Of a DNA stretch of 64,000 bases, positions 1-64,000 are shown in pieces. The notes beneath the pieces were generated by a model that did no database searches, was not told the origin of the DNA, and worked only from the letters and a program-made list of their open reading frames with translations. Source of the stretch: Streptomyces dengpaensis (GTDB lineage: Bacteria; Actinomycetota; Actinomycetes; Streptomycetales; Streptomycetaceae); the NCBI RefSeq assembly GCF_002946835.1, contig NZ_CP026652.1, forward strand, positions 5,890,001-5,954,000, given 5' to 3'. A program made the position numbers and the translations under genes. Within the stretch, counting starts at the first letter, position 1; every line of letters starts with the position of its first letter.

Positions 1-1079
1 ACCTGGAGGAGGCGTACGAGGCCAAGCACAACCACCTCCCGGAGAACGGCCTCGCCGACCTCAACTGCCCGAACTGCGGCAACAAGGGCACCTTCACCGA
101 GCCCAAGCAGTTCTCGGGCCTCCTGTCCACCCACCTCGGCCCCACGCAGGACAGCGGCTCCGTCGCCTACCTGCGCCCCGAGACCGCCCAGGGCATCTTC
201 ACCAACTTCGCCCAGGTGCAGACCACTTCGCGCCGCAAGCCGCCGTTCGGCATCGCCCAGATGGGCAAGTCCTTCCGCAACGAGATCACGCCCGGCAACT
301 TCATCTTCCGCACCCGCGAGTTCGAGCAGATGGAGATGGAGTTCTTCGTCAAGCCGGGCGAGGACGAGAAGTGGCAGGAGTACTGGATGCAGGAGCGCTG
401 GAACTGGTACACCGGCCTCGGTCTCCGCGAGGAGAACATGCGCTGGTACGAGCACCCGGCCGAGAAGCTCTCCCACTACTCCAAGCGCACCGCCGATATC
501 GAGTACCGCTTCCGGTTCGGCGGCAACGAGTGGGGTGAGCTGGAGGGCGTCGCCAACCGCACCGACTACGACCTCTCCGCCCACGCCAAGGCCTCCGGCC
601 AGGACCTCTCCTACTTCGACCAGGAGGCCGGCGAGCGCTGGACGCCGTACGTCATCGAGCCCGCGGCCGGTGTCGGCCGCGCGATGCTGGCGTTCCTCCT
701 CGACGCCTACGTCGAGGACGAGGCCCCGAACGCCAAGGGCAAGATGGAGAAGCGCACGGTGCTGCGCCTCGACCCGCGCCTGGCGCCGGTCAAGGTCGCG
801 GTGCTGCCTCTTTCCCGCAACCCGGAGCTGTCGCCCAAGGCCAAGGGCCTGGCCACCGCCCTGCGCCAGCACTGGAACATCGAGTTCGACGACGCCGGCG
901 CCATCGGCCGTCGCTACCGCCGCCAGGACGAGATCGGCACCCCGTTCTGCGTCACGGTCGACTTCGACACGCTCGACGACAACGCGGTGACGGTGCGTGA
1001 GCGCGACACGATGAAGCAGGAGCGCGTGTCGCTCGACCAGATCGAGGGCTACCTCGCCTCGCGTCTGCTCGGCTGCTGA
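1..1079 (+). CDS. glyS: Glycyl-tRNA synthetase, 3' part (5' end outside window)
   Basis: Class II aminoacyl-tRNA synthetase that charges tRNA-Gly. The open frame runs in from the left edge (codons in phase from base 3) and stops at 1077-1079, giving the last ~358 residues. Visible are a CPNCG zinc-type pair near the beginning, the class II motif 2 block ([20 protein letters not shown]) and a C-terminal anticodon-binding domain with the [20 protein letters not shown] pattern typical of the single-subunit (alpha2) enzyme. A strong terminator follows 48 bp after the stop. Only the N-terminal part is missing; identity is certain from the motifs. Confidence 0.97.
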
Positions 1080-1127
1080 GTCGCCGCTCGTAGCTCCTCG
1101 TAGTTCTGGGAGCTTGTCGTAGGGATT

Positions 1128-1176
1128 GCCCCGGTTCCGTTACGGACGTAACAGACGTAACGGAACCGGGGCTTTT
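1128..1176 (+). terminator. Rho-independent terminator of glyS
   Basis: Perfect 17-bp stem (arms 1128-1144 and 1156-1172) with an 11-nt loop, followed directly by TTTT. This is a textbook intrinsic terminator 48 bp downstream of the glyS stop codon. Confidence 0.95.
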
Positions 1177-1264
1177 CCCATCCGGTGCCCGTACGGCTTC
1201 GAAGGAGAGGTCATGCGCGGCCCGCAGCAGGCGGGTCGCGGTGACGAACCTCCACGGGGGCACC

Positions 1265-2209
1265 ATGCGCAAGCAAGCAGTCATCGCCGCGGCCGTCATG
1301 GCCATTGCCATCGGATCCGTCGGCTGTGGGGCGATGGGCGACGGGGGAGCGAGGGCCGACGCCTCCGCTGCCGCCGGGAACGCCGTCGAGAACAAGGCCG
1401 GTTTCGCCGCGGGCCTGCCGCGGGCCACCGGCAACCGGCTCACCGCCGTCGGCCTCACCGCCGACCAGCGGCTCGTCAGCTTCCGCACCGACCGGCCCGA
1501 CCGCACCCTCCCGCTCGGCAAGGTGAAGGGCCTCAAGGGCGACACCAAGCTCGTCGGCATCGACTACCGGATGCAGAACAACAAGCTGTACGGCGTCGGC
1601 GACCGCGGCGGCATCTACACCATCCGCGAGATCGGCGCGAAGGCCACGAAGGCCGGCCAGCTGAGCGTGGCCCTGCAGGGCCGCAGCTTCGGCGTCGACT
1701 TCAACCCGGCCGCGAACCGCCTGCGGGTCATCAGCGACACCGGCCAGAACCTCCGCCACAACATCGACGACCCGGCGGGCGCCCCGGCGGCCGGTACGAC
1801 CGCGAGCGACGGCACGCTGACCAACCCGCCGGTCCCGCCCGCCACGGTGGGTGCCACGGCCCAGGGCGTGACCGGGGCGGCGTACACGAACAACGACCTC
1901 TCCGCGACGACCGCGACCACCCTGTTCGACGTGGACACGGTGGGCGACCAGGTCTCCGTCCAGTCCCCGGCGAACGCGGGCAACCTGGCCCCCACCGGCA
2001 AGCTGGGCGTCGACGCGGGCCCGAGCGCGGGCTTCGACATCTACACGTCCACGCAGAGCGGCACGAACGCGGCGTACGGCGTTCTGACCGTCGGCGGCGC
2101 CCAGCGGCTGTACCGCGTGGACCTGCTGAACGGCTCGGTGACGCGGACCGGGACGTTCGACGGCGGCAGGGCGGTGGTGGACCTGGCGGTGCCGCTGCGG
2201 CAGGGGTGA
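1265..2209 (+). CDS. DUF4394 domain lipoprotein
   Basis: Exported protein of 314 residues. The ATG at 1265 is chosen because it opens a clean lipoprotein signal peptide (MRKQAVIAAAVMAIAIGS) with the lipobox cysteine at about residue 20 (SVGC); the GTG at 1241 would only prepend a hydrophilic stretch. The remainder matches the DUF4394 pattern (NRLTAVGLTADQRLVSF, LVGIDYRMQNNKLYGVGD, SFGVDFNPAANRLRVISD), predicted from the family to be a beta-propeller-like fold of unknown function. Transcribed alone, downstream of the glyS terminator. No catalytic residues can be assigned. Confidence 0.85.
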   Translation: MRKQAVIAAAVMAIAIGSVGCGAMGDGGARADASAAAGNAVENKAGFAAGLPRATGNRLTAVGLTADQRLVSFRTDRPDRTLPLGKVKGLKGDTKLVGIDYRMQNNKLYGVGDRGGIYTIREIGAKATKAGQLSVALQGRSFGVDFNPAANRLRVISDTGQNLRHNIDDPAGAPAAGTTASDGTLTNPPVPPATVGATAQGVTGAAYTNNDLSATTATTLFDVDTVGDQVSVQSPANAGNLAPTGKLGVDAGPSAGFDIYTSTQSGTNAAYGVLTVGGAQRLYRVDLLNGSVTRTGTFDGGRAVVDLAVPLRQG

Positions 2210-2216
2210 GGGGGTG

Positions 2217-2295
2217 CTTGTGCGGGCCGTATGACGGGTCTTGTACGGGCCGCATGCCGGACCTTGTACGGGCCATATGACGGGCCTTGTGCGAG
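2217..2295. repeat. 23-bp tandem repeat, 3.4 copies, after the DUF4394 stop
   Basis: Three consecutive 23-bp units (2217-2239, 2240-2262, 2263-2285) plus a partial fourth, each built on CTTGTRCGGGCC followed by an ATG-containing ACGGG segment. Located between the convergent DUF4394 and chitinase genes. No unique spacers, so not a CRISPR array. Confidence 0.85.
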
Positions 2296-2380
2296 TTGCG
2301 GCGGCCCCGGCGGGGGACGGCATGAGCAGGGCGTTCCTGTCGGCCATCCCCTCCTCTGCCGGGGCCGTTCGCGTGGCGGG

Positions 2381-3433
2381 TCAACGGCCTTGCAGGGCCT
2401 TGACGTTGTCGCCGAAGGTCCAGTTCTTCGAGCCGTCCCAGTTGATGGACCAGGTCATCAGGCCCTTGAGGCCGGTGCCGTAGTGCCGCCACACCTGGGA
2501 GACGAGACTCGGTGACATGTAGCCGCCACCGGCGCCCGACTGGGCGGGCAGGCCCGGGACTTGCTTGTCGTACGGCACTTTGATCGTCGTACCCTGCACG
2601 ACCAGGCCCCTGTCGAGGCAGTCGGTCTGGGCGACGAAGCCTTCGACGGTACCGGCGGAGTAGGAGTCGCCGGAGCAGCCGTACATGCTGCCGTTGTAGT
2701 ACTGCATGTTCAGCCACCACAGGCGGCCGTTGTCCGCGTACTTCTTGATGATCGGCAGGTACGCCCCCCAGATCGAGCCGTACACCACGCTGCCGCCGGT
2801 GACGTACGCCGTCTCTGGGGCCATGGTGAGGCCGAAGTTGGACGGCATCTGCGCGAGGATCCCATCGATGATGCGGATCAAGTTAGCCTGAGACGGGGCG
2901 AGTTGACTGATGTTGCCGCTGCCGACCAGGCCCGTCTCGATGTCTATGTCGATGCCGTCGAAGTTGTACTTCTTCAGGATCGGGATGATGGTCGCGACGA
3001 AGCGGTCGGCGACGGCCGTCGAGTTGAGGTCGATGCCTGCCGTTGCGCCGCCGATGGACAACAGGATCGTCTGGCCGGCCGCCTTGGCCGCGCACATCTC
3101 CGCGGGCGTCGCCACCTTCACACCCGCGTCCATGCCGTCCTCCCACAGCGCGGTGCCGTCGGAGCGGATGACGGGGAAGGCCGCGTTGATCACGTTGTAG
3201 CCGTGCGCGGCGATGCGGGAGTCGGTGATCGGGGTCCAGCCGAAGGGCGGGTGGACCCCGTTTGCGGAGCCGTCCCAGTTCTCCCAGTAGCCCTGGAGGA
3301 CCTTGCCGGCGGGCTTCGACTTCACGGCGCAGGTGTCGGCCGCGGATGCGGTGGGGGCGGTGCCGATCGACAGTGGAACGAGGACGGCCGCCGTTAACGC
3401 GACGGCGAGTAAGCGCAGCTTCCGATGGATCAT
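2381..3433 (-). CDS. Secreted GH18 chitinase
   Basis: Endo-acting chitin hydrolase of family GH18, secreted: 350 residues with a Sec signal peptide (residues 1-32, cleavage after TASA). The GH18 active-site signature DxxDxDxE is intact (D159, D162, D164, catalytic acid E166, in FDGIDIDIE), preceded by the SxGG strand (LLSIGGA, 124-130). No carbohydrate-binding module is fused. A GGGAGG ribosome site lies 7 nt before the ATG. Codons 8 and 13 in the signal peptide are TTA (3410-3412 and 3395-3397), which predicts dependence on the bldA leucyl tRNA. Two DasR-type boxes lie upstream, as in known Streptomyces chitinase promoters. Confidence 0.96.
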   Translation of the reverse strand: MIHRKLRLLAVALTAAVLVPLSIGTAPTASAADTCAVKSKPAGKVLQGYWENWDGSANGVHPPFGWTPITDSRIAAHGYNVINAAFPVIRSDGTALWEDGMDAGVKVATPAEMCAAKAAGQTILLSIGGATAGIDLNSTAVADRFVATIIPILKKYNFDGIDIDIETGLVGSGNISQLAPSQANLIRIIDGILAQMPSNFGLTMAPETAYVTGGSVVYGSIWGAYLPIIKKYADNGRLWWLNMQYYNGSMYGCSGDSYSAGTVEGFVAQTDCLDRGLVVQGTTIKVPYDKQVPGLPAQSGAGGGYMSPSLVSQVWRHYGTGLKGLMTWSINWDGSKNWTFGDNVKALQGR

Positions 3434-3450
3434 GCGGGGCCTCCCGGTGG

Positions 3451-3490
3451 GGTCGGGGTGGTGTGGGGTGGTGTGGGGTGGTGTGGGGCT
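3451..3490. repeat. G-rich 10-bp tandem repeat in the chitinase leader
   Basis: Three 10-bp units of GTGTGGGGTG type at 3461-3490, preceded by a degenerate unit at 3451-3460. On the chitinase transcript this is a C/A-rich leader just before the ribosome site; on the other strand it is a run of G4 tracts at 10-bp spacing. Confidence 0.8.
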
Positions 3491-3518
3491 GGGCTGTCGT
3501 AGGCATGACAGTGCTCGC

Positions 3519-3550
3519 GGTCCAGACCTGTCGTCAATAGGTCTGGACCA
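3519..3550 (-). promoter_or_regulatory. Chitinase promoter with two DasR-type boxes
   Basis: Read in the chitinase direction: TGGTCCAGACCT (3550-3539), then TTGACG (3537-3532, a good -35 element), then AGGTCTGGACC (3529-3519). The first box is identical to the 12-bp repeat I recall from Streptomyces chitinase promoters and close to the palindromic DasR responsive element TGGTCTAGACCA. The two boxes flank the -35 hexamer, so a bound repressor would cover the polymerase site. The -10 element is not clear. Confidence 0.82.
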
Positions 3551-3585
3551 GATGTGGGGGCGGTGGCGGGTGACGCTCGCGGATG

Positions 3586-3711
3586 GCAGCCAACGGCTGA
3601 CAGCTGACGCAGCGCGGCTGACGGCTGACGGCTGACGGATAACAGATGACAGCTGACAGATATCGGATGACAGATGACAGCTGACAGATATTGAAATCTG
3701 TCAGCTGTCAT
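3586..3711. repeat. GCTGAC/ACAGAT repeat cluster ending in a 16-bp perfect hairpin
   Basis: Tandem GCTGAC(A/G) hexamers run from about 3595. A 22-bp direct repeat occurs at 3642-3663 and 3670-3691. The second copy forms one arm of a perfect 16-bp inverted repeat (3674-3689 with 3696-3711, loop ATTGAA). The hairpin ends 45 bp before the aldo/keto reductase start. It could be an operator for the TetR regulator two genes on, or an mRNA structure. Confidence 0.8.
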
Positions 3712-3756
3712 GTCATGGTGGATGCGCAACCCCCACACGGACACCAAGGAGTCCTC

Positions 3757-4761
3757 ATGCAAACCCGTCCCCTCGGATCCACCGGCCCCCAGGTCTCCGC
3801 CCTCGGTCTCGGCTGCATGGGCATGTCGGCGCTGTACGGCGATGCCGACCGGGCGGAATCCATCGCGACGATCCACGCCGCCCTCGAGGCGGGCGTGACC
3901 CTGCTCGACACCGGTGACTTCTACGGCATGGGCCACAACGAGATGCTGATCGGCGAGGCGCTGCGCGGTGTTCCCGCGGCGCTGCGCGAGCAGGCTCTGA
4001 CCAGCGTCAAGTTCGGCGCACTGCGTGACCCGAACGGTGGCTGGTCGGGGTACGACGGCCGCCCGGCGGCCGTGAAGAACTTCGCCGCCTACTCTCTGCA
4101 GCGCCTCGGTGTGGACCACATCGACGTGTACCGGATCGCGCGAGTCGACCCCGATGTGCCGATCGAGGAGACGGTCGGGGCGATCGGGGAGCTGGTCGAG
4201 GCCGGGCACGTGCGGAACATCGGGCTGTCGGAGGTCGGTGCGGACACCATCCGCCGGGCCGCCGCCACCGCGCCCATCTCGGACCTGCAGATCGAGTACT
4301 CGCTCATTTCCCGTGGCATCGAGGAGGAGATCCTGCCGACGGCCCGGGAGCTGGGCATCGGCGTCACGGCGTACGGTGTGCTGTCCCGCGGGCTGATCTC
4401 CGGCCACTTCACGGCCGACCGGAAGCTCGCCGCGAACGACTTCCGCGCCATGAGCCCCCGCTTCCAGGGAGAGAACCTCCAGCACAACCTCGCTCTCGTC
4501 GAGGCGCTGCGGAAGATCGCCGAGCAGAAGGGTGCCAGCGTGGCGCAGATCGCGATCGCGTGGGTGCTGTCGCGCGGCGAGGACATCGTGCCGCTCGTCG
4601 GTGCGCGCCGCCGTGACCGTCTGACGGAGGCGCTGGGCGCGCTGGACGTGACGCTCGACGCGGGCGATCTGGCCGCGATCGAGGCAGCGGTGCCGGCGGG
4701 CGCCGCCGCTGGCGACCGCTACCCGTCGGCGCAGATGGCACACCTCGACAGCGAGCGCTGA
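3757..4761 (+). CDS. Aldo/keto reductase family protein lacking the catalytic histidine
   Basis: NADPH-dependent aldo/keto reductase fold, 334 residues, cytoplasmic. Start at the ATG of MQTRPLGSTG, which has AAGGAG at good spacing; a longer in-frame ATG at 3691 would place the start inside the repeat hairpin. Tetrad residues D51, Y56 and K85 are present (LLDTGDFYG, SVKFG), but the position normally occupied by the catalytic His (LHRVDP in related enzymes) is A128 in YRIARVDP. The cofactor-binding end (VPLVGARRRDRLTEAL) is conserved. The gene is followed 26 bp later by a TetR regulator in the same direction, so it is probably its target. Substrate unknown. Confidence 0.88.
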   Translation: MQTRPLGSTGPQVSALGLGCMGMSALYGDADRAESIATIHAALEAGVTLLDTGDFYGMGHNEMLIGEALRGVPAALREQALTSVKFGALRDPNGGWSGYDGRPAAVKNFAAYSLQRLGVDHIDVYRIARVDPDVPIEETVGAIGELVEAGHVRNIGLSEVGADTIRRAAATAPISDLQIEYSLISRGIEEEILPTARELGIGVTAYGVLSRGLISGHFTADRKLAANDFRAMSPRFQGENLQHNLALVEALRKIAEQKGASVAQIAIAWVLSRGEDIVPLVGARRRDRLTEALGALDVTLDAGDLAAIEAAVPAGAAAGDRYPSAQMAHLDSER

Positions 4762-4763
4762 CA

Positions 4764-4777
4764 GTACCGGCAGGTAC
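4764..4777. promoter_or_regulatory. Palindrome GTACC-N4-GGTAC before the TetR gene
   Basis: A 14-bp perfect inverted repeat (4764-4768 and 4773-4777) begins just after the aldo/keto reductase stop and ends 10 bp before the tetR-type start codon. Its position suits an autoregulatory operator; binding is inferred only. Confidence 0.45.
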
Positions 4778-4787
4778 GGTTTTCGCC

Positions 4788-5384
4788 ATGGCATCGACCA
4801 CCGAAGCACTGAACGCCGAGCGCATCCTCGAAGCGACCGAGGAGGTGCTGCGCCGCCACGGGCCCGCCAAGGCCACCGTGGTGGACGTGGCCCGTGCGCT
4901 CGGCGTCAGCCACGGCAGCGTCTACCGCCACTTCCGTACGAAGGTGGCGTTGCGGGAGGCGGTCACGAAGCGCTGGCTGGACCGCACGACGCAGACGCTG
5001 GAGCAGATCGCCGGGACCCGCGACGAGACGCCTCCTGTGGCCCTGCGGCACTGGCTGGGCGCGCTGTTCACCGCCAAGCGGCGCAAGGCGGGGGACGACC
5101 CGGAGCTGTTCGCCACCTACACGGTGCTGCTCGGCGAGGCCAGCTCCGTGGTCCAGGAGCACATCGACGAGCTCGTCGGACAGCTCAACCAGATCGTGTT
5201 CCGCGGCGTGCAGGAAGGCGACTTCACGGCCGTGGACGGCGACTCCGCCGCGACGGCCCGCGCGATCTTCGATGCCACGAACCGCTTCCACGACCCGTGC
5301 TATGCCCACGAGTGGGAGCAGCCGGGCATCGAGGCCGAGTTCTCGACCGTCGTGAGCTTGGTCCTGCGCGGCCTGCGCCGCTGA
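4788..5384 (+). CDS. TetR family transcriptional regulator
   Basis: 198-residue repressor-type protein. The N-terminal TetR helix-turn-helix is clear (residues ~10-55: RILEATEEVLRRHG, VVDVARALGVSHGSVYRHF), followed by a divergent alpha-helical ligand-binding domain. It follows the aldo/keto reductase by 26 bp and is probably co-transcribed with it, so likely controls that gene and itself through the repeat cluster at 3586-3711 or the GTACC palindrome. Ligand unknown. Confidence 0.93.
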   Translation: MASTTEALNAERILEATEEVLRRHGPAKATVVDVARALGVSHGSVYRHFRTKVALREAVTKRWLDRTTQTLEQIAGTRDETPPVALRHWLGALFTAKRRKAGDDPELFATYTVLLGEASSVVQEHIDELVGQLNQIVFRGVQEGDFTAVDGDSAATARAIFDATNRFHDPCYAHEWEQPGIEAEFSTVVSLVLRGLRR

Positions 5385-5397
5385 CCGGCGCCCGGGT

Positions 5398-5420
5398 CCC
5401 GGCGGTAACCGTCCGCCGGG
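5398..5420. terminator. Bidirectional hairpin between the tetR-type gene and the zinc-ribbon gene
   Basis: Perfect 8-bp stem CCCGGCGG/CCGCCGGG with a 7-nt loop (5406-5412), placed between two convergent genes. No T-run. Confidence 0.6.
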
Positions 5421-5428
5421 TTCCGGGC

Positions 5429-5635
5429 CTACGCCTCGGTGGGATCCACCGTCGCCTGATGCGCCTCCGCCAGGTGTTCCTCGGCCTTCAGCCAGGGCAG
5501 GAACTGCGCGCCTTTGCGCCAGCCGCACGTATCGCATCTGATCGTGCGCTGCACCCCGGCACGTTGGACGCGTACGACGTGTTCGCGGCCGTGCTGGTCC
5601 CAGCGGCTTACCTTGCTCGTGTTGATCTGCAGCAT
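5429..5635 (-). CDS. Small CxxC-HxxxxH zinc-ribbon-like protein
   Basis: 68-residue basic protein. It carries CDTC (residues 34-37) and, about 18 residues later, HLAEAH, giving a C2H2 spacing suited to one zinc ion. AGGAGG lies 9 nt before the chosen ATG; an out-of-frame ATG five bases upstream is closer to the ribosome site but opens no long frame. I recall no named family; a DNA- or RNA-binding role is possible but unproven. It is monocistronic and convergent with the TetR gene. Confidence 0.75.
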   Translation of the reverse strand: MLQINTSKVSRWDQHGREHVVRVQRAGVQRTIRCDTCGWRKGAQFLPWLKAEEHLAEAHQATVDPTEA

Positions 5636-5866
5636 GACATGACACCTCCTGGTGATACCGCTCCCTACCGCCTCAGCTTGCGCAGCAAGGAGTGTGCAGC
5701 ATGGCGAAGATCAACGGGGGTTCTTGGGCGGCGAGTTGAACGACCGGTCGGCTGCTGTTCACGATCCGTCGCAGTGGCAGTCTCCACAGCTGCAGGCGCC
5801 AGACCCCGCTCACCTGTGTTGACAGGGCGCCGTCGCCTCTCGCCGACCGGATCCGCCGGACGGGCC

Positions 5867-7312
5867 CTAAGCCCGTACGCCCGCCCCGTCCCGTAGCTCC
5901 ACAGCCTCCAGCCGCTCCGCCGTGCGCTCTGCCGTCCTCCGTGCCCAGCGTCCGCTGGTCAGCGCGCCCACGAGCAGGACCGCGAGGCCGCAGCCGGCGA
6001 TGATCCACCAGCCGGGGCGAGCGGCCGGCACGAAGGTGTCGTTGTACGCCGACGCCCGCACCCCGGACGCCAGCACCGCGCCGACCACGGCGACGCCGAG
6101 CGTGGCGCCGATCTGGCGGCTCGTCGAGGCGACCGCGGCGGCGACGCCCGCCTGGGTGCGGGGCATGCCGGAGACGGCGGTGTTGGTGATGGGGGCATTC
6201 ACGAAGCCGAAGCCGAGGCCGAAGAGGACGTAGCCGAGGACGAGTGTGACGTTGGACGACTCGGCATCGAAGGCTGCGAACAGGATGCCGCTCGCGGTCG
6301 TCGCGACCCCCGCGATCAGCAGCGACAGGCGTGGGCCGCGGCTGCCGACCAGCCGTCCCGACAGCGGTGCGCACACGAAGCACATGGCCGCCATCGGCAG
6401 CATCCACAGGCCCGCGTCGAGCGCGTTCAGGCCGCGTACGGTCTGGAGGTAGAGCGTCGACAGGAAGAGGAAGCCACTGAGCGCGGCGAACGCGCTGATG
6501 GCGATGACCGTGGCCCCGCTGAACGGCGCCGAGCGGAAGAAGCGCAGGTCGATGAGCGGTTCGGCGCGCCGGGGCTCGTACCACAGGAGCCCGAGCAGCG
6601 CGGCGACGGCGATCGCGCCGAAGACGGCCGTCTTGAGTGCGCTGGAGTGGGGCGCCTCGATGATCGCGTACGTCAGTGAGCCGAGCAGGGCGATGACGAG
6701 GAGCTGGCCGACAGGGTCGGGGCGGCGGGCCTTGGGGGCGCGGGACTCGGGGACGTAGCGCAGGGTGAGCAGGAGCGCGGCCAGGCCCACGGGGAGGTTG
6801 ATCCAGAAGATCGACCGCCAGCCGACCGAGTCCACGAGCAGGCCGCCGACCAGGGGGCCGGCGGCCATCGAGATGCCGATGACAGCGCCCCACGCACCGA
6901 TGGCGCGGGCGCGTTCGCGCGGGTTCGTAAAGGTGTTGGTGATGATCGACATCGCCACCGGGTTCAGCATCGAACCGCCGACCGCCTGCACCATGCGGAA
7001 GGCGACGAGCGAGTCCAGGTTCGGGGCGAGGGAGCACAGCGCCGAGCCGAGCGTGAAGACGACCAGACCCGCCATGAAGACCTTGCGCCGCCCGATGCGG
7101 TCGGCGGTCGAACCCGCGAGCATCAGCAGCGAGGCCAGCACCAGCGTGTACGCGTCCATCGTCCACTGCAGGCCCGCGACGCTCGCGTGCAGTTCCCTCT
7201 GCATCGAGGGGAGGGCGACGTTCAGAACCGTGTTGTCGAGGCTCACGATCAGCAGGCTCATGCAGCAGATCGCGAGCACCAGCATGCGTTGGCGATGGCT
7301 GATCCCCGACAT
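5867..7312 (-). CDS. MFS exporter, DHA2 (EmrB/QacA) type
   Basis: 481-residue drug:proton antiporter-like membrane protein, with about 14 hydrophobic segments as expected for the DHA2 group. Visible signatures: motif D1-like LDNTVLNVALP (residues ~25-36), motif A G-x-x-x-D-R-x-G-R-R (STADRIGRRKVF) and motif C-type glycine-rich segment (GAVIGISMAAGPLVGGLL). Divergent from dusB across 118 bp. No adjacent regulator, so substrate cannot be inferred; likely toxic-compound export. Confidence 0.93.
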   Translation of the reverse strand: MSGISHRQRMLVLAICCMSLLIVSLDNTVLNVALPSMQRELHASVAGLQWTMDAYTLVLASLLMLAGSTADRIGRRKVFMAGLVVFTLGSALCSLAPNLDSLVAFRMVQAVGGSMLNPVAMSIITNTFTNPRERARAIGAWGAVIGISMAAGPLVGGLLVDSVGWRSIFWINLPVGLAALLLTLRYVPESRAPKARRPDPVGQLLVIALLGSLTYAIIEAPHSSALKTAVFGAIAVAALLGLLWYEPRRAEPLIDLRFFRSAPFSGATVIAISAFAALSGFLFLSTLYLQTVRGLNALDAGLWMLPMAAMCFVCAPLSGRLVGSRGPRLSLLIAGVATTASGILFAAFDAESSNVTLVLGYVLFGLGFGFVNAPITNTAVSGMPRTQAGVAAAVASTSRQIGATLGVAVVGAVLASGVRASAYNDTFVPAARPGWWIIAGCGLAVLLVGALTSGRWARRTAERTAERLEAVELRDGAGVRA

Positions 7313-7430
7313 GCCACCAGAGTACGCCGTCTTCGATAGTGCGTCTAACTAATGACTGCCGCTGTGATCTCTGTCATGCACGGGCGGACCGTCGTACCGT
7401 GCACCGGTCGGCGTACGCGACAATGGGGGA

Positions 7431-8585
7431 ATGTCCACGACCGCCCTCGCCCCCGCGTCCACGCTGTCGATCGGCCCCCACGCCGTGCAGCCGCCCGTCG
7501 TCCTCGCGCCCATGGCCGGGATCACGAACGCGCCGTTCCGCACGCTGTGCCGTGAGTTCAGTGGCGGCAAGGGCCTGTTCGTGAGTGAGATGATCACCAC
7601 GCGGGCGCTGGTCGAGCGCAACGAGAAGACCATGCAGCTGATCCACTTCGACGCGACCGAGACGCCGCGCTCGATCCAGCTGTACGGCGTGGACCCGGCG
7701 ACCGTCGGCAAGGCCGTCCGCATGATCGCGGAGGAGGACCTGGCCGACCACATCGACCTGAACTTCGGCTGCCCGGTCCCGAAGGTGACCCGCAAGGGCG
7801 GCGGCTCCGCCCTCCCGTACAAGCGCAACCTGCTGCGGGCGATCCTCCGCGAGGCCGTCAGCGGCGCCGGGGACCTTCCGGTCACGATGAAGATACGCAA
7901 GGGCATCGACGACGACCACATCACCTACCTCGACGCCGGACGGATCGCGGTCGAGGAGGGCGTCACGGCCATCGCCCTGCACGGCCGCACCGCCGCCGAG
8001 CACTACGGCGGCACGGCGGACTGGGACGCCATCGCGCGCCTCAAGGAACACGTGCCGGAGATCCCCGTCCTCGGCAACGGCGACATCTGGGCGGCGGAGG
8101 ACGCGCTGCGGATGGTGCGCGAGACCGGGTGCGACGGGGTCGTGGTCGGGCGCGGTTGCCTGGGGCGTCCCTGGCTGTTCGGCGACCTGGTGGCGGCCTT
8201 CGAGGGCCGCACGGACGCCTACGCCCTCCCGGCGCTGCGCGAGGTCGCGGCCGTCATGGTCCGCCACGCCACCCTGCTCGGCGAGTGGATCGGCGACGAG
8301 GCGCGCGGCGTCATCGACTTCCGCAAGCACGTGGCCTGGTACCTGAAGGGCTTCGCGGTCGGCTCCGAGATGCGCAAGCGCCTCGCGATCACCTCGTCGC
8401 TGGCCGAACTCTCCGAGGGGCTCCACGAGCTGGACCTCGACCAGCCCTGGCCGCTCGGCGCCGATGGACCCCGCGGTCGTACGTCCGGCAACAACAGGGT
8501 CGTCCTGCCGGACGGCTGGCTGAAGGACCCGTACGACTGCGCGGGCGTGGGCGAGGACGCGGAACTGGACACGTCCGGGGGGTAG
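7431..8585 (+). CDS. dusB: tRNA-dihydrouridine synthase
   Basis: FMN-dependent enzyme that reduces uridines in tRNA. 384 residues, TIM-barrel. Diagnostic segments are present: LAPMAGITNAPFR near the N-terminus, the NFGCPVPKVTRKGGG motif with the catalytic cysteine (~residue 113), MKIRKGID, ALHGRTAAEHY, and GNGDIW for FMN phosphate binding. The C-terminal helical domain follows (FRKHVAWYLKG). ATG with a GGGGGA ribosome site. The C-terminal ~40 residues are longer than in E. coli DusB, as is usual for actinobacteria. Confidence 0.96.
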   Translation: MSTTALAPASTLSIGPHAVQPPVVLAPMAGITNAPFRTLCREFSGGKGLFVSEMITTRALVERNEKTMQLIHFDATETPRSIQLYGVDPATVGKAVRMIAEEDLADHIDLNFGCPVPKVTRKGGGSALPYKRNLLRAILREAVSGAGDLPVTMKIRKGIDDDHITYLDAGRIAVEEGVTAIALHGRTAAEHYGGTADWDAIARLKEHVPEIPVLGNGDIWAAEDALRMVRETGCDGVVVGRGCLGRPWLFGDLVAAFEGRTDAYALPALREVAAVMVRHATLLGEWIGDEARGVIDFRKHVAWYLKGFAVGSEMRKRLAITSSLAELSEGLHELDLDQPWPLGADGPRGRTSGNNRVVLPDGWLKDPYDCAGVGEDAELDTSGG

Positions 8586-8627
8586 CCCGTCTCGACACGG
8601 GGACGTCGGCCCCGGACACTGAGCGGT

Positions 8628-9155
8628 GTGACGGACGGGGCGGTGTGGGTCGCGGTGTTCACCGGGGCGACCGCGGTGCTCGCGAGTTGGGTGACCACTC
8701 TGGGCAATGCCCGGGCGGCGAAGGTCCAGGCGGAGGCGTCGGCGTGGGCCCAGCAGCGCGACCGGATCCGGGAGCTGCGGCGCGCCGCCTATCTGGACCT
8801 CATGGAACAGGCGCACATCACGGGCGAGTTGTACTGGAGAGTGGGCGACGCATACGCCCAACTCTCCGCCCCTGACGGCCGCTTGGCGCGCATTCAGGAA
8901 CTCCGCGTCGAACTGCGCACGGCCTTCGACCCGCTGATGCGCTGCGTCAGGGTCGTTCTTCTGGAAGGCCCGGCCCCGGCCGCCGAAGCGGCCGTGGCCG
9001 TGCAGGGGGCGGCTTTGGAGGCCAACCGCGCGCTGTGGCGGATCACGGAGGGCGACTCGGGCGCCCGCGAACGCTTCGACGAGGCACACGGAGTGTTCCG
9101 CCGCCGGCTGGAGCGGTTCGTCGAGGCGGCCCGGAATGCCATGACCGCCTCCTAG
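8628..9155 (+). CDS. Hypothetical membrane-anchored helical protein
   Basis: 175 residues from a GTG start 42 bp after dusB. One hydrophobic N-terminal segment (VWVAVFTGATAVLASWV) followed by a long Ala/Arg/Glu-rich helical region (RIRELRRAAYLDLMEQ, FRRRLERFVEAARNAM). I do not recognise a named domain. Similar short proteins with one N-terminal helix are common in Streptomyces. Codon usage is that of a real gene. Probably co-transcribed with dusB. Confidence 0.75.
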   Translation: MTDGAVWVAVFTGATAVLASWVTTLGNARAAKVQAEASAWAQQRDRIRELRRAAYLDLMEQAHITGELYWRVGDAYAQLSAPDGRLARIQELRVELRTAFDPLMRCVRVVLLEGPAPAAEAAVAVQGAALEANRALWRITEGDSGARERFDEAHGVFRRRLERFVEAARNAMTAS

Positions 9156-9171
9156 CGCCTTTCCAGTACTA

Positions 9172-11109
9172 CTACGCGCCCCCCACCGCCGTCAGCAGCG
9201 CCAGCGGTGCCGCCGCCGACCTCGACTCCCGTACGCACGCGTGCGGGTAGGGCACCGGCTCGCCGTGGGTGTCGCGGCCGTAGCCCGCGAGGACCTCGGG
9301 GAGGCGGTGGCCGGCGGCGGTGGCCGCGTCGACGAGGGCGTGGGCGACCGTGCGGGCCTCGTCGTGCAGGCCGTAGCGGGCGAGGCCCAGGGTGATCAGC
9401 GCGTTGTCGTGGGGCCAGACCGAGCCGCGGTGGTACGAGAGCGGGTGGTACGCCGGCTGGTCGGCGGCCAGGGTGCGGACGCCCCAGCCGGAGAAGAAGT
9501 CCGGTTCGAGGAGGCGGCGGCCGACCAGTTCGCCGTACTCCTTGTCGAGCAGACCCGACCAGAGCAGATGGCCCGCGTCCGACGCGAGGGCGTCCACGTG
9601 GTGGCCGTCGCCGTCCAACGCCAGTGCGGGGAAGGCGTGTTCGTCCATCCAGAAGTCCCGCTGGAAGCGGTCGCGGAGGTCACCGGCGGCCTGTTCGAGG
9701 AGGGCCGCGTAGACCTCGTCGCCCCAGACCGTGCGGGCCAGCTGCGCGGTGCGGCGCAGCGCGTCGTACGCGTACCCCTGCGCGCCCGCCGCCATCACCG
9801 GGCCGCTGGGGCGGCTGCCGTCGGCCGAACAGATGGCGCCCGGGGAGTCCTTCCAGTTCTGGTTGGCGAGGCCGCCGCCGTCCGCGCGGTAGACGAGATA
9901 GCCGCGCGAGGTCAGACCGCCGTGGTCCAGCATCCAGCCGATCGCCGCGCGGGCGTTGGCCTCGAGGCGGCGGGCCAGGGAGACATCCCCCGTCTTCTCG
10001 GTGTACGCGCCGAGCAGCACCAGGAACAGCGGCGTCGCGTCCACCGAACCGTAGTAACGCCCGTACGGCACCTGCCCGAAGTGCGCCAGCTCACCGTGCC
10101 GCACCTCGTGCACGATCTTGCCGGGCTGGGCGACCGCGCCGGCCCCCGGCTCCGTCGCCTGGGTCGCGGCGAGCGCGGGCAGCGTCGCGGCGGCGAGGTG
10201 GGGACGGTAGGGGAGCGCGAAGAGGGAGGTGAGCAGCGCGTCGCGGCCCAACAGGGTGAGGAACCAGGGGACTCCGGCCGCGGGGACGCGCAGTTCCTCG
10301 CCGTCCGGGCCCGTCGCCGGGATCTGCAGCACCGCCAGGTCGGAGAGGCCCCGCGCACAGGCAGCGGCCAGCTCCGGCCAGCCGGTCGGGAAGGGCACGC
10401 CCTGCGCGAACTCCCCTTCCAGAGCAAGGAGTTGTTCAGTGGCGGCGGCGGGGGAGAGCGGTACCCGGGGTTCCCGCGCGGCGCCGTGCGGACGCGCCGC
10501 GACCCGCAGCGACAGCTCCGCCGAACCGTGCGGTTCGAGATCGAGGGTCCATACGAGGCGACGCGCGCCCGTGCCCGTCTCCTCGACGCCGTCCGGGGCG
10601 GGCTCGGAGGTGACGGTCGTGGACGACCGCCACTCGCCGCGCCGATAGCTGAACTCCACGCCGTCGTCGAGGACTTGACGCTGACGGACGACGCCTGTCT
10701 TGGCGTACGTACGGTAGTCCGAGCGCAGCTCGAACTGGTCCGTGAAGTCGGCGTCCGCGGTGACCGCGATACGGACCGTCGTGGGCGCCGGGCGGTTGCT
10801 GGTGACGCGTAACGCCTCCACGAACGCGCCGTCGGCGACGGCCTGTTCACGGAAGAGCGTGTATGCGGGCGGCTCGTTGCGGCCGCCGCGCGGCACCAGT
10901 ACGCAGCGTGCCGTGTCGCCGTCCGCGACCGGAGAGAGCGCCTCGGGCACCGCGCCGTCTACGGTCAGCTGCCAGCGGCTGAGGTGCCGGGCGTCGCGTA
11001 CGAATAAGCCGTCCGGGGAGCTGCCGCTCCGGACGCCGCTGATGTCCCCGCCGTCGCCTACGACGGCGAACGTCCCACCGTGCACGAGCAGATGATGCCG
11101 GTTCGTCAT
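9172..11109 (-). CDS. Glycogen debranching enzyme-like amylo-alpha-1,6-glucosidase
   Basis: 645 residues, cytoplasmic. N-terminal glycogen-debranching beta-sandwich domain (HHLLVHGGTFAVVGDGGDI, LFVRDARHLSRWQL) followed by an (alpha/alpha)6-barrel hydrolase domain with GVPWFLTLLGRDALLTS, KIVHEVRHGELAHF, DATPLFLVLLG, NQNWKDS and SVWPHDNALI. Likely hydrolyses alpha-glucosidic branches of glycogen-like or trehalose-derived sugars. The start at 11109 has GGGAGGGG at 8 nt; the longer frame to 11316 is the out-of-frame shadow of the neighbouring gene's repetitive tail. It overlaps the upstream hydrolase by ATGA, so the two are translationally coupled. Confidence 0.9.
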   Translation of the reverse strand: MTNRHHLLVHGGTFAVVGDGGDISGVRSGSSPDGLFVRDARHLSRWQLTVDGAVPEALSPVADGDTARCVLVPRGGRNEPPAYTLFREQAVADGAFVEALRVTSNRPAPTTVRIAVTADADFTDQFELRSDYRTYAKTGVVRQRQVLDDGVEFSYRRGEWRSSTTVTSEPAPDGVEETGTGARRLVWTLDLEPHGSAELSLRVAARPHGAAREPRVPLSPAAATEQLLALEGEFAQGVPFPTGWPELAAACARGLSDLAVLQIPATGPDGEELRVPAAGVPWFLTLLGRDALLTSLFALPYRPHLAAATLPALAATQATEPGAGAVAQPGKIVHEVRHGELAHFGQVPYGRYYGSVDATPLFLVLLGAYTEKTGDVSLARRLEANARAAIGWMLDHGGLTSRGYLVYRADGGGLANQNWKDSPGAICSADGSRPSGPVMAAGAQGYAYDALRRTAQLARTVWGDEVYAALLEQAAGDLRDRFQRDFWMDEHAFPALALDGDGHHVDALASDAGHLLWSGLLDKEYGELVGRRLLEPDFFSGWGVRTLAADQPAYHPLSYHRGSVWPHDNALITLGLARYGLHDEARTVAHALVDAATAAGHRLPEVLAGYGRDTHGEPVPYPHACVRESRSAAAPLALLTAVGGA

Positions 11110-13265
11110 CCCCGGTCCCCTCCCTTGGCGCCCGTCTCGATTGCGCTCTGTCCCATTGGGCTGTGTGTCGTCGTACTGTGCGCGGTTGCGCCGTGTGCAG
11201 TGGTGCTGTGCGGCGTTGTGCCGTGTGCGGTGGTGCTGTGCGCCGTTGTGCTGTCCGTCTTGTCGAACGCGGAGTGCCCCGGGTGGGACACGACATGGTC
11301 CGCCTGGTCCGCCCACGAGGGCTCATGCAGCAGGTCCAGCGTCAGCGCGGCCGTCCAGCTGAAACCGAACGCCCCGCAGGCCTCGCCGGTGTACGGATCC
11401 ACGTACTCCGCGAACCCGGACTCCCCGGCGGTGTCGAGCAGAGCGGCCCGCAGTTCGTCCGCCCGCCCGTGCTCCCCGTGCAGCCGCAGCCCGCGCTCCA
11501 GCAGCCAGTTGGTGTTGAACCAGGCTGGCCCCCGCCAGTACCGATGCGGGTCGAACGCGTGCCCGGTGAGGTCGTAGCTGGGCACGAGCCGCGTGTCCCC
11601 GCCGAGCCCGAAGTGCGGTCCGCTCGCGGTGCGTACGAGCGCGGCGGCGATGTCGCGCGGCAGCGCGGGGAGGATGAGCGGGAGCAGCCCGGCGACACTG
11701 CGCTTGGCGATGAGGGCGCCGCTGGGAGAGCGGCGCTCTGAAACGCGAGTGTTGCTCTGCGAGCACTGCTCTGAAGCGCGAGTGCTGCTCTGAGAGCACT
11801 GCTCTGAAGCGCGAGCGCCGCTCCGGGAGCGCGGCTCCGATTCGTGAGCGCCGCTGCTGGGAGAGCGGTGCTCTGAAGCGCGTGGGCTGGACCGCGAGCA
11901 CTGCTCTGAAGCGCGAGCACCGCTCGGGGAGCGCGGCTCCGATTCGTGAGCGCCGCTGCTGGGAGAGCGGTGCTCTGAAGTGCGTGGGCGGCACCGCGAG
12001 CACTGCTCTGAGGCGCGAGCGTTGTCCTGTGAGCGCCGCTCCGATTCGCGAGCACCGTTCGGCGAGCAGCACCGCTCCGGACCAAGAGCACCGCTCCGAG
12101 ACTCCTGGTCACATACGCGAGCACCGCTCTCGCCCCGAACATTCTCGCCCCCACTGTTCGCGGCCTCGCCGTACACATCCCGGCAGAAGAACATCCCCTC
12201 CGCCGGATCCCACAGCCGCTCCACGAGCGCAGCCGTGAGGCGCTCGGCGCGCGCGTGCCGAGCGGTCCCCGTCGCGCCCAGTTCCTGGGCGATGCGCGCC
12301 AGCGCGTGTTCCGACGCGATCAGCAGGGCGTTGAACGCCGGGTCCTCGACCGCGAACTCGCCTGCCCGTCTCCCGCCACCACCCTCAACCGAGGCCCTGC
12401 GGGCCACCCCCTCGTCTTCCCCGTCCGCGTATCCACGGTCCCGGTAGTCGGTGGCGAGGCGCACGTACCGCCCGTAGTCGAGGTCCGTCGGACGGTCCTC
12501 GGGGGTGCCGTGGTCGAGGTCGGCACGGCGGAAGGAGCGGGACGGGGCCGGGGTGACGCGGCTCAGCGGGGCGTCCCAGCAGGGGCTGTTGTCCATGCCC
12601 TGTTCCCAGGGGTGGACCACGGACGCGAGCCCTCCGCCGCCCAGGTCCCGGCGGTGCAGGAGATAACGGTGCCAGGCCGCAAGCCTGGGATACATCCGGG
12701 AGAGGAACGAACGGGCCCGTGACAGGCCCGGATCGGCCCGGTGCACCAGCCACACGGCGAGCGCGTGCACCGGTGGCTGCACGATGCCCGACGTCTGTAC
12801 GGTGCGCGGGGCGCCCGCAGCGCGCCCCGCGGTCGAGGAGCGCCAGAAGTCGGGGCTCGGGAAGTACGCGTCCAGCGGCACGGAGGGGTTGAACACGATG
12901 TGCGGGATCCGCCCGTCGGCCCACTGCGCGCCGAGCAGGGTCGCCAGCTCCACCTGCGCCCTCAGCGGGGACAGATGGCGGAGTCCGATCGCGATGAACG
13001 CGGAGTCCCACGACCACTGGTGCGGATACAGGCCGCGCGAGGGCACCGTGGACGTTCCCGTCCAGTTGCCGTTCAGTACCCGGGCCGCCCTGAGGTGCAG
13101 TGACCCCGTCAGCTCGGCGGAATCGTATACAAGTGATCCGGAATGGGTGATCCCGCCCGGACCGGGCGAAGGGGGCGGGCCGGAAGGGTGCGCGGGACTG
13201 CCGGAGGCGCGCGGGGGAGTTGCGCTACCCGTGCGCAGGGCGGTGAGCTGGGTTCTGCGGTCCAC
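11106..13265 (-). CDS. MGH1/GH63-like glycoside hydrolase with internal tandem-repeat insertion
   Basis: 719 residues from a GTG at 13265 (GGGGAG upstream). The hydrolase core is an (alpha/alpha)6 barrel of the trehalase/GH63 type: LYPHQWSWDSAFIAIGLRHL, ADGRIPHIVFNP, VVHPWEQGMDNSPCWD with likely catalytic acid, then HRYWRGPAWFNTNWLLERGL and FGFSWTAALTLDLL. Between the helices ending FFCRDVYGE and beginning RSVAGLLPL, where I expect a short loop from family memory, about 145 residues of an 11-residue repeat ([RH]xSExxSxSxx) are inserted. A second 5-residue repeat (AHxTT) forms the C-terminal tail. Coupled to the debranching gene by ATGA; divergent from a ROK regulator that probably controls both. 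Confidence 0.85.
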   Translation of the reverse strand: MDRRTQLTALRTGSATPPRASGSPAHPSGPPPSPGPGGITHSGSLVYDSAELTGSLHLRAARVLNGNWTGTSTVPSRGLYPHQWSWDSAFIAIGLRHLSPLRAQVELATLLGAQWADGRIPHIVFNPSVPLDAYFPSPDFWRSSTAGRAAGAPRTVQTSGIVQPPVHALAVWLVHRADPGLSRARSFLSRMYPRLAAWHRYLLHRRDLGGGGLASVVHPWEQGMDNSPCWDAPLSRVTPAPSRSFRRADLDHGTPEDRPTDLDYGRYVRLATDYRDRGYADGEDEGVARRASVEGGGGRRAGEFAVEDPAFNALLIASEHALARIAQELGATGTARHARAERLTAALVERLWDPAEGMFFCRDVYGEAANSGGENVRGESGARVCDQESRSGALGPERCCSPNGARESERRSQDNARASEQCSRCRPRTSEHRSPSSGAHESEPRSPSGARASEQCSRSSPRASEHRSPSSGAHESEPRSRSGARASEQCSQSSTRASEQCSQSNTRVSERRSPSGALIAKRSVAGLLPLILPALPRDIAAALVRTASGPHFGLGGDTRLVPSYDLTGHAFDPHRYWRGPAWFNTNWLLERGLRLHGEHGRADELRAALLDTAGESGFAEYVDPYTGEACGAFGFSWTAALTLDLLHEPSWADQADHVVSHPGHSAFDKTDSTTAHSTTAHGTTPHSTTAHGATAHSTTTHSPMGQSAIETGAKGGDRG
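11150..11255. repeat. 15-bp repeats encoding an AHxTT tail
   Basis: Degenerate 15-bp repeat array at the 3' end of the GH63-like gene, coding for repeated A-H-S/G-T-T pentapeptides. It ends about 40 bp before the debranching-enzyme start codon. Confidence 0.8.
11715..12150. repeat. 33-bp minisatellite with 102-bp higher-order unit inside the hydrolase gene
   Basis: About twelve units of 33-36 bp, each coding for an 11-12 residue Ser/Arg/Glu-rich repeat. Two 33-bp units near 11762 and 11795 are almost identical. A higher-order 102-bp block recurs (for example 11831 and 11933). Length is always a multiple of 3, so the frame is kept. Confidence 0.92.
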
Positions 13266-13340
13266 TCAGGTCTCCCCGAAGACGTCCGGCCGACCAGTTC
13301 GGCAGTAGCTACCGTAGGGTTACGTCTATTTAACACGCAA

Positions 13341-13363
13341 AACTCAATATGTAATGCTGAGTT
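13341..13363. promoter_or_regulatory. AACTCA-N11-TGAGTT inverted repeat in the ROK/hydrolase divergon
   Basis: Perfect 6-bp inverted repeat (13341-13346 and 13358-13363) with an A/T-rich centre, in the only A/T-rich stretch between the divergent ROK regulator and the hydrolase operon. Position and symmetry fit a ROK-repressor operator; this is inference. Confidence 0.55.
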
Positions 13364-13384
13364 GGGGAACGCAAGAGGGTGCCC

Positions 13385-14623
13385 ATGACAGGAAGGGCGG
13401 GGAGAGCCGTGAAGGCCGGGAATCAGGCAAGCGCCGGAGATCTGCTCGAACTCGTGCGCAGCGGCCGGGCGACGACGCGCGGCGCGCTGCAGCAGGCAAC
13501 AGGGCTGTCGCGGGCTACAGTCGGCCACCGGCTCGACCGGCTCTTTCGCGCGGGCTGGCTGCGTGAGGGCGCGGGAGGCCCCGTCGACTCCCCGCTCGGC
13601 GGGCGCCCGTCGATCACCCTCGAATTCGACGACGCCCATGCAGTCGTCCTCGCCGCCGACCTCGACACCCGGCACGGCCGGGCGGCCGTTCTCACCCTGG
13701 CCGGCGAGATCCTGGCCGAGCACACGGGTGCCCTGGTGATCGACGAGGGGCCGGAGGTGGTCCTCGGCGAACTCGGGCGCTGGTTCGCCGAGTTGCTGGA
13801 GAAGGCGGGGCAGCGCGCGGACGCGGTGTGCGGCATCGGGCTCGCGGTGCCGGGTCCGGTGGACAGCGACACCGGCCGCGTGGTGCAGCCGCCGATCATG
13901 CCGGGCTGGGACGGCTACGACATAAGAGGCCGCCTGGGCCGCGCCTTCGCGGAGCACACAGGAGCCGGGGCCGGGGAGGGCGGCACCCGGGTTCCCGTAC
14001 TCGTCGACAACGACGCCAACCTCATGGCGTACGGCGAACAGCGCACCGGATACCCGGACTGCTCGGCGTTCGCCCTGGTCAAGGTCTCCACCGGTATCGG
14101 CGCGGGCATGGTCGTCGGGGGCAGCATCTACCGGGGCGTCGACGGAGGCGCCGGCGACATCGGGCATATCCGGGTCGGGGCGGACGCGTTGTGCCGGTGC
14201 GGTGCGTACGGCTGTCTGGCCGCCGTCGCGAGCGGTGGCGCGGTGGCGCGCAGGCTCGCCGAGTCCGGGGTCCCGGCCGCCTCCGGATCGGATGTGCGCG
14301 ACCTGCTGGCGGCCGGGCACCCGGAGGCGACGGCGCTCGCGCGGGAGGCGGGGCGCCAGGTCGGTGACGTACTGGCCACCGTGGTGACGCTGCTCAACCC
14401 CGGCGTGCTGATGATCGCCGGAGATTTGGCCGGAACTCCCTTCCTCACGGGCGTGCGCGAACTGATGTACCAGCGGGCGCTGCCCCGCTCCACCGCTCAT
14501 CTGGACGTGGTGACCTCGCGACTCGGCGAGCGCGCCGGGCTCGTGGGCGCCGGGGCGCTGGTCGTGGAGTACCTGTACGCGCCCGAGCGGGCCGAGGAGC
14601 GGCTGGCGGCGCTGGGCGTGTGA
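13385..14623 (+). CDS. ROK family transcriptional regulator
   Basis: 412-residue sugar-responsive repressor. N-terminal winged helix-turn-helix (~residues 12-60: LLELVRSGRATTRGALQQATGLSRATVGHRLDRL) followed by the ROK sugar-kinase-like domain: phosphate-1 type segment, GIGLAVPGPVD, VDNDANLMAYGE with the conserved Asp, and the zinc motif GHIRV...CRCGAYGCL. ATG at 13385 preferred over GTG 13379 because AGAGGG then lies at normal distance. It is divergent from the two hydrolase genes, so probably represses them and responds to a glucose-type sugar. Confidence 0.93.
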   Translation: MTGRAGRAVKAGNQASAGDLLELVRSGRATTRGALQQATGLSRATVGHRLDRLFRAGWLREGAGGPVDSPLGGRPSITLEFDDAHAVVLAADLDTRHGRAAVLTLAGEILAEHTGALVIDEGPEVVLGELGRWFAELLEKAGQRADAVCGIGLAVPGPVDSDTGRVVQPPIMPGWDGYDIRGRLGRAFAEHTGAGAGEGGTRVPVLVDNDANLMAYGEQRTGYPDCSAFALVKVSTGIGAGMVVGGSIYRGVDGGAGDIGHIRVGADALCRCGAYGCLAAVASGGAVARRLAESGVPAASGSDVRDLLAAGHPEATALAREAGRQVGDVLATVVTLLNPGVLMIAGDLAGTPFLTGVRELMYQRALPRSTAHLDVVTSRLGERAGLVGAGALVVEYLYAPERAEERLAALGV

Positions 14624-15085
14624 CGTCCACGCGTTGCATCGGTGTCATCGGTTTCACCGGTGGTTCAGGGGTGTGTGTCATCCATGTGTCCTGTCCGGAA
14701 TGAGGTCCGCATGGTGAAAACTGGCCGCCTCGTCTAGCGTGATTCTCGCCACCCTTGATAGGGGTAGCGCTCAGATGAGCAAATCTTGGGCGGTTGCACT
14801 TCTCCAAAGGGTGGCACTGAGTGCCACCCTTTGATCGTTCATCGATCGAACTCAGACGTGCCGGATAGCGCTCATTTGAGTGCCATATCCGGGCCTACGA
14901 GCGTTGATTCGTTCAAGAAGTGAAAACATCCGCCGTGCGATGCTTGCCAAGCTTTGACTTTCGATCTGGTGGCGGACGGGTGGTTACGGCCGTATGACGC
15001 GCAAGCAGACGTACCCAGACGCCTTCGATCTGGGTATGTTCCCCCTCGTCAGGGCAGCCACCGCGACGTCGAGGAGTCGAGACTC
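14624..15085 (+). promoter_or_regulatory. ppdK upstream region, 460 bp without a gene
   Basis: Contains three symmetrical elements. A 27-bp palindrome at 14806-14832 (13-bp arms AAAGGGTGGCACT / AGTGCCACCCTTT, one-base centre). Two direct copies of TAGCGCTCANNTGAG at 14766-14780 and 14866-14880, each holding a CTCA-N2-TGAG palindrome. They flank the large palindrome at 100-bp spacing. No open frame with coding character is seen. I assign it as the control region of ppdK. Confidence 0.6.
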
Positions 15086-17827
15086 GTGTCGGAAAACAAA
15101 GATCCCCACGTAGCTGAGAGCGGCGTCGAGGACGTGAAGTTCGTTTATGACTTCACCGAGGGGAACAAGGACCTCAAAGACCTCCTCGGCGGCAAGGGTG
15201 CGAACCTCGCCGAGATGACCAACCTGGGCCTTCCGGTCCCTCCCGGCTTCACCATCACCACCGAGGCGTGCAAGACGTACCTCGACAGTGGCGAGGAGCC
15301 GGCGGCACTGCGTGACGAGGTGAGTGCGCACCTCGAAGCCCTCGAAGCGAAGATGGGCAAGAAGCTCGGCCAGGCCGATGACCCCTTGCTCGTATCGGTA
15401 CGTTCCGGGGCGAAGTTCTCCATGCCGGGCATGATGGACACCGTCCTGAACATCGGCCTCTCCGACAAGTCGGTCCAGGGCCTCGCCAAGCAGGCCGGCG
15501 ACGACCGCTTCGCGTGGGACTCCTACCGCCGCCTCATCCAGATGTTCGGCAAGACGGTCCTCGGCGTCGACGGCGACCTCTTCGAGGATGCGCTGGAGGC
15601 GGCGAAGGACGCGAAGAAGGTCACGGTCGACACTGACCTCGAAGCGGCCGACCTGAAGAAGCTCGTCACCAAGTTCAAGAAGATCGTCAAGACCGAGGCC
15701 GGCCGCGACTTCCCGCAGGACCCGCGCGAGCAGATGGACCTCGCCATCAAGGCGGTCTTCGACTCGTGGAACGGCGACCGCGCGAAGCTGTACCGCCGCC
15801 AGGAGCGCATCCCGCACGACCTCGGCACGGCGGTCAACGTCTGCTCGATGGTCTTCGGCAACCTGGGCCCCGACTCGGGCACGGGCGTCGCCTTCACCCG
15901 CGACCCGGCCAGCGGCCACCAGGGCGTGTACGGCGACTACCTGCAGAACGCCCAGGGCGAGGACGTGGTGGCGGGCATCCGCAACACGGTCCCGCTCGCC
16001 GAGCTGGAGTCGATCGACAAGAAGTCGTACGACCAGCTGATGCAGATCATGGAGACCCTGGAGAACCACTACAAGGATCTCTGCGACATCGAGTTCACCA
16101 TCGAGCGCGGCCAGCTGTGGATGCTCCAGACCCGTGTCGGCAAGCGCACGGCGGGTGCGGCCTTCCGTATCGCCACGCAGCTGGTGGACCAGGGACTGAT
16201 CGACGAGGCCGAGGCGCTCCAGCGCGTCACCGGCGCCCAGCTCGCGCAGCTGATGTTCCCGCGCTTCGACGACCAGGCGAAGGTCGAGCAGATCGGCCGG
16301 GGCATCGCCGCGTCGCCGGGTGCGGCGGTCGGCAAGGCGGTCTTCGACTCGTACACCGCGGTGAAGTGGTCGCGTTCGGGCGAGAAGGTGATCCTGGTCC
16401 GCCGCGAGACGAACCCGGACGACCTCGACGGCATGATCGCGGCGGAGGGCATCCTGACGTCGCGCGGTGGCAAGACCTCGCACGCCGCCGTCGTGGCGCG
16501 CGGCATGGGCAAGACCTGTGTCTGCGGCGCCGAGGAGCTGGAGGTCGACACCAAGCGGCGCCGGATGACCGTGCCCGGCGGGCACGTGGTGGAGGAGGGC
16601 GACCTCATCTCCATCGACGGCTCGTCCGGCAAGGTGTACCTGGGCGAGGTCCCGGTCGTGCCCTCCCCGGTCGTCGAGTACTTCGAGGGCCGCATGCACG
16701 CCGGCGCCGACGACGCGGACGAGCTGGTCGAGGCCGTGCACCGGATCATGGCGTTCGCGGACCGCAAGCGGCGGCTGCGGGTGCGCGCCAACGCCGACAA
16801 CGCCGAGGACGCGCTGCGCGCGCGCCGCTTCGGGGCGCAGGGCATCGGTCTGTGCCGTACGGAGCACATGTTCCTCGGCGACCGGCGTGAACTGGTCGAG
16901 CGGCTGATCCTGGCCGACACCGAGTCCGAGCGCGAGGAGTCCCTGAAGGAGCTGCTTCCGCTGCAGAAGCAGGACTTCGTGGAGCTCTTCGAGGCGATGG
17001 ACGGACTGCCGGTCACGATCCGTCTCCTGGACCCGCCGCTGCACGAGTTCCTGCCCGACATCACGGAGCTGTCGGTGCGCGTGGCGCTCGCGGAAGCCCG
17101 CAAGGACCCGCACGAGAACGAGCTGCGCCTGCTCCAGGCCGTGCACCGCCTGCACGAGCAGAACCCGATGCTGGGCCTGCGCGGCGTCCGCCTCGGTCTG
17201 GTCATCCCCGGCCTGTTCACCATGCAGGTACGGGCGATCGCCGAGGCTGCGGCCGAGCGCAAGAACGCCAAGGGCGACCCGCGCGCCGAGATCATGATCC
17301 CGCTCGTCGGCACCGTCCAGGAGCTGGAGATCGTCCGCGAGGAGGCCGACCAGGTCATCAAGGAGGTCCAGGCGGCGACGGGTACGGACCTGAACCTGGC
17401 GATCGGCACGATGATCGAGCTGCCGCGCGCCGCGCTGACCGCCGGTCAGATCGCGGAAGCGGCGGAGTTCTTCTCCTTCGGCACGAACGACCTCACCCAG
17501 ACGGTGTGGGGCTTCAGCCGGGACGACGTGGAGGCCTCGTTCTTCACGGCGTACCTGGAGAAGGGCATCTTCGGGGTGTCGCCGTTCGAGACGATCGACC
17601 GGGACGGCGTCGGTTCGCTGGTGAAGGCCGCCGCGGAGGCGGGCCGCGCCACCCGCCCCGACCTGAAGCTCGGCGTCTGCGGCGAGCACGGCGGTGACCC
17701 GGAGTCGGTCCACTTCTTCCACGAGGTCGGTCTGGACTACGTCTCCTGCTCGCCGTTCCGGATCCCGGTGGCGCGTCTCGAGGCGGGCCGGGCGGCATCG
17801 CAGTCACGGGGCAGCGACCACCGCTGA
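15086..17827 (+). CDS. ppdK: Pyruvate, phosphate dikinase
   Basis: Interconverts pyruvate, ATP and Pi with PEP, AMP and PPi; an anaplerotic/gluconeogenic enzyme. 913 residues. N-terminal ATP-grasp nucleotide domain (GGKGANLAEMTNLGLPVPPGF, VRSGAKFSMPGMMDT), central phosphohistidine domain with SRGGKTSHAAVVARG and catalytic H466, and C-terminal PEP-binding TIM barrel (GLCRTEHMF, EIMIPLVGT, GTNDLTQ) with general-acid C865 in GVCGEHGG. The GTG at 15086 has GAGGAG at 9 nt and starts the normal family N-terminus; the frame is open further upstream but without a ribosome site. Monocistronic, ended by a strong hairpin. Confidence 0.97.
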   Translation: MSENKDPHVAESGVEDVKFVYDFTEGNKDLKDLLGGKGANLAEMTNLGLPVPPGFTITTEACKTYLDSGEEPAALRDEVSAHLEALEAKMGKKLGQADDPLLVSVRSGAKFSMPGMMDTVLNIGLSDKSVQGLAKQAGDDRFAWDSYRRLIQMFGKTVLGVDGDLFEDALEAAKDAKKVTVDTDLEAADLKKLVTKFKKIVKTEAGRDFPQDPREQMDLAIKAVFDSWNGDRAKLYRRQERIPHDLGTAVNVCSMVFGNLGPDSGTGVAFTRDPASGHQGVYGDYLQNAQGEDVVAGIRNTVPLAELESIDKKSYDQLMQIMETLENHYKDLCDIEFTIERGQLWMLQTRVGKRTAGAAFRIATQLVDQGLIDEAEALQRVTGAQLAQLMFPRFDDQAKVEQIGRGIAASPGAAVGKAVFDSYTAVKWSRSGEKVILVRRETNPDDLDGMIAAEGILTSRGGKTSHAAVVARGMGKTCVCGAEELEVDTKRRRMTVPGGHVVEEGDLISIDGSSGKVYLGEVPVVPSPVVEYFEGRMHAGADDADELVEAVHRIMAFADRKRRLRVRANADNAEDALRARRFGAQGIGLCRTEHMFLGDRRELVERLILADTESEREESLKELLPLQKQDFVELFEAMDGLPVTIRLLDPPLHEFLPDITELSVRVALAEARKDPHENELRLLQAVHRLHEQNPMLGLRGVRLGLVIPGLFTMQVRAIAEAAAERKNAKGDPRAEIMIPLVGTVQELEIVREEADQVIKEVQAATGTDLNLAIGTMIELPRAALTAGQIAEAAEFFSFGTNDLTQTVWGFSRDDVEASFFTAYLEKGIFGVSPFETIDRDGVGSLVKAAAEAGRATRPDLKLGVCGEHGGDPESVHFFHEVGLDYVSCSPFRIPVARLEAGRAASQSRGSDHR

Positions 17828-17923
17828 CCCTTCCCCGACCCGGGAGTCGTGGCCAGTCCCCGACCCCGGAGCCGTTGACCGTCCCCGACCCTCACCGATG
17901 GGCGGCGGCTCCGGCGCACCAAG

Positions 17924-17958
17924 AGAGGGCGGCACCCTGTGCGGGGGTGCCGCCCTCT
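17924..17958. terminator. Bidirectional terminator between ppdK and VOC gene
   Basis: Perfect 14-bp stem (17924-17937 and 17945-17958), 7-nt loop, followed by TTG. Lies between convergent genes and can serve both. Confidence 0.88.
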
Positions 17959-17972
17959 TGCTGACCGGTGGC

Positions 17973-18407
17973 CTATTCGCCTTCGCCGAGTTCGGCGAAG
18001 AGCGTCAGCTGAGGCGCGCCCGGTGCTTCCAGCCGGGAGTTGAGCGAGTTCCAGGGCGTGCGCGTCGGCTCGGCGATCACCTCGGCGCCGGCGGCGGCCA
18101 GCTTCGCCGTGGTGGCGGTGGAGTCGTCGACCTGGAACGCCACCCGGATGTGCCCGGCCACGCGCCGCCCGACCTCGACGTCGTCGATGAAGGCCGCGTG
18201 GTTCGGGTCGGTCAGCTCCAGCGTGGCCCGCCCGGCGTCGAGGATGGTGACCCGTCCACCGGGTGAGGAGAAAGCCGCCTGCTCGGTCAGGCCGAGCACG
18301 TCGCGGTAGAAGTGCAGTGCCGCGTCGTAGTCGTCCGCCGTGACGACCAGGCGGAGTTCACGGACGGCGGGTTCTGCGGCGGGATCGATGGCGGGTTCGT
18401 CCGACAT
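17973..18407 (-). CDS. VOC family (glyoxalase/bleomycin-resistance fold) protein
   Basis: 144 residues with one vicinal-oxygen-chelate domain: ELRLVVTADDYDAALHFYRDVLGL, RVTILDAGRATLEL, HIRVAFQVDD, and terminal QLTLFAELGE. The ATG at 18407 has AAGGAG at 6 nt. The usual metal ligands are not all obvious, so it may be a binding protein rather than an enzyme. Substrate unknown. Confidence 0.88.
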   Translation of the reverse strand: MSDEPAIDPAAEPAVRELRLVVTADDYDAALHFYRDVLGLTEQAAFSSPGGRVTILDAGRATLELTDPNHAAFIDDVEVGRRVAGHIRVAFQVDDSTATTAKLAAAGAEVIAEPTRTPWNSLNSRLEAPGAPQLTLFAELGEGE

Positions 18408-18496
18408 GCCGGCTCCTTGGAGATCGCGGATACGCACGCGTCAACTCGCCGACGGGCGGGGCGATTCCACGTCTCCGGCCCTTTGCCGTCCACGGG

Positions 18497-18898
18497 TCAG
18501 CGGGCTGCGCGGCGCCGGCGTACCGCGGCCAGCAGTCCGCCCCCGGCGAGGAGAACGGCCACACCGCCGCCCGCGAGGTACGGCGTGGCACCATTGCCGC
18601 CGGTCGCCGCCAGGTCGGCGTCCTCCTGTCCCGCGGCGTCCTCGGCGCTGTCCGTGCCCTCGTCCTCCGCGGGGGTGAAGTCCGCGGGCGGGTTGTCGCA
18701 GCCGATGCCGTCCCGGTCGCGGTCCAGGTGGTCACCGTAGTGCTCGTCACCCTCTTTGATGTTGGCGTACCCGTTCTCGTACGCCTCGGTGCAGTTCTCG
18801 AACGGGTGACTGCCGTCATGAGCCTCGGCGGTGGCCGGCAGGACGGCCAGCGCCAGTGCGGCAACGGCCACGGCGGCAGGCTTGCGGAGCAGGTTCAC
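18497..18898 (-). CDS. Excalibur-domain surface protein with LAXTG sorting signal
   Basis: 133 residues. Sec signal peptide (1-26, ends AEA), then an excalibur calcium-binding domain (FENCTEAYENGY, then HLDRDRDGIGCD, a DxDxDGxxC loop). After an acidic linker come LAATG, a hydrophobic segment and the tail RRRRAAR, a cell-wall sorting signal of the LAXTG type recognised by class E sortases in Streptomyces. Predicted to be covalently attached to peptidoglycan and to bind Ca2+. Confidence 0.88.
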   Translation of the reverse strand: MNLLRKPAAVAVAALALAVLPATAEAHDGSHPFENCTEAYENGYANIKEGDEHYGDHLDRDRDGIGCDNPPADFTPAEDEGTDSAEDAAGQEDADLAATGGNGATPYLAGGGVAVLLAGGGLLAAVRRRRAAR

Positions 18899-19230
18899 GG
18901 GGACCCCAAGGATTTGTGACGATATCCGTACGCGTGATCACAGTGAGGCGATCAGCCGGATTTGAGGTGACGAAGGTATTGGGGGGTCGCTGGTGCCGCG
19001 GCGGATTGACGGACCCGTGATGCGAACGTGACGTGACTGGACGGTAGCTCTCCGCTCATGTCTCCATGTTCTGTAAACCGCGCCTCGTCGACCCGCCGTT
19101 CAGACGGTGGAGGCCGATGCGCAGAGGAGACGTTGAGGTGTTTGGCCGGGCAGTTCGGTTGCATCCGTGCCGAACCGCTTCCGGGCCCGCTTGGGGCGGG
19201 GCCGGAAGCGGTCCGCGGCCTACGGGTGGA
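18899..19230 (-). other. Intergenic region between excalibur and PhoX genes (332 bp)
   Basis: Both flanking genes are on the minus strand. The part near 18899 must hold the excalibur promoter, but I see no convincing hexamers. The part near 19200 holds the terminator listed separately. No coding frame with Streptomyces codon bias is evident. Confidence 0.5.
19174..19212 (-). terminator. Terminator of the PhoX-family gene
   Basis: 17-bp stem with one G-G mismatch (arms 19174-19190 and 19196-19212), 5-nt loop, starting 19 bp after the stop codon. Confidence 0.85.
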
Positions 19231-20391
19231 CTATGACCGGAACGGCCCGGTCACCTCGTACGTGATCCCGCCCGACGAACTCCCGCTCGTCCCCCGCTGG
19301 CTGGAGAAGTACAGCCGGGTGCCGTCCGGGGAGAAGGCCGGGCCGGTGATCTCCGACCCCGACTGCCCGTCGATGCGCAGGAACGGGGCGATCACGTCGT
19401 CCGGGGTGATGACGCAGATCTCCATGTTGCCGCCGTCCTCCGCGACGAACAGGTCGCCGGAGGAGGAACCGGTGATGTTGTCGACGCCGGTGAGCGGGGC
19501 GGTGCCGGAGGTGACGAGGGAGTCGTCGTACGCCAACTCGTACGTGTTGTTGGTCAGGTTGAGCTGCCAGACGCGGTTGTCGCCCTTCGTGGTGAACCAG
19601 ACCGTGTCGTCGGCGTAGTGGCAGCCCTCGCCGCCGTTGAAGGACTTCGACCCTGAGACCTGGGTGCGGGTGCTGGTGGGGGAGCCGTCCGGGTCGGGCA
19701 CGTTCGCCCAGGTGAAGGAACCGGATGTGGCGGTGCCGGCGACCATGACCTGGAGGGTGCCGGAGGAGAGGCTGCCCCAAGTCGTGGGCACGAAGCGGTA
19801 GAAGCGGCCGTTCGTCTCGTCCTCAGTCAGGTAGACCACCTTGCGGACGGGGTCGGCGGCCGCCGCCTCGTGCTTGAAGCGGCCCATCGCCGGCCGCTGC
19901 ACGGCCGCGTTCACGCCCCAGGGGTCGGTCTCGTAGACGTAACCGAGGGACACCTCCTCGCAGGACAGCCAGGTGTTCCACGGGGTCTTGCCGCCCGCGC
20001 AGTTCTGGCGGGTGCCGGAGAGGATGCGGTACGCCGACGTGACCGTGCCGCTCGACGAGAACTTGACCGCGCTCACGCCGCCCGAGGGGTTGATCTCCGA
20101 GTTGGAGACGTAGATCCAGCCGCTGCCGTCGGCGTAACAGGCGCCCCCGTCCGGGGCGTTGTGCCAGGTGTACGACGTGCCGGGGACCGTCTGGCCGGAA
20201 CGGGCGATCACCCGGCTGGTGAAGCCGCTGGGAAGTCTGATGCCGTTGGCGTTCGGTGAGCCGAGCGCTCCGTACGGGCCCGTGCCGGGCTGCGCGGGCG
20301 CGGCGTACGCGGCTCCGCGCCACAGGGTTCCGCCGAACACGGCGGAGGTTCCGCCGAGGACGGCCGCACGCAGGACAGTACGACGTTCCAC
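19231..20391 (-). CDS. PhoX/DUF839 family Tat-exported protein
   Basis: 386 residues. Twin-arginine signal (MERRTVLRAAVLGG, cleaved near AYA at ~30). The body is the PhoX-like beta-propeller (DUF839): GYVYETDPWGVNAAVQRPAMGRFKHEAAAADP, VYLTEDETNGRFYRF, FNGGEGCHYADDTVWFTTKGD, DNITGSSSGDLFVAEDGGN, GPAFSPDGTRLYFSSQRG. The family includes Ca/Fe-dependent alkaline phosphatases; whether all metal ligands are present was not verified. Probably periplasmic/extracellular phosphate scavenging. Confidence 0.88.
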   Translation of the reverse strand: MERRTVLRAAVLGGTSAVFGGTLWRGAAYAAPAQPGTGPYGALGSPNANGIRLPSGFTSRVIARSGQTVPGTSYTWHNAPDGGACYADGSGWIYVSNSEINPSGGVSAVKFSSSGTVTSAYRILSGTRQNCAGGKTPWNTWLSCEEVSLGYVYETDPWGVNAAVQRPAMGRFKHEAAAADPVRKVVYLTEDETNGRFYRFVPTTWGSLSSGTLQVMVAGTATSGSFTWANVPDPDGSPTSTRTQVSGSKSFNGGEGCHYADDTVWFTTKGDNRVWQLNLTNNTYELAYDDSLVTSGTAPLTGVDNITGSSSGDLFVAEDGGNMEICVITPDDVIAPFLRIDGQSGSEITGPAFSPDGTRLYFSSQRGTSGSSSGGITYEVTGPFRS

Positions 20392-20592
20392 TCTCGCTCC
20401 AAGGGGAAAGTGACCACCCCGCCGCCGGTCGGCGACGGGGCCGTACGGTGAGGGACCTTATGGGCGCGGGGTTACCGTGCTCGGGGACAGCGGGTTGACG
20501 GGTCGTGGACAGGGTGTGAGCACGGCGTACGCGTCGCACGCCGGACAGGCCCTAGGGTGAGACCCTGCCCGCGATCGGAAGGAGCGCCCGCC

Positions 20593-21519
20593 ATGGCCGG
20601 CTGGGACATCAGCGCCATCCCCGACCAGACCGGACGCGTTGCCGTCGTCACCGGGGCCAACAGCGGCCTGGGTTACGTCACGGCGCGGGAGCTGGCGCGC
20701 AAGGGCGCCCGGGTCGTGGTCGCGTGCCGGAGTGAGGTGCGGGGGAGTGAGGCGACGGACCGGATCGTGGCCGAAGTGCCGGGCGTCACGGCCGAGTTCC
20801 GGCGGCTCGACCTCGCGGACCTGGCATCCGTACGGGGCTTCGCGGAGGCGTTCCCGTACGACCGTCTCGACCTGCTCGTCAACAACGCCGGGGTGATGGC
20901 ACCGCCGTACGGGACGACGGCGGACGGCTTCGAGACGCAGTTCGGGGTCAACCACCTGGGCCACTTCGCCCTCACCGGACTGCTGCTGCCCGCGCTGCTC
21001 GCCTCGCCCGGTGCGCGGGTCGTGACCGTGTCCAGCATGATGCACGCCCTGGCCAACATCGACATCGACGACCTCAACAGTGAGCACCGTTACCGGCGTT
21101 GGATCGCCTACGCCCGCTCCAAGACCGCCAACCTGCTCTTCACCCACGAACTGGCGCGACGGCTGGCGGCCACCGGAGCGGATGTGCTCGCGGCCACGGC
21201 CCACCCGGGCTACGCCGCGACCAACCTCCAGACCGCGGGCCCGCGCGCGGAGGGCCGCCGGGGTGCCGAGCGCCTGATGGAACTCACCAACCGGGTCTTC
21301 GCCCAGTCGGCGGAGTCGGGCGCGCTGCCCACGCTGTACGCGGCCACCGCCCCCGACGTGCACCCCGACTCTTTCTTCGGCCCGTCCTTCGCGATGTGGC
21401 GAGGCGCGCCCGCCCCTTCCTGGCGGGCACCGTGGACACGCGACGACGCGGTCTCCCGGCGGCTGTGGGAAGCGTCCGAACGGCTGACCGGAGCGAAGTC
21501 CGACGCTCTCCAGGCTTAG
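20593..21519 (+). CDS. Short-chain dehydrogenase/reductase (retinol-dehydrogenase-like)
   Basis: 308 residues. Classical SDR motifs: TGANSGLG cofactor loop, DLADLASVR for NAD(P) adenine, NNAG, VSSMMH with the catalytic Ser, and YARSK with catalytic Tyr and Lys. C-terminal extension as in retinol-dehydrogenase-like SDRs (HPGYAATNLQ). ATG at 20593 with GGAAGGAG upstream, divergent from the PhoX gene. Substrate unknown. Confidence 0.93.
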   Translation: MAGWDISAIPDQTGRVAVVTGANSGLGYVTARELARKGARVVVACRSEVRGSEATDRIVAEVPGVTAEFRRLDLADLASVRGFAEAFPYDRLDLLVNNAGVMAPPYGTTADGFETQFGVNHLGHFALTGLLLPALLASPGARVVTVSSMMHALANIDIDDLNSEHRYRRWIAYARSKTANLLFTHELARRLAATGADVLAATAHPGYAATNLQTAGPRAEGRRGAERLMELTNRVFAQSAESGALPTLYAATAPDVHPDSFFGPSFAMWRGAPAPSWRAPWTRDDAVSRRLWEASERLTGAKSDALQA

Positions 21520-21555
21520 AGCCTGTGTCCTGTCCCGGCCGGTCGGTTCCGGCCC

Positions 21556-21584
21556 ATGGGGGGGCACTGCTGGTGCCCCCCCAT
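21556..21584 (+). terminator. Strong GC hairpin after SDR gene
   Basis: Perfect 12-bp stem ATGGGGGGGCAC/GTGCCCCCCCAT, 5-nt loop TGCTG, 36 bp after the stop. No T-run follows, as is common for Streptomyces terminators. Confidence 0.75.
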
Positions 21585-21732
21585 AAGCAGCCTCTCCCAC
21601 GAGTGCGATGCGCGTGCACAGACTGGGTGCTGCCACGCGAGTCCACAGGCCGAGTGGCGGCAGGGGGAGGTTGCAGGCCGCGGCTGAAGCGTCTCGCCGG
21701 ACCAGGCGGACAAGCCCGACCAGGCGAACGAG

Positions 21733-22050
21733 ATGGACCCGGTCGCCAAGGCGTTCATCGACGCGTGGAACGACCGCGACGCGGACGCGCTCACCGAGGT
21801 CTTCACCGAGGACGGCGTGCTCATCGACGCCGACCGACGGTTCGAGGGGCACGAGGAGATCCGCAGCGGCCTCGCCGAACCCGAGGTCACCGGCTACTCC
21901 GTCGAGGTACTCGAGATCGGCGAGCGGCGAGCCGACGGGCAGCGGCTGCTGGTGGAGGTCAAGCCGAACGGTGGTGAGGGCTTCCGGGCGACTTTCGACT
22001 TCACGATCGAAGACGGACGGGTCCCGAAGGCGGACTTCCAGTTCGCCTGA
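21733..22050 (+). CDS. NTF2-like (SnoaL-type) small protein
   Basis: 105 residues with the cone-shaped NTF2-like fold pattern: AKAFIDAWNDRDADALTEVFTEDG, EGHEEIRSGL, and FDFTIEDGRV near the C-terminus. Such proteins are isomerases, hydratases or simple ligand binders. No polyketide or other pathway neighbours, so role unknown. ATG without a clear ribosome site. Confidence 0.8.
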   Translation: MDPVAKAFIDAWNDRDADALTEVFTEDGVLIDADRRFEGHEEIRSGLAEPEVTGYSVEVLEIGERRADGQRLLVEVKPNGGEGFRATFDFTIEDGRVPKADFQFA

Positions 22051-22112
22051 CGGTCGTACGGGCAGCTCGCCTGACGGTCGAGCGGAAGGACGGTTCGCCT
22101 GGCGGTCGTACG
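22041..22112. repeat. Three spaced copies of GTTCGCCTGACGGTCG after the NTF2-like gene
   Basis: Units begin at 22041, 22065 and 22093 (spacing 24 and 28 bp). The stop codon of the NTF2-like gene lies inside the first unit. Confidence 0.75.
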
Positions 22113-22301
22113 TATCGGCGGCTCGGGGAGGTGCGCGGTCTTGCGTGCTTCCCCGATGCGGGCCGGTACGCGTGGGCGCCGCGGGAACAACATGGTGGCG
22201 ACAACTGATATCGACCTGCCCGGGTCTTCCTCCGTAGGGTGACAGCCGAAGCTCGTTGCTCACCGCTCGTCGATTCCCTTTGCGCCCCCACAGAGGACCG
22301 G

Positions 22302-24227
22302 ATGCCGACCGTCAGACCCAGACTTGTCCAGTACCTGACAGCAACAGCCACCCTGCTGACGCTGTTGACCACGGCGCCCACCGCGGTCGCCGCCCCCCCG
22401 GAGCCTGCCGCCTCCGCCACCCAGGTCACGCCCTCGGCGGCCGACACCTGGCATGCCCCGTTATCCACCCGCGGCCGGTACATCGTCGATGCCGACGGGC
22501 ACCGGTTCCGCCTGAAGTCGGCCAACTGGGACGGCGCGCAGGGGTCGTGGACGGGAAGCGGCAGCACCGCCGACCCGGCCAACCACCACGCCGGCCAGAA
22601 CGCCCACGACATACCCCTCGGCCTGGACCGCGCCCCGCTGCCCCAACTGCTCGCCGACTTCCACGCCCTCGGCATCAACAGCATCCGGCTGCCGTTCTCC
22701 AACGAGATGATCCGCGCGTCAACTCCCGTGCCGGACACGGCCGTCGCGGCCAACCCTCAGCTGCGTGGCAAGACCCCGCTGCAGATCTTCGACGCCGTCG
22801 TGACCGCCCTCACCCAGGACGGGTTCGCGGTCATCCTCAACAACCACACCAACACGTCCCGTTGGTGCTGCGGCATCGACGGCAACGAACGGTGGAACAG
22901 CAGCCAGTCCACCCAGCAGTGGGCCGACGACTGGGTCTTCATGGCCCGCCGCTACGCCGCCAACTCCCGTGTCGTAGGAGCGGATCTCTACAACGAGGTA
23001 CGCCGCGACATACTGGACGACCCCAACTGGGGCCTGGGTGACAACCACGACTGGTACGCCGCGGCCCGACTCGCCGCGGACCGCATCCTCATCGAGGCCA
23101 ACCCCAACCTCCTCATCATCATCGAGGGCATCAACTGGACCGGCCTGCCCGTCGACGGGCTGCCGCACGACCGCCCCACCCTCACGCCGGCGCGCACGCT
23201 CTCGCACACCCTCGTGAACGCCCACAAGCTGGTCTACTCTGCCCACTTCTACGGCTACACCGGCCCCCGGCACAGTGGCGCCACCGGAATCGGCGAGACG
23301 CACGACCCCCGTTACCAGGACCTGTCCCGCGACCAGCTCCGCCAAGTCCTCCACGACCAGGCCTTCTTCGTCACCACGGAAGGGCAGCACTACACCGCAC
23401 CCCTGTGGATCAGTGAGTTCGGCATCGGATCCGGTGAAACGGGCGCGGCCGCCCGCACCTGGTTCGGCAACATCACCGACTACTTCGCCGACCAGGACGC
23501 GGACTTCGCCTACTGGCCGCTGGTCGGCTGGGAGGGCCACGACGACTGGGCCCTACTGCGCTACGACACCGCGGGGCGACGGTACGGCATCCTCGATCAG
23601 GGCGACTGGCGTGGCACCGCCTGGAATCACCTCATGACCTCGCCGACCCGCACCGGGGACATTTCGCCGGTGGCTGCCTGGCGCATGCTCACCACCGACC
23701 ACGGCGACGACGTGCGCTCCCTGCGGGTGCGGGCCCAGGGCGACTGGAATCCGGGGTCGTCCAAGGCCGCCTGCCCCGATGGCCTGCGGCTGATCGGCCT
23801 CAGCCACACCGGCGGCCGAGGTCTGTGCACCGACACGACGAGCGGCGGCGACCTGCGCGCGGCAGGCGACGCTCAGACGGTCGTCACCGACGAACGCCAC
23901 GTTCCCGCGGGCGGCGACTGGGCCGGCGGCCACACCAAACTCCAGTGCCCCGCCGGGCAGTTCCTCATCGGCTACAGCCGCCGCGGCGACCGTGTGTCGG
24001 CGGCCCTGTGCGCGCCCGCCCGCACCGCGTTGGGGCTCACCGGACGAACCGTCTGGTTCGACCGCTCCGACAACCGCCCCAGCACGGGTGACGGCGGCGA
24101 CTTCGCCCACGGACGCTACAAGGGCCAATGCGCGGCCGACGAGTACGCCGCAGGCATCGCCTTCACCACCCGTCTGGGCAGCACCCCTGGCCCCGCGGCG
24201 CTGTTGTGCAGCCCGCTTCGCACCTGA
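22302..24227 (+). CDS. Secreted GH5 cellulase with three C-terminal Cys-pair modules
   Basis: 641 residues. Signal peptide 1-31 (ends AVAA). GH5 catalytic domain ~50-450: acid/base E232 in DLYNEVR, nucleophile E372 in LWISEFGIG, plus NNHTNTSRWCC, NLLIIIEG and SAHFYGY. Then three related ~50-residue segments (starting ~480, 542, 596) of the form GDW/F-x-G-x-x-K-x-x-CP-x-G-x-x-L/A-x-G followed by a terminal LC, a possible binding region I cannot name. Codon 54 is TTA (22461-22463), predicting bldA control. ATG at 22302 with AGAGGA; upstream GTG 22239 has no signal-peptide sense. Endo-beta-1,4-glucanase is the likely activity. Confidence 0.9.
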   Translation: MPTVRPRLVQYLTATATLLTLLTTAPTAVAAPPEPAASATQVTPSAADTWHAPLSTRGRYIVDADGHRFRLKSANWDGAQGSWTGSGSTADPANHHAGQNAHDIPLGLDRAPLPQLLADFHALGINSIRLPFSNEMIRASTPVPDTAVAANPQLRGKTPLQIFDAVVTALTQDGFAVILNNHTNTSRWCCGIDGNERWNSSQSTQQWADDWVFMARRYAANSRVVGADLYNEVRRDILDDPNWGLGDNHDWYAAARLAADRILIEANPNLLIIIEGINWTGLPVDGLPHDRPTLTPARTLSHTLVNAHKLVYSAHFYGYTGPRHSGATGIGETHDPRYQDLSRDQLRQVLHDQAFFVTTEGQHYTAPLWISEFGIGSGETGAAARTWFGNITDYFADQDADFAYWPLVGWEGHDDWALLRYDTAGRRYGILDQGDWRGTAWNHLMTSPTRTGDISPVAAWRMLTTDHGDDVRSLRVRAQGDWNPGSSKAACPDGLRLIGLSHTGGRGLCTDTTSGGDLRAAGDAQTVVTDERHVPAGGDWAGGHTKLQCPAGQFLIGYSRRGDRVSAALCAPARTALGLTGRTVWFDRSDNRPSTGDGGDFAHGRYKGQCAADEYAAGIAFTTRLGSTPGPAALLCSPLRT

Positions 24228-24251
24228 ACACGCAGCCCTGAGCCAACGGCC

Positions 24252-24602
24252 CTAGTGCACCCGCACCTCGTACGTCGCCACCCGTACGGTCTCGTCGTCC
24301 AGGCACTGCCCGGAGATCAGGTCGAAGCGCTGCTTCAGCAGCGGGGAGGCGACGTACGGGCGGCCCTGGTGGGTGCCGGTCAGGCCGCGGGAGAGGACCG
24401 CCGCTCCGCTGAACGGGTCGCGGTTGTCGATGGCGTACAGGCGGTTCGTGCGGTCGCGGAAGAGGGCTGCCTGCCGGCCGTCGGGGAGCAGTGCCGCCAC
24501 TCCGCGGCCCGGCATGAGGGTGGTCAGCTCGCAGACGGTGAACCAGGCGTCGCGCGAGCGCAGTTGCACCTTCAGGCCGGTCGTCTCGGGGGCCAGGGTC
24601 AT
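24252..24602 (-). CDS. nirD: Nitrite reductase (NADH) small subunit
   Basis: 116 residues, a Rieske-like ferredoxin fold without the cluster cysteines/histidines, as in other NirD proteins (WFTVCELTTLMPGRGVAALLPDGRQAALFRD, VASPLLKQRFDLISGQCLDD). Its ATG overlaps the nirB stop (ATGA), so translation is coupled. Stabilises or modulates the NirB enzyme. Confidence 0.95.
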   Translation of the reverse strand: MTLAPETTGLKVQLRSRDAWFTVCELTTLMPGRGVAALLPDGRQAALFRDRTNRLYAIDNRDPFSGAAVLSRGLTGTHQGRPYVASPLLKQRFDLISGQCLDDETVRVATYEVRVH

Positions 24603-27226
24603 CGCGGGGAGCTTCCTTCCAGGGGACGGTGGCCGATGGTCAGCAGCGGCAGATCGGGCTTGATCTGGTCGCGTTCGGGGACGAAGCCGACGACCGGGTC
24701 GGGGGTGTCGGGCGCGTTGACGAAGGACACGAACCGGGCCAGTTTCTCGGGGTCGTTGATGGTCTCGGCCCATTCGTCGCGGTAGTTCGCCACGTGCGCC
24801 GCCATCAGTGACTCCAGCTCCTCGCAGATGCCGAGCGAGTCGTCCACCACCACGTCGCGCACGTGGTCCAGGCCGCCCGGGATCCGCTCCAGCCACGTCG
24901 ACGTGCGCTCCAGGCGGTCCGCCGTACGGATGTAGAACATCAGGAAGCGGTCGATCAGACGGATGAGCTCCGCATCGGTCAAGTCCTGGGCCAGCAGGTC
25001 CGCGTGGCGCGGGGTCGCGCCGCCGTTGCCGCCGACGTACAGGTTCCAGCCGTTGGCGGTGGCGATCACGCCGAAGTCCTTGGACTGGGCCTCGGCGCAT
25101 TCGCGGGCGCACCCGGAGACCGCCGACTTGAGCTTGTGGGGGGAACGGAGTCCCCGGTAGCGCAGCTCCAGGTCGATGGCCATGCGGACCGAGTCCTGGA
25201 CGCCGTACCGGCACCAGGTCTGGCCGACGCAGGACTTCACCGTGCGCAGGGCCTTGCCGTACGCGTGGCCCGACTCGAAGCCCGCATCCACCAACCTGGT
25301 CCAGATCAGCGGGAGTTGCTCCACCCGCGCGCCGAACATGTCGATGCGCTGGCCGCCCGTGATCTTCGTGTAGAGGCCGAAGTCCCGGGCCACCTCGCCG
25401 ATCACGATCAGCTTCTCGGGGGTGATCTCGCCGCCGGGGATGCGCGGCACGATCGAATAGGAGCCGTTCTTCTGGAGGTTGGCGAGGAAGTGGTCGTTGC
25501 TGTCCTGGAGGGCCGCCTGCTCGCCCTCCAGGACGTAGCCGCTCGCGCCGATCGTCGGGGCCAGCGAGGCGATGATCGAGGCGACCGCCGGCTTGCAGAT
25601 CTCGCAGCCGTCGGCGCCCCGGGCACCCTCGCGGCCGTAGCGGTCCAGCAGCGTCGGGTACGAGGTGATCCGAAGCGCGAAGACGATCTCGTACAGCTCC
25701 TCGCGCGTCTGCGCGAAGCAGCCGCACAGGCCCTTGTCGACCTCGACGCCGCTCGCCTCCAGTTCGGCGGTGACCAACTGGCCCAGCACCTTGACGCAAC
25801 TGCCGCAGCCCGTACCGGCCTTGGTGCATTGCTTCACCTCGGGCACGGTCGTGCAGGAGTGCTCGGTGACCGCGCCGCGGATCGTGCCCTTGGTGACGTT
25901 GTGGCAGGAGCAGATGACCGCCCCGTCCGGCAGGGCGGACGGGCCGAGCTGGGCGGGCGCCCCGGCACCGGCGGGCAGCACCAGCTGCTCCGGCGAGACG
26001 GGCGGTACGGAGCCGGTGAGCGCGCGCAGGGTGCCGTACGTCTCGGCGTCGCCGACCAGGATGCCGCCGAGCAGGGTGCCGTCGCGGCCGATGACCAGCT
26101 TCTTGTACAGGCCCGCGCGCGAGTCCGCGTAGACGACGTCCAGGCAGTCCTCGGTCGTGCCGTGCGCGTCGCCGAAGGACGCCACGTCCACGCCGAGCAG
26201 CTTCAGCTTGGTGGAGAGGTCGGCGCCGGTGAAGGCGGCCTCGTCCGCGGCGATGGTCGCGGCCGCCGTCTCGGCCTGCTCGTAACCGGGCGCCACCAGG
26301 CCGTACACGCGGCCGTCCGCAGCCAGCGCGCACTCGCCGATCGCGAAAACGTGCGGGTCGGCGACCGTGCGGCACTGCTCGTCGACCGTGATGCCGCCGC
26401 GCTCGCCGACCGTCAGGCCGCAGTCGCGGGCGAGCTGGTCGCGGGGGCGGACACCGGCGCTGAACACCACCATGTCCGTGGCGAGTTCGGAACCGTCGGA
26501 CAGCTTCATGCCGGCCACGGAGCCTGCGGCGTCCGTAATGATCTCCTGCGTGCCCGTGCCGGTGTGGACCGTCAGGCCCATGTCCGCGATGGTGCGCAGG
26601 AGCGCCGCGCCACCGCCGTCGTCCACCTGCACCGGCATCAGGCGCGGCGCGAACTCCACGATGTGGGTGCTGAGTCCCAGTCCCTTCAGCGCGCCCGCCG
26701 CTTCGAGTCCGAGCAGGCCGCCGCCGACCACCGCGCCGCTCGTGGCCTTCGTCTTCGCGTACTCCTCGATCGCGAGCAGGTCCTCGATCGTGCGGTAGAC
26801 GAAGCAGCCCTCGGCGTCCTTGCCGGGGACCGGCGGGACGAAGGGGTAGGAGCCGGTGGCGAGGACGAGGGTGTCGTAGGCGACGACCCGTCCCGAGCGG
26901 GCGGTCACCGTGCGGGCCTCGCGGTCGATGGTCTCCGCCGGGTCGCCGATGTGCAGTTCGATCGCGTGCTTCTCGATGAACTCCATGTCGGTCATGGACA
27001 GGTCGTCGGCCGTCCTGCCCGAGAAGTACGAGGTGAGCTGGACCCGGTCGTACGCCGGGCGGGGCTCCTCGCACAGCACGACCACGCGGTGGGTGGTGGT
27101 CAGACCGCGCTCGGCGAGCGCTTCCAGGAAGCGCTGGCCGACCATGCCGTGGCCCACGAGCACGATCGTGTGCGCGGTTCCGTCGGCGGCGTTCGCGTTC
27201 GCCGCCTTCGTCGTGTCCGTGGACAT
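24599..27226 (-). CDS. nirB: Assimilatory nitrite reductase (NADH) large subunit
   Basis: Reduces nitrite to ammonium with NAD(P)H. 875 residues. N-terminal FAD/NAD domain (VLVGHGMVGQRF, VVGGGLLGLEAAGAL), NirB-type middle region, a BFD-like [2Fe-2S] domain (~436-475, CSCHNV and CTKAGTGCGSC), and a C-terminal siroheme/[4Fe-4S] domain with CVGQTWC (~664) and GCAREC (~704). The ATG directly follows the stop of the upstream flavoprotein, with the ribosome site GGAGG inside that gene's end. Central gene of a three-gene operon. Confidence 0.97.
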   Translation of the reverse strand: MSTDTTKAANANAADGTAHTIVLVGHGMVGQRFLEALAERGLTTTHRVVVLCEEPRPAYDRVQLTSYFSGRTADDLSMTDMEFIEKHAIELHIGDPAETIDREARTVTARSGRVVAYDTLVLATGSYPFVPPVPGKDAEGCFVYRTIEDLLAIEEYAKTKATSGAVVGGGLLGLEAAGALKGLGLSTHIVEFAPRLMPVQVDDGGGAALLRTIADMGLTVHTGTGTQEIITDAAGSVAGMKLSDGSELATDMVVFSAGVRPRDQLARDCGLTVGERGGITVDEQCRTVADPHVFAIGECALAADGRVYGLVAPGYEQAETAAATIAADEAAFTGADLSTKLKLLGVDVASFGDAHGTTEDCLDVVYADSRAGLYKKLVIGRDGTLLGGILVGDAETYGTLRALTGSVPPVSPEQLVLPAGAGAPAQLGPSALPDGAVICSCHNVTKGTIRGAVTEHSCTTVPEVKQCTKAGTGCGSCVKVLGQLVTAELEASGVEVDKGLCGCFAQTREELYEIVFALRITSYPTLLDRYGREGARGADGCEICKPAVASIIASLAPTIGASGYVLEGEQAALQDSNDHFLANLQKNGSYSIVPRIPGGEITPEKLIVIGEVARDFGLYTKITGGQRIDMFGARVEQLPLIWTRLVDAGFESGHAYGKALRTVKSCVGQTWCRYGVQDSVRMAIDLELRYRGLRSPHKLKSAVSGCARECAEAQSKDFGVIATANGWNLYVGGNGGATPRHADLLAQDLTDAELIRLIDRFLMFYIRTADRLERTSTWLERIPGGLDHVRDVVVDDSLGICEELESLMAAHVANYRDEWAETINDPEKLARFVSFVNAPDTPDPVVGFVPERDQIKPDLPLLTIGHRPLEGSSPR

Positions 27227-28579
27227 TCAGGAGCCTCCGTCGTTGGTGAGCAGGTGGAGCAGGGGGGCGCCGTCCGCGGGGAGCGGCTCCGCTCCCTCCC
27301 AGGCGCGGGCGAGGGCGCCGACCGTGCCGAGTTCGCCGACGAGTACGCCGCCGACGAGCCGGTCGTCGCGGACGACGACCTTGCGGTAGGTGCCGCGGGT
27401 GGCGTCGGCGAGCTGGATGACGTCGTCGCCCGGGCGGGGTTCGGGTTCGCCGAACGCGGCGAGGTCGAGGGGGGTGGAGTCGTGGCCGGTGAGGGTGAGA
27501 CGGGTCAGGGCGCGGGTGCCGGTGTAGCGGGCGGCGGGGCGGGTGGTCGGCCGCGCGGTGACTGCTTCCCCGGACTCGGCGGCTTCCCTGGCCTCGGCGG
27601 TTATCAACTCTGCGAGAGTGTCAGCCTGTTCGAGAGCCGGTGTGGCCAAGCCGTAGATATGTCCCTCGTGTTGGGCGCAGTCGCCGATCGCCCGGATGTG
27701 CGGGTCGGACGTCCGCAGTTCGTCGTCGACGAGGATGCCCTTGTGGACGGCGAGTCCCGCGTCGTTGGCCAGACCCACGCGAGGGTGGACGCCGCAGGCC
27801 AGGACCACGAGGTCGGCGTCGAGGGCGTACCCGTCGGCCAGCTCGACCGAGCGGACCGCACCGCCGACGCAGCGCACGTCGCGCACCCGGCACTCGGTGT
27901 GCACCTCGACGCCCAGGTCCGTGAGGTGCCGGTGGACCAGACGGGACGCGGACGGGTCGAGCTGGCGCTCCATGAGCCGCTCGGACTGCTGGGCCAGCAC
28001 CACCTGGGCGCCGCGCACGGCGAGCGCGCGGGCGGCGGAGACGCCGAGCAGACCGCCGCCGATCACGACGACGCGGGCGCCGGGCCGTACGGACTTCGAC
28101 AGGCCCAGGCAGTCGTCCATCGTGCGGAACGCGTGGACACCGTCGGGGAGTTCGTGCCTGGCCGACGTGAACAGGCCGCGCAGCGGCGGGAGTACGGGGT
28201 TCGAGCCCGTCGCGAGGACCAGCGTGTCGTATGCGATCACCGAGCCATCCGCGCAGTGCAGCGTGCGCGTGGCGCGGTCGATGCCGGTGACCCGGGCGCG
28301 GGTCAGCCGGCTCGGCGCGGGGAGGGCGATCACCTCGGGGGCATACCGCCCGGCCAGGACCTCGGCGAGCAGGACACGGTTGTACGGGGGGTGCTCCTCC
28401 TCGCCGACGAGCTCGACGGTCACGGCGGGCCCGGCCGACCCGGCGGACGCACCGGTTGCGGCGGAAGACGCGCCGGACGCGCCGGTCGCCCCGGTCGCCC
28501 CGAGCTCTTCGAGCCGCCGGGCGAGCCGTGCGCCCGCGAGCCCGGCGCCGATCACCACCACATGCGTTTTCGAGGTCAT
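27227..28579 (-). CDS. FAD-dependent oxidoreductase of the nitrite reductase operon
   Basis: About 450 residues. Rossmann FAD motif at the very start (VVVIGAGLAGARLARRLEELG), NAD motif (VVVIGGGLLGVSAARALAVRG) and the ATG/GDCAQH segments of the rubredoxin/NirB N-terminal flavoprotein family, but no iron-sulfur or siroheme domain. It resembles the flavin half of NirB and may be an extra electron-transfer partner. An Ala/Gly/Ser-rich loop (~30-55) interrupts the first Rossmann domain. GTG 28585 is an equally possible start two codons upstream. First gene of the operon. Confidence 0.88.
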   Translation of the reverse strand: MTSKTHVVVIGAGLAGARLARRLEELGATGATGASGASSAATGASAGSAGPAVTVELVGEEEHPPYNRVLLAEVLAGRYAPEVIALPAPSRLTRARVTGIDRATRTLHCADGSVIAYDTLVLATGSNPVLPPLRGLFTSARHELPDGVHAFRTMDDCLGLSKSVRPGARVVVIGGGLLGVSAARALAVRGAQVVLAQQSERLMERQLDPSASRLVHRHLTDLGVEVHTECRVRDVRCVGGAVRSVELADGYALDADLVVLACGVHPRVGLANDAGLAVHKGILVDDELRTSDPHIRAIGDCAQHEGHIYGLATPALEQADTLAELITAEAREAAESGEAVTARPTTRPAARYTGTRALTRLTLTGHDSTPLDLAAFGEPEPRPGDDVIQLADATRGTYRKVVVRDDRLVGGVLVGELGTVGALARAWEGAEPLPADGAPLLHLLTNDGGS

Positions 28580-28601
28580 GACCACACCGTGCGGTGCCGG
28601 T

Positions 28602-28639
28602 GTTACCCGGCCGCATCACGGTTGTTTCCCGGGAGGAAC
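28602..28639 (-). promoter_or_regulatory. Probable GlnR box of the nir operon
   Basis: Read toward nir: GTTCC-N6-GAAAC-N6-GATGC-N6-GTAAC, four half-sites at exact 11-bp steps. The consensus I know for actinobacterial GlnR is gTnAC-N6-GaAAC repeated. Half-sites 1, 2 and 4 fit well, the third poorly. The box ends only 23 bp before the ATG (17 before the GTG), which would require a very short leader. Confidence 0.65.
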
Positions 28640-28833
28640 GCTGCCCTCAGCGGGGATGGGGTCCGGATGTGAGGGTTCGGGGGGCGCTGGGAAGTGGCGG
28701 CTGTGAGATGGGCCCTGAAGCCGGCCCTGAGGTGAGGCGTGAGGTGGGGCCGAAGGGGGCCGAACCTCAGAAACCCCTCAAGCTTCGCAGGATTCATGGA
28801 CCGCACATCTACTTCGTCCATAGGCTCGCGATC

Positions 28834-29616
28834 ATGCCCGACATATCACTGACCATGGTCGCCGTCCTGTGCCTCGCCTCCCTGGCGGCCGGCTGGATCG
28901 ACGCCGTGGTGGGCGGCGGCGGGCTGCTCCTGCTCCCCGCGCTGCTGCTCGGGCTGCCGAGCGGCACACCGGCGGCGTACGCGCTCGGCACGAACAAGGC
29001 GGTGGCGATCGTCGGCACGACCGGCGCGGCGGTGACGTACGCACGCAAGGCGCCCGTCGATGTGCGCCTCGCCGTACGGATCGGGCTCGCGGCGCTCGCC
29101 GGTTCGACGGGGGGCGCCTTCGTCGCGGCCGGGATGAGCACCGACGTACTGAAGCCGGTCGTCATGGTCGTCCTGCTCGGCGTCGGAACCTTCGTGATCC
29201 TCAAGCCCGCGTTCGGTACGGCGCCATCGGCCACCCCGGTCTCCGCGCGCCGCGTGCTGGCCGCGATCGGGCTCGCCGGCCTCGGCATCGGCTTCTACGA
29301 CGGGCTGATCGGCCCCGGCACCGGTACGTTCCTGGTGCTCGCGCTCACCGCGCTCCTCCACCTCGACCTGGTGACCGCCTCCGCCACCGCCAAGATCGTC
29401 AACTGCTGCACCAACGCGGGCGCCCTCGCGACCTTCGCCTGGAAGGGCACGGTGCACTGGCAACTGGCCGCCCTGATGGCCGTGTTCAACCTGGTCGGCG
29501 GGACGGTCGGGGCGCGGACGGCGCTGAAGAAGGGCAGCGGGTTCGTACGGGTGGTGCTGCTGACGGTGGTGTTCGCGCTGGTGGCGAATCTGGCGTATCA
29601 GCAGTGGGTGGCGTGA
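28834..29616 (+). CDS. TSUP (TauE/SafE) family permease
   Basis: 260-residue integral membrane protein with about eight hydrophobic segments and the two characteristic TSUP half-repeats (GWIDAVVGGGGLLLLPALLL and GFYDGLIGPGTGTFLVLAL). The family moves sulfite, sulfoacetate or related organosulfur anions. The ATG at 28834 begins the first helix; the longer upstream frame has no membrane character. Divergent from the nir operon. Confidence 0.92.
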   Translation: MPDISLTMVAVLCLASLAAGWIDAVVGGGGLLLLPALLLGLPSGTPAAYALGTNKAVAIVGTTGAAVTYARKAPVDVRLAVRIGLAALAGSTGGAFVAAGMSTDVLKPVVMVVLLGVGTFVILKPAFGTAPSATPVSARRVLAAIGLAGLGIGFYDGLIGPGTGTFLVLALTALLHLDLVTASATAKIVNCCTNAGALATFAWKGTVHWQLAALMAVFNLVGGTVGARTALKKGSGFVRVVLLTVVFALVANLAYQQWVA

Positions 29617-29621
29617 CGGCG

Positions 29622-29705
29622 GGATGTCACTCTGCACGGCTGGTGGATGTCACTCAGTACGGCGGGTGGATGTCACTCTGCCGGTGTGACCGGGCGGACG
29701 TCACT
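29622..29705. repeat. Four spaced copies of GGATGTCACTC between TSUP and protease genes
   Basis: Copies start at 29622, 29644, 29668 and 29696 (spacing 22, 24, 28 bp); the last runs into the protease stop codon. Confidence 0.8.
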
Positions 29706-30771
29706 CCGACAGCTTGATGTTGATTGACCAGGGGTCGCCGACCTTGACGGGTTGCCCGTTGACGTCCTTTCCATCCTCTGTGAACACGCCGCTGACTTTG
29801 AGTTTCTCACCTGGCGCGGACGACTGAAGGATGTTGCACACCTGAGGGACGCTGGTGACCGGAGTGTCCTTGAGGTGGGTGATGACGTCACCGGCCACAA
29901 GTTCCGCCGCGCTGGCCGGAGAGTTGCTGTCCACGCTGCCTACGTAGAGACCGTCGATCTGTTTGTCGACGAGATTTTTCTGAAGCGCCTGAGCATCGGC
30001 TTGTAGGTCAGCGGTGAAGTAGTCGACGAAATTCGGGTCGCTGAGCGCGACGAGTGTCTGCCATCCGGGATTGTTCTTGCTCTTTCCGTCGGCGAGCCCT
30101 TGGAGGATGGGTTCGGCGTGGCTGCTGCTGATGGCGAAGTTCTGGTCCCGGATATCGCCTGCCGCGTAGGAGTCGTTGATACCGACAAGCTGTGCCCTGT
30201 CGTTGAGCAACGGCCCTCCGGAGTTCCCGGCGTTGAGTGTCGCCGAATGCTGGATGGTGGACGGCAGATCGGGCTGACTCAGATTGCCCGTCTCGGCGAC
30301 GTCGGGCACCTGGACCACCCCGTTGGTCAGGACGGCCTTCTGACTGCCGACGTCGCCTCCCGCCGAGGGGTAGCCGATCGCCGTCACTTCGTCCCCTTGC
30401 TTGAGTTCGCGGCTGTCGCCGAACTCCACCTGTTTCAGATCCTCTTCTGGCGTCGAGAGTTTCAAGACCGCCAGGTCCTCGCAGGGATCACTTCCCAACA
30501 GCCGGACGGGAACGGGCCCGCGGTCCCCGATGCGGACTTTGAGGGCGGTCTCACCGGCGACGACATGGGCGTTGGTGAGGATGAGGCCCTGTTCGGCGTC
30601 GTAGATGATTCCCGTACCGGAACTCACACTGCCCACGACTTGCACGGTCGCGGGCGCCACCTTTTCAAAGATCTCCTTAGGGTCGTCCGCCGTGGCCGTG
30701 GGTGCCGTGAAACCAGCGCTCAAAGCGACGGCTGACGCGGTGGCGACGCATATTCTGGCTATCGGCCGCAT
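29701..30771 (-). CDS. Secreted trypsin-like serine protease with PDZ domain (DegP/HtrA-like)
   Basis: 356 residues from the ATG at 30771 (GGGAGG 5 nt before). Signal peptide ends near TATADD (~30). Catalytic triad: His in LTNAHVVAG, Asp in CEDLAVLKL, Ser in LNAGNSGGPLL. A C-terminal PDZ domain follows (GLYVGSVDSNSPASAAELVAGDVITHLKD). Role in extracellular protein quality control is likely. Third codon positions appear less GC-rich than neighbours, which may indicate transfer; I judged this by eye. Confidence 0.93.
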   Translation of the reverse strand: MRPIARICVATASAVALSAGFTAPTATADDPKEIFEKVAPATVQVVGSVSSGTGIIYDAEQGLILTNAHVVAGETALKVRIGDRGPVPVRLLGSDPCEDLAVLKLSTPEEDLKQVEFGDSRELKQGDEVTAIGYPSAGGDVGSQKAVLTNGVVQVPDVAETGNLSQPDLPSTIQHSATLNAGNSGGPLLNDRAQLVGINDSYAAGDIRDQNFAISSSHAEPILQGLADGKSKNNPGWQTLVALSDPNFVDYFTADLQADAQALQKNLVDKQIDGLYVGSVDSNSPASAAELVAGDVITHLKDTPVTSVPQVCNILQSSAPGEKLKVSGVFTEDGKDVNGQPVKVGDPWSINIKLSE

Positions 30772-30879
30772 ACGGGCCTCCCAGCTCCTGGCCTGAGGTG
30801 TCAGCACTCAAGCCCGAGAAAGATCTGCCCTTTTCAGCGTAAGGCTCCCGCTGACGTCTGTCGCGGTGAACGGCGGCCG

Positions 30880-30895
30880 CCGGCCATCCGGCCGG
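30880..30895 (-). terminator. Short GC hairpin downstream of sortase
   Basis: CCGGCC-ATCC-GGCCGG, 22 bp after the sortase stop. Plausible weak terminator. Confidence 0.4.
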
Positions 30896-30917
30896 TCTCC
30901 CCTCCAGGGGCCGCTGT

Positions 30918-31547
30918 TTACCCGCCCCGGCTCCCCGTCAGATGGGCGAAGACGACCACGTTGCCCTGATACCCCGTCGTCTTCGAGTAGCCGCCTCCGC
31001 AGGTGATGACGCGGAGCTCAGGGCGGTCCGCGGCGCCGTACACCTTGTCGTCGGGGAAGTCGCGGGCGGCGTAGACCTCGACGGCGTCGACGGCGAAGAC
31101 CGCGGTGCTGCCGTCGCGGCGGGCCACCTCGATGGTGTCGGACTTCTTGAGGGAACCGAGGTCGTAGAAGACGGCGGGACCTTCGGTGTTGTCGACGTGT
31201 CCGGCGACGATGGCGGTGCCTCGCTCGCCCGGGGTGGTGCCGGCCTCGTACCAGCCGGCGAGGTTCTTCTCCCCGGCGGGCGGGACGTCCAGGCTGCCCT
31301 GCGGGGTGAGGGCGAGTCCCATCAGCGGGGCGTTGACGTGGATCGAGGGTATGCGTATGCGTTCGGGCGGGGAATGCGGCAGCGCGGGCGCCGCGGACTC
31401 CTTGGCGCGGGTGCCGGGCGACGCGGCCTGCGCGGCGGACGGCTGGGGCGGCGCATGGGTCTCGGCGCCGCTGCGCAGCAGCCAGGCACCGGAGCCGAGC
31501 GCGACCACGGTGACGGACGATATGGCGATGTCGCTGACCCGGCGCAC
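30918..31547 (-). CDS. Class F sortase
   Basis: 209 residues from GTG 31547, which has AGGAGG at 5 nt; the upstream extension to 31637 has no ribosome site. One N-terminal membrane helix (IAISSVTVVALGSGAWLL), a proline/alanine-rich linker, then the sortase beta-barrel: IRIPSIHVNAPLMGL, TAIVAGHVDN with catalytic His, ELRVITCGG with catalytic Cys. Cysteine transpeptidase attaching proteins at the cell surface. Lies downstream of and probably co-transcribed with a secreted protein with a C-terminal anchor, its likely substrate. Confidence 0.93.
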   Translation of the reverse strand: MRRVSDIAISSVTVVALGSGAWLLRSGAETHAPPQPSAAQAASPGTRAKESAAPALPHSPPERIRIPSIHVNAPLMGLALTPQGSLDVPPAGEKNLAGWYEAGTTPGERGTAIVAGHVDNTEGPAVFYDLGSLKKSDTIEVARRDGSTAVFAVDAVEVYAARDFPDDKVYGAADRPELRVITCGGGYSKTTGYQGNVVVFAHLTGSRGG

Positions 31548-31687
31548 GTGAGCCTCCTCTCTGCTCGCTCCTGTCGCGGTCTTCTGTTCGTTGCTGGGTC
31601 CCGTTCCCCCTCCGGGCCGCGAGGGGCGTCGGGCCACGGAGGGGGAGGGGACGGCGGTACCGGTGGACGGACAGCGGAGGGTGTCCG

Positions 31688-32203
31688 TCAGATCCTGTCG
31701 CCTCTCGCCCGGCGATGCAGGAGCCAGGTACCGCCCGCGGCGGCGACGGCCAGGGCCGCCACTCCCGCCGCGGTCTTCACGGGGTCGGTGCCCAGAGCGC
31801 CACCGACCCCCGTCTTCACCAGTCCGCGCGGCTGGACCTGCTCCCGCGTGGACGTCAGGGTCACCACCAGGTCACCCTTCACCTGCCGGCCGCCGTCGCA
31901 CTTCGCGACGATCTCGTACGTCCCCGGCTGCGCGCTCGGCGGCACCCGGAACTGGCCGATCGCGTCGTTCTCGTGCGTGCTGGGGGTGAACATGAAGCTG
32001 CCCGCGCCCACCGCGCTCGCGTCACCCGTCGCCGTGGCCTGGCCGCACGCCGCCGTGTTGACGGTGACGTCGCCCCCCGGGACGACGTTGGAGGGGAACA
32101 CCTCCAGGCTCGCGCTGTCCGCACCGTACGCGGGCGCGGTGGCGAGGCCCGCGGCGGCGACGGCGAGTGCGGTACCGGTCAGCAGACGGGCGGTACGTCG
32201 CAT
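31688..32203 (-). CDS. Secreted protein with C-terminal anchor, probable class F sortase partner
   Basis: 171 residues from ATG 32203 (GGAGGAG 8 nt upstream). Signal peptide ends AYG (~27). A beta-sandwich-like domain with two cysteines (NTAACGQ, IVAKCDGG) follows, then a C-terminal region with VKTGVGG, a hydrophobic stretch (AAGVAALAVAAAGGTWLL) and basic HRRARGDRI tail. No LPXTG or LAXTG motif; the conserved VKTGVGG may be the processing site. Operon with the sortase 140 bp downstream. Confidence 0.82.
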   Translation of the reverse strand: MRRTARLLTGTALAVAAAGLATAPAYGADSASLEVFPSNVVPGGDVTVNTAACGQATATGDASAVGAGSFMFTPSTHENDAIGQFRVPPSAQPGTYEIVAKCDGGRQVKGDLVVTLTSTREQVQPRGLVKTGVGGALGTDPVKTAAGVAALAVAAAGGTWLLHRRARGDRI

Positions 32204-32301
32204 CGTGCTTGCTCCTCCGAAGGGGCGCGGCCCGCGACACCCCCGTGCCGCTGTGTCGGTCGTGCCCCTGCTGTACCGAGGTAAGTGGCACGTGGCGACG
32301 T

Positions 32302-32330
32302 CCGCTTCCTGACCGAACGTCAGGAAGCGG
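32302..32330. promoter_or_regulatory. 12-bp perfect inverted repeat upstream of the sortase operon
   Basis: CCGCTTCCTGAC-CGAAC-GTCAGGAAGCGG, 29 bp in total, about 100 bp before the secreted-protein start and 125 bp before the divergent small gene. May be an operator or RNA hairpin. Confidence 0.65.
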
Positions 32331-32454
32331 GCTGAACGGGTGTCATCCGGGCAGTCGGGGAGTGCCGGATCAGCCGCATTCCAGCAGGTCACCGGGGTGC
32401 GGCGGGTGTCCGACGGAAAAGAACGCGAAGGGTACGGGGCGGGGGTGTGAACGG

Positions 32455-32904
32455 GTGATCAGGCTGGGCGGCGGAGCCGCTTCCGAACCGGCAGAGCCCC
32501 TCCCGCAGACGGACTTGGCATCGTTCAGAAGCGCCTGCTTCGAAGCCACGCGAGGAATCGGGGCTCGTACCGAAGAGCTGGCCTTCGCTGGAGCGTCCAG
32601 CTTCCACGCGGTCACGATCGCCGGACGCGCGGGCTCGCACGCCGTCTTGTGCCACGACCACCTGCCCCTCGTCGCCTTCACCGGCACGTCACCTGTGCCG
32701 GGCCGGCCGGTGTCGGGTTTCGTGGACCCGCCGGCATGGGCGGGAGGCTTCGACGCTGTCGGTCTTCGGGCCCTGCCCACGCGTGATCTGAACGCGCCCA
32801 TGGCCAGCGTGGACTTGAGCGAGCTGGCGAACGCGGAGCTCGCCCAGATCCGTTACTGGCGCCCCGGGGTGGTTGGCGACTTGCTGTTCAACTGGTGGGG
32901 CTGA
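32455..32904 (+). CDS. Hypothetical protein, 149 aa
   Basis: From GTG 32455 (GGGGG upstream) to 32904. Not recognised. Contains regular segments (FHAVTIAGRAGSHAVLCHDHLPLVAFTG, VDLSELANAELAQIRYWRP, terminal VGDLLFNWWG) consistent with a small folded cytoplasmic protein. Codon bias is coding-like from about 32460 on; the frame upstream of this overlaps the divergent gene's promoter and is not believed. Confidence 0.65.
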   Translation: MIRLGGGAASEPAEPLPQTDLASFRSACFEATRGIGARTEELAFAGASSFHAVTIAGRAGSHAVLCHDHLPLVAFTGTSPVPGRPVSGFVDPPAWAGGFDAVGLRALPTRDLNAPMASVDLSELANAELAQIRYWRPGVVGDLLFNWWG

Positions 32905-33241
32905 GGATCCCCGTCAATGGAAGACATGACCTGGCGGGTGGAGGGGAGCGCCTGGCTCACATGGGCGTCGGTGAGGGCGGTGGGCTTGCCCCCTGGTGTT
33001 TTCCAGTGGCTGTTGGGGCCGCCCGCTTCTTTGGCAGTGTCGTGCTTCCGCGAGCCGGGTAAAGGGCGCTGCGCTTCGCGTCGGCTGCGCCGATCGGCCT
33101 GCGGCCGACCCGTGACTCGGCTCGCTCCAGCACGGGGGAGAAGCGAGCGGACGGCCCGGAAGGGTGGGTGGCCGAGGTGCGCTTGCGGGCGGGGTCGGCT
33201 GCGTCGCGGTCCGGGGTGGGGCGGGCGCGCTGGCGGCTCGC

Positions 33242-33461
33242 CTGCACGCCGGGTCGGCTTAGCGGCCTGCGGGTGAGTGGATGGGGCGCGCTCGTGGGTC
33301 GGGGCCACGCCCCGTGGGCTTGGCCGCTTGCGGGTGGGTGGGGGTGCGCAGCGGCCGGGTGGCGGCACGCCCGGTGGGCTTGGCGGCTTGCGGGTGGGGA
33401 CGGGTGCGCAGCGGCGGGGTGGCAGCACGCCTGGTGGGCTCAGCGGCTTGCTGGTGGGGAC
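33242..33461. repeat. 60-bp tandem repeat, about 3.6 copies
   Basis: Units at 33314-33373 and 33374-33433 are nearly identical; a degenerate unit precedes (from ~33252) and a partial one follows (33434-33461). Each unit has GTGGGCTTGGCGGCTTGC near its start and GTGCGCAGCGGC in the middle. Confidence 0.9.
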
Positions 33462-33481
33462 GCATCCGGGGGGCCTCTGGG

Positions 33482-33563
33482 GGTAATTGGCAGATTTGGG
33501 CCACGCCGCGACAGGAAAGCCCCAGGTGGGTGGCTGGGGGGTGGCCCAAATCTGCCAATTACC
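33482..33563. repeat. 23-bp perfect inverted repeat (82-bp hairpin)
   Basis: Arms 33482-33504 and 33541-33563 are perfect reverse complements, starting with GGTAATTGGCAG, separated by 36 bp. The A/T content of the arms contrasts with the surrounding GC-rich DNA. Confidence 0.92.
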
Positions 33564-33644
33564 GTCCCCTGGGAGGCAGAAGGCCCCCAGGGCCCCTCAC
33601 CTGTCAGACCAGCATCACCCATCACGCCTCCCAAGGCCGAGAGA

Positions 33645-33698
33645 GGGTAATTGGCAGCTTTGTCTCACGTCAGGACAGGGAAACCCCAGGTGGGCGGC
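33645..33698. repeat. Diverged direct copy of the 33481-33534 segment
   Basis: Begins with the same GGGTAATTGGCAG and ends with CCCCAGGTGGGCGGC, matching 33481-33534 over about 54 bp, but the second (inverted) arm is absent here. Confidence 0.8.
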
Positions 33699-33912
33699 GC
33701 AACCAGTCTCGTACGTTCTATCGTCGGCACGCTGGGCGGACCAGGGAATCGAGCGCGGTGGCTGTGAAGGCGACGGCGGCGTACACCTCCCAGCAGGTGC
33801 ACCGGTCGTGACTCCCATCCGTCCTGCTCGGTACAGCCGGCACCATCCGCTGGAACACCCTTCCTCCGGGGAGGGCACATGGGGCAACGGGGTCCTCCTT
33901 GCACACGAACGG

Positions 33913-33949
33913 GGCGGCGTACGCCGACCGGGTGTCGGTGTACGCCGCC
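33913..33949 (-). terminator. Terminator of the ABC-2 exporter operon
   Basis: 16-bp stem (33913-33928 and 33934-33949) with one G-T pair and loop CGGGT, 47 bp after the permease stop. Confidence 0.85.
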
Positions 33950-33995
33950 CTGGGGTGGCACGAGTTGCGGGAGGTGGCCCGCCTTGTCATGGCGG

Positions 33996-34787
33996 TTATT
34001 TCGGGTCGTCGTTGAACTTCGAGGTCGACCAGAAGTAGCCGAGCACCGCGAGGCCCAGGCACCAGACGACGGCGAGCCATCCGTTGTGGCCGATCTCGGT
34101 GCCGAGCAGCAGGCCGCGCAGGGTCTCGATGGCAGGTGTGAACGGCTGGTATTCGGCGATCGGCTGGAACCAGCCCGGCATCGCGTCGATCGGGGTGAAC
34201 GCGCTGGAGATGAGCGGCAGGAGGATCAGCGGCATGGCGCTGTTGCTGGCGGCCTCGGCGTTCGGGCTGGCCATGCCCATCCCGACCGCGATCCAGGTGA
34301 GCGCCATGGTGAAGAGCGCGAGCAGCCCGAACGCTGCCAGCCACTCCAGGGCCGTGGCGTCCGTGGAGCGGAAGCCGATGGCCACGGCGACGGCGCCGAC
34401 GAGGACCACGCTGGCGATCGACTGCAGGACGCTGCCGACGACGTGCCCGACGAGCACCGAAGGGCGGTGGATCGCCATCGTGCGGAAGCGGGCGATGATG
34501 CCCTCGGACATGTCGGTGGAGACGGACACCGCGGCCCCGATGACGGTGCTGCCGATGGTCATCAGCAGGATGCCCGGGACGACATAGGCGATGTACTCGG
34601 AGCGGTCGGCGCCGCCGCCGCCGATGCCCGCGCTCATCACGTCGCCGAAGATGTAGACGAAGAGCAGCAGCAGCATGATCGGGGTGAGCAGCAGGTTCAG
34701 GGTGAGCGACGGGTAGCGCCGGGCGTGCAGGAGGTTGCGGCGCAGCATCGTGGACGAGTCGCGCATGGCAAGGGAGAGGGCGCTCAT
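33996..34787 (-). CDS. ABC-2 type transporter permease (DrrB-like)
   Basis: 263 residues with six predicted membrane helices of the ABC-2 fold (LTLNLLLTPIMLLLLFVYIFG, GILLMTIGSTVIGAAVS, and others) and the family-typical PLILLPLISSAFTPIDAMPGWFQPIAEYQPFTP segment. Exports a lipophilic compound with the ATPase encoded just upstream; the two genes overlap by ATGA. Confidence 0.94.
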   Translation of the reverse strand: MSALSLAMRDSSTMLRRNLLHARRYPSLTLNLLLTPIMLLLLFVYIFGDVMSAGIGGGGADRSEYIAYVVPGILLMTIGSTVIGAAVSVSTDMSEGIIARFRTMAIHRPSVLVGHVVGSVLQSIASVVLVGAVAVAIGFRSTDATALEWLAAFGLLALFTMALTWIAVGMGMASPNAEAASNSAMPLILLPLISSAFTPIDAMPGWFQPIAEYQPFTPAIETLRGLLLGTEIGHNGWLAVVWCLGLAVLGYFWSTSKFNDDPK

Positions 34788-35740
34788 CGGACAGCCTCCT
34801 TGGGCTGGTTGGGGACGGCGGCGCCGCCGGTGAGGGCGAAGAAGACGTCGTCGAGGTCGGGGGTGTGCACGGTCAGCTCGTCGGCCTCGATGCCGGCCGC
34901 GTCCAGCCGGTCGAGGATGGAGCGCAGCTCGCGCTGGCTGCCGTCGCTGGGGATCTGCAGGGCGAGGGATTCCTCGTCCCGGGAGGCCTCGTGCAGTGCG
35001 GAGGCGGCGCTCTGGTACGCGGCTGGGTCGGTGAAGCGGAGCCGGACGTGTCCGCCGGGGATGAGCCGTTTCAGGTCGTCGGCGGTGCCCTCGGCGGCGA
35101 GCTTGCCGTCGTGGAGCACGGCGATGCGGTCGGCGAGCTCGTCGGCCTCCTCCAGGTACTGGGTGGTGAGGAAGACGGTGACGCCGTCGGAGACGAGCTC
35201 GCGGATGATCTGCCACATGTTGTGGCGGGAGCGCGGGTCGAGGCCGGTGGTCGGCTCGTCGAGGAAGATGATCCGCGGGTTGCCGACCAGGGTCATGGCG
35301 ATGTCCAGGCGCCGCTTCATGCCGCCGGAGTAGGCGGAGGCGGGCTTCTTCGCGGCCTCGGTGAGGTCGAAGCGCTCCAGCAGCTCGGCGGTGACCTGCC
35401 GCCCTTCGCGCTTGGACAGGTGGTGCAGGTCCGCCATGAGGAGCATGTTCTCCTCGCCGGTGATCAGGCCGTCGACGGCGGAGAACTGCCCGGTGACACC
35501 GATCGCGGCGCGCACGGCCTGCGGGTCGGTGGCGAGGTCGTGGCCGCCGACGTGCAGCTCGCCGGCGTCGGCGGTGATGAGGGTGGAGAGGATCTTGACG
35601 GCGGTGGTCTTGCCGGCGCCGTTCGGGCCGAGCAGGGAGAAGATCGTTCCTTCCGGGACGGCCAGGTCGACGCCGTCGAGGACGGTCTTGTCGCCGTAGG
35701 ACTTGCGCAGCCCGTTCGCCGCGATGGCCAGGTTGGTCAT
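34784..35740 (-). CDS. ABC transporter ATP-binding protein (DrrA-like)
   Basis: 318 residues. Walker A GPNGAGKTT, signature YSGGMKRRLDIAM, Walker B IIFLDEPTTGLD, and H-loop region FLTTQYLEEAD are all canonical. The C-terminal ~100 residues are the DrrA-type regulatory extension (LRFTDPAAYQSA). Downstream of the DUF4097 gene by 16 bp; operon with the permease. Substrate unknown; resistance-type export is suggested by family. Confidence 0.95.
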   Translation of the reverse strand: MTNLAIAANGLRKSYGDKTVLDGVDLAVPEGTIFSLLGPNGAGKTTAVKILSTLITADAGELHVGGHDLATDPQAVRAAIGVTGQFSAVDGLITGEENMLLMADLHHLSKREGRQVTAELLERFDLTEAAKKPASAYSGGMKRRLDIAMTLVGNPRIIFLDEPTTGLDPRSRHNMWQIIRELVSDGVTVFLTTQYLEEADELADRIAVLHDGKLAAEGTADDLKRLIPGGHVRLRFTDPAAYQSAASALHEASRDEESLALQIPSDGSQRELRSILDRLDAAGIEADELTVHTPDLDDVFFALTGGAAVPNQPKEAVR

Positions 35741-35756
35741 GGGGGGTGCTCCTTCT

Positions 35757-36428
35757 TTACAGGCTGCGGGCGGTGATGTCGCCGTAGGCGGTGGTCGCGT
35801 GGATGTTCAGGCCGGCGGCGGCGCCGTCGGTGTTCTTGAGCGCGCTGTGGATCCGGCCGTAGGCGGTGCCTGCGTCCAGGGAGGCGGAGACTCCGCGGGC
35901 GGCGCCGACCGAGATGTCGCCGGACTCGGTGCGCAGGGTCACCGTGCCGCGCACGGCCTCGGTGATCCGGATGTCGCCCCTTGCGGTGCTGATCTCCGCG
36001 GGGCCGTTGAGCCGGCCGACCTCGACGTCGCCGTCGATCGCGGTGAGCCGGACGCTCGCGGCCTCGTCGATCTTGATGTGGCGGTAGGCGCCGTCGACGG
36101 CGATGTCGCCGAGCCGTCCGACGCCCCGGAACTCGGCGCTGGCCGCCGTCACCTCGGTGCGGGAGCCGGCGGGCAGCTGGATGGTCACCTCGATGGATCC
36201 GGAAGCGCCGAGGATCCGGTTCTTCGCCGCCGGGACCTCGATCCGCAGGACGCCGTCGCCGTAGGCGACCTCGGTCTGCTCCGCCGTCTTCACGTCGCGG
36301 CTCTTGGAGGCGTCCGCGGGCAGGATCTCGACCGTGGTGTCGGCCCGGTCGGCGGCGATGAACCGGATGCGTCCCGCGGGGATGTCGAGGACGGCCGAGA
36401 CCGGGGCGGGGGTGTCGAACTTCTGCAT
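35757..36428 (-). CDS. DUF4097 beta-strand-repeat protein
   Basis: 223 residues, no signal peptide. Regular short beta-repeats (GDIAVDGAYRHIKIDEAASVRLTAI, GPAEISTARGDIRITEA, GTVTLRTESGDISVGAA, TAYGDITARSL) characteristic of the DUF4097 right-handed beta-helix-like family. First gene of the exporter operon, with AAGGAG before the ATG. In many actinobacteria such genes sit next to a DrrAB-type exporter; function unknown. Confidence 0.9.
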   Translation of the reverse strand: MQKFDTPAPVSAVLDIPAGRIRFIAADRADTTVEILPADASKSRDVKTAEQTEVAYGDGVLRIEVPAAKNRILGASGSIEVTIQLPAGSRTEVTAASAEFRGVGRLGDIAVDGAYRHIKIDEAASVRLTAIDGDVEVGRLNGPAEISTARGDIRITEAVRGTVTLRTESGDISVGAARGVSASLDAGTAYGRIHSALKNTDGAAAGLNIHATTAYGDITARSL

Positions 36429-36485
36429 CGTGCTCTCCTTCTTCTGCAGCGTGCGCTCCTTCGGCGCGCTGTTTCCGATGACGGA

Positions 36486-36514
36486 AAGCTACGTTGCGTT
36501 CACGGTTCTGGCAA
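36486..36514 (-). promoter_or_regulatory. Promoter of the DUF4097-ABC operon
   Basis: Minus-strand -35 TTGCCA (36514-36509), 17-bp spacer, -10 TAGCTT (36491-36486), about 60 bp before the DUF4097 start. Confidence 0.6.
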
Positions 36515-36563
36515 CAGACTCGTTGCGCGTAATTGCCGTCATTGCAGCTAGGAGACGGTAATT

Positions 36564-36618
36564 CGTTGCAATGGTTTTGAGTCTAATGCAACGACCGTCA
36601 CTCTGATCGTTGCAATGG
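36564..36618. promoter_or_regulatory. Triple CGTTGCAAT operator in the regulator/ABC divergon
   Basis: CGTTGCAATGG occurs at 36564-36574 and 36608-36618; between them ATGCAACG (36586-36593) is the inverted form. Further GCAAC/GTTGC elements lie at 36492-36526, overlapping the operon promoter. The last copy overlaps the regulator's -35 element. Probable operators for the HTH fusion regulator encoded next to them. Confidence 0.7.
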
Positions 36619-36639
36619 GCTGGAGGTGAACGCTATACT
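36610..36639 (+). promoter_or_regulatory. Promoter of the HTH fusion regulator
   Basis: -35 TTGCAA (36610-36615), 18-bp spacer, -10 TATACT (36634-36639). Expected start of transcription is about 25 bp before the ATG at 36671. Confidence 0.7.
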
Positions 36640-36670
36640 GGAGACACCACGGACCACGAAGGAGACCGCG

Positions 36671-37423
36671 ATGCCGGGAGGCAGACTCACCCAGCAGGAA
36701 CGCCAGCAGATCGCGCTGGGACTGGCCGACGGCCTTGCCTACGCGGAGATCGCCAGACGCCTCGACCGTCCGACCTCGACGATCACGCGTGAGGTGATGC
36801 GCAACGGCGGCCCCACCGCCTACCGCGCCGACCTCGCCCACCGCGCCACCGAACACCGCGCCCACCGCCGCAGGCAGACCGCGCCCCGAGGGGCGGAAGC
36901 GCCCCCGCAGGCCCACGGACGCGACGCCGAGGCCGTGCGCGAGTACGAGGAGATGCTCGCCACCGTCTTCATGCAATCGGGCCTGCCCAAGATGACGGCC
37001 CGCCTGCTGGTCTGCCTCTACACCACCGACGCGGGCAGCCTCACCGCGTCCGAACTCGTCCAGCGCCTCGAGGTCAGCCCGGCGACCGTCTCCAAAGCGA
37101 TCGCGTTCCTCGAGAGCCAGGGCCTCGTCCGTCGGGAACGCGACGAACGCCGCCGCGAGCGCTACGTCGTCGACGACGACGTCATGTACCAATCAACGAT
37201 GGCCAGCGCCCGCGCCACCGCCCACCTCGGCGAAACCGCACGACAGGGCGTCAGCATCCTCGGCCCCGGCACCCCGGCCGCCGCCCGCCTCGAGAACATC
37301 GCCCGCTTCGTCGACTTCGTCTCCGAGAGCATCGCCCGAGCCGCGGAGCAGGCCCGCGAAGTCCTCCACACGAAACCCGAAACGACCTCAGGCGGCACTG
37401 CCGAGCCAAGTTCAGATCGCTGA
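36671..37423 (+). CDS. HTH_38-GbsR/MarR-type fusion transcriptional regulator
   Basis: 250 residues. The N-terminus (~5-45, LTQQERQQIALGLADGLAYA then EIARRLDRPTSTITREV) is an IS30-transposase-like helix-turn-helix (HTH_38). A linker follows, then a winged helix of the GbsR/MarR type (~95-180: KMTARLLVCLYTTDAGSLTA, LVQRLEVSPATVSKAIAFLE, QGLVRRERDERRRERYVV) and a helical C-terminus. AAGGAG before the ATG. Divergent from the DUF4097-exporter operon, so a likely repressor of it. It carries two DNA-binding units in one chain. Confidence 0.9.
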   Translation: MPGGRLTQQERQQIALGLADGLAYAEIARRLDRPTSTITREVMRNGGPTAYRADLAHRATEHRAHRRRQTAPRGAEAPPQAHGRDAEAVREYEEMLATVFMQSGLPKMTARLLVCLYTTDAGSLTASELVQRLEVSPATVSKAIAFLESQGLVRRERDERRRERYVVDDDVMYQSTMASARATAHLGETARQGVSILGPGTPAAARLENIARFVDFVSESIARAAEQAREVLHTKPETTSGGTAEPSSDR

Positions 37424-37527
37424 TGGACAGCCGTCTTGATGGTCACAGCCATGGGGCGAAGCCGACTGTGTTCTCGGGGAAACCTAGGGGTTTGCTCGAC
37501 GACTCCTGCGCAGACCAGGCAGGCGGA

Positions 37528-37575
37528 GATGGGGCGCGGTCGCGGCGTGCCCCCACCCCGGGACCGCGCCCCATC
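37528..37575. terminator. Bidirectional terminator between the regulator and M4 protease genes
   Basis: Perfect 14-bp stem (37528-37541 and 37562-37575), 20-nt loop, between convergent genes. It lies in a 226-bp gap with nothing else visible. Confidence 0.8.
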
Positions 37576-37649
37576 CACTCAACGGCCGCTCCGTGGCGAC
37601 GATGGCTTTGGGCGGGTACTGCTGGTCGCGGCCGTACCACGTCGTACTG

Positions 37650-39293
37650 TCAGCGCACCGCCACAGCCGACCAAGCCGCCGCGACCGCGGCGTACTCCGG
37701 GCTCCCCGCCCCGTACAGATCCTTCGCCGCGTTCAGGGTCGCCGCCCGGGCACCCGCGTAGTTCGTCGACGACGTCATGTAGACCGTCAGCGCGCGGTAC
37801 CAGATCTTGCCGACCTTGTCCCGGCCGATGCCCGTCACCGTCGAGCCGTCGCACGTGGGGGAGTTGTAGCTGACGCCGTTGAGGGTCTTCGCGCCGCTGC
37901 CCTCGGCCAGGAGGTAGGCGAAGTGGTTCGCGACGCCCGATGAGTAGTGGACGTCCAGATCTCCGAGCGACGAGGTCCAGCAGTCCGCCGAGTTGCCGTC
38001 CTTGGAGGGCTTGTCCATGAAGCGGAGGGCCGGCCTGCCGAAGCCGGAGCGGACGATCTTCTCGCCGATCAAGTAGTCACCGGGGTCCGAGGAGTTGTTC
38101 GCGTACCACTCCACCAGCGTGCCGAAGACGTCGGACGTCGCCTCGTTCAGGCCGCCGGACTCGCCCGAGTACGTCAGGCCTGCCGTCTTGGACGTCACGC
38201 CGTGGGACATCTCGTGTCCGGCCACGTCCAGGGCCACCAGGGGGCCGAGCGTCGTGCCGTCACCGTCGCCGTACGTCATGCAGAAGCAAGTGTCGTCCCA
38301 GAAGGCGTTGTTGTAGTTGCTGCCGTAGTGGACGCGGTTGTACGAGCCCTTGCCGTCGCCCGCGATGCCGCTGCGGCCGTGGACGTTCTTGTAGTAGTCC
38401 CAGGTGGTGTTCGTGCCGTACTGGGCGTCCACGGCCGCCGTCGCGCGGTCCGTCGTCGTGCCCGTTCCCCAGTGGTTGTCGGCGTCCGTGAAGACCGTCG
38501 ACGGGGCGCGGCTCAGGCAGATGCCCAGGACGCACAGGTCCGTCTTGTTCGCCGCGTCGCCCGTGTACGTGTTCCCGCGCGTCGGGTCCGTGAGCTGGTA
38601 CGTCGATCCCGACAGGGTCGTTTCCAGGGGAACCTTGCCGCCGTAGAGCGACTGGCCGTCACCCGTCGCCGTCTCGATGCTGTCCCACGCGTCGATCTGC
38701 GCGCCGGTGGCGGCGTCGGTCAGGACCGTGCGGGCGAGCGGGTTGCCGTGCGAGTCCTGCGCCACCGCGTTGGTGCGCCAGGCCAGCTTGGGGGCGCCGT
38801 GCAGGGCGTCAACCACCAGCTCCGGCTTGGCAGTCAGCTTCCTCAGCGTCTCGCCGAGGTTCGCGGCCCGCAGCGCGTTCGCCGCGAGGTCGGCGGCCTT
38901 CGGGGCGGACAGCCTCGGCGTCACGGTCGACAGGGAGACGGGGCTCTTCGTCGCCCGTGAGGCGCTGCGGTACGTGCCGTCCGGCGCCAGGTGGACCACG
39001 AAGTCACCGCCCAGGACCGGGAGTTGATGGTACGTCCGGTCGTAGCGCACGTGCTGGGTGCCGTCCTTGTCGACGACGACGTCCCGGACGGTGGTGTTGT
39101 GCGCGGAGGTGAGTCCCAGGCTCGCGGCGTGTTCGACGAGGGCCGACGCCGCGTTCTTGATCGCGGTGGCCCGGGTCGGTCTGGCGGCCGCGTCGGCGGT
39201 GGGGGAGAGTGTGGCGGCCATGAGGGCGGCGGCGGAGGCGGCTATGCCGGCCGTGGCGAGACGGGAACCTCGGATGTGCCGTATCCGACTCAT
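37650..39293 (-). CDS. Secreted M4 (thermolysin-family) metalloprotease
   Basis: 547 residues. Signal peptide (ends ADA, ~36), FTP/PepSY-type propeptide (~40-200), then the M4 catalytic domain with zinc motif VAGHEMSHGV (HExxH), the downstream glutamate in SGGLNEATSDVFG, and HYSSGVANHFAYLL with the catalytic His. A cysteine pair CVLGIC lies at the start of the mature domain. ATG 39293 has GAGGAG upstream. Secreted neutral protease. Confidence 0.95.
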   Translation of the reverse strand: MSRIRHIRGSRLATAGIAASAAALMAATLSPTADAAARPTRATAIKNAASALVEHAASLGLTSAHNTTVRDVVVDKDGTQHVRYDRTYHQLPVLGGDFVVHLAPDGTYRSASRATKSPVSLSTVTPRLSAPKAADLAANALRAANLGETLRKLTAKPELVVDALHGAPKLAWRTNAVAQDSHGNPLARTVLTDAATGAQIDAWDSIETATGDGQSLYGGKVPLETTLSGSTYQLTDPTRGNTYTGDAANKTDLCVLGICLSRAPSTVFTDADNHWGTGTTTDRATAAVDAQYGTNTTWDYYKNVHGRSGIAGDGKGSYNRVHYGSNYNNAFWDDTCFCMTYGDGDGTTLGPLVALDVAGHEMSHGVTSKTAGLTYSGESGGLNEATSDVFGTLVEWYANNSSDPGDYLIGEKIVRSGFGRPALRFMDKPSKDGNSADCWTSSLGDLDVHYSSGVANHFAYLLAEGSGAKTLNGVSYNSPTCDGSTVTGIGRDKVGKIWYRALTVYMTSSTNYAGARAATLNAAKDLYGAGSPEYAAVAAAWSAVAVR

Positions 39294-39376
39294 CGGTCTC
39301 CTCGGAAAGGCGCCTTGAAGAGGGCGCGTGGGGGCGGCGGGTGGGGAGCGCTGGAGTTGACTCAGATTTAAAGGTC

Positions 39377-39390
39377 CATGACATGTCATG
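39377..39390. promoter_or_regulatory. Palindrome CATGACATGTCATG upstream of the M4 protease
   Basis: Perfect 14-bp palindrome about 85 bp before the protease start and next to TTTAAA, which may be part of its promoter. Candidate operator; it also lies 105 bp before cutA. Confidence 0.5.
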
Positions 39391-39495
39391 TCCATAGCGC
39401 GCTCTGTTGGATGTGTGGGGATGTGTGAGGAGTGAGAATCGTTTCTGCGAAGGTCTGTGCGCACGCTTCCGCGAAGGACCGAAAAGGAGACGATC

Positions 39496-39837
39496 ATGGC
39501 CACGGCCGACTGGCTGACCGTCCTGACCACAACCGACGCCCCGGACAAGGCGGAGACGCTCGCCCGCGGCGCCGTGCGGGCGCGGGCCGCCGCCTGCGCC
39601 CAGATCTCCGGCCCCGTCACGTCCGTCTACCGCTGGAAGGGCGACATCGAGACCGCCGCCGAGTGGCAGGTACTCTTCAAGACGACGGGCGTGCGGTACG
39701 ACGCGCTGGAGGCGTACCTCCTCGAAGCGCACGACTACGACACGCCGGAGATCATCGCGACCCCGGTCGTGCGGGGGAGCGCGGACTATCTGCAGTGGCT
39801 GGGGGAGGAGACGGCCGGGGAGGAGACGGCCTCTTGA
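39496..39837 (+). CDS. cutA: CutA-type divalent ion tolerance protein
   Basis: 113 residues, ferredoxin-like trimeric fold: TVLTTTDAPDKAETLARGAV, RAAACAQISGPVTSVYRWKGDIE, EWQVLFKT, HDYDTPEIIATPVVRGSADYLQWL. Implicated in copper tolerance in some bacteria but more broadly of unclear role. AAGGAGA precedes the ATG. Its stop overlaps the next gene's start. Confidence 0.95.
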   Translation: MATADWLTVLTTTDAPDKAETLARGAVRARAAACAQISGPVTSVYRWKGDIETAAEWQVLFKTTGVRYDALEAYLLEAHDYDTPEIIATPVVRGSADYLQWLGEETAGEETAS

Positions 39838-40289
39838 ACCCTCTGAGCCCCTTGAGCTCCTTGAGCCTCTCGGCCGAGCCGCGCCTGCCCTTCTTCGTCT
39901 ACGGCACCCTCCGCCCCGGCGAACGCAACCACGACCTCTTCCTGCGCGGGCGCACGGCGTCCGGGGAACCGGGACGGCTGGCAGGCGCGGTGCTGTACGA
40001 GGGGCCCGGCTATCCGTACGCCGTGGAGGAGCCCGGCGGCACGGTCAGCGGCGAACTGGTCGCCGCACGGCCCGAGGCGTACGAGGAACTGCTCGCCTCC
40101 CTCGACCGGTTGGAGGACTACGCACCGGGTGACCCCCGCAACCTGTACGAGCGGGTCGCGCGCCCAGTGACCCGCGCGGACGGCACCTCCGTACGAGCCT
40201 GGGTGTACGTGGCCGCCCCCACCGTCACGGCCCGCCTGCGCGCCACCGGCAAGCTCATCGAGGGCGGCGACTGGCATACCCGGCACTGA
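39834..40289 (+). CDS. Gamma-glutamylcyclotransferase family protein
   Basis: 151 residues. Signature FFVYGTLRPGERNHDLF near the start, SGELV, and LDRLEDY with the catalytic Glu. Likely cyclises gamma-glutamyl amines/peptides to 5-oxoproline. Start proposed at TTG 39834: it overlaps the cutA stop (TTGA), has GGGAGGAG 9 nt upstream, and no ATG or GTG lies before the essential YGTLR motif. Translationally coupled to cutA. Confidence 0.85.
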   Translation: MNPLSPLSSLSLSAEPRLPFFVYGTLRPGERNHDLFLRGRTASGEPGRLAGAVLYEGPGYPYAVEEPGGTVSGELVAARPEAYEELLASLDRLEDYAPGDPRNLYERVARPVTRADGTSVRAWVYVAAPTVTARLRATGKLIEGGDWHTRH

Positions 40290-40330
40290 GCCGATGGGCT
40301 CCAACAGCCCAGCCGATACCCCTGCTTCAG

Positions 40331-42520
40331 CTACTTCACCGCCTCCACCCGCACCGCGCACGCCTTGAACTCCGGCATCCGCGAGGTCGGGTCGAGGGCC
40401 GGGTTGGTCAGGGTGTTGGCCCGGCCCTCGCCCGGCCAGTGGAAGGGCATGAAGACGGTGTCGGGGCGGATGGCGGTCGTGATCCGCGCGGGCGCCACGG
40501 CGCGGCCGCGCCGCGACACCACCGCCACCGCGTCCCCCTCCCCGGCGCCCAGCCGCTCGGCCAGCCGCGGGTGCATCTCGACGAACGGCCCGGGCGCGGC
40601 CGCGTTCAGCTCGTCGACGCGCCGCGTCTGCGCCCCCGACTGGTACTGCGCGACCACCCGCCCGGTGGTCAGCAGCACCGGGTACGCGTCGTCCGGCTCC
40701 TCGGCCATCGGCCGATGGGAGACGGGGACGAAGCGCGCCCGGCCGTCCTCGGTGGCGAAACGGTCGAGGAAGAGGCGGGGTGTGCCGGGGTGCGCCGCGT
40801 CACCGGCCCCGTCACCGCCTCCGTCACCGGTGGGCTCGCGCGCCGGGTCGTCCTGGAGTACGTCGAGTGAGGCGTCCTCGCAGTCGTCCGCCGCCTCGAG
40901 CGCCGGACAGGGCCAGAACACCCCGCTCTCCTCGGCGAGGCGCCGGTAGGTGATCCCCGAGTAGTCCGCGGGCCCGCCCGCGCTCGCCCGGCGCAACTCG
41001 TCGAAGACCTCCTCCGGGTCCGTCGGGAAACCCTTCTCCACACCGAGGCGGGCGGCCAGTTCATGCAGGACGTCGAGGTCGCTGCGTACGCCCTCGGGAG
41101 GAGTGATCGCCCGGCGGCGGAGGAGGACACGGCCCTCCAGGTTCGTGGTCGTGCCCGTCTCCTCGGCCCACTGGGTGACCGGCAGGACGACGTCCGCGAG
41201 CGCCGCCGTCTCCGACAGCACCACATCCGCGACCGCCAGGAAGTCCAGGGACGTCAGGCGTTCCTCGATGTGCGCGGCGCGCGGCGCGGACACCACCGGG
41301 TTCGAGCCCATCAGCAGCAGCGCGCGGATGTCCGTACCCAGCGCGTCGAGAAGTTCGTACGCGCTCCGCCCCGGCCCCGGCAGCGAGTCCGGGTCCACGC
41401 CCCACACCTCGGCCACATGGCGCCGCGCCGCCGGGTCCGTCAGCTTGCGGTAGCCGGGCAACTGGTCGGCCTTCTGGCCGTGTTCACGCCCGCCCTGCCC
41501 GTTGCCCTGCCCGGTCAGGCAGCCGTACCCGGACAGCGGACGCCCCGAACGGCCCGTCGCCAGACACAGGTTGATCCACGCGCCCACCGTGTCCGTGCCT
41601 TTGGACTGCTGCTCGGGCCCGCGCGCGGTGAGCACCATCGCGGCCTCCGGCTCGCAGAACAGCCGTACCGCTTCCCGGAGTTGGGGCACGGACACGCCCG
41701 TGATCCGCTCCACGTACTCCGGCCAGTGCGCCATGGCCGCCGCCCGCGCCTCCTCCCAGCCGTTCGTACGGTCCTGGATGTACGCCTCGTCGGTACGTCC
41801 CTCCGCCACCACGAGGTGCAGCAGGCCCAGCGCCAGCGCCAGGTCCGTACCCGGGCGCGGGGCCAGATGCAGGTCCGCCTGCTCGGCCGTACGGGTCCGG
41901 CGTGGGTCGATGACGATCAGAGTGCCGCCGTTCTCCTTCAGCTCGGTGAGGTAGCGCAGTGCGGGCGGCATCGTCTCGGCGAGATTGGAGCCGACGAGGA
42001 TGACGCAGCCGGTCTTCGGGATGTCCTCCAGGGGGAAGGGGAGGCCCCGGTCCAGGCCGAAGGCCTTGATGCCGGCCGCCGCCGCGGACGACATGCAGAA
42101 GCGGCCGTTGTAGTCGATCTGCGAGGTGCCGAGGGCGACGCGGGCGAACTTTCCGAGGGCGTACGCCTTCTCGTTCGTCAGTCCGCCGCCGCCGAACACT
42201 CCGCACGCGTCCGGGCCATGCTCCGTGCGCGTGCGGGACAGTTCCCCGGCGATGCGGTCGAGGGCCTCGTCCCAGGTCGCGGGGACCAGGACGCCGTCGT
42301 TGCGGACGAGCGGGGAGGTCAGGCGCACGCGGGACGAGAGCAGTGCGGGTGCCGTGCGGCCCTTACCGCACAGGGCGCCGCGGTTTACCGGGAAGTCCGC
42401 GCGCTCGGTTACCTCGACGCCTGCGCCTGCGCCGCCGCCTTCGTCGGGCGTGGGCGTCAGATTCATCCCGCACTGGAGGGCGCAGTACGGGCAGTGGGTG
42501 GGCGTCGCGGAGTTCGGCAT
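40331..42520 (-). CDS. nasA: Assimilatory nitrate reductase, molybdopterin catalytic subunit
   Basis: Reduces nitrate to nitrite. 729 residues. N-terminal [4Fe-4S] site C10-P-Y-C13-x3-C17 with C51 in CGKG; then bis-MGD domains (GSNLAETMPPALRYL, VIDPRRTRTAEQAD, GSNPVVSAP) and the C-terminal molydopterin-dinucleotide domain (LLTTGRVVAQYQSGAQTRR, EFKACAVRVE). An acidic Gly/Asp-rich insert (~560-580) precedes the last domain. No C-terminal [2Fe-2S] domain, so an external donor is needed. Supplies nitrite to NirBD 13 kb away. Confidence 0.95.
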   Translation of the reverse strand: MPNSATPTHCPYCALQCGMNLTPTPDEGGGAGAGVEVTERADFPVNRGALCGKGRTAPALLSSRVRLTSPLVRNDGVLVPATWDEALDRIAGELSRTRTEHGPDACGVFGGGGLTNEKAYALGKFARVALGTSQIDYNGRFCMSSAAAAGIKAFGLDRGLPFPLEDIPKTGCVILVGSNLAETMPPALRYLTELKENGGTLIVIDPRRTRTAEQADLHLAPRPGTDLALALGLLHLVVAEGRTDEAYIQDRTNGWEEARAAAMAHWPEYVERITGVSVPQLREAVRLFCEPEAAMVLTARGPEQQSKGTDTVGAWINLCLATGRSGRPLSGYGCLTGQGNGQGGREHGQKADQLPGYRKLTDPAARRHVAEVWGVDPDSLPGPGRSAYELLDALGTDIRALLLMGSNPVVSAPRAAHIEERLTSLDFLAVADVVLSETAALADVVLPVTQWAEETGTTTNLEGRVLLRRRAITPPEGVRSDLDVLHELAARLGVEKGFPTDPEEVFDELRRASAGGPADYSGITYRRLAEESGVFWPCPALEAADDCEDASLDVLQDDPAREPTGDGGGDGAGDAAHPGTPRLFLDRFATEDGRARFVPVSHRPMAEEPDDAYPVLLTTGRVVAQYQSGAQTRRVDELNAAAPGPFVEMHPRLAERLGAGEGDAVAVVSRRGRAVAPARITTAIRPDTVFMPFHWPGEGRANTLTNPALDPTSRMPEFKACAVRVEAVK

Positions 42521-42543
42521 ACCGTTCAGCGTGCGGCGGGCGT

Positions 42544-42581
42544 GTTACGTGCCGGGGCGGGGGGCGTTACGTGGCCGGGAC
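42544..42581 (-). promoter_or_regulatory. Probable GlnR box of the nitrate reductase gene
   Basis: Read toward nasA: GTCCC-N6-GTAAC-N6-CGCCC-N6-GTAAC. Two exact GTAAC copies stand 22 bp apart and extend to CACGTAAC. The nearest half-site is 24 bp before the ATG, almost the distance seen at the nir operon. Confidence 0.55.
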
Positions 42582-42635
42582 GGGGGCCTCCCGGGCGGGG
42601 GTGGGGGGTGGTGAGGTCCTGGCGCACAGTGGGTT

Positions 42636-42737
42636 TCGCCCCCTCCGCCCCTCCCCTTCCCCTACCTGGGGGCTGCCGCCCCCAGACCCCCGCCTATCGG
42701 CCTGAACGGCCTCGTCCTCAAACGCCGGACGGGCTGA
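42636..42737. repeat. Streptomyces intergenic repeat, copy 1
   Basis: Modular element: CCCCTCCGCCCCT, then a GGGGGCTGCCGCCCCC hairpin, then GCCTGAACGGCC and CTCAAACGCCGGACGGGCTGA. Related copies lie at 50983-51079 and 61595-61730. It holds the 3' end and stop codon of the SanA-like gene. Confidence 0.9.
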
Positions 42738-43473
42738 AACCCAGCGCTCGCGCGATCCCCGGCTCCTTCGGCCCCAGGAACCGTGGGTCCGGTTCGAACA
42801 GTGCGTCCAGTGCCGCCTTCCCCGCGGCGAAGAGCTCGCGGGCTCCCCCGTAGTACCACGTGGTGTCGTGCGGCTCGTCGACGCCGATGCCGTGCGACGA
42901 GACGCCCGCGGCCTGGCAGAGGGCGACGGCGCGGCGGATGTGGAAGCCCTGGCTGATCAGGACGGCGCGGTCGACGCCGAAGATCTTCTTCGCGCGGACG
43001 CAGGAGTCCCAGGTGTCGAAGCCCGCGTAGTCGGAGACGATGCGCCGGTCGGGCACGCCACGCGCGGTGAGGTACGTGCGCATGGCGTCCGGCTCGTCGT
43101 AGTCCGCGCGGCTGTTGTCCCCGGTGACGAGGACGACCTTGATCTGCCCGGCGCGGTACAGCTGCGCCGCCGCGTCGAGGCGGTGGGCGAGGTAGGGCGA
43201 CGGCTCGCCGTCCCACAGGCCGGCGCCGAAGACCACGGCGACGTCGGTGCGCGGGGCGTCCGCCGTCGTCCGGAGGCGGTCTCCCGTCGATACGTACATC
43301 CAGGTCGCGGGCAGCAGCGCGAGGACGCACAGCAGCATGAACCCCTGCACGGCCCGCCGCTGCCCGCTCCGGGTGCGGGGCAGGCGCGGCAGCCGGAGCA
43401 TGCGCGATAGCCGGAGCGGGCGCGGCATGCGCAGGTTCGGCAGCTTCGGACGGCGTATCAGGCGGCGGCGCAT
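42718..43473 (-). CDS. SanA/YdcF-like DUF218 membrane protein
   Basis: 251 residues. Arg/Pro/Leu-rich N-terminus, one membrane helix (GFMLLCVLALLPATWMYV, ~45-62), then a DUF218 domain with VAVVFGAGLWDGEPSPYLAHRL, VVLVTGDNSRADYDEPDAMRTYL and VLISQGFHIRRAVALCQAAG. SanA-type proteins affect envelope permeability. The start is uncertain (43473 chosen; 43542 also open). The last residues, SPSGV, are coded by the intergenic repeat. Confidence 0.88.
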   Translation of the reverse strand: MRRRLIRRPKLPNLRMPRPLRLSRMLRLPRLPRTRSGQRRAVQGFMLLCVLALLPATWMYVSTGDRLRTTADAPRTDVAVVFGAGLWDGEPSPYLAHRLDAAAQLYRAGQIKVVLVTGDNSRADYDEPDAMRTYLTARGVPDRRIVSDYAGFDTWDSCVRAKKIFGVDRAVLISQGFHIRRAVALCQAAGVSSHGIGVDEPHDTTWYYGGARELFAAGKAALDALFEPDPRFLGPKEPGIARALGFSPSGV

Positions 43474-43683
43474 CGGACGGTCCCCTTCCCAGGTGGCCTC
43501 GCCCCAGGAGGACGCGCTCCGCGATGATCCGGTTCGCATCACGGAGTGATCAGATTCAGTCCCGGAGCCGTCGGCGCAGGTCGCGAACGCTCACACACGC
43601 CGTGCGTCCCATCGTGAAGCCCCGGAAAACACCCGTCATGCCCGTGCAATCGCGGCGCAACGTCGTACCGGCAGGATCGCTCC

Positions 43684-44601
43684 ATGACGGCGTCGAACCC
43701 TTCCCGCGACGATTCCCCGCACCACCCCGGTGGCGAGCAGCCGCCCGGCGGCCACCTCGACAGTACGGCGCAAATCATGAACCGGATCAGCGGCCAGCTC
43801 GGCAGTCAGCTCAGCCTCGTCTCCCGCAACGGCACGCGCCGGGCGGCGCCGCCCGCGCTCGTCCTCGTGGGGCACGGCAGCCGCGACCCCCGCGCGCTGA
43901 GCACCGTACGAAGCCTGATCGAGCGGGTGCGTGAGCTGCGGCCCCACCTGCCGGTGCACCTGGGGCACATAGAGCTGAACGAGCCCCTGCTGCCCGACAC
44001 GCTCGCCGCGCTGCGCACGGGCGACGCCGTCCTCGTCCCGCTGCTGCTCAGCCGCGGCTACCACGTCAAGCAGGACATTCCTGACGCCGCGGCCGCCGCG
44101 CCCCACGTCCGTACCCGCGTCGCCGCCCCGCTCGGCCCGCACCCGCTGCTCGTGGAGACGCTGTACGGGCGGCTCGTCGAGGCCGGATGGCGGACGCGGA
44201 TGAGCGACTCCGCCCGCCGCGCGAGCGCGGTCGTGCTCGCCGCCGCCGGTTCCCGCGACCCCGACGCGGCCGTCGACACGCGCCGCACCGCCCAGCTGCT
44301 CGCCGAACGCCTCGGCGTTCCGGTCGTCCCGGCGTACGCGTCCGCCGCCGCGCCCACCGTGCCCGCGGCCCTGCGCGCCCTCGCCGCCCGCGGCCGCCAC
44401 CGGATCGCCGTCGCCTCCTACTTCACCGCCCCCGGCCGCTTCGCCACCCAGTGCGCCGAGGCCGCCCCCTGGATCGCCGCCGACCCGCTGGGCGACCACC
44501 CGGCGATGGCCCGCCTCGTCCTGCACCGCTACGACCAGGCCGTCGCGACCCCCGAGCGCGCCCCCGAGCCCGCCCCCGAGAGCGCACTGGCCTCGGCCTG
44601 A
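43684..44601 (+). CDS. Sirohydrochlorin chelatase (CbiX-type)
   Basis: 305 residues with two CbiX half-domains: [14 protein letters not shown] with the metal-ligand His, then [11 protein letters not shown] with the second His; the second half ([36 protein letters not shown]) is degenerate. Inserts Fe2+ (or Co2+) into sirohydrochlorin; its position between the nitrate genes and dgt and the siroheme need of NirB favour iron. A disordered Pro/Ser N-terminus (~50 residues) and Glu/Pro tail are present. No clear ribosome site. Confidence 0.9.
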
Positions 44602-44674
44602 ACCGGACGGCCGCACCCCGCCGCTCGCCGCCGACTACGTCCCGATCGTCACCGCCTGCGTTTACTGTCGGTGC

Positions 44675-46045
44675 ATGGAAGGCACTGCACCGAAGGCATA
44701 CGAGAACCACGCGGCATACGAGAACCACGCGGCATACGAGAACCACGCGGCGTACGGCGGGTACGACGACTCCGCCGTCGAGCGCTGGGCCGTCGAGCCC
44801 GACAAACGCCCCGGGCGCACCGCCTTCCAGCGCGACCGCGCGCGCGTGCTGCACTCCGCCGCCCTGCGACGGCTCGCCGGAAAGACCCAGGTCGTCACCC
44901 CCGGCACCCGAAGCCAGGTGTGGGACGCCAGCCCGCGTACGCGTCTGACGCACTCCCTGGAGTGCGCCCAGGTCGGCCGCGAGCTGGGCGCCGCGCTCGG
45001 CTGCGACCCCGACCTGGTCGAGGCGGCCTGCCTCTCGCACGACCTGGGCCATCCGCCCTTCGGGCACAACGGCGAACAGGCGCTGAACGAGTTCGCGGAG
45101 GACTGCGGCGGCTTCGAGGGCAACGCGCAGTCCCTGCGGCTGCTCGCGCGGATCGAGCCCAAGCGATTCGTACCGGACAACGACACAGGGGAACTGGTCA
45201 GCGTGGGCCTCAACCTCACCCGCGCCGTCCTCGACGCCGCCACCAAGTACCCGTGGCCGCGCGGCGCCCACCCCACCGACGCCACGTCGTCGAAATTCGG
45301 GGTCTACGAGGACGACCGTCCCGTCTTCGACTGGGTCCGCAAGGGCGCCCCGGGCACCCGTACGTGCTTCGAGGCCCAGGTCATGGACTGGTCGGACGAC
45401 GTGGCGTACTCGGTGCACGACGTCGAGGACGGTCTGCACGCGGGCCACATCGACCCCAACTGCCTGCAGGCCGAGCCCGAGCGGCAGGAGATCTTCGCGG
45501 TGGCCATCGGGCGGTACGTGCCCGCGGACACGGATCCCGCCGAGCTGGCCGAGGCCCTCGACCGGCTCCTCGACCAGGAGTGGTGGCCGCACGGATACGA
45601 CGGAACGGCCGTCGCGCAGGCCCGGCTGAAGGACGCCACCAGCCAGCTCATCGGCCGCTTCTGCCTGGCCGCGGAGGGCGCCACGCGCGAGACGTACGGC
45701 AGCGGGCGGCTCACGCGGTACGGCGCCGAACTCGTCGTACCGAAAGGCGCGCGCTATGAATGCGCGGTCCTCAAGGCGGTCGCCGACCGGTACGTCATGC
45801 AGCGCGCCGAGCAGGAACGGTTGCGCGCCAATCAGCGGATCGTCGTCGCCGAGCTGGCCGAGGCGCTCACGGCCCGCGCGCCCGACGGACTGGATCCGCA
45901 GTTCCGGGCGCTGTTCGACCAGGCGACCGAGGACCGCGCCCGCAAGCGGGTGATCGTCGACCAGATCGCCTCGCTCACCGACGCCTCGGCGCGTTCCCTG
46001 CATCTCAGGCTCACCACGCGTTCCCATGGGGGCCGTGGAGTGTGA
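44675..46045 (+). CDS. dgt: Deoxyguanosinetriphosphate triphosphohydrolase
   Basis: Hydrolyses dGTP (or dNTPs) to deoxynucleoside and triphosphate. 456 residues, HD-domain: [45 protein letters not shown] with the HD pair, and [15 protein letters not shown]. The N-terminus carries three exact copies of a hexapeptide (AYENHA) coded by an 18-bp repeat, outside the conserved domain. The sequence around the ATG lacks a clear ribosome site. Upstream of the flavoprotein gene and dnaG. Confidence 0.95.
44696..44749. repeat. Perfect 18-bp tandem repeat x3 at the 5' end of dgt
   Basis: Units 44696-44713, 44714-44731 and 44732-44749 are identical (GCATACGAGAACCACGCG); a partial GCGTAC follows. In-frame, so copy number changes would add or remove six residues. 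Confidence 0.97.
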
Positions 46046-46138
46046 CCCTGCGTGGCCTGATCGGGCCACTCCCTCTTCCCGCATCACGCTGCGTGCGGGA
46101 CGCTCGCATGTGGCGACATCCTTACGAGGAGGCATCAA

Positions 46139-47404
46139 GTGGTCGACGCGGATCAGACATTCGTCATCGTCGGAGGAGGTCTCGCCGGCGCCAAGGCGGC
46201 CGAGACGCTCCGAACGGAGGGCTTCACCGGCCGCGTGATACTGATCTGCGACGAACGCGACCACCCGTACGAACGCCCGCCGTTGTCCAAGGGCTATCTC
46301 CTCGGCAAGGAGGAGCGCGACAGCGTCTTCGTGCACGAACCCGGGTGGTACGCCCAGAACGACGTCGAGCTGCATCTCGGCCAGACCGTCGACGCCATCG
46401 ACCGCGCCGCGAAGACCGTCCGCTTCGGTGACGACGGCACCCTCGTCCAGTACGACAAGCTGCTCCTCGCGACCGGCGCGGAGCCCCGGCGCCTGGAGAT
46501 TCCGGGTACCGACCTCGCCGGCGTCCACCACCTGCGCCGCCTCGCCCACGCCGAGCGGCTGAAAAGCGTCCTCACCAACCTCGGCCGCGACAACGGCCAC
46601 ATCGTGATCGCGGGCGCCGGCTGGATCGGCCTGGAGGTCGCGGCCGCCGCCCGGGAGTACGGCGCCGAGGTCACCGTCGTCGAACCCGAGCCCACCCCGC
46701 TGCACGCGGTGCTCGGACCCGAGCTCGGCCAGCTCTTCGCCGAGCTGCACCGCGAGCACGGCGTCCGCTTCCACTTCGGCGTCCGGCTCACCGAGATCGT
46801 CGGCCAGGACGGCGTGGTGCTCGCCGCCCGCACCGACGACGGGGAGGAACACCCCGCCCACGACGTCCTCGCGGCCATCGGTGCGGCGCCGCGCACCGGG
46901 CTCGCCGAGGCCGCGGGCCTCACCCTCGTCGACCGCGCGCACGGCGGCGGCATCGCGGTCGACGAGCGGCTGCGCACCTCCGACCCCGACATCTACGCCG
47001 CCGGTGACGTCGCCGCCTTCCACCACCCGCTCTTCGGCACCCGGCTGCGCGTGGAGCACTGGGCCAACGCCCTGAACGGCGGACCGGCCGCCGCCCGCTC
47101 GATGCTGGGCCGCGAGACGACGTACGACCGCGTGCCCTATTTCTTCTCCGACCAGTACGACGTGGGGATGGAGTACTCCGGCTGGGCGCCTCCCGGGTCG
47201 TACGACCAAGTGGTGATCCGGGGTGATGCGGGCAAGCGGGAGTTCATCGCCTTCTGGGAGAAGGAGGGGCGGGTGCTGGCCGGGATGAACGTGAATGTGT
47301 GGGACGTCACGGAGCCGATCCAGCGGCTGATCCGATCCCGGGCCCAGGTGGACACCGACGCCCTCGCCGACCCGCACGTTCCGCTGGACAGCCTGGTCCC
47401 GTGA
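46139..47404 (+). CDS. FAD-dependent ferredoxin reductase-like oxidoreductase
   Basis: 421 residues from GTG 46139 with GAGGAGG upstream. FAD motif TFVIVGGGLAGAKAAETLRTEG, the PYERPPLSKGYL segment typical of ferredoxin/putidaredoxin reductases, NAD motif IVIAGAGWIGLEVAAAAREYG, ADVYAAGD-like DIYAAGDVA, and a C-terminal reductase domain. Transfers electrons from NAD(P)H to a ferredoxin, possibly for a P450 or Rieske enzyme; no such partner is adjacent. Confidence 0.92.
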   Translation: MVDADQTFVIVGGGLAGAKAAETLRTEGFTGRVILICDERDHPYERPPLSKGYLLGKEERDSVFVHEPGWYAQNDVELHLGQTVDAIDRAAKTVRFGDDGTLVQYDKLLLATGAEPRRLEIPGTDLAGVHHLRRLAHAERLKSVLTNLGRDNGHIVIAGAGWIGLEVAAAAREYGAEVTVVEPEPTPLHAVLGPELGQLFAELHREHGVRFHFGVRLTEIVGQDGVVLAARTDDGEEHPAHDVLAAIGAAPRTGLAEAAGLTLVDRAHGGGIAVDERLRTSDPDIYAAGDVAAFHHPLFGTRLRVEHWANALNGGPAAARSMLGRETTYDRVPYFFSDQYDVGMEYSGWAPPGSYDQVVIRGDAGKREFIAFWEKEGRVLAGMNVNVWDVTEPIQRLIRSRAQVDTDALADPHVPLDSLVP

Positions 47405-47470
47405 CGGTCCGGCCTCGTCCCGTGACGGACGGCGGCGCTGGACTGTCACACCGCCCCCGTGCTGTGATTC

Positions 47471-47488
47471 CCGGGGGACAACCCCCGG
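47471..47488 (+). terminator. Hairpin after the reductase gene
   Basis: CCGGGGG-ACAA-CCCCCGG perfect 7-bp stem, 66 bp after the stop and before the dnaG promoter. Confidence 0.55.
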
Positions 47489-47540
47489 ACCCCCGGCCGG
47501 GGGGCGTTCACCTCGCCCCATGAGTGTCAGTTCGGCCCCG

Positions 47541-47546
47541 TAGAAT
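47541..47546 (+). promoter_or_regulatory. dnaG -10 element placed for a leaderless transcript
   Basis: TAGAAT at 47541-47546 ends six bases before the GTG start at 47553, so transcription would start at or beside the start codon. No good -35 and no ribosome site are seen. Confidence 0.6.
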
Positions 47547-47552
47547 CACCTC

Positions 47553-49454
47553 GTGGCTGGAAGGATCAACGACGAGGACGTGAAGGCGGTTCGGGACGCG
47601 GTCCCGATCGACGCCGTGGTGTCCGAGTACCTCCAGCTGCGCAACGCGGGCGGCGGAAACCTGAAAGGTCTCTGCCCCTTCCACGACGAGAAGTCCCCGT
47701 CCTTCCAGGTCAGCCCGAGCAAGGGCCTCTTCCACTGCTTCGGCTGCCAGGAGGGCGGCGACACCATCACGTTCGTGATGAAGGTCGACCACCTCTCCTT
47801 CTCGGAGGCGGTCGAGCGCCTCGCCGGCCAGGCCGGCATCACCCTGCGGTACGAGGAGGGCGGGTACAACCCCGCCCACCAGCGCGGCGAGCGCATCCGC
47901 CTGGTCGAGGCGCACAAGGTCGCCGCGCAGTTCTACATCGAGCAGCTCGACACCAGCCCCGAGGCCGACACGGGCCGCAAGTTCCTCGCCGAGCGTGGTT
48001 TTGACCAGGCCGCCGCCGCCCACTTCGGCGTCGGCTACAGCCCGCAGGGCTGGGACCACCTCACCCGCTATCTGCGCGGCAAGGGCTTCACCGACAAGGA
48101 GCTGGTCGTCTCCGGCCTCTCCCAGGAGGGCCGCCGCGGCCCCATCGACCGCTTCCGCGGCCGCCTCATGTGGCCGATCCGCGACATCGGCGGCGAGGTC
48201 GTCGGCTTCGGCGCCCGCAAGCTGTACGAGTCGGACAACGGCCCGAAGTACCTCAACACCCCCGAGACGGCGATCTACAAGAAGTCCCAGGTCCTGTACG
48301 GCATCGACCTGGCGAAGAAGGAGATCGCGAAGTCGAGCCGGGCCGTGGTGGTCGAGGGCTACACGGACGTCATGGCCTGCCACCTCGCCGGCGTGACCAC
48401 GGCCATCGCCACCTGCGGTACGGCCTTCGGCGGCGACCACATCAAGATCCTCCGCCGGCTCCTGATGGACAACGGCTCGGCGCGCGTGATCTTCACCTTC
48501 GACGGAGACGCGGCCGGCCAGAAGGCCGCCCTGCGCGCCTTCGAGGACGACCAGAAGTTCGCCGCCGAGACGTACATCGCCATCGCCCCCGACGGCATGG
48601 ACCCCTGTGAGCTGCGCCTCGCCAAGGGCGACGAGGCGGTCGCCGACCTGGCCGAACCCCGAACCCCGCTCTTCGAGTTCGCCCTGCGCCAGATCGTCCT
48701 GCGGTACGACCTGGAGACCCCGGCCGGGCGTGCGGCCGCGCTCGACGAGGCGGCGCCCATCGTCGCCCGCATCAAGAACAGCGGCGCACAGCACGAGGTC
48801 GCCGTGCAGCTCGCGGGCATGCTCGGCATCCTCGACACCCAGTTCGTGGTCAAGCGGGTGGCCCAGCTGGCCCGTTGGGCCCGCGACCGCGGCGGCAAGG
48901 GCCCGGCCCCGACCGGACCCCGGTCCCCGCAGACGTACGCCTCCGTCCAGGCAACCATCGGCGGCCCGGCGCTCAACCTGCGCAACCCCGTGTTCGCCAC
49001 CGAGCGCGAGCTGCTCAAACTCGCCCTCCAGCAGCCCGAATTGGTCTCCCCGGCGTTCGACGCGTACGGGATCGACGAGTTCACCGCCCCGCCGTACGCG
49101 GCCGTACGCCTGGCGATCATGGAAGCGGGCGGCGCCGAGTACGGCGTGCAGGACCCTCAGGAGTATCTGGTCCGGGTCCGTGAGACCGCCCCGGACGACG
49201 CGGTGCGCGCGATGGTCACAGAGCTGGCCGTGGAGGCGATCCTGCGCAGGACGGTCGACGAGAACTACGCGGGCGAACAGCTGGTCACCGTCCGCCGACG
49301 GGCCGTCGCCCGCCGCATCACGGACCTCCAGAGCGCGTTCGCCCGCCTGGGCCCGCACGGCGACCCGGCCCAGGCGGCCGCCGTGCAGAACGAGTTGATG
49401 ATCCTCCAGCGGTACGACAGGGCACTGCAGGAGCAGGGTCCGGGCGCGCTCTGA
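47553..49454 (+). CDS. dnaG: DNA primase
   Basis: Synthesises RNA primers for replication. 633 residues from GTG. N-terminal CHC2 zinc domain with C41, H44, C62, C65; DnaG catalytic core (HFGVGYSPQGWDHL, RFRGRLMWPIRDIGGEVVGFGAR, KYLNTPET), Toprim with VVVEGYTDVMA and FTFDGDAAGQKAA, and the C-terminal DnaB-interacting region. Immediately upstream of an HrdA-like sigma gene, an order I recall from S. coelicolor. Confidence 0.97.
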   Translation: MAGRINDEDVKAVRDAVPIDAVVSEYLQLRNAGGGNLKGLCPFHDEKSPSFQVSPSKGLFHCFGCQEGGDTITFVMKVDHLSFSEAVERLAGQAGITLRYEEGGYNPAHQRGERIRLVEAHKVAAQFYIEQLDTSPEADTGRKFLAERGFDQAAAAHFGVGYSPQGWDHLTRYLRGKGFTDKELVVSGLSQEGRRGPIDRFRGRLMWPIRDIGGEVVGFGARKLYESDNGPKYLNTPETAIYKKSQVLYGIDLAKKEIAKSSRAVVVEGYTDVMACHLAGVTTAIATCGTAFGGDHIKILRRLLMDNGSARVIFTFDGDAAGQKAALRAFEDDQKFAAETYIAIAPDGMDPCELRLAKGDEAVADLAEPRTPLFEFALRQIVLRYDLETPAGRAAALDEAAPIVARIKNSGAQHEVAVQLAGMLGILDTQFVVKRVAQLARWARDRGGKGPAPTGPRSPQTYASVQATIGGPALNLRNPVFATERELLKLALQQPELVSPAFDAYGIDEFTAPPYAAVRLAIMEAGGAEYGVQDPQEYLVRVRETAPDDAVRAMVTELAVEAILRRTVDENYAGEQLVTVRRRAVARRITDLQSAFARLGPHGDPAQAAAVQNELMILQRYDRALQEQGPGAL

Positions 49455-49835
49455 GCCGGGACGACCTGTTCCCGCGGCGGGTGCCCTGCCTGCGGGGCCC
49501 CGAAGCCGGACGGCCCCCGCGCACATGCCAATCCCGTACGCCCTTCAAAGGGTTTCGCGCGGCGTGAGCTGCGTACTCGGTCGACTGAGTAACCGCGCGG
49601 TCACGGACCGGACGCAAAAAGTCATCGCACGCCCCTCGTGGCGGCGATGTGTCGTACTCCACACTGGGTTCCGGTGCCTGAGTCCTCGGAGCGCGGCCGA
49701 CCCGCACGCGACGGGTTCCTGATCCCCGCGGTTCCGCCAAACGACTACGGGATGGACAGCGGCGAGGCCGTCGTCCCCATCCCCGACGTACCGCTGCCGC
49801 ACGCCTCAGCAGCGACATTCCTGGAGGTCGCCCCC
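49455..49835 (+). promoter_or_regulatory. dnaG-sigma intergenic region (381 bp)
   Basis: No gene. Contains the near-perfect palindrome ACTCGGTCGACTGAGT (49575-49590) followed by ACCGCGCGGT (49592-49601). These lie about 240 bp before the sigma start and are candidate operators. A frame open from 49638 runs into the sigma gene but lacks a ribosome site. Confidence 0.55.
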
Positions 49836-50972
49836 GTGCAGACCCAGACCCTCACCCAGACCGACAACACCGTCGCCACGGACGCGAATGCCGACGTCGT
49901 CGGGGCGGTACCCGCGCAGAGCCGTGCCGCGCTCCACCCCGAGACGGATCCGGAGGGCCCGCCCGAGCCGCCGATCGGGGCCGTCGACGTAGAGACAGCA
50001 CCCGAGGCCGAGGCGCCCGAGCCCGTCGAACTGCCCCGAGGCCGCACCGCCGACACCGGTGGCCCCTCGTCCGACCTGTTCCGCCAGTATCTGCGGGAGA
50101 TCGGACGGATTCCGCTGCTCACCGCGGCCGAGGAGGTGGAACTCGCCCGCCGCGTCGAGGCCGGTCTCTTCGCCGAGGAGAAGCTCCGCCTCACCCCCGA
50201 CCTGGACAGCCAGCTCGCCCTCGACCTGGACAGGCTGGTCGTCATGGGCCGGATGGCCAAGCGCCGTCTCATCGAGGCGAACCTGCGACTCGTCGTCTCC
50301 GTCGCCAAGCGGTATGTGGGCCGCGGGCTGACCATGCTCGACCTCGTCCAGGAGGGGAATCTCGGGCTCATCCGGGCCGTCGAGAAGTTCGACTACGCGC
50401 GTGGGTACAAGTTCTCGACGTACGCGACCTGGTGGATCCGCCAGGCCATGTCCCGTGCGCTCGCCGACCAGGCCCGGACGATCCGCGTCCCGGTGCACGT
50501 GGTCGAGTTGATCAACCGGGTCGTCCGGGTGCAGCGGCGGATGCTCCAGGAGCGGGGGTACGAGCCGACGCCGGAAGAGGTCGCGGCGCATCTGGACCTG
50601 CCGGCGGAACGCGTGAGCGAGGTCCTTCGTCTGGCCCAGGAGCCCGTGTCCCTGCACGCGCCCGTGGGGGAGGAGGACGACGTGGCCCTCGGCGACCTCA
50701 TCGAGGACGGGGACGCGACCTCGCCGGTCGAGTCGGCGGCGTTCCTGCTGCTCAGGGAGCACCTGGAGGCTGTGCTGTCGACGTTGGGCGAGCGTGAGCG
50801 GAAGGTCGTCCAACTCCGGTACGGGCTCGCGGACGGGCGTCCGCGCACCCTTGAGGAGATAGGCCGCATTTTCGGGGTGACCCGCGAGCGCATCCGCCAG
50901 ATCGAGTCCAAGACCCTCAACAAGCTGAGGGACCACGCCTTCGCGGATCAGCTGCGGGGCTATCTGGACTGA
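49836..50972 (+). CDS. hrdA: Principal-type sigma-70 factor, HrdA-like
   Basis: 378 residues from GTG 49836 with GGAGG 8 nt upstream. A Thr/Gln-rich N-terminus ([11 protein letters not shown]) is followed by region 1.2 ([25 protein letters not shown]), region 2 ([57 protein letters not shown]), region 3, and region 4 HTH ([21 protein letters not shown]). Closely resembles group 1/2 sigma factors (HrdA/B/D). It lacks the long acidic region 1.1 of HrdB. The choice of HrdA rests on length, N-terminus and dnaG neighbour. Confidence 0.85.
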
Positions 50973-50982
50973 GGGGATTTTT

Positions 50983-51079
50983 CTCGCCCCCGCCGCCCCT
51001 ACCCATTCCCGTCACTTGGGGGCTCCGCCCCCAAACACCCGCTCCTCAAACGCCGGAGGGGCTGAGCCCCTCCGGCGTT
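50983..51079. repeat. Streptomyces intergenic repeat, copy 2, with terminator
   Basis: Same module order as copy 1 (CCCCGCCGCCCCTACCC, TTGGGGGCTCCGCCCCCAA, CTCAAACGCCGGAGGGGCTGA). It ends in a perfect 15-bp stem (51049-51063 and 51065-51079), which serves as bidirectional terminator for the convergent sigma and ABC genes. Confidence 0.9.
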
Positions 51080-51085
51080 CGGGGG

Positions 51086-53014
51086 CTAATCCACCTCGGC
51101 CACGGCCTGCGCGAACTGGGCCTTGTAAAGGCGGGCGTACGCGCCGCCCGAGGCGAGCAGCTCCGCATGCGCGCCCTGTTCCACGATCGCCCCGTTCTCC
51201 ATCACCAGAATCGTGTCGGCGTCCCGGATCGTGGAGAGCCTATGCGCGATGACGAACGACGTACGGCCATGCGCGAGCTTGGCCATCGCCTTCTGGATCA
51301 ACACCTCCGTACGCGTGTCGACCGAACTCGTCGCCTCGTCCAGCACCAGAATCACCGGATCCGACAGGAACGCCCGAGCGATCGTGATCAGCTGCTTCTC
51401 ACCCGCGCTCACCCCGGTTCCCTCGTCGTCGATCACGGTGTCGTACCCGTCCGGCAGCGTACGAATGAACCGGTCCGCGTGGGCGGCCCGCGCCGCCTCC
51501 TCGATCTCCCCGCGCGAAACCTCCCGCGAGGCCCCGTACGCGATGTTCTCGGCGATCGTCCCCCCGAACAGCCAGGTGTCCTGGAGCACCATGCCGATCC
51601 CGGACCGGAGTTCGTCCCGGGACATGGACGCGATGTCGACGCCGTCGAGGGTGATGCGCCCGCCGGTGACGTCGTAGAACCGCATCAGCAGGTTCACCAG
51701 GGTCGTCTTGCCGGCGCCCGTGGGGCCGACGATGGCCACCGTGTGGCCGGGCTCCACCTTCAGTGAGAGGTCCTCGATCAGCGGCTTCTCGGGGGCGTAC
51801 CGGAAGGACACGTTCTGCAGTGCCACCCGCCCGGTCAGTTCGTCGGGGCGGGCCGCCGGTACCGGGTCGGCCTCCTGCTCCTCCGCGTCCAGCAGCTCGA
51901 AGATCCGCTCGGCCGAAGCCACCCCGGACTGCACGAGGTTCGCCATCGACGCGACCTGCGTCAGCGGCATGGAGAACTGGCGGGAGTACTGGATGAAGGC
52001 CTGTACGTCGCCGATCGACAGCGAACCCGACGCGACCCGCAGTCCGCCGACCACCGCCACCAGCACATAGTTCAGGTTCGACACGAACATCATCAGCGGC
52101 TGCATGACCCCGCTGTTGAACTGCGCCTTGAACCCGGCCTCGTACAACTTCTCGTTCTCCTCGGCGAACTGCGCCGCCGACTCGTCCTGCCGCCCGAACA
52201 CCTTCACCAGGGTGTGCCCGGTGTACATCTCCTCGATGTGGGCGTTGAGCTTGCCGGTGGTGCGCCACTGCTGCACGAAGTGCGGCTGCGACCGCTTGCC
52301 GATGCGTGTGGCGACGTAGAAGGACAACGGCACCGTGACCAGCGCCACCACGGCGAGGAGCGGTGAGACCCAGAACATCATCGCCAGCACGCCCACGATG
52401 GTGAGCAGGGAGTTGACCAGCTGGCCCAGCGACTGCTGCAGCGTCTGCCCGATGTTGTCGATGTCGTTCGTAGCGCGGCTGAGCACCTCACCGCGCTGCC
52501 GCTTGTCGAAGTACGAGAGGGGCAGGCGCGACAGCTTCGTCTGCAGGTCCTCGCGCATGCGGTACATGGTCCGGTTGACGGCCCGGTTCACCAGACGCGT
52601 CGCCACCGCCATCAGCAGTCCGGCCAGCAGGAAAGCGCCGAGCGCGAGCAGCAGTACGTTCCCGACGGCACCGAAGTCGATGCCCTGGCCGGGGGTGAAG
52701 TCCGTCCCCGACAGCATGTCGGCGACGCCGCCGTCGCCGCGCTCGCGCATCGAGGCGAGGACCTCGGCCTTCGAGGGGCCCGGCTGCATCTCGCGGCCGA
52801 TGATGCCCGCGAAGACGAGGTCGGTGGCCTTGCCGAGGATCTTCGGGCCGACCACCGAGAGCGCGACGCTCAGGACGACGGCGACCAGCATCACGTACAG
52901 GGTGACGCGTTCGGGCTTGAACTGTGCGAGGAGCCGTTTTCCGGACCCCTTGAAATCGATCGAGTGCTGATCAGGGCCGCCCCCGGCCATCATCCGCCCC
53001 ATCGGCCCTGCCAT
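51086..53014 (-). CDS. Heterodimeric ABC exporter subunit with the consensus ATP site
   Basis: 642 residues: six-helix type I transmembrane domain (~35-370) and C-terminal nucleotide-binding domain. Walker A GPTGAGKTT, Walker B LVLDEATSSVD with catalytic Glu, H-loop VIAHRLST are canonical, but the signature is VSAGEKQ instead of LSGGQ. Gly/Met-rich cytoplasmic N-terminus. ATG overlaps the stop of the partner gene (ATGA). Complementary defects in the two subunits identify a heterodimer of the TM287/288 or BmrCD type. Confidence 0.94.
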   Translation of the reverse strand: MAGPMGRMMAGGGPDQHSIDFKGSGKRLLAQFKPERVTLYVMLVAVVLSVALSVVGPKILGKATDLVFAGIIGREMQPGPSKAEVLASMRERGDGGVADMLSGTDFTPGQGIDFGAVGNVLLLALGAFLLAGLLMAVATRLVNRAVNRTMYRMREDLQTKLSRLPLSYFDKRQRGEVLSRATNDIDNIGQTLQQSLGQLVNSLLTIVGVLAMMFWVSPLLAVVALVTVPLSFYVATRIGKRSQPHFVQQWRTTGKLNAHIEEMYTGHTLVKVFGRQDESAAQFAEENEKLYEAGFKAQFNSGVMQPLMMFVSNLNYVLVAVVGGLRVASGSLSIGDVQAFIQYSRQFSMPLTQVASMANLVQSGVASAERIFELLDAEEQEADPVPAARPDELTGRVALQNVSFRYAPEKPLIEDLSLKVEPGHTVAIVGPTGAGKTTLVNLLMRFYDVTGGRITLDGVDIASMSRDELRSGIGMVLQDTWLFGGTIAENIAYGASREVSRGEIEEAARAAHADRFIRTLPDGYDTVIDDEGTGVSAGEKQLITIARAFLSDPVILVLDEATSSVDTRTEVLIQKAMAKLAHGRTSFVIAHRLSTIRDADTILVMENGAIVEQGAHAELLASGGAYARLYKAQFAQAVAEVD

Positions 53015-54747
53015 CAGGCAGCCTCCGCTTCCGTCAGCTGGGAGAGCACGATCTCCCGGTAGGTCTCGTTGTCCGCCATCAGTTCGTGGTGCCGTCCGGT
53101 GCCGACGACCCGGCCCTCGTCGAGGACCACGATCCGGTCGGCGTCCCGGATGGTCGACACCCGCTGGGCGACGATCACGACGGTCGCCTCGGCGGTCTCC
53201 TCGGCGAGTGCCGCGCGCAGGGCGGCGTCGGTCGCGTAGTCGAGCGCGGAGAAGGAGTCGTCGAAGAGGTAGATCTCCGGGCGCTGCACGAGGGTGCGGG
53301 CGATGGCCAGACGCTGGCGCTGGCCGCCCGACACGTTGGTGCCGCCCTGCGCGATCGGCGAGTCCAGGCCGTTCTCCAGGGCCTCGACGAAGTCCTTGGC
53401 CTGCGCCACCTCCAGCGCGTGCCACAGCTCCTCGTCGGTCGCGTCCGGATTGCCGTACCGCAGGTTCGTGGCGACCGTGCCCGCGAAGAGGTACGGCTTC
53501 TGGGGGACGAGACCGACCGTCCTGGCCAGCAGCTTCGGCTCGATGGCCGACACGTCCACACCGTCGACGAGCACCTCGCCGTCCGTGGCGTCGAAGAGGC
53601 GGGGGACCAGGCCGAGCAGGGTGGACTTGCCGCTGCCGGTGGACCCGATCACGGCCGTCACCTCGCCGGGCCGCGCCACCAGGTCGATGGCCTTCAGCAC
53701 CGGCTCCTCGGCGCCCGGATAGCCGAACCCGGCCCCGCGGATCTCCAGGTGACCGTGGCGGCGCAGCTCGATGACGGGCGCGGCCGGCGGGACCACGCTG
53801 CTGTCGGTGTCCAGGACATCCTGGATGCGCTCGGCGCAGACCTCGGCACGCGGCACCATCATGAACATGAAGGTGGCCATCATCACGGACATCACGATCT
53901 GCATGAGGTAGGCGAGGAACGCGGTCAGGTCGCCGATCTGCATACCGCCGCTGTCGATGCGGTGGGCGCCGAACCAGACGACCGCGATGGACGACAGGTT
54001 CACCACCGTCATCACGATCGGGAACATCAGCGCCATCATCCGGCCGGTGGCCAGCGACACGTCCGTCAGCTCGGTGTTGGCGCCGCCGAAGCGCTCCTTC
54101 TCGTAGTCGTCGCGCACGAAGGCGCGGATCACGCGGTTGCCGGTGATCTGCTCGCGCAGCACCTGGTTCACCTTGTCCAGACGGACCTGCATCGTGCGGA
54201 ACAGGGGGTGCAGCCTGCGCACGATGAGGCCCACGGAGATGCCGAGGACGGGCACCACGCCGACGAGCACCAAGGACAGCGGCAGGTCCAGGCCGAGGGC
54301 CAGGATGATGCCGCCCACGCACATGATCGGCGCCGACACCAGCAGGGTGAACGTCATCAGGGCGAGCATCTGCACCTGCTGGACGTCATTGGTGGTCCGG
54401 GTGATCAGTGACGGTGCCCCGAAGTGGCCGACCTCGCGGGCCGAGAAGGACTGGACGCGGTCGAAGACGGCCCCGCGGATGTCCCGGCCGACAGCCGACG
54501 CCGTACGGGCGCCGTAGTAGACGGCCCCGATGCTGCAGACCACCTGCGCCAGCGAAATACCGATCATGAGGGTGCCGTAGGACAGGATGTAACCCGTGTC
54601 ACCCTCCACGACACCGTTGTCAATGAGGTGCGCGTTCAGCGTGGGCAGGTAGAGGGTGGCGCAGGTCTGCAGGAACTGCAGCAGCACCAGCAGCGCGATG
54701 GGCTTCTTGTACGGACTGAGGTAGGTCCGCAGGAGTCGTATGAGCAC
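53014..54747 (-). CDS. Heterodimeric ABC exporter subunit with a degenerate ATP site
   Basis: 577 residues from GTG 54747, chosen because it begins the conserved LLRTYLSPYKKPIALLVLLQ; the open frame extends 42 codons upstream without a ribosome site. Type I transmembrane domain, then an NBD with Walker A GSTGSGKST and a good signature NVSGGQRQ, but Walker B is YLFDDSFSALD (Asp for the catalytic Glu, ~495) and the H-loop reads VAQRVST (Gln for His, ~526). This is the degenerate partner. Likely multidrug or lipid export. Small 11-bp repeats (GATCGGCAGGC) lie upstream at 54780-54803. Confidence 0.94.
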   Translation of the reverse strand: MLIRLLRTYLSPYKKPIALLVLLQFLQTCATLYLPTLNAHLIDNGVVEGDTGYILSYGTLMIGISLAQVVCSIGAVYYGARTASAVGRDIRGAVFDRVQSFSAREVGHFGAPSLITRTTNDVQQVQMLALMTFTLLVSAPIMCVGGIILALGLDLPLSLVLVGVVPVLGISVGLIVRRLHPLFRTMQVRLDKVNQVLREQITGNRVIRAFVRDDYEKERFGGANTELTDVSLATGRMMALMFPIVMTVVNLSSIAVVWFGAHRIDSGGMQIGDLTAFLAYLMQIVMSVMMATFMFMMVPRAEVCAERIQDVLDTDSSVVPPAAPVIELRRHGHLEIRGAGFGYPGAEEPVLKAIDLVARPGEVTAVIGSTGSGKSTLLGLVPRLFDATDGEVLVDGVDVSAIEPKLLARTVGLVPQKPYLFAGTVATNLRYGNPDATDEELWHALEVAQAKDFVEALENGLDSPIAQGGTNVSGGQRQRLAIARTLVQRPEIYLFDDSFSALDYATDAALRAALAEETAEATVVIVAQRVSTIRDADRIVVLDEGRVVGTGRHHELMADNETYREIVLSQLTEAEAA

Positions 54748-54966
54748 GCGGGGTCTCTCGGAATCGTCGACGGCGGGGTGATCGGCAGGCGATCGGCAGG
54801 CGATCACCCGGCGGTCGGCAAGCGACCGGCGGGCGAGGGGTGGTGCACCAGCCCCTATCGTCGAACATTCCACCCGTGTTACTTCAACTGATTAACCCAA
54901 GAGCGGTCCAAGAATGGACCAGAACTCGGCCCTGGGGACTAGGCCGTTGGGGACGCTCGGGGGCGC

Positions 54967-56421
54967 TCACGCCCGGAACGCCCCAGGATGCGTCTGTTCG
55001 CGTACGGACACGTACTGCTGTCGTACGGCCTGCCCCACGGCAAGCTCCTCACCGGGCTCCAGCACCTGGGCGACCGCACCCTGCCAGACAGGAGGCAGCC
55101 GCGGGTCGAGCGTGCCCTGCGAGACCCCGAGGGCCCAGGCCGCCTGCCGGGCCGCGCCGAGCGCCGCGTAGTCAGCCGGCTGCGGTACGACGACCTGTGC
55201 GCCGAACAGTGCGGGCGCCATGGCCTGGACGGCGGGCAGCTCGGCGGCCGGGCCGAGGAGGAAGATCCGCCGCACGTCGACACCCCGGCCGCGCAGCACG
55301 TCCAGCGCGTCCGCGAGCCCGCACAGCATGCCCTCGAAGGCCGCCCGCGCCAGATGCTCGGGCCGCATCGACTCCCGCCGCAGCCCGGCGAGGGTCCCCG
55401 CCGTGTGCGGCAGGTTCGGCGTCCGCTCGCCCTCCAGATACGGCAGCAGTACGAGCCCGTGGGCGCCCGGCGTCGACTTCATCGCCAGTTCGGACAGGCT
55501 CTCCAGGTCGGGCACGCCGAGGAGTTCGGCGGCCCCGCGCAGCGCCCGTACGGCGTTGAGCGTGGTCACGACCGGCAGATGCATACCGGTCGCGTCCGCG
55601 AGCGAGGTGATCATGCCGGTGGAGTCCACCAGCGCCTCGGGGTGGACGGCCATCACGGATCCGGAGGCACCGAGGGACACGACCGCGTCCCCGAGTCCGA
55701 TCCCGAGCCCGAACGCCGCCGCCATCGTCTCGCCGGTCCCGGCGGAGATCAGCAACCCCTCCGGTGTCGTACCGGCGGCTTCGGACGGGCCGAGCACGTC
55801 GGGCAGCGCGGCCTGATGTCCGAGTGCCAGTTCGACGAGATCCGGCCGGTAGGCGCCGGTCGCCGCCGACCAGTACCCGGTCCCGGAGGCGCCACCGCGG
55901 TCGGTGCTCCTCCTCACGGGCCGCCCGAGCAGCTGCCACACGAGCCAGTCGTGCGCCTGCAACAGAGCGGCGGTGCGCAGGGCCGCCTCGGGCTCGGTCC
56001 TGTTCAGCCAGCGCAGCTTGGTCACCGGCTGCGCGGCCTGCGGCACACAGCCCACGGCCTGCGCCCACGCCTCGCGCCCGCCGAGCGCGTCCACCAGATC
56101 CGCCGCCGCGACCTGCGCGCGCTTGTCGCCGCCGACGAGGGCCGGGCGCACCGTATTGCCCTGCGCGTCCAGCGGGACGAGCGCGTTCTGCTGCGCGGAG
56201 ACGCCGATGGCCTGCACGCTTTCGAGCAGCCCGCCGCCGGCCGCCTCTCCCAGGGACAGCAGCCAGGCCTGCGGATCGACGTCGGAGGGACGGCCGCCGC
56301 CCTCAGCGCTCTCGACCGGGTGTGGCGCATAGCCCTGCCTGAGCACGGCCCCCGTGTCCGTGTCACAGACGACGATACGAGTGAAATCGGGCGAACTGTC
56401 CAGCCCGGCGACTATCCCCAT
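54967..56421 (-). CDS. FGGY family carbohydrate kinase (xylulokinase-like)
   Basis: 484 residues with ribokinase/hexokinase-fold FGGY domains: GLDSSPDFTRIVVCD phosphate loop, IGVSAQQNALVPLD, AALLQAHDWLVWQLLG, the adenosine loop SAGTGETMAAAFG, PYLEGERTPNLP and LGPAAELPAVQAMAP. The catalytic Asp is expected in ASGTGYW/ERT context as in xylulokinases. Phosphorylates a pentulose or similar sugar; no sugar transporter or isomerase is adjacent, so the substrate is open. Confidence 0.92.
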   Translation of the reverse strand: MGIVAGLDSSPDFTRIVVCDTDTGAVLRQGYAPHPVESAEGGGRPSDVDPQAWLLSLGEAAGGGLLESVQAIGVSAQQNALVPLDAQGNTVRPALVGGDKRAQVAAADLVDALGGREAWAQAVGCVPQAAQPVTKLRWLNRTEPEAALRTAALLQAHDWLVWQLLGRPVRRSTDRGGASGTGYWSAATGAYRPDLVELALGHQAALPDVLGPSEAAGTTPEGLLISAGTGETMAAAFGLGIGLGDAVVSLGASGSVMAVHPEALVDSTGMITSLADATGMHLPVVTTLNAVRALRGAAELLGVPDLESLSELAMKSTPGAHGLVLLPYLEGERTPNLPHTAGTLAGLRRESMRPEHLARAAFEGMLCGLADALDVLRGRGVDVRRIFLLGPAAELPAVQAMAPALFGAQVVVPQPADYAALGAARQAAWALGVSQGTLDPRLPPVWQGAVAQVLEPGEELAVGQAVRQQYVSVREQTHPGAFRA

Positions 56422-56494
56422 GGCGGAAATTCTGCCGTATGGCGAGGGCCGGCCGTACCGCGTCGGCGTGGGCGGAGCTGCCGGGCGCGTGACG

Positions 56495-56794
56495 CTAGGT
56501 GTTGCTGGTGCCCCAGTCGTCCTCGCCGGTGCCGTTGGTGTTCCACTCGCGCAGGGAGCGGACCCGGCCGGCCACCGAGTCGGGGACGTGGACCTTGTCG
56601 CTCACCGTGTGGAGCGCCTTGCCCGCGAACTCCCGGCCCTGCTGGGCGGCGCTCTCCGCGGTATTGCGCACGGCGGGGTTCTGCGCGACCTGGCGCGCGG
56701 ACTTCTTCAACTGCTCGTAGCGCTCGCGCCCGGCGCGTGTACCGAGCACGTAACCCACGGCCAGTCCGGCGACGAATGTGAGCCGGTAGCGCAT
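56495..56794 (-). CDS. YtxH-like small membrane protein
   Basis: 99 residues from ATG 56794 (GTG 56803 possible). N-terminal hydrophobic segment with GYVLGTRAGRERYEQL, the YtxH-type pattern, then amphipathic helices and an acidic C-terminus. Envelope-associated protein of unknown role. Confidence 0.82.
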   Translation of the reverse strand: MRYRLTFVAGLAVGYVLGTRAGRERYEQLKKSARQVAQNPAVRNTAESAAQQGREFAGKALHTVSDKVHVPDSVAGRVRSLREWNTNGTGEDDWGTSNT

Positions 56795-56938
56795 GGCGGC
56801 CACCCTTCCCTAGCGTCGGATCGGTGCGGAGGGAACCGATTGGCGGAGCACCCCCCTGCTTGCGCTAATGTATGTGTCGCAGCGAGCGCACGCCCCCTGG
56901 CGAATACCCGGGTAGGTACGTTCGATGCAACGAGGCAA

Positions 56939-57011
56939 TCCTCCGTAGCTCAATTGGCAGAGCAGCCGGCTGTTAACCGGCAGGTTACTGGTTCGAGTCC
57001 AGTCGGGGGAG
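56939..57011 (+). tRNA. tRNA-Asn (anticodon GTT), copy 1
   Basis: 73 nt without encoded CCA. Acceptor TCCTCCG pairs with CGGGGGA (57004-57010); anticodon GTT at 56972-56974 in loop CTGTTAA; T-loop GGTTCGAGTCC. D-loop GCTCAATTGGCAGAGC. Confidence 0.97.
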
Positions 57012-57016
57012 CTCGA

Positions 57017-57089
57017 TCTCCTGTAGCTCAATTGGCAGAGCAGCCGGCTGTTAACCGGCAGGTTACTGGTTCGAGTCCAGTCGGGAGAG
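57017..57089 (+). tRNA. tRNA-Asn (anticodon GTT), copy 2
   Basis: 73 nt, identical to copy 1 except for the acceptor stem (TCTCCTG with CGGGAGA, 57082-57088). Anticodon at 57050-57052. It starts 78 bp after copy 1 and is followed by a terminator. Confidence 0.97.
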
Positions 57090-57095
57090 CAACGG

Positions 57096-57123
57096 AAGAG
57101 GACCCCCTTGGGGTCCTCTTTCA
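57096..57123 (+). terminator. Terminator of the tRNA-Asn pair
   Basis: Perfect 11-bp stem AAGAGGACCCC/GGGGTCCTCTT with a 3-nt loop, followed by T residues. Confidence 0.93.
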
Positions 57124-57265
57124 TGTCTGCTTTGTGTCTGCGGGAACCGCGCAGGCCGCGCCGAAGTCCTCATGGTCGTGCGATGCCGACCATCCGAAGC
57201 AGGAGATCGTATGAGCGGCTATGCTGCGGCAGACGGCGCGCACAAATGTGCGCGACACGCCGCAC

Positions 57266-57339
57266 GGGGCGGTAGCTCAGCCGGTTAGAGCAGCGGACTC
57301 ATAATCCGTCGGCCGTGGGTTCGAGTCCCACCCGCCCCA
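57266..57339 (+). tRNA. tRNA with CAT anticodon (Met elongator or Ile2)
   Basis: 74 nt followed by an encoded CCA (57340-57342). Acceptor GGGGCGG/CCGCCCC, anticodon CAT at 57300-57302 in loop CTCATAA. The anticodon stem and variable loop look somewhat more like tRNA-Ile2 (lysidine-modified CAT) than elongator Met. I cannot decide from sequence alone; initiator Met is excluded because position 1 pairs. Confidence 0.92.
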
Positions 57340-57386
57340 CCACGGCCCCTCGCCGCAGGAACGTTTCCACCTGCGACAGGCCGTCA

Positions 57387-57410
57387 CCCCCTCGCTGGGC
57401 GAGGGGGTTT
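57387..57410 (+). terminator. Terminator after the CAT tRNA
   Basis: CCCCCTCG-CTGGG-CGAGGGGG perfect 8-bp stem followed by TTT. Confidence 0.88.
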
Positions 57411-57537
57411 CGTCGCCTCTGGAGATCGTCGGCCTGGCCGCTGCCGGCCCGAATGGCGGACGATCAAGCCACGAGCGGCCCAGGGGCTGAGAGGGCCACC
57501 ACGGGAGCCGTGGTGACCCTCCTCGGGGAGTCCGTCG

Positions 57538-58800
57538 TTACCGCCGGGCCGCGCGGCGGCGGACCACCAGGACCGCGCCTGCGCCGGCGGCGACGGCCGC
57601 GGCGGCGGCGCCCGCGAGGGGCAGGGCCGAGCCGGAGCCGGTGTTCGCCAGGTCGCCTCCGCCGGTGGAGGAGGTGCCCGAGGAGCCGGTCGTCGAGGAG
57701 CCACCCGTGGAGCCCTCGGTGGAACCGCCCGTAGGACCGCCCGCGGAGCCGGAGCCGCCCGTGGAGCCGGAGCCCCCGGTCGAGGACGTCCCGCCGTCAC
57801 CGCCCGTCGAGCTGCCGCCGCCCGTCGAGCCGCCCCCGGTGACGTCGAGCAGGATCTCGGCGGTGTCGTTCGCCTTGTTCATGTCGAACGGCCGGTCCTC
57901 CGCGTCCAGCGCCACCGAGCCCTTGGCCCCCGGCACCGCCTTGTCGATCCTCAGCGTGAAGGTGTAGGTCTGTCCGTCGGTCGCGTCGACCCAGGACTGG
58001 CTGGTGCCGCATTCGTAGCCTCCGGGCCCGACCTCGTCGCAGTACCCGTGCGCCTTGGTCACCGTCGTACCAGCGGGCATCTGGATCAGGACCCGGGTCG
58101 CCGGGGTGCCAGGGGTCCCCTGCACCCAGCCCGGTCCGGCGTTGGTGAACTTCGCCTCCAGGGTGACCGTGTCCCCGACGCGGCCCTTGAGCTTCGCTCC
58201 GGTCACCTGGAAGTCGGCCGTGTTCACCGCGGTCACCGGCACGGTGGCCGCGTCCCAGTCCGGGTGGTTCGCGCCGCCGGTGCCGACCGGGGTGGTCGCG
58301 GGCTGCTCAACCAGCCTCACCGCGGGGGCGGTTCCGCGCACGGGCCGCGAAGCGCCGTCCCCGGGACCGTGCTCGTAGGTGGCGACCGTCACCCGAAGCT
58401 CGTCGTACAGCGCGCGGTCGAGGGCCTTCAGCGTCAGCGGCTTCTCAGGCGCGTAGACGACGCCGGGTTCCACCGCCTGGTCGAACTCGCATTCCGCGAC
58501 CGAGGCGCTCGGGGCTTCGTCGAACGAACTGACCTCCCATTGAACGCAGTTGGACGGCAGCTCCGTGTGTCCCAGCCCTTGGGTGACCGAGTACGAAAGC
58601 CAGACCTTGTCGGCCGCCGCGGTCCCCGTGTTCTTGAAGACGGCCGGCACGTCGAAGGTGCTGCCCGGCTTCACATCGTCGATCGGGGAGAACTTCCCCA
58701 GCGCCAGGGCGGGCTGGGGTTCATCGGCGGCGGCAGCGGGGGCGGCGCCCAGCGAGATCAGGGCTACGGCGCCGATCGCGCCGACGGTCTTGCGGAGCAT
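57538..58800 (-). CDS. Cell-wall-anchored protein with LANTG sorting signal
   Basis: 420 residues. Signal peptide (ends AAAA, ~25), two Ig-like/CARDB-type beta domains (~30-320: DVPAVFKNTGTAAADKVWLSY, GDTVTLEAKFTNAGPGW), a long Gly/Ser/Thr linker (~325-380), LANTG, a hydrophobic segment and RRRAARR tail. Sortase-E-type surface protein; the disordered linker would span the wall. Minus strand, downstream of the Ser/Thr kinase gene. Confidence 0.9.
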   Translation of the reverse strand: MLRKTVGAIGAVALISLGAAPAAAADEPQPALALGKFSPIDDVKPGSTFDVPAVFKNTGTAAADKVWLSYSVTQGLGHTELPSNCVQWEVSSFDEAPSASVAECEFDQAVEPGVVYAPEKPLTLKALDRALYDELRVTVATYEHGPGDGASRPVRGTAPAVRLVEQPATTPVGTGGANHPDWDAATVPVTAVNTADFQVTGAKLKGRVGDTVTLEAKFTNAGPGWVQGTPGTPATRVLIQMPAGTTVTKAHGYCDEVGPGGYECGTSQSWVDATDGQTYTFTLRIDKAVPGAKGSVALDAEDRPFDMNKANDTAEILLDVTGGGSTGGGSSTGGDGGTSSTGGSGSTGGSGSAGGPTGGSTEGSTGGSSTTGSSGTSSTGGGDLANTGSGSALPLAGAAAAAVAAGAGAVLVVRRRAARR

Positions 58801-58939
58801 ATGGGTCCCTCTGAGTAAATCGTCGGAGACGGACGGGGGAACGGCGAGGAAACAGCAGTTCCCCAACATCAGACACCCGCTGAGGCAGAAGGGTTGTGCT
58901 GATGATGGTGTGCCGCCCGTCGGCCCGACGGCCGCGGCT

Positions 58940-60442
58940 CTATTGCGGGCGGGTGCAGCGGCCCGTCGGTGCGGTCGCCGGAGGACGGCACTGGAGGACC
59001 GAGTCGGCCGCGTTCGTGCTCAGATAACGGCCGATGCAGGTGTTCGCCGTGGTCCTGCCGCGCTCGGCGCAGAACGCGAGGGCGGCACGGCCGCCGGCGA
59101 AGGGGCCCGGCGCGTAGATCACCCAGTAACCCGGGCGCAGGGAGGCGTACTTGTCGCTGCGCACCATCCTCGCCTCGGGCACGGACTTCCTGATCTTCGC
59201 GAACCGGATGTCCCGCGCGGCGGTGCCCGAGCCGACGGGTTCGGAGAAGAGCTGGGCGATCCACTGGCCTGTGGGCGGGGGCGGTGTCGTCGCGGACGCG
59301 GTGGGGGAGCCCTTCGCGGAGGGCGTGGGTGTGGGCGTGGGGCTCGGTGTCGGTGCCGTTCCGGGCCGCGAGGGCGTCTGCGTGGTCGTCGATGAGCCCG
59401 GGGCTCCGCCCGTCGCCGGCGTTCCGTCTCCCGGGTCGCGCAGCGTGAGGAACAGCGTGGTCGCCGTGGCGATCGCCAGCACCGCGGTCACGGCGACGGC
59501 GATCGTCGTACGGCTACGGGCCCGCGGATGGTTGTCCGTGTACGGCGGCGGGGTCGCCCGTCTCGTGGGTGCGGGCCCGGCGACCGGTGGCGGTACCGGC
59601 GCGGTCTGCGTCGGCTGGGCCCAGTGCGGCGTTGCTCCCGACCCGACCTCCGCCAGCATCGCGTCCAGCCGCTGCGCGTCGGGCCGGGCCGCGGGGTCGC
59701 GTACGAGCAGCGCGTGGAGTACGGGTTCGAGCGGGCCCGAGCGGACCGGCGGCGGCAGCGGGTCGTCGAGGACGGCGGCGAGGGTGGCGAGGGTCGTCGC
59801 GCGCCGCAAGGGGCTGACGCCCTCCACGCACACGTACAGGACGAGCCCCAGGGACCAGAGGTCGGACGCCGGGTCGTCGTCGGCATGGCCGCGGATGCGC
59901 TCGGGGGCCATGTACTCGGGCGAGCCGACGAGTTCGCCGGTGACCGTCAGGGCGGTCGTGCCCTGGAGCGCCGCGATGCCGAAGTCGGTGAGGACGGCGG
60001 TTCCGTCGGGGCGGAGCAGGACGTTGGCGGGTTTGACGTCGCGGTGCTGGATGCCGGCGGTGTGCGCGGCCCGGAGGGCGGAGAGGATCTGGCGGCCGAT
60101 GGAGGCAGCCTCGGACGGTGGCAGCGGCCCTTCGGCGTCGAGCCGCTGCTGCAGCGAAGTGCCGGGCACCAGCTCCATCACGATCCACGGGTGCGGATCG
60201 GCGTCCACGATGTGATGGACGGTCACCACATGCGGATGGCTCAGCCGGGCGAGCGCCCGCGCCTCGCGCAGCACCCGTTCCCGTACGGCGTCGGAGGCCC
60301 CCGCGTCGGGCCGTACGGCCTTGAGGGCGACCTCGCGGTGCAGCACGGCGTCGCGGGCCCGCCACACGGTGCCCATCCCGCCACTGCCGAGCCGCTCGAT
60401 CAGTTCGAACCGTCCGTCTACGACGTCCCCCGGTGCGTTCAT
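58940..60442 (-). CDS. Ser/Thr protein kinase with extracellular C-terminus
   Basis: 500 residues. Hanks-type kinase domain (~10-265): LGSGGMGTVWRARD, VALKAV with catalytic Lys, GIQHRDVKPANVLL, LTDFGIAAL, SPEYMAPERI. A Pro-rich juxtamembrane region, a membrane helix (~315-336: TIAVAVTAVLAIATATTLFL), a Thr/Pro/Ser-rich stalk and a ~100-residue extracellular domain with cysteines (YASLRPGYWVIYAPGPF, CAERG, CIGRYL, CRPP). The C-terminal domain is a putative sensor, not PASTA. Divergent from the alpha/beta hydrolase gene. Confidence 0.94.
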   Translation of the reverse strand: MNAPGDVVDGRFELIERLGSGGMGTVWRARDAVLHREVALKAVRPDAGASDAVRERVLREARALARLSHPHVVTVHHIVDADPHPWIVMELVPGTSLQQRLDAEGPLPPSEAASIGRQILSALRAAHTAGIQHRDVKPANVLLRPDGTAVLTDFGIAALQGTTALTVTGELVGSPEYMAPERIRGHADDDPASDLWSLGLVLYVCVEGVSPLRRATTLATLAAVLDDPLPPPVRSGPLEPVLHALLVRDPAARPDAQRLDAMLAEVGSGATPHWAQPTQTAPVPPPVAGPAPTRRATPPPYTDNHPRARSRTTIAVAVTAVLAIATATTLFLTLRDPGDGTPATGGAPGSSTTTQTPSRPGTAPTPSPTPTPTPSAKGSPTASATTPPPPTGQWIAQLFSEPVGSGTAARDIRFAKIRKSVPEARMVRSDKYASLRPGYWVIYAPGPFAGGRAALAFCAERGRTTANTCIGRYLSTNAADSVLQCRPPATAPTGRCTRPQ

Positions 60443-60660
60443 GCGCGACAGGCTAGAGGGTCGGGGGCGAGACTCCGATTCCGGTTCCGATTCCGGTTCG
60501 CCGTCGAACCCCGGGTGTGCGCCGCCAGAGTCTCTGATGTGGCGTCAAGTGATCTGATATGAAGTCTTGTTGACCTGCGGATTCGTTTCGTCCTGCGAGC
60601 TTGCGGGCAGGGATCGGGAAGCGTTTGACCCGGTCCAGCGGACCGAGGAGGGGGAGCGCT

Positions 60661-61698
60661 GTGCGCGATCATGTGCGGACGGCGGACGGGCGGTTGCTGC
60701 GCGTCGAGGTCACGGGGGATCCGCGGGGTCGCCCGGTGTTCCTGCTGCACGGGATGCCCGGCAGCCGGGTCGGGCCCCGGCCGCGGTCCATGTTCTTGTA
60801 CCAGCGCGGTACGCGGCTCGTCAGCTACGACCGCCCGGGGTACGGGGGGTCCGACCGTATGCCGGGGCGGCGCGTCGTCGATGTCGTACAGGACGTGACC
60901 TGTGTTGCCGACGCCCTGGGCCTTGAGCGGTTCGCGGTGGCCGGGCGGTCCGGGGGTGCCCCGCACGCGCTGGCGTGTGCCGCGCTGATGCCGGAGCGGG
61001 TGACGCGGGCCGCCGCGCTGGTCGGGCTGGCACCGCGGGACGCGGAGGGGCTGGACTGGTTCGCCGGGATGGCGTCGTCCAATGTCCATGAGTTCCGGAC
61101 GGCGTTCACCGATCCCGAGCGGTTCGTGGAGCGGCTGATTCCGCGGTCCGCCGCGATCCGGCGGGATCCGGTGCGGCTGCTGGAGGAGTTGCGGCAGGAT
61201 CTCACGGATGACGACCGGCAGATCGTGTCGGACAACACCATTCGGTCGATGTTGCTGCGCAACTACCGGGAGGCGTTGCGGACTTCGCCGTACGGGTGGG
61301 TCGATGACGCGTTGGCGTTGACCGGCAACTGGGGGTTCGATCCGGGGGACATTCAGGTGCCGGTGTTGTTGTGGCACGGGGTGAAGGATGTGTTCTCGCC
61401 CGCGTCGCATTCGTCGTGGCTTGCGGCGCGGATTCCTCGGGCTACGGCGGTGCTGGAGCCTACGGCGGCGCACTTTGCCGCGTTGCGGGCCCTGCCCAAG
61501 GTGCTGACGTGGTTGCTGGCCGATGTGCCCGTCTGGCCGGGGGGCCGGCGGGGGCGGGCGTCGGGGCCCGCGGCGGAGCCGCTGATGGATGCCGTCGCCC
61601 CCTCCGCCCCTACCCTCCCCCACTCTCGGCTTTGCTCGAGCGGGGGGACCCCCATCGTCCCTGGGGGCTGCCGCCCCCAGGCCCCCGCTTCGGCCTGA
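60661..61698 (+). CDS. Alpha/beta-fold hydrolase with repeat-derived C-terminus
   Basis: 345 residues from GTG 60661 (GGAGGGGGAG upstream). Core: VFLLHGMPGSRVGPRPR oxyanion strand, RLVSYDRPGYGGSD, nucleophile elbow VAGRSGGAPHA (GxSxG), VLLWHGVKDVFSP and H in AAHFAAL. Esterase or related enzyme of unknown substrate. After the conserved domain (~residue 305) the frame enters the intergenic repeat (61595 on) and gains about 35 unrelated residues before its stop. A 12-bp direct repeat (TCCGATTCCGGT x2) lies at 60474-60497 in the divergent promoter region. Confidence 0.88.
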   Translation: MRDHVRTADGRLLRVEVTGDPRGRPVFLLHGMPGSRVGPRPRSMFLYQRGTRLVSYDRPGYGGSDRMPGRRVVDVVQDVTCVADALGLERFAVAGRSGGAPHALACAALMPERVTRAAALVGLAPRDAEGLDWFAGMASSNVHEFRTAFTDPERFVERLIPRSAAIRRDPVRLLEELRQDLTDDDRQIVSDNTIRSMLLRNYREALRTSPYGWVDDALALTGNWGFDPGDIQVPVLLWHGVKDVFSPASHSSWLAARIPRATAVLEPTAAHFAALRALPKVLTWLLADVPVWPGGRRGRASGPAAEPLMDAVAPSAPTLPHSRLCSSGGTPIVPGGCRPQAPASA

Positions 61699-61730
61699 AC
61701 GGCCTCGTCCTCAAACGCCGGACGGGCTGA
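61595..61730. repeat. Streptomyces intergenic repeat, copy 3
   Basis: CCCCTCCGCCCCTACCC, an extra hairpin-type module (CTCGAGCGGGGGGACCCCC), then GGGGGCTGCCGCCCCC, GCCTGAACGGCCTCGTCC and CAAACGCCGGACGGGCTGA. The last ~75 bp match copy 1 closely. It carries the stop codon of the alpha/beta hydrolase and abuts the stop codon of the FxsT-like gene. Confidence 0.9.
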
Positions 61731-64000
61731 CTACACCGCCAGTGGTTCCAAGTCGCGGTAGATCCTGCGGTCGGCCGATGCCAGGCGTGTCATTCCGTTC
61801 TCGTCGCCCAGCAGTGCGCGCAGTTCCGCCACTGAATCGTCGCGGAGGCGCCTGGCCTCGTCCTTGCGGCCCATGGCGGCCAGGGTCAGGCCGGTGTTGG
61901 CGACGACGCCGAGGGTTTCCGGGTGGTGGGGTCCGAGGACCGTGCGGAGGGTGACGACGGCGTTCTCCTCCAGTTCCCGGGCCTCGGCGAAACGGCCCTG
62001 GTCGGCGAGGACGTTGGCGTAGTTGATGCCGGTGAAGAGGGTGTGGGGGTGCTGTTCGCCCAGTACTTCGCCCATCCGGCGGAGCACCTGGCTGAGTACC
62101 GTTGCCGCCTCCTCGGTGTCCCCGCAGCCCCAGTGGAAGATGCCCAGGTTGTTCATTGCGGCCTGGGTGTACGGATGGGCCTCGCCCGGCACCTTCATGT
62201 ACTCGGCCAGAGCCTCCCGGGCGACCTCGCGCGCGGCCTCCCGCTCGTCGGCGGCGAACAGGTCGGCGGCCATGTTCAGATCGCAGGCGAGCGAGTCGGG
62301 GGTGGAGGTCGGGTACTGGGCCCGGTACTGGGCGCGCGTGGCCGTCGTCAGCCGGCGGGCGTCCTCGAACTGGCCCGCCCTGCGCAGCGACACGGCGAGC
62401 GACTTGGCGCAGCTCAGCGTGCCGGGGAACTCCTTTCCGAGGATCCGCTTATGGGCGTCGTACGCGCGGGAGAGCATCGACACCGACTCCGTGTAGCGGC
62501 CCACCTCGCGCAGGTCGCGGCCCACGCGAGCCGCCGAGGCCAGCGTGTACGGGTGGTCGGGGCCCAGGACCTCGATGCGCCGGTCGTAGGTGTCCTGGTC
62601 GATGACGCGGGCTTCGCCGTAGCGGCCGACCATGCGCAGCGCGAGCGCGAGGTTGTTGGCGGCGCTGAGGGTGCGCCGGTGGGACTCGTGGAAGATCTGG
62701 CTGAAGCCCTCGTGCGCCTCGCGCGCGAACTCCACCGCCGAGCCGTACACGCCGAGCGCCGCGAGGTCACTGGCCAGGCCGGACATGGTGACGTACGTGT
62801 GCGGGTGCGAGGGCCCGAGGACGCGCTGCTGGCGTTCGAGGAGTTCGGTGTTGATGTCGCGGGCTTCCACGTACCGGCCTTGGGAGCGCAGGACGTTGCC
62901 GAGCTGGCAGCGCAGGTAGAGGTACTGGACGTCGTCCTCGCCGAGGATCGGCTTCCAGTGGTCGAGGAGGTCCTGGGCGAGCGCCTGGGCGCCGGGGAAC
63001 TCACCGCGCTTCCACAGATAGCGGACGCGGTCGATGAGCAGCCTGCGGGTCTCCGCCTCGGTGCAGTTGCGGGCGTCGGAGGCGGCCAGGTGCGGCCAGA
63101 TGACCGAGAACCGCGGCCAGGTCTCGGGGTCGTCGATGGGCTCGTCGCCGTCGGGCCGGCAGCCGGCGAGGACGGTGTGCACGACGTGCCGGGCCTGCCG
63201 CTGCTCCTCCTCGGTGAGCTGGGAGCGGATCACGGCCTGCACCAGACGGTGGACCTGGATGCTGTTGCTGACCTGGTCGACCTTGGCGAGCGCGAACCGG
63301 CCGATCTCGCGGATGACCCGGCCGAGCAGCAGACTCTCCTGGAGGGCGGGGTCGTACGGCTTGAGGGCGTCGATCATCTCCTTGCTGTAGAGCAGGTGGG
63401 AGGAGATCGGTTCCGCGGCGAGGAACGCGCACAGCTGGAGCAGGCGGACCGAGGCCGGGGAGCGTTCCCGGAGCCTGGCTATGGAGATGTTCCAGGTCGC
63501 GGCGACCGTCTTGGGGTAGTCGGAGGGCTGGTTGAGGTCGAGCACCTCGGTGGTCTGCTCGGCCAGCTGGCGCAGATACTCCTCGATCGGGGTGGCCGTC
63601 TCGGCGAGCCACGCCGCCGCCTGTTCGACGGCCAGCGGCAGATCGCCCACCGCGACCGCCACCTGGTCGGCCTCCTCGGGGGTGAGCCCGGAGGCGCGCC
63701 GGGTGAGGTGCTCGACGCTCTCCTCGCGCAGGAACACGTCGATCGCCAGGGAGTCGCCCTGCTGCGCCCACGCCTGGTTGCGGGAGGTCACCAGGATGTG
63801 GCCGCCGCCTCCGCTCGGGAAGTAGCGGGTGAGCTGGGTGGGATCGTCGGCGTTGTCGAAGACCAGGATCCAGCGCTTGGTCGGCGCGCCGCGGGACAGC
63901 ATCTGTACGGCTTCCTGGCTGGCCAGGTTGATGTCGTCGCCGCCGGGTGCGCCGATGCGGGCGGCGAGTTCGGCGAGCGAGGCGACGACGTTGCCGGTGT
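61731..64000 (-). CDS. fxsT: TPR/NB-ARC protein of the FxSxx-COOH (FxsT) type, 3' part
   Basis: Open to the right edge, 756 codons visible; N-terminus outside. NB-ARC segment with WILVFDNADDPTQLTRYFPSGGG (Walker B-like), ILVTSRNQAW, GLPLAVEQAAAWLAE-type LPLAVEQAAAWL; winged-helix region; then many tetratricopeptide repeats (VLGPSHPHTYVTMSGLASDLAALG, VLGPDHPYTLASAARVGRDL, VLGEQHPHTLFTGINYANVLADQG and others). The sequence closely matches my memory of the FxsT proteins that accompany the FxSxx-COOH radical-SAM RiPP system, whose other genes would lie to the right. The generic alternative is an AfsR-like STAND regulator. Confidence 0.75.
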   Translation of the reverse strand, partial: TGNVVASLAELAARIGAPGGDDINLASQEAVQMLSRGAPTKRWILVFDNADDPTQLTRYFPSGGGGHILVTSRNQAWAQQGDSLAIDVFLREESVEHLTRRASGLTPEEADQVAVAVGDLPLAVEQAAAWLAETATPIEEYLRQLAEQTTEVLDLNQPSDYPKTVAATWNISIARLRERSPASVRLLQLCAFLAAEPISSHLLYSKEMIDALKPYDPALQESLLLGRVIREIGRFALAKVDQVSNSIQVHRLVQAVIRSQLTEEEQRQARHVVHTVLAGCRPDGDEPIDDPETWPRFSVIWPHLAASDARNCTEAETRRLLIDRVRYLWKRGEFPGAQALAQDLLDHWKPILGEDDVQYLYLRCQLGNVLRSQGRYVEARDINTELLERQQRVLGPSHPHTYVTMSGLASDLAALGVYGSAVEFAREAHEGFSQIFHESHRRTLSAANNLALALRMVGRYGEARVIDQDTYDRRIEVLGPDHPYTLASAARVGRDLREVGRYTESVSMLSRAYDAHKRILGKEFPGTLSCAKSLAVSLRRAGQFEDARRLTTATRAQYRAQYPTSTPDSLACDLNMAADLFAADEREAAREVAREALAEYMKVPGEAHPYTQAAMNNLGIFHWGCGDTEEAATVLSQVLRRMGEVLGEQHPHTLFTGINYANVLADQGRFAEARELEENAVVTLRTVLGPHHPETLGVVANTGLTLAAMGRKDEARRLRDDSVAELRALLGDENGMTRLASADRRIYRDLEPLAV

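Follow-up and report, generated by a model that had tools for sequence, protein, structure and literature searches.

There are precedents, each known separately, for tandem repeats in coding DNA, for palindromic elements that are translated and for regulators that bind inside genes. Rickettsia palindromic elements are palindromic DNA carried in frame within genes, as single and longer elements found in many genes. In Mycobacterium tuberculosis, about one-fourth of factors have 80% or more of their top peaks within coding sequences (PMC4301838). For the enzyme family considered here, a described member is the mycobacterial enzyme MhGgH (PDB 5ohc), with catalytic positions Asp182 and Glu419, five mobile loops A–E (residues 23–38, 81–91, 193–205, 346–381 and 430–434) and an A' cap region (163–252), as set out in the sections seen of PMC6608630. 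The Streptomyces gene described below belongs to this family and carries, in one of its loops, a translated array of palindromes whose relatives cluster upstream of a TetR-type regulator gene.

The window is the whole 64,000-nucleotide stretch of Streptomyces dengpaensis DNA that was analysed (Table 1). The protein encoded by the array-bearing gene matches the Pfam family MGH1-like_GH (PF22422) at 377.6 bits, split into two stretches, and PF03200 at 23.2 bits; its solved relatives, found by sequence (E about 1e-70), are 2z07/4wva of T. thermophilus and the mycobacterial 5ohc. Homology with MhGgH and T. thermophilus MgH (4wva) extends over the whole length and includes the catalytic pair—Asp182 and Glu419 align with D225 and E620 of the window protein, both invariant in the 30 sequences compared. 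The score against the NCBIfam glucosylglycerate hydrolase model is 346.8 bits, under the equivalog cutoff of 550, and this shortfall is not due to the insert because the insert-less ortholog L037 reaches only 366.7 bits. By sequence, the gene encodes a GH63-type MGH1-like hydrolase with glucosylglycerate as a putative substrate. A paralog in the same genome (L124, C1:8326181–8327458) is 70% identical to L037 and has no inserts.

The gene downstream probably starts at an ATG near 11109, which is favoured because the open reading frame as listed runs over the tail array of the hydrolase gene. Between the hydrolase gene and the divergent ROK-family gene lies an inverted repeat (AACTCA-N11-TGAGTT, 13341–13363) that is possibly a ROK operator candidate; one pattern did not find it in eight other loci. 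A sigma-70/terminator scan of 11000–13500 found nothing. Elsewhere in the window we observed an 18-bp tandem repeat (3.4 copies, 44695–44756) that encodes AYENHA repeats near the start of ORF 44675..46045 (+), whose product we take to be a dGTPase; a 60-bp tandem repeat of about four copies (33223–33462), where no convincing gene was seen by eye; and a tandem pair of tRNA-Asn genes that share their anticodon (56939–57090, a 78-bp repeat).

Table 1 Features of the array-bearing locus (positions in the window)
Feature	Position	Strand	Basis
GH63-type glucosylglycerate-hydrolase-like gene, host of the array	11106..13265	(-)	ORF, 719 aa, plus Pfam/NCBIfam/PDB relatives
In-frame insert, 149 aa (residues 365–513), hairpin turn at site B	about 11727–12173	(-)	Alignment to insert-less L037
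Tandem array with a 33-bp (11-codon) unit	11735–12053	(-)	Tandem Repeats Finder, 9.5 copies, score 213
102-bp higher-order repeat	11767–12057	(-)	Tandem Repeats Finder, 2.9 copies, 88% matches, score 447
12 exact 11-bp palindromes GAGCRNYGCTC, plus degenerate copies	11728–12129	(.)	Pattern search
18-aa insertion (residues 283–300), second variable loop (site A)	about 12366–12419	(-)	Alignment to L037
C-terminal tail array of STTAH-type pentapeptides, 15-bp unit x 6.6	11156–11254	(-)	Tandem Repeats Finder
Downstream gene, GDE_N_bis plus MGH1-like domain	9172..11316 as listed	(-)	ORF and Pfam
Divergent ROK-family regulator gene	13379..14623	(+)	Pfam ROK, 151.8 bits

Aligned against L037, the insert measures 447 bp, and both the ORF listing and the translation show the 719-codon frame uninterrupted across the array. 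An earlier note, made from the letters of this DNA, had described a GH63-like hydrolase with an in-frame minisatellite of 33-bp and 102-bp units and a second, pentapeptide array in its tail, all of which holds: the family by the MGH1-like_GH match and solved relatives, the minisatellite by Tandem Repeats Finder, the open frame and the length of the insert, and the tail array by its 15-bp unit. Missing from it was the 18-residue insertion at site A. The score of the 102-bp repeat is the highest of the 62 Tandem Repeats Finder rows in the window. Third-position G+C (GC3) falls to 0.71 in the insert vs 0.87–0.88 in the flanking parts, and the array RNA folds more strongly than shuffles (z -3.9), as expected given the palindromes. 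All 12 exact copies of GAGCRNYGCTC in the window lie in the array (starting at 11728, 11761, 11794, 11813, 11863, 11896, 11915, 11965, 11998, 12031, 12086 and 12119), vs 1.18 expected and at most 3 in 100 shuffles.

We compared the gene with its Streptomyces orthologs. The relatives first taken were the best 80 of 582, which favours genes resembling the query; a wider sample came from a draw of 101, then 392, genomes of the genus Streptomyces, of which 206 of the 392 had a match at E 1e-60, and places were re-queried in 52 genomes picked by match number and E-value. Left out were G280 and G351 (78% identity), six loci without a parsed gene (L017, L113, L125, L149, L158 and L166), 28 duplicates and, by subtraction, 11 rows below 79% identity, which gave a final set of 188 distinct orthologs, window included, with 137 from the draw among the matches listed. 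A paralog group, 67–76% identical, gave 47 matches by eye, all single and unbroken among the matches listed.

Relative to L037, nearly all insertions fall at site A (L037 positions 192–202), at site B (262–267) or in the C-terminal tail (from 396); the others lie at 227–232 in three distant rows and, once, at 304. Site B, a hairpin turn (CRDVR|TGALIPERS), is short in the majority of Streptomyces orthologs. Among the matches listed, 36 of the 137 draw orthologs read have at least 10 extra residues there (26 have at least 20), and 25 of the 137 have at least 10 at site A. The site-B units include the unrelated SDGVR, GGDVR, REPRGEEAR, SDGLSERR and DAVGH, and some inserts are not plainly tandem; units at site A, where some orthologs hold tandem arrays, include GLGGGYEA and DGGYG, and 18-residue inserts related to that of the window are present at site A in other orthologs. 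The parsed C-terminal tails (151 of 188 rows) range from 9 to 178 residues, and the longest, in L095, is repeat-rich. We also observed a duplication of the whole hairpin at site B of L142 and a short AGHRD duplication at site A of L164, which are apparent first steps of array birth.

Lengths differ even between close relatives: the genes of L004 and L133 are 97% identical in DNA, yet carry 89 and 61 inserted residues, respectively, and an insert of constant length among orthologs, which the earlier note had set against its own reading, was not found. In the only pair of loci under one species name, L041 has no extra residues and L077 has six, of another kind. The suggestion of a repeat tolerated in a loop and variable among species is borne out by the unrelated inserts at the same turn; what had been missed is the palindromic DNA nature of the repeat, with its kin elsewhere and with codon choices that follow the palindrome. 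One enzyme turn that repeatedly gains unrelated inserts offers a natural test bed for the birth and tolerance of coding repeats.

Mapped onto the mycobacterial enzyme (with a two-residue offset applied so that Asp182 and Glu419 come right), site A lies near residues 239–244 and would stand at the end of the A' cap region, judging by the alignment; site B lies near 311–314, where similarity is weak. Neither site is inside the mobile loops A–E as delimited in the sections seen of the MhGgH paper. An AlphaFold2 model of the window protein with 29 relatives predicted the insert to be mostly disordered, with pLDDT mostly 28–42, one block of ten at 53 and a predicted helix at 405–423. Most barrel-helix blocks reached 70–97, although other stretches also fell below 50 (for example, 129–147 and 244–264) and the whole model averaged only 58 (pTM 0.63).

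The repeat type of the window (11-residue SGALxSERRSx) was read in 14 of the 188 orthologs, in 2 to about 12 units (9 of the 137 draw orthologs among the matches listed); all 14 inserts are open, at the same turn, in 14 separate genomes. At the DNA level, the repeat unit consists of two 11-bp palindromes, GAGC-RNY-GCTC, set 19 and 14 bp apart, so that the unit measures 33 bp, or 11 codons. The 14 inserts hold 102 GAGCNNNGCTC, vs 17.9 when the same peptides are written in host codons (at most 30 in 1,000 draws) and 24.8 (at most 39) after permuting the codons of each insert—a four- to sixfold excess over what the peptide demands. All 14 inserts exceed every draw in the host-codon test, and the own-codon test is weaker in three short arrays (L146, p 0.12; L151, 0.015; L132, 0.006). 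Translation runs through the palindromes in two frames, in 53 and 49 cases, and never in the third. Codon choice for alanine follows suit: GCT serves for 71 of 119 alanines in window-type inserts, whereas the host genes use it for 27 of 847 and the other site-B inserts for 4 of 205. Successive exact palindromes are separated by 19 bp (36 times), 14 bp (17), 33 bp (17) or other distances (18). On a quick gene tree, the repeat-type label changes 9 times vs 13.7 when shuffled, with at least six changes forced by well-supported branches; with such a count, gains, losses and exchange are therefore indistinguishable.

The same palindrome occurs upstream of a gene for a TetR-type protein, found in 25 of 28 chosen genomes at E 1e-40. 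The protein has the Pfam domains TetR_N and TetR_C_33, and its solved relatives are Rv1816 (5d1r) and SCO4313 (2oi8); in the genome of the window the gene lies at C1:7751857–7752555 (L263). In L242 it is divergent from an F420H2_quin_red gene (Pfam; by eye in others). Of the 25 tetR loci read, one was without a parse; in the remaining 24, with 420 bp upstream counted in each, palindromes were present upstream of every gene (2–6 each, 66 in total), in array-bearing genomes and others alike, and the first 720 bp of the tetR genes held none. The commonest exact step upstream is 53 bp (19 of 24 loci), which also separates the two exact palindromes in the genome of the window; an exact 19-bp step occurs in 8 of 24 and is absent from the other 16, and further degenerate palindromes were seen by eye. 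The 14-bp step was not seen upstream of tetR in the 24 parsed loci, and the array's mode of binding would therefore differ.

Aligned with 300 bp upstream of tetR, window-type inserts scored 25.9 on average, vs 15.4 inside tetR and 12.7 with shuffled regions, and the upstream DNA beat the inside of the gene for 14 of 14 inserts. For the other site-B inserts it did so in 0 of 25 (12.3 vs 17.1); a presumably higher G+C of the tetR gene would favour in-gene alignment of these inserts. The longest words common to window-type inserts and tetR upstream DNA are 15–19 nt, vs 10–12 in-gene (once 16, in L005) and 9–12 for other inserts (once 15). The array spacer matches the promoter spacer at 3.9 of 8 positions vs 2.0 when permuted, with 1.3% of permutations as high. 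Literature searches, judged by titles and the starts of abstracts, returned no study of this TetR-type regulator among the matches listed. Rv1816 is absent from the main text of PMC4301838, and the part seen of PMC9480834 mentions it a single time, in a set of predicted regulators of mmpL3 and mmpL11.

On balance, we favour the reading that a permissive loop took up an operator-like DNA repeat, which then expanded there, with the peptide as a disordered by-product and the palindrome as the putative operator of a TetR-type protein. The insert would then be primarily a DNA element, and its peptide secondary. The operator-like repeat would have arisen in, or been copied into, the hairpin turn and grown there through tandem duplication. 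Since 19 is not divisible by three, the surviving copies would alternate between 19 and 14 bp, adding up to 33 bp, or 11 codons, and so keep the frame. Once translated, the repeat would form a disordered loop of the enzyme, apart from the mobile loops that its solved relative has at the active site. The conservation of half-sites could come from recent copying instead of selection.

The alternative that survives best, although we consider it unlikely, is a dispersed REP-like or satellite-like palindromic repeat of Streptomyces with no regulatory role, for which the region upstream of tetR would be one more site. Palindromes do occur in several other contexts. A search of 20 genomes (spacers of 2–9 allowed; no match with the reversed pattern as control) gave 50 palindrome pairs, 26 in GH63 arrays and 24 outside them, the latter at 19 bp in 23 cases and 20 bp in one; the eight 14-bp pairs of this search, and two more of the own-genome search, were all in GH63 arrays. 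Outside its array, the genome of the window has a single plain hairpin of 18 bp and a single 19-bp pair, the latter within a gene that looks sensor-like by eye. In 25 genomes without an array (spacers of 0–30 allowed), pairs occurred in 9, with one in the control, and these 32 pairs were spaced by 19 bp (16), 38 bp (6), 39 bp (2) or otherwise (8) and never by 14 bp, one pair being a plain hairpin. The prevalence of 19-bp steps in these searches, with 14-bp steps seen only in GH63 arrays, speaks for the reading that we favour. Many of the matches outside the array are orthologs, at the same place in different genomes, and are not independent.

The contexts looked at (15 and 9 loci, plus L127) comprise tetR upstream regions, a Gfo/Idh/MocA-like oxidoreductase gene, the sensor-like gene, other genes and intergenic arrays. 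Several unrelated genes match, and tandem palindrome arrays with 19/38-bp steps (L284, L285, L286 and L289) lie in intergenic DNA of other Streptomyces genomes away from tetR, some of them between gene ends, both as a dispersed repeat would have it. Single palindromes are also moderately more frequent than the reversed-pattern control, with 106 vs 66 in the genome of the window. The Gfo/Idh/MocA-like gene (Pfam, for L241) counts, by contrast, towards the reading that we favour: all six genomes read, which were selected for holding the pair (L241, L243, L245, L247, L249 and L251), carry 2–3 palindromes in it at matching positions; three positions are occupied in five of them and two of those in the sixth, vs 0.03–0.07 palindromes expected from its peptide. 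The excess of single palindromes is absent in one of ten genomes, arrays are few per genome, 16 of the 25 genomes without a GH63 array have no pair at all, and the presence of palindromes upstream of tetR in every parsed locus is what an operator would predict. A literature text search for the palindrome words gave none on Streptomyces, by title, among the matches listed.

Plain local slippage, in which duplication and expansion would have started from the hairpin-strand codons (GALIPERSV) and left the palindromes as a by-product, is improbable in our judgement. The host stretch just after the insert is the best protein match for 4 of the 14 window-type arrays (L004, L031, L118 and L135), which makes a local origin possible on sequence grounds; for the window, whose best match lies elsewhere, only 4% of other blocks equal the score of the flank, and the L142 and L164 duplications are of the kind that slippage would produce. 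Protein-level tests for seeding by adjacent codons were positive for 9 of 39 site-B and 1 of 25 site-A inserts. At the DNA level there is no general seed signal (6 of 40 inserts at site B and 2 of 25 at site A pass the 5% level, and the site-B mean rank fraction is 0.47), and slippage leaves unexplained both the match of all 14 inserts to tetR upstream DNA and the 19-bp pairs elsewhere.

Selection of the Ser/Arg/Glu-rich loop as a scaffold or modification site is very improbable, and the protein-interaction scaffold considered in the earlier note is not borne out: the reading frame does stay intact and the peptide has a polar, repetitive character, but the insert is mostly disordered by prediction, the same turn in orthologs has unrelated peptides or none, GC3 drops within the insert, and the near-identical genes of L004 and L133 stand 28 inserted residues apart. 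An assembly artefact is extremely improbable, because, although repeats are often misassembled and the related intergenic array L284 is interrupted by N, the genome of the window is in 3 contigs and all 14 genomes with a window-type array have it open at the same turn.

Capture and expansion of an operator-like repeat, the reading we favour, would mean that the identity of a peptide repeat is set by a DNA palindrome and that the reading frame apparently reshapes the spacing of operator-like sites. Whether such an array also works as one is a more tentative matter. It is possible, rather than probable, that the enzyme's frame holds a functioning operator array, with DNA that binds a TetR-type regulator while encoding a disordered loop, a frame that turns a plain 19-bp spacing into an alternation of 19 and 14 bp, and an effect as sponge or roadblock that depends on copy number. 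Least certain of all the steps is that the array would bind the TetR-type protein in the cell and thereby titrate the regulator or slow transcription of the gene. If the TetR protein does bind, coding DNA would conceal a regulatory array that exists in natural copy-number variants across many species. Among the matches listed, literature searches judged by titles and abstract starts gave no study of such repeats and none of operator arrays in coding DNA, nor the combination of features with a frame-driven change of spacing.

Among known systems, the hydrolase resembles MhGgH and T. thermophilus MgH throughout its length and differs from both in that some Streptomyces orthologs bear large variable inserts in two loops; its score also stays under the equivalog cutoff with or without the insert. 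Intragenic VNTRs and minisatellites are likewise frame-keeping tandem repeats that change in copy number, whereas here the DNA word is common to the upstream region of a regulator gene and occurs at two alternating spacings. Rickettsia palindromic elements share the in-frame palindromic DNA, but here short units stand in tandem, and membership of that type was rejected: the whole array occurs once in its own 8.7-Mb genome at E 0.001. PARCELs, as described in the part seen of PMC2996958, are also tandem dyad-symmetric DNA translated in frame; their motif is 25 residues long, amphipathic and present in many proteins, in contrast to an 11-residue unit, predicted to be mostly disordered, in one loop of one family, and we rejected membership on these grounds. 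The candidate binder is a sequence relative of the TetR regulators Rv1816 and SCO4313, with palindromes clustered upstream of its own gene; what sets this locus apart from TetR regulators and their operators is that tandem operator-like sites, with binding putative, lie inside the frame of an enzyme.
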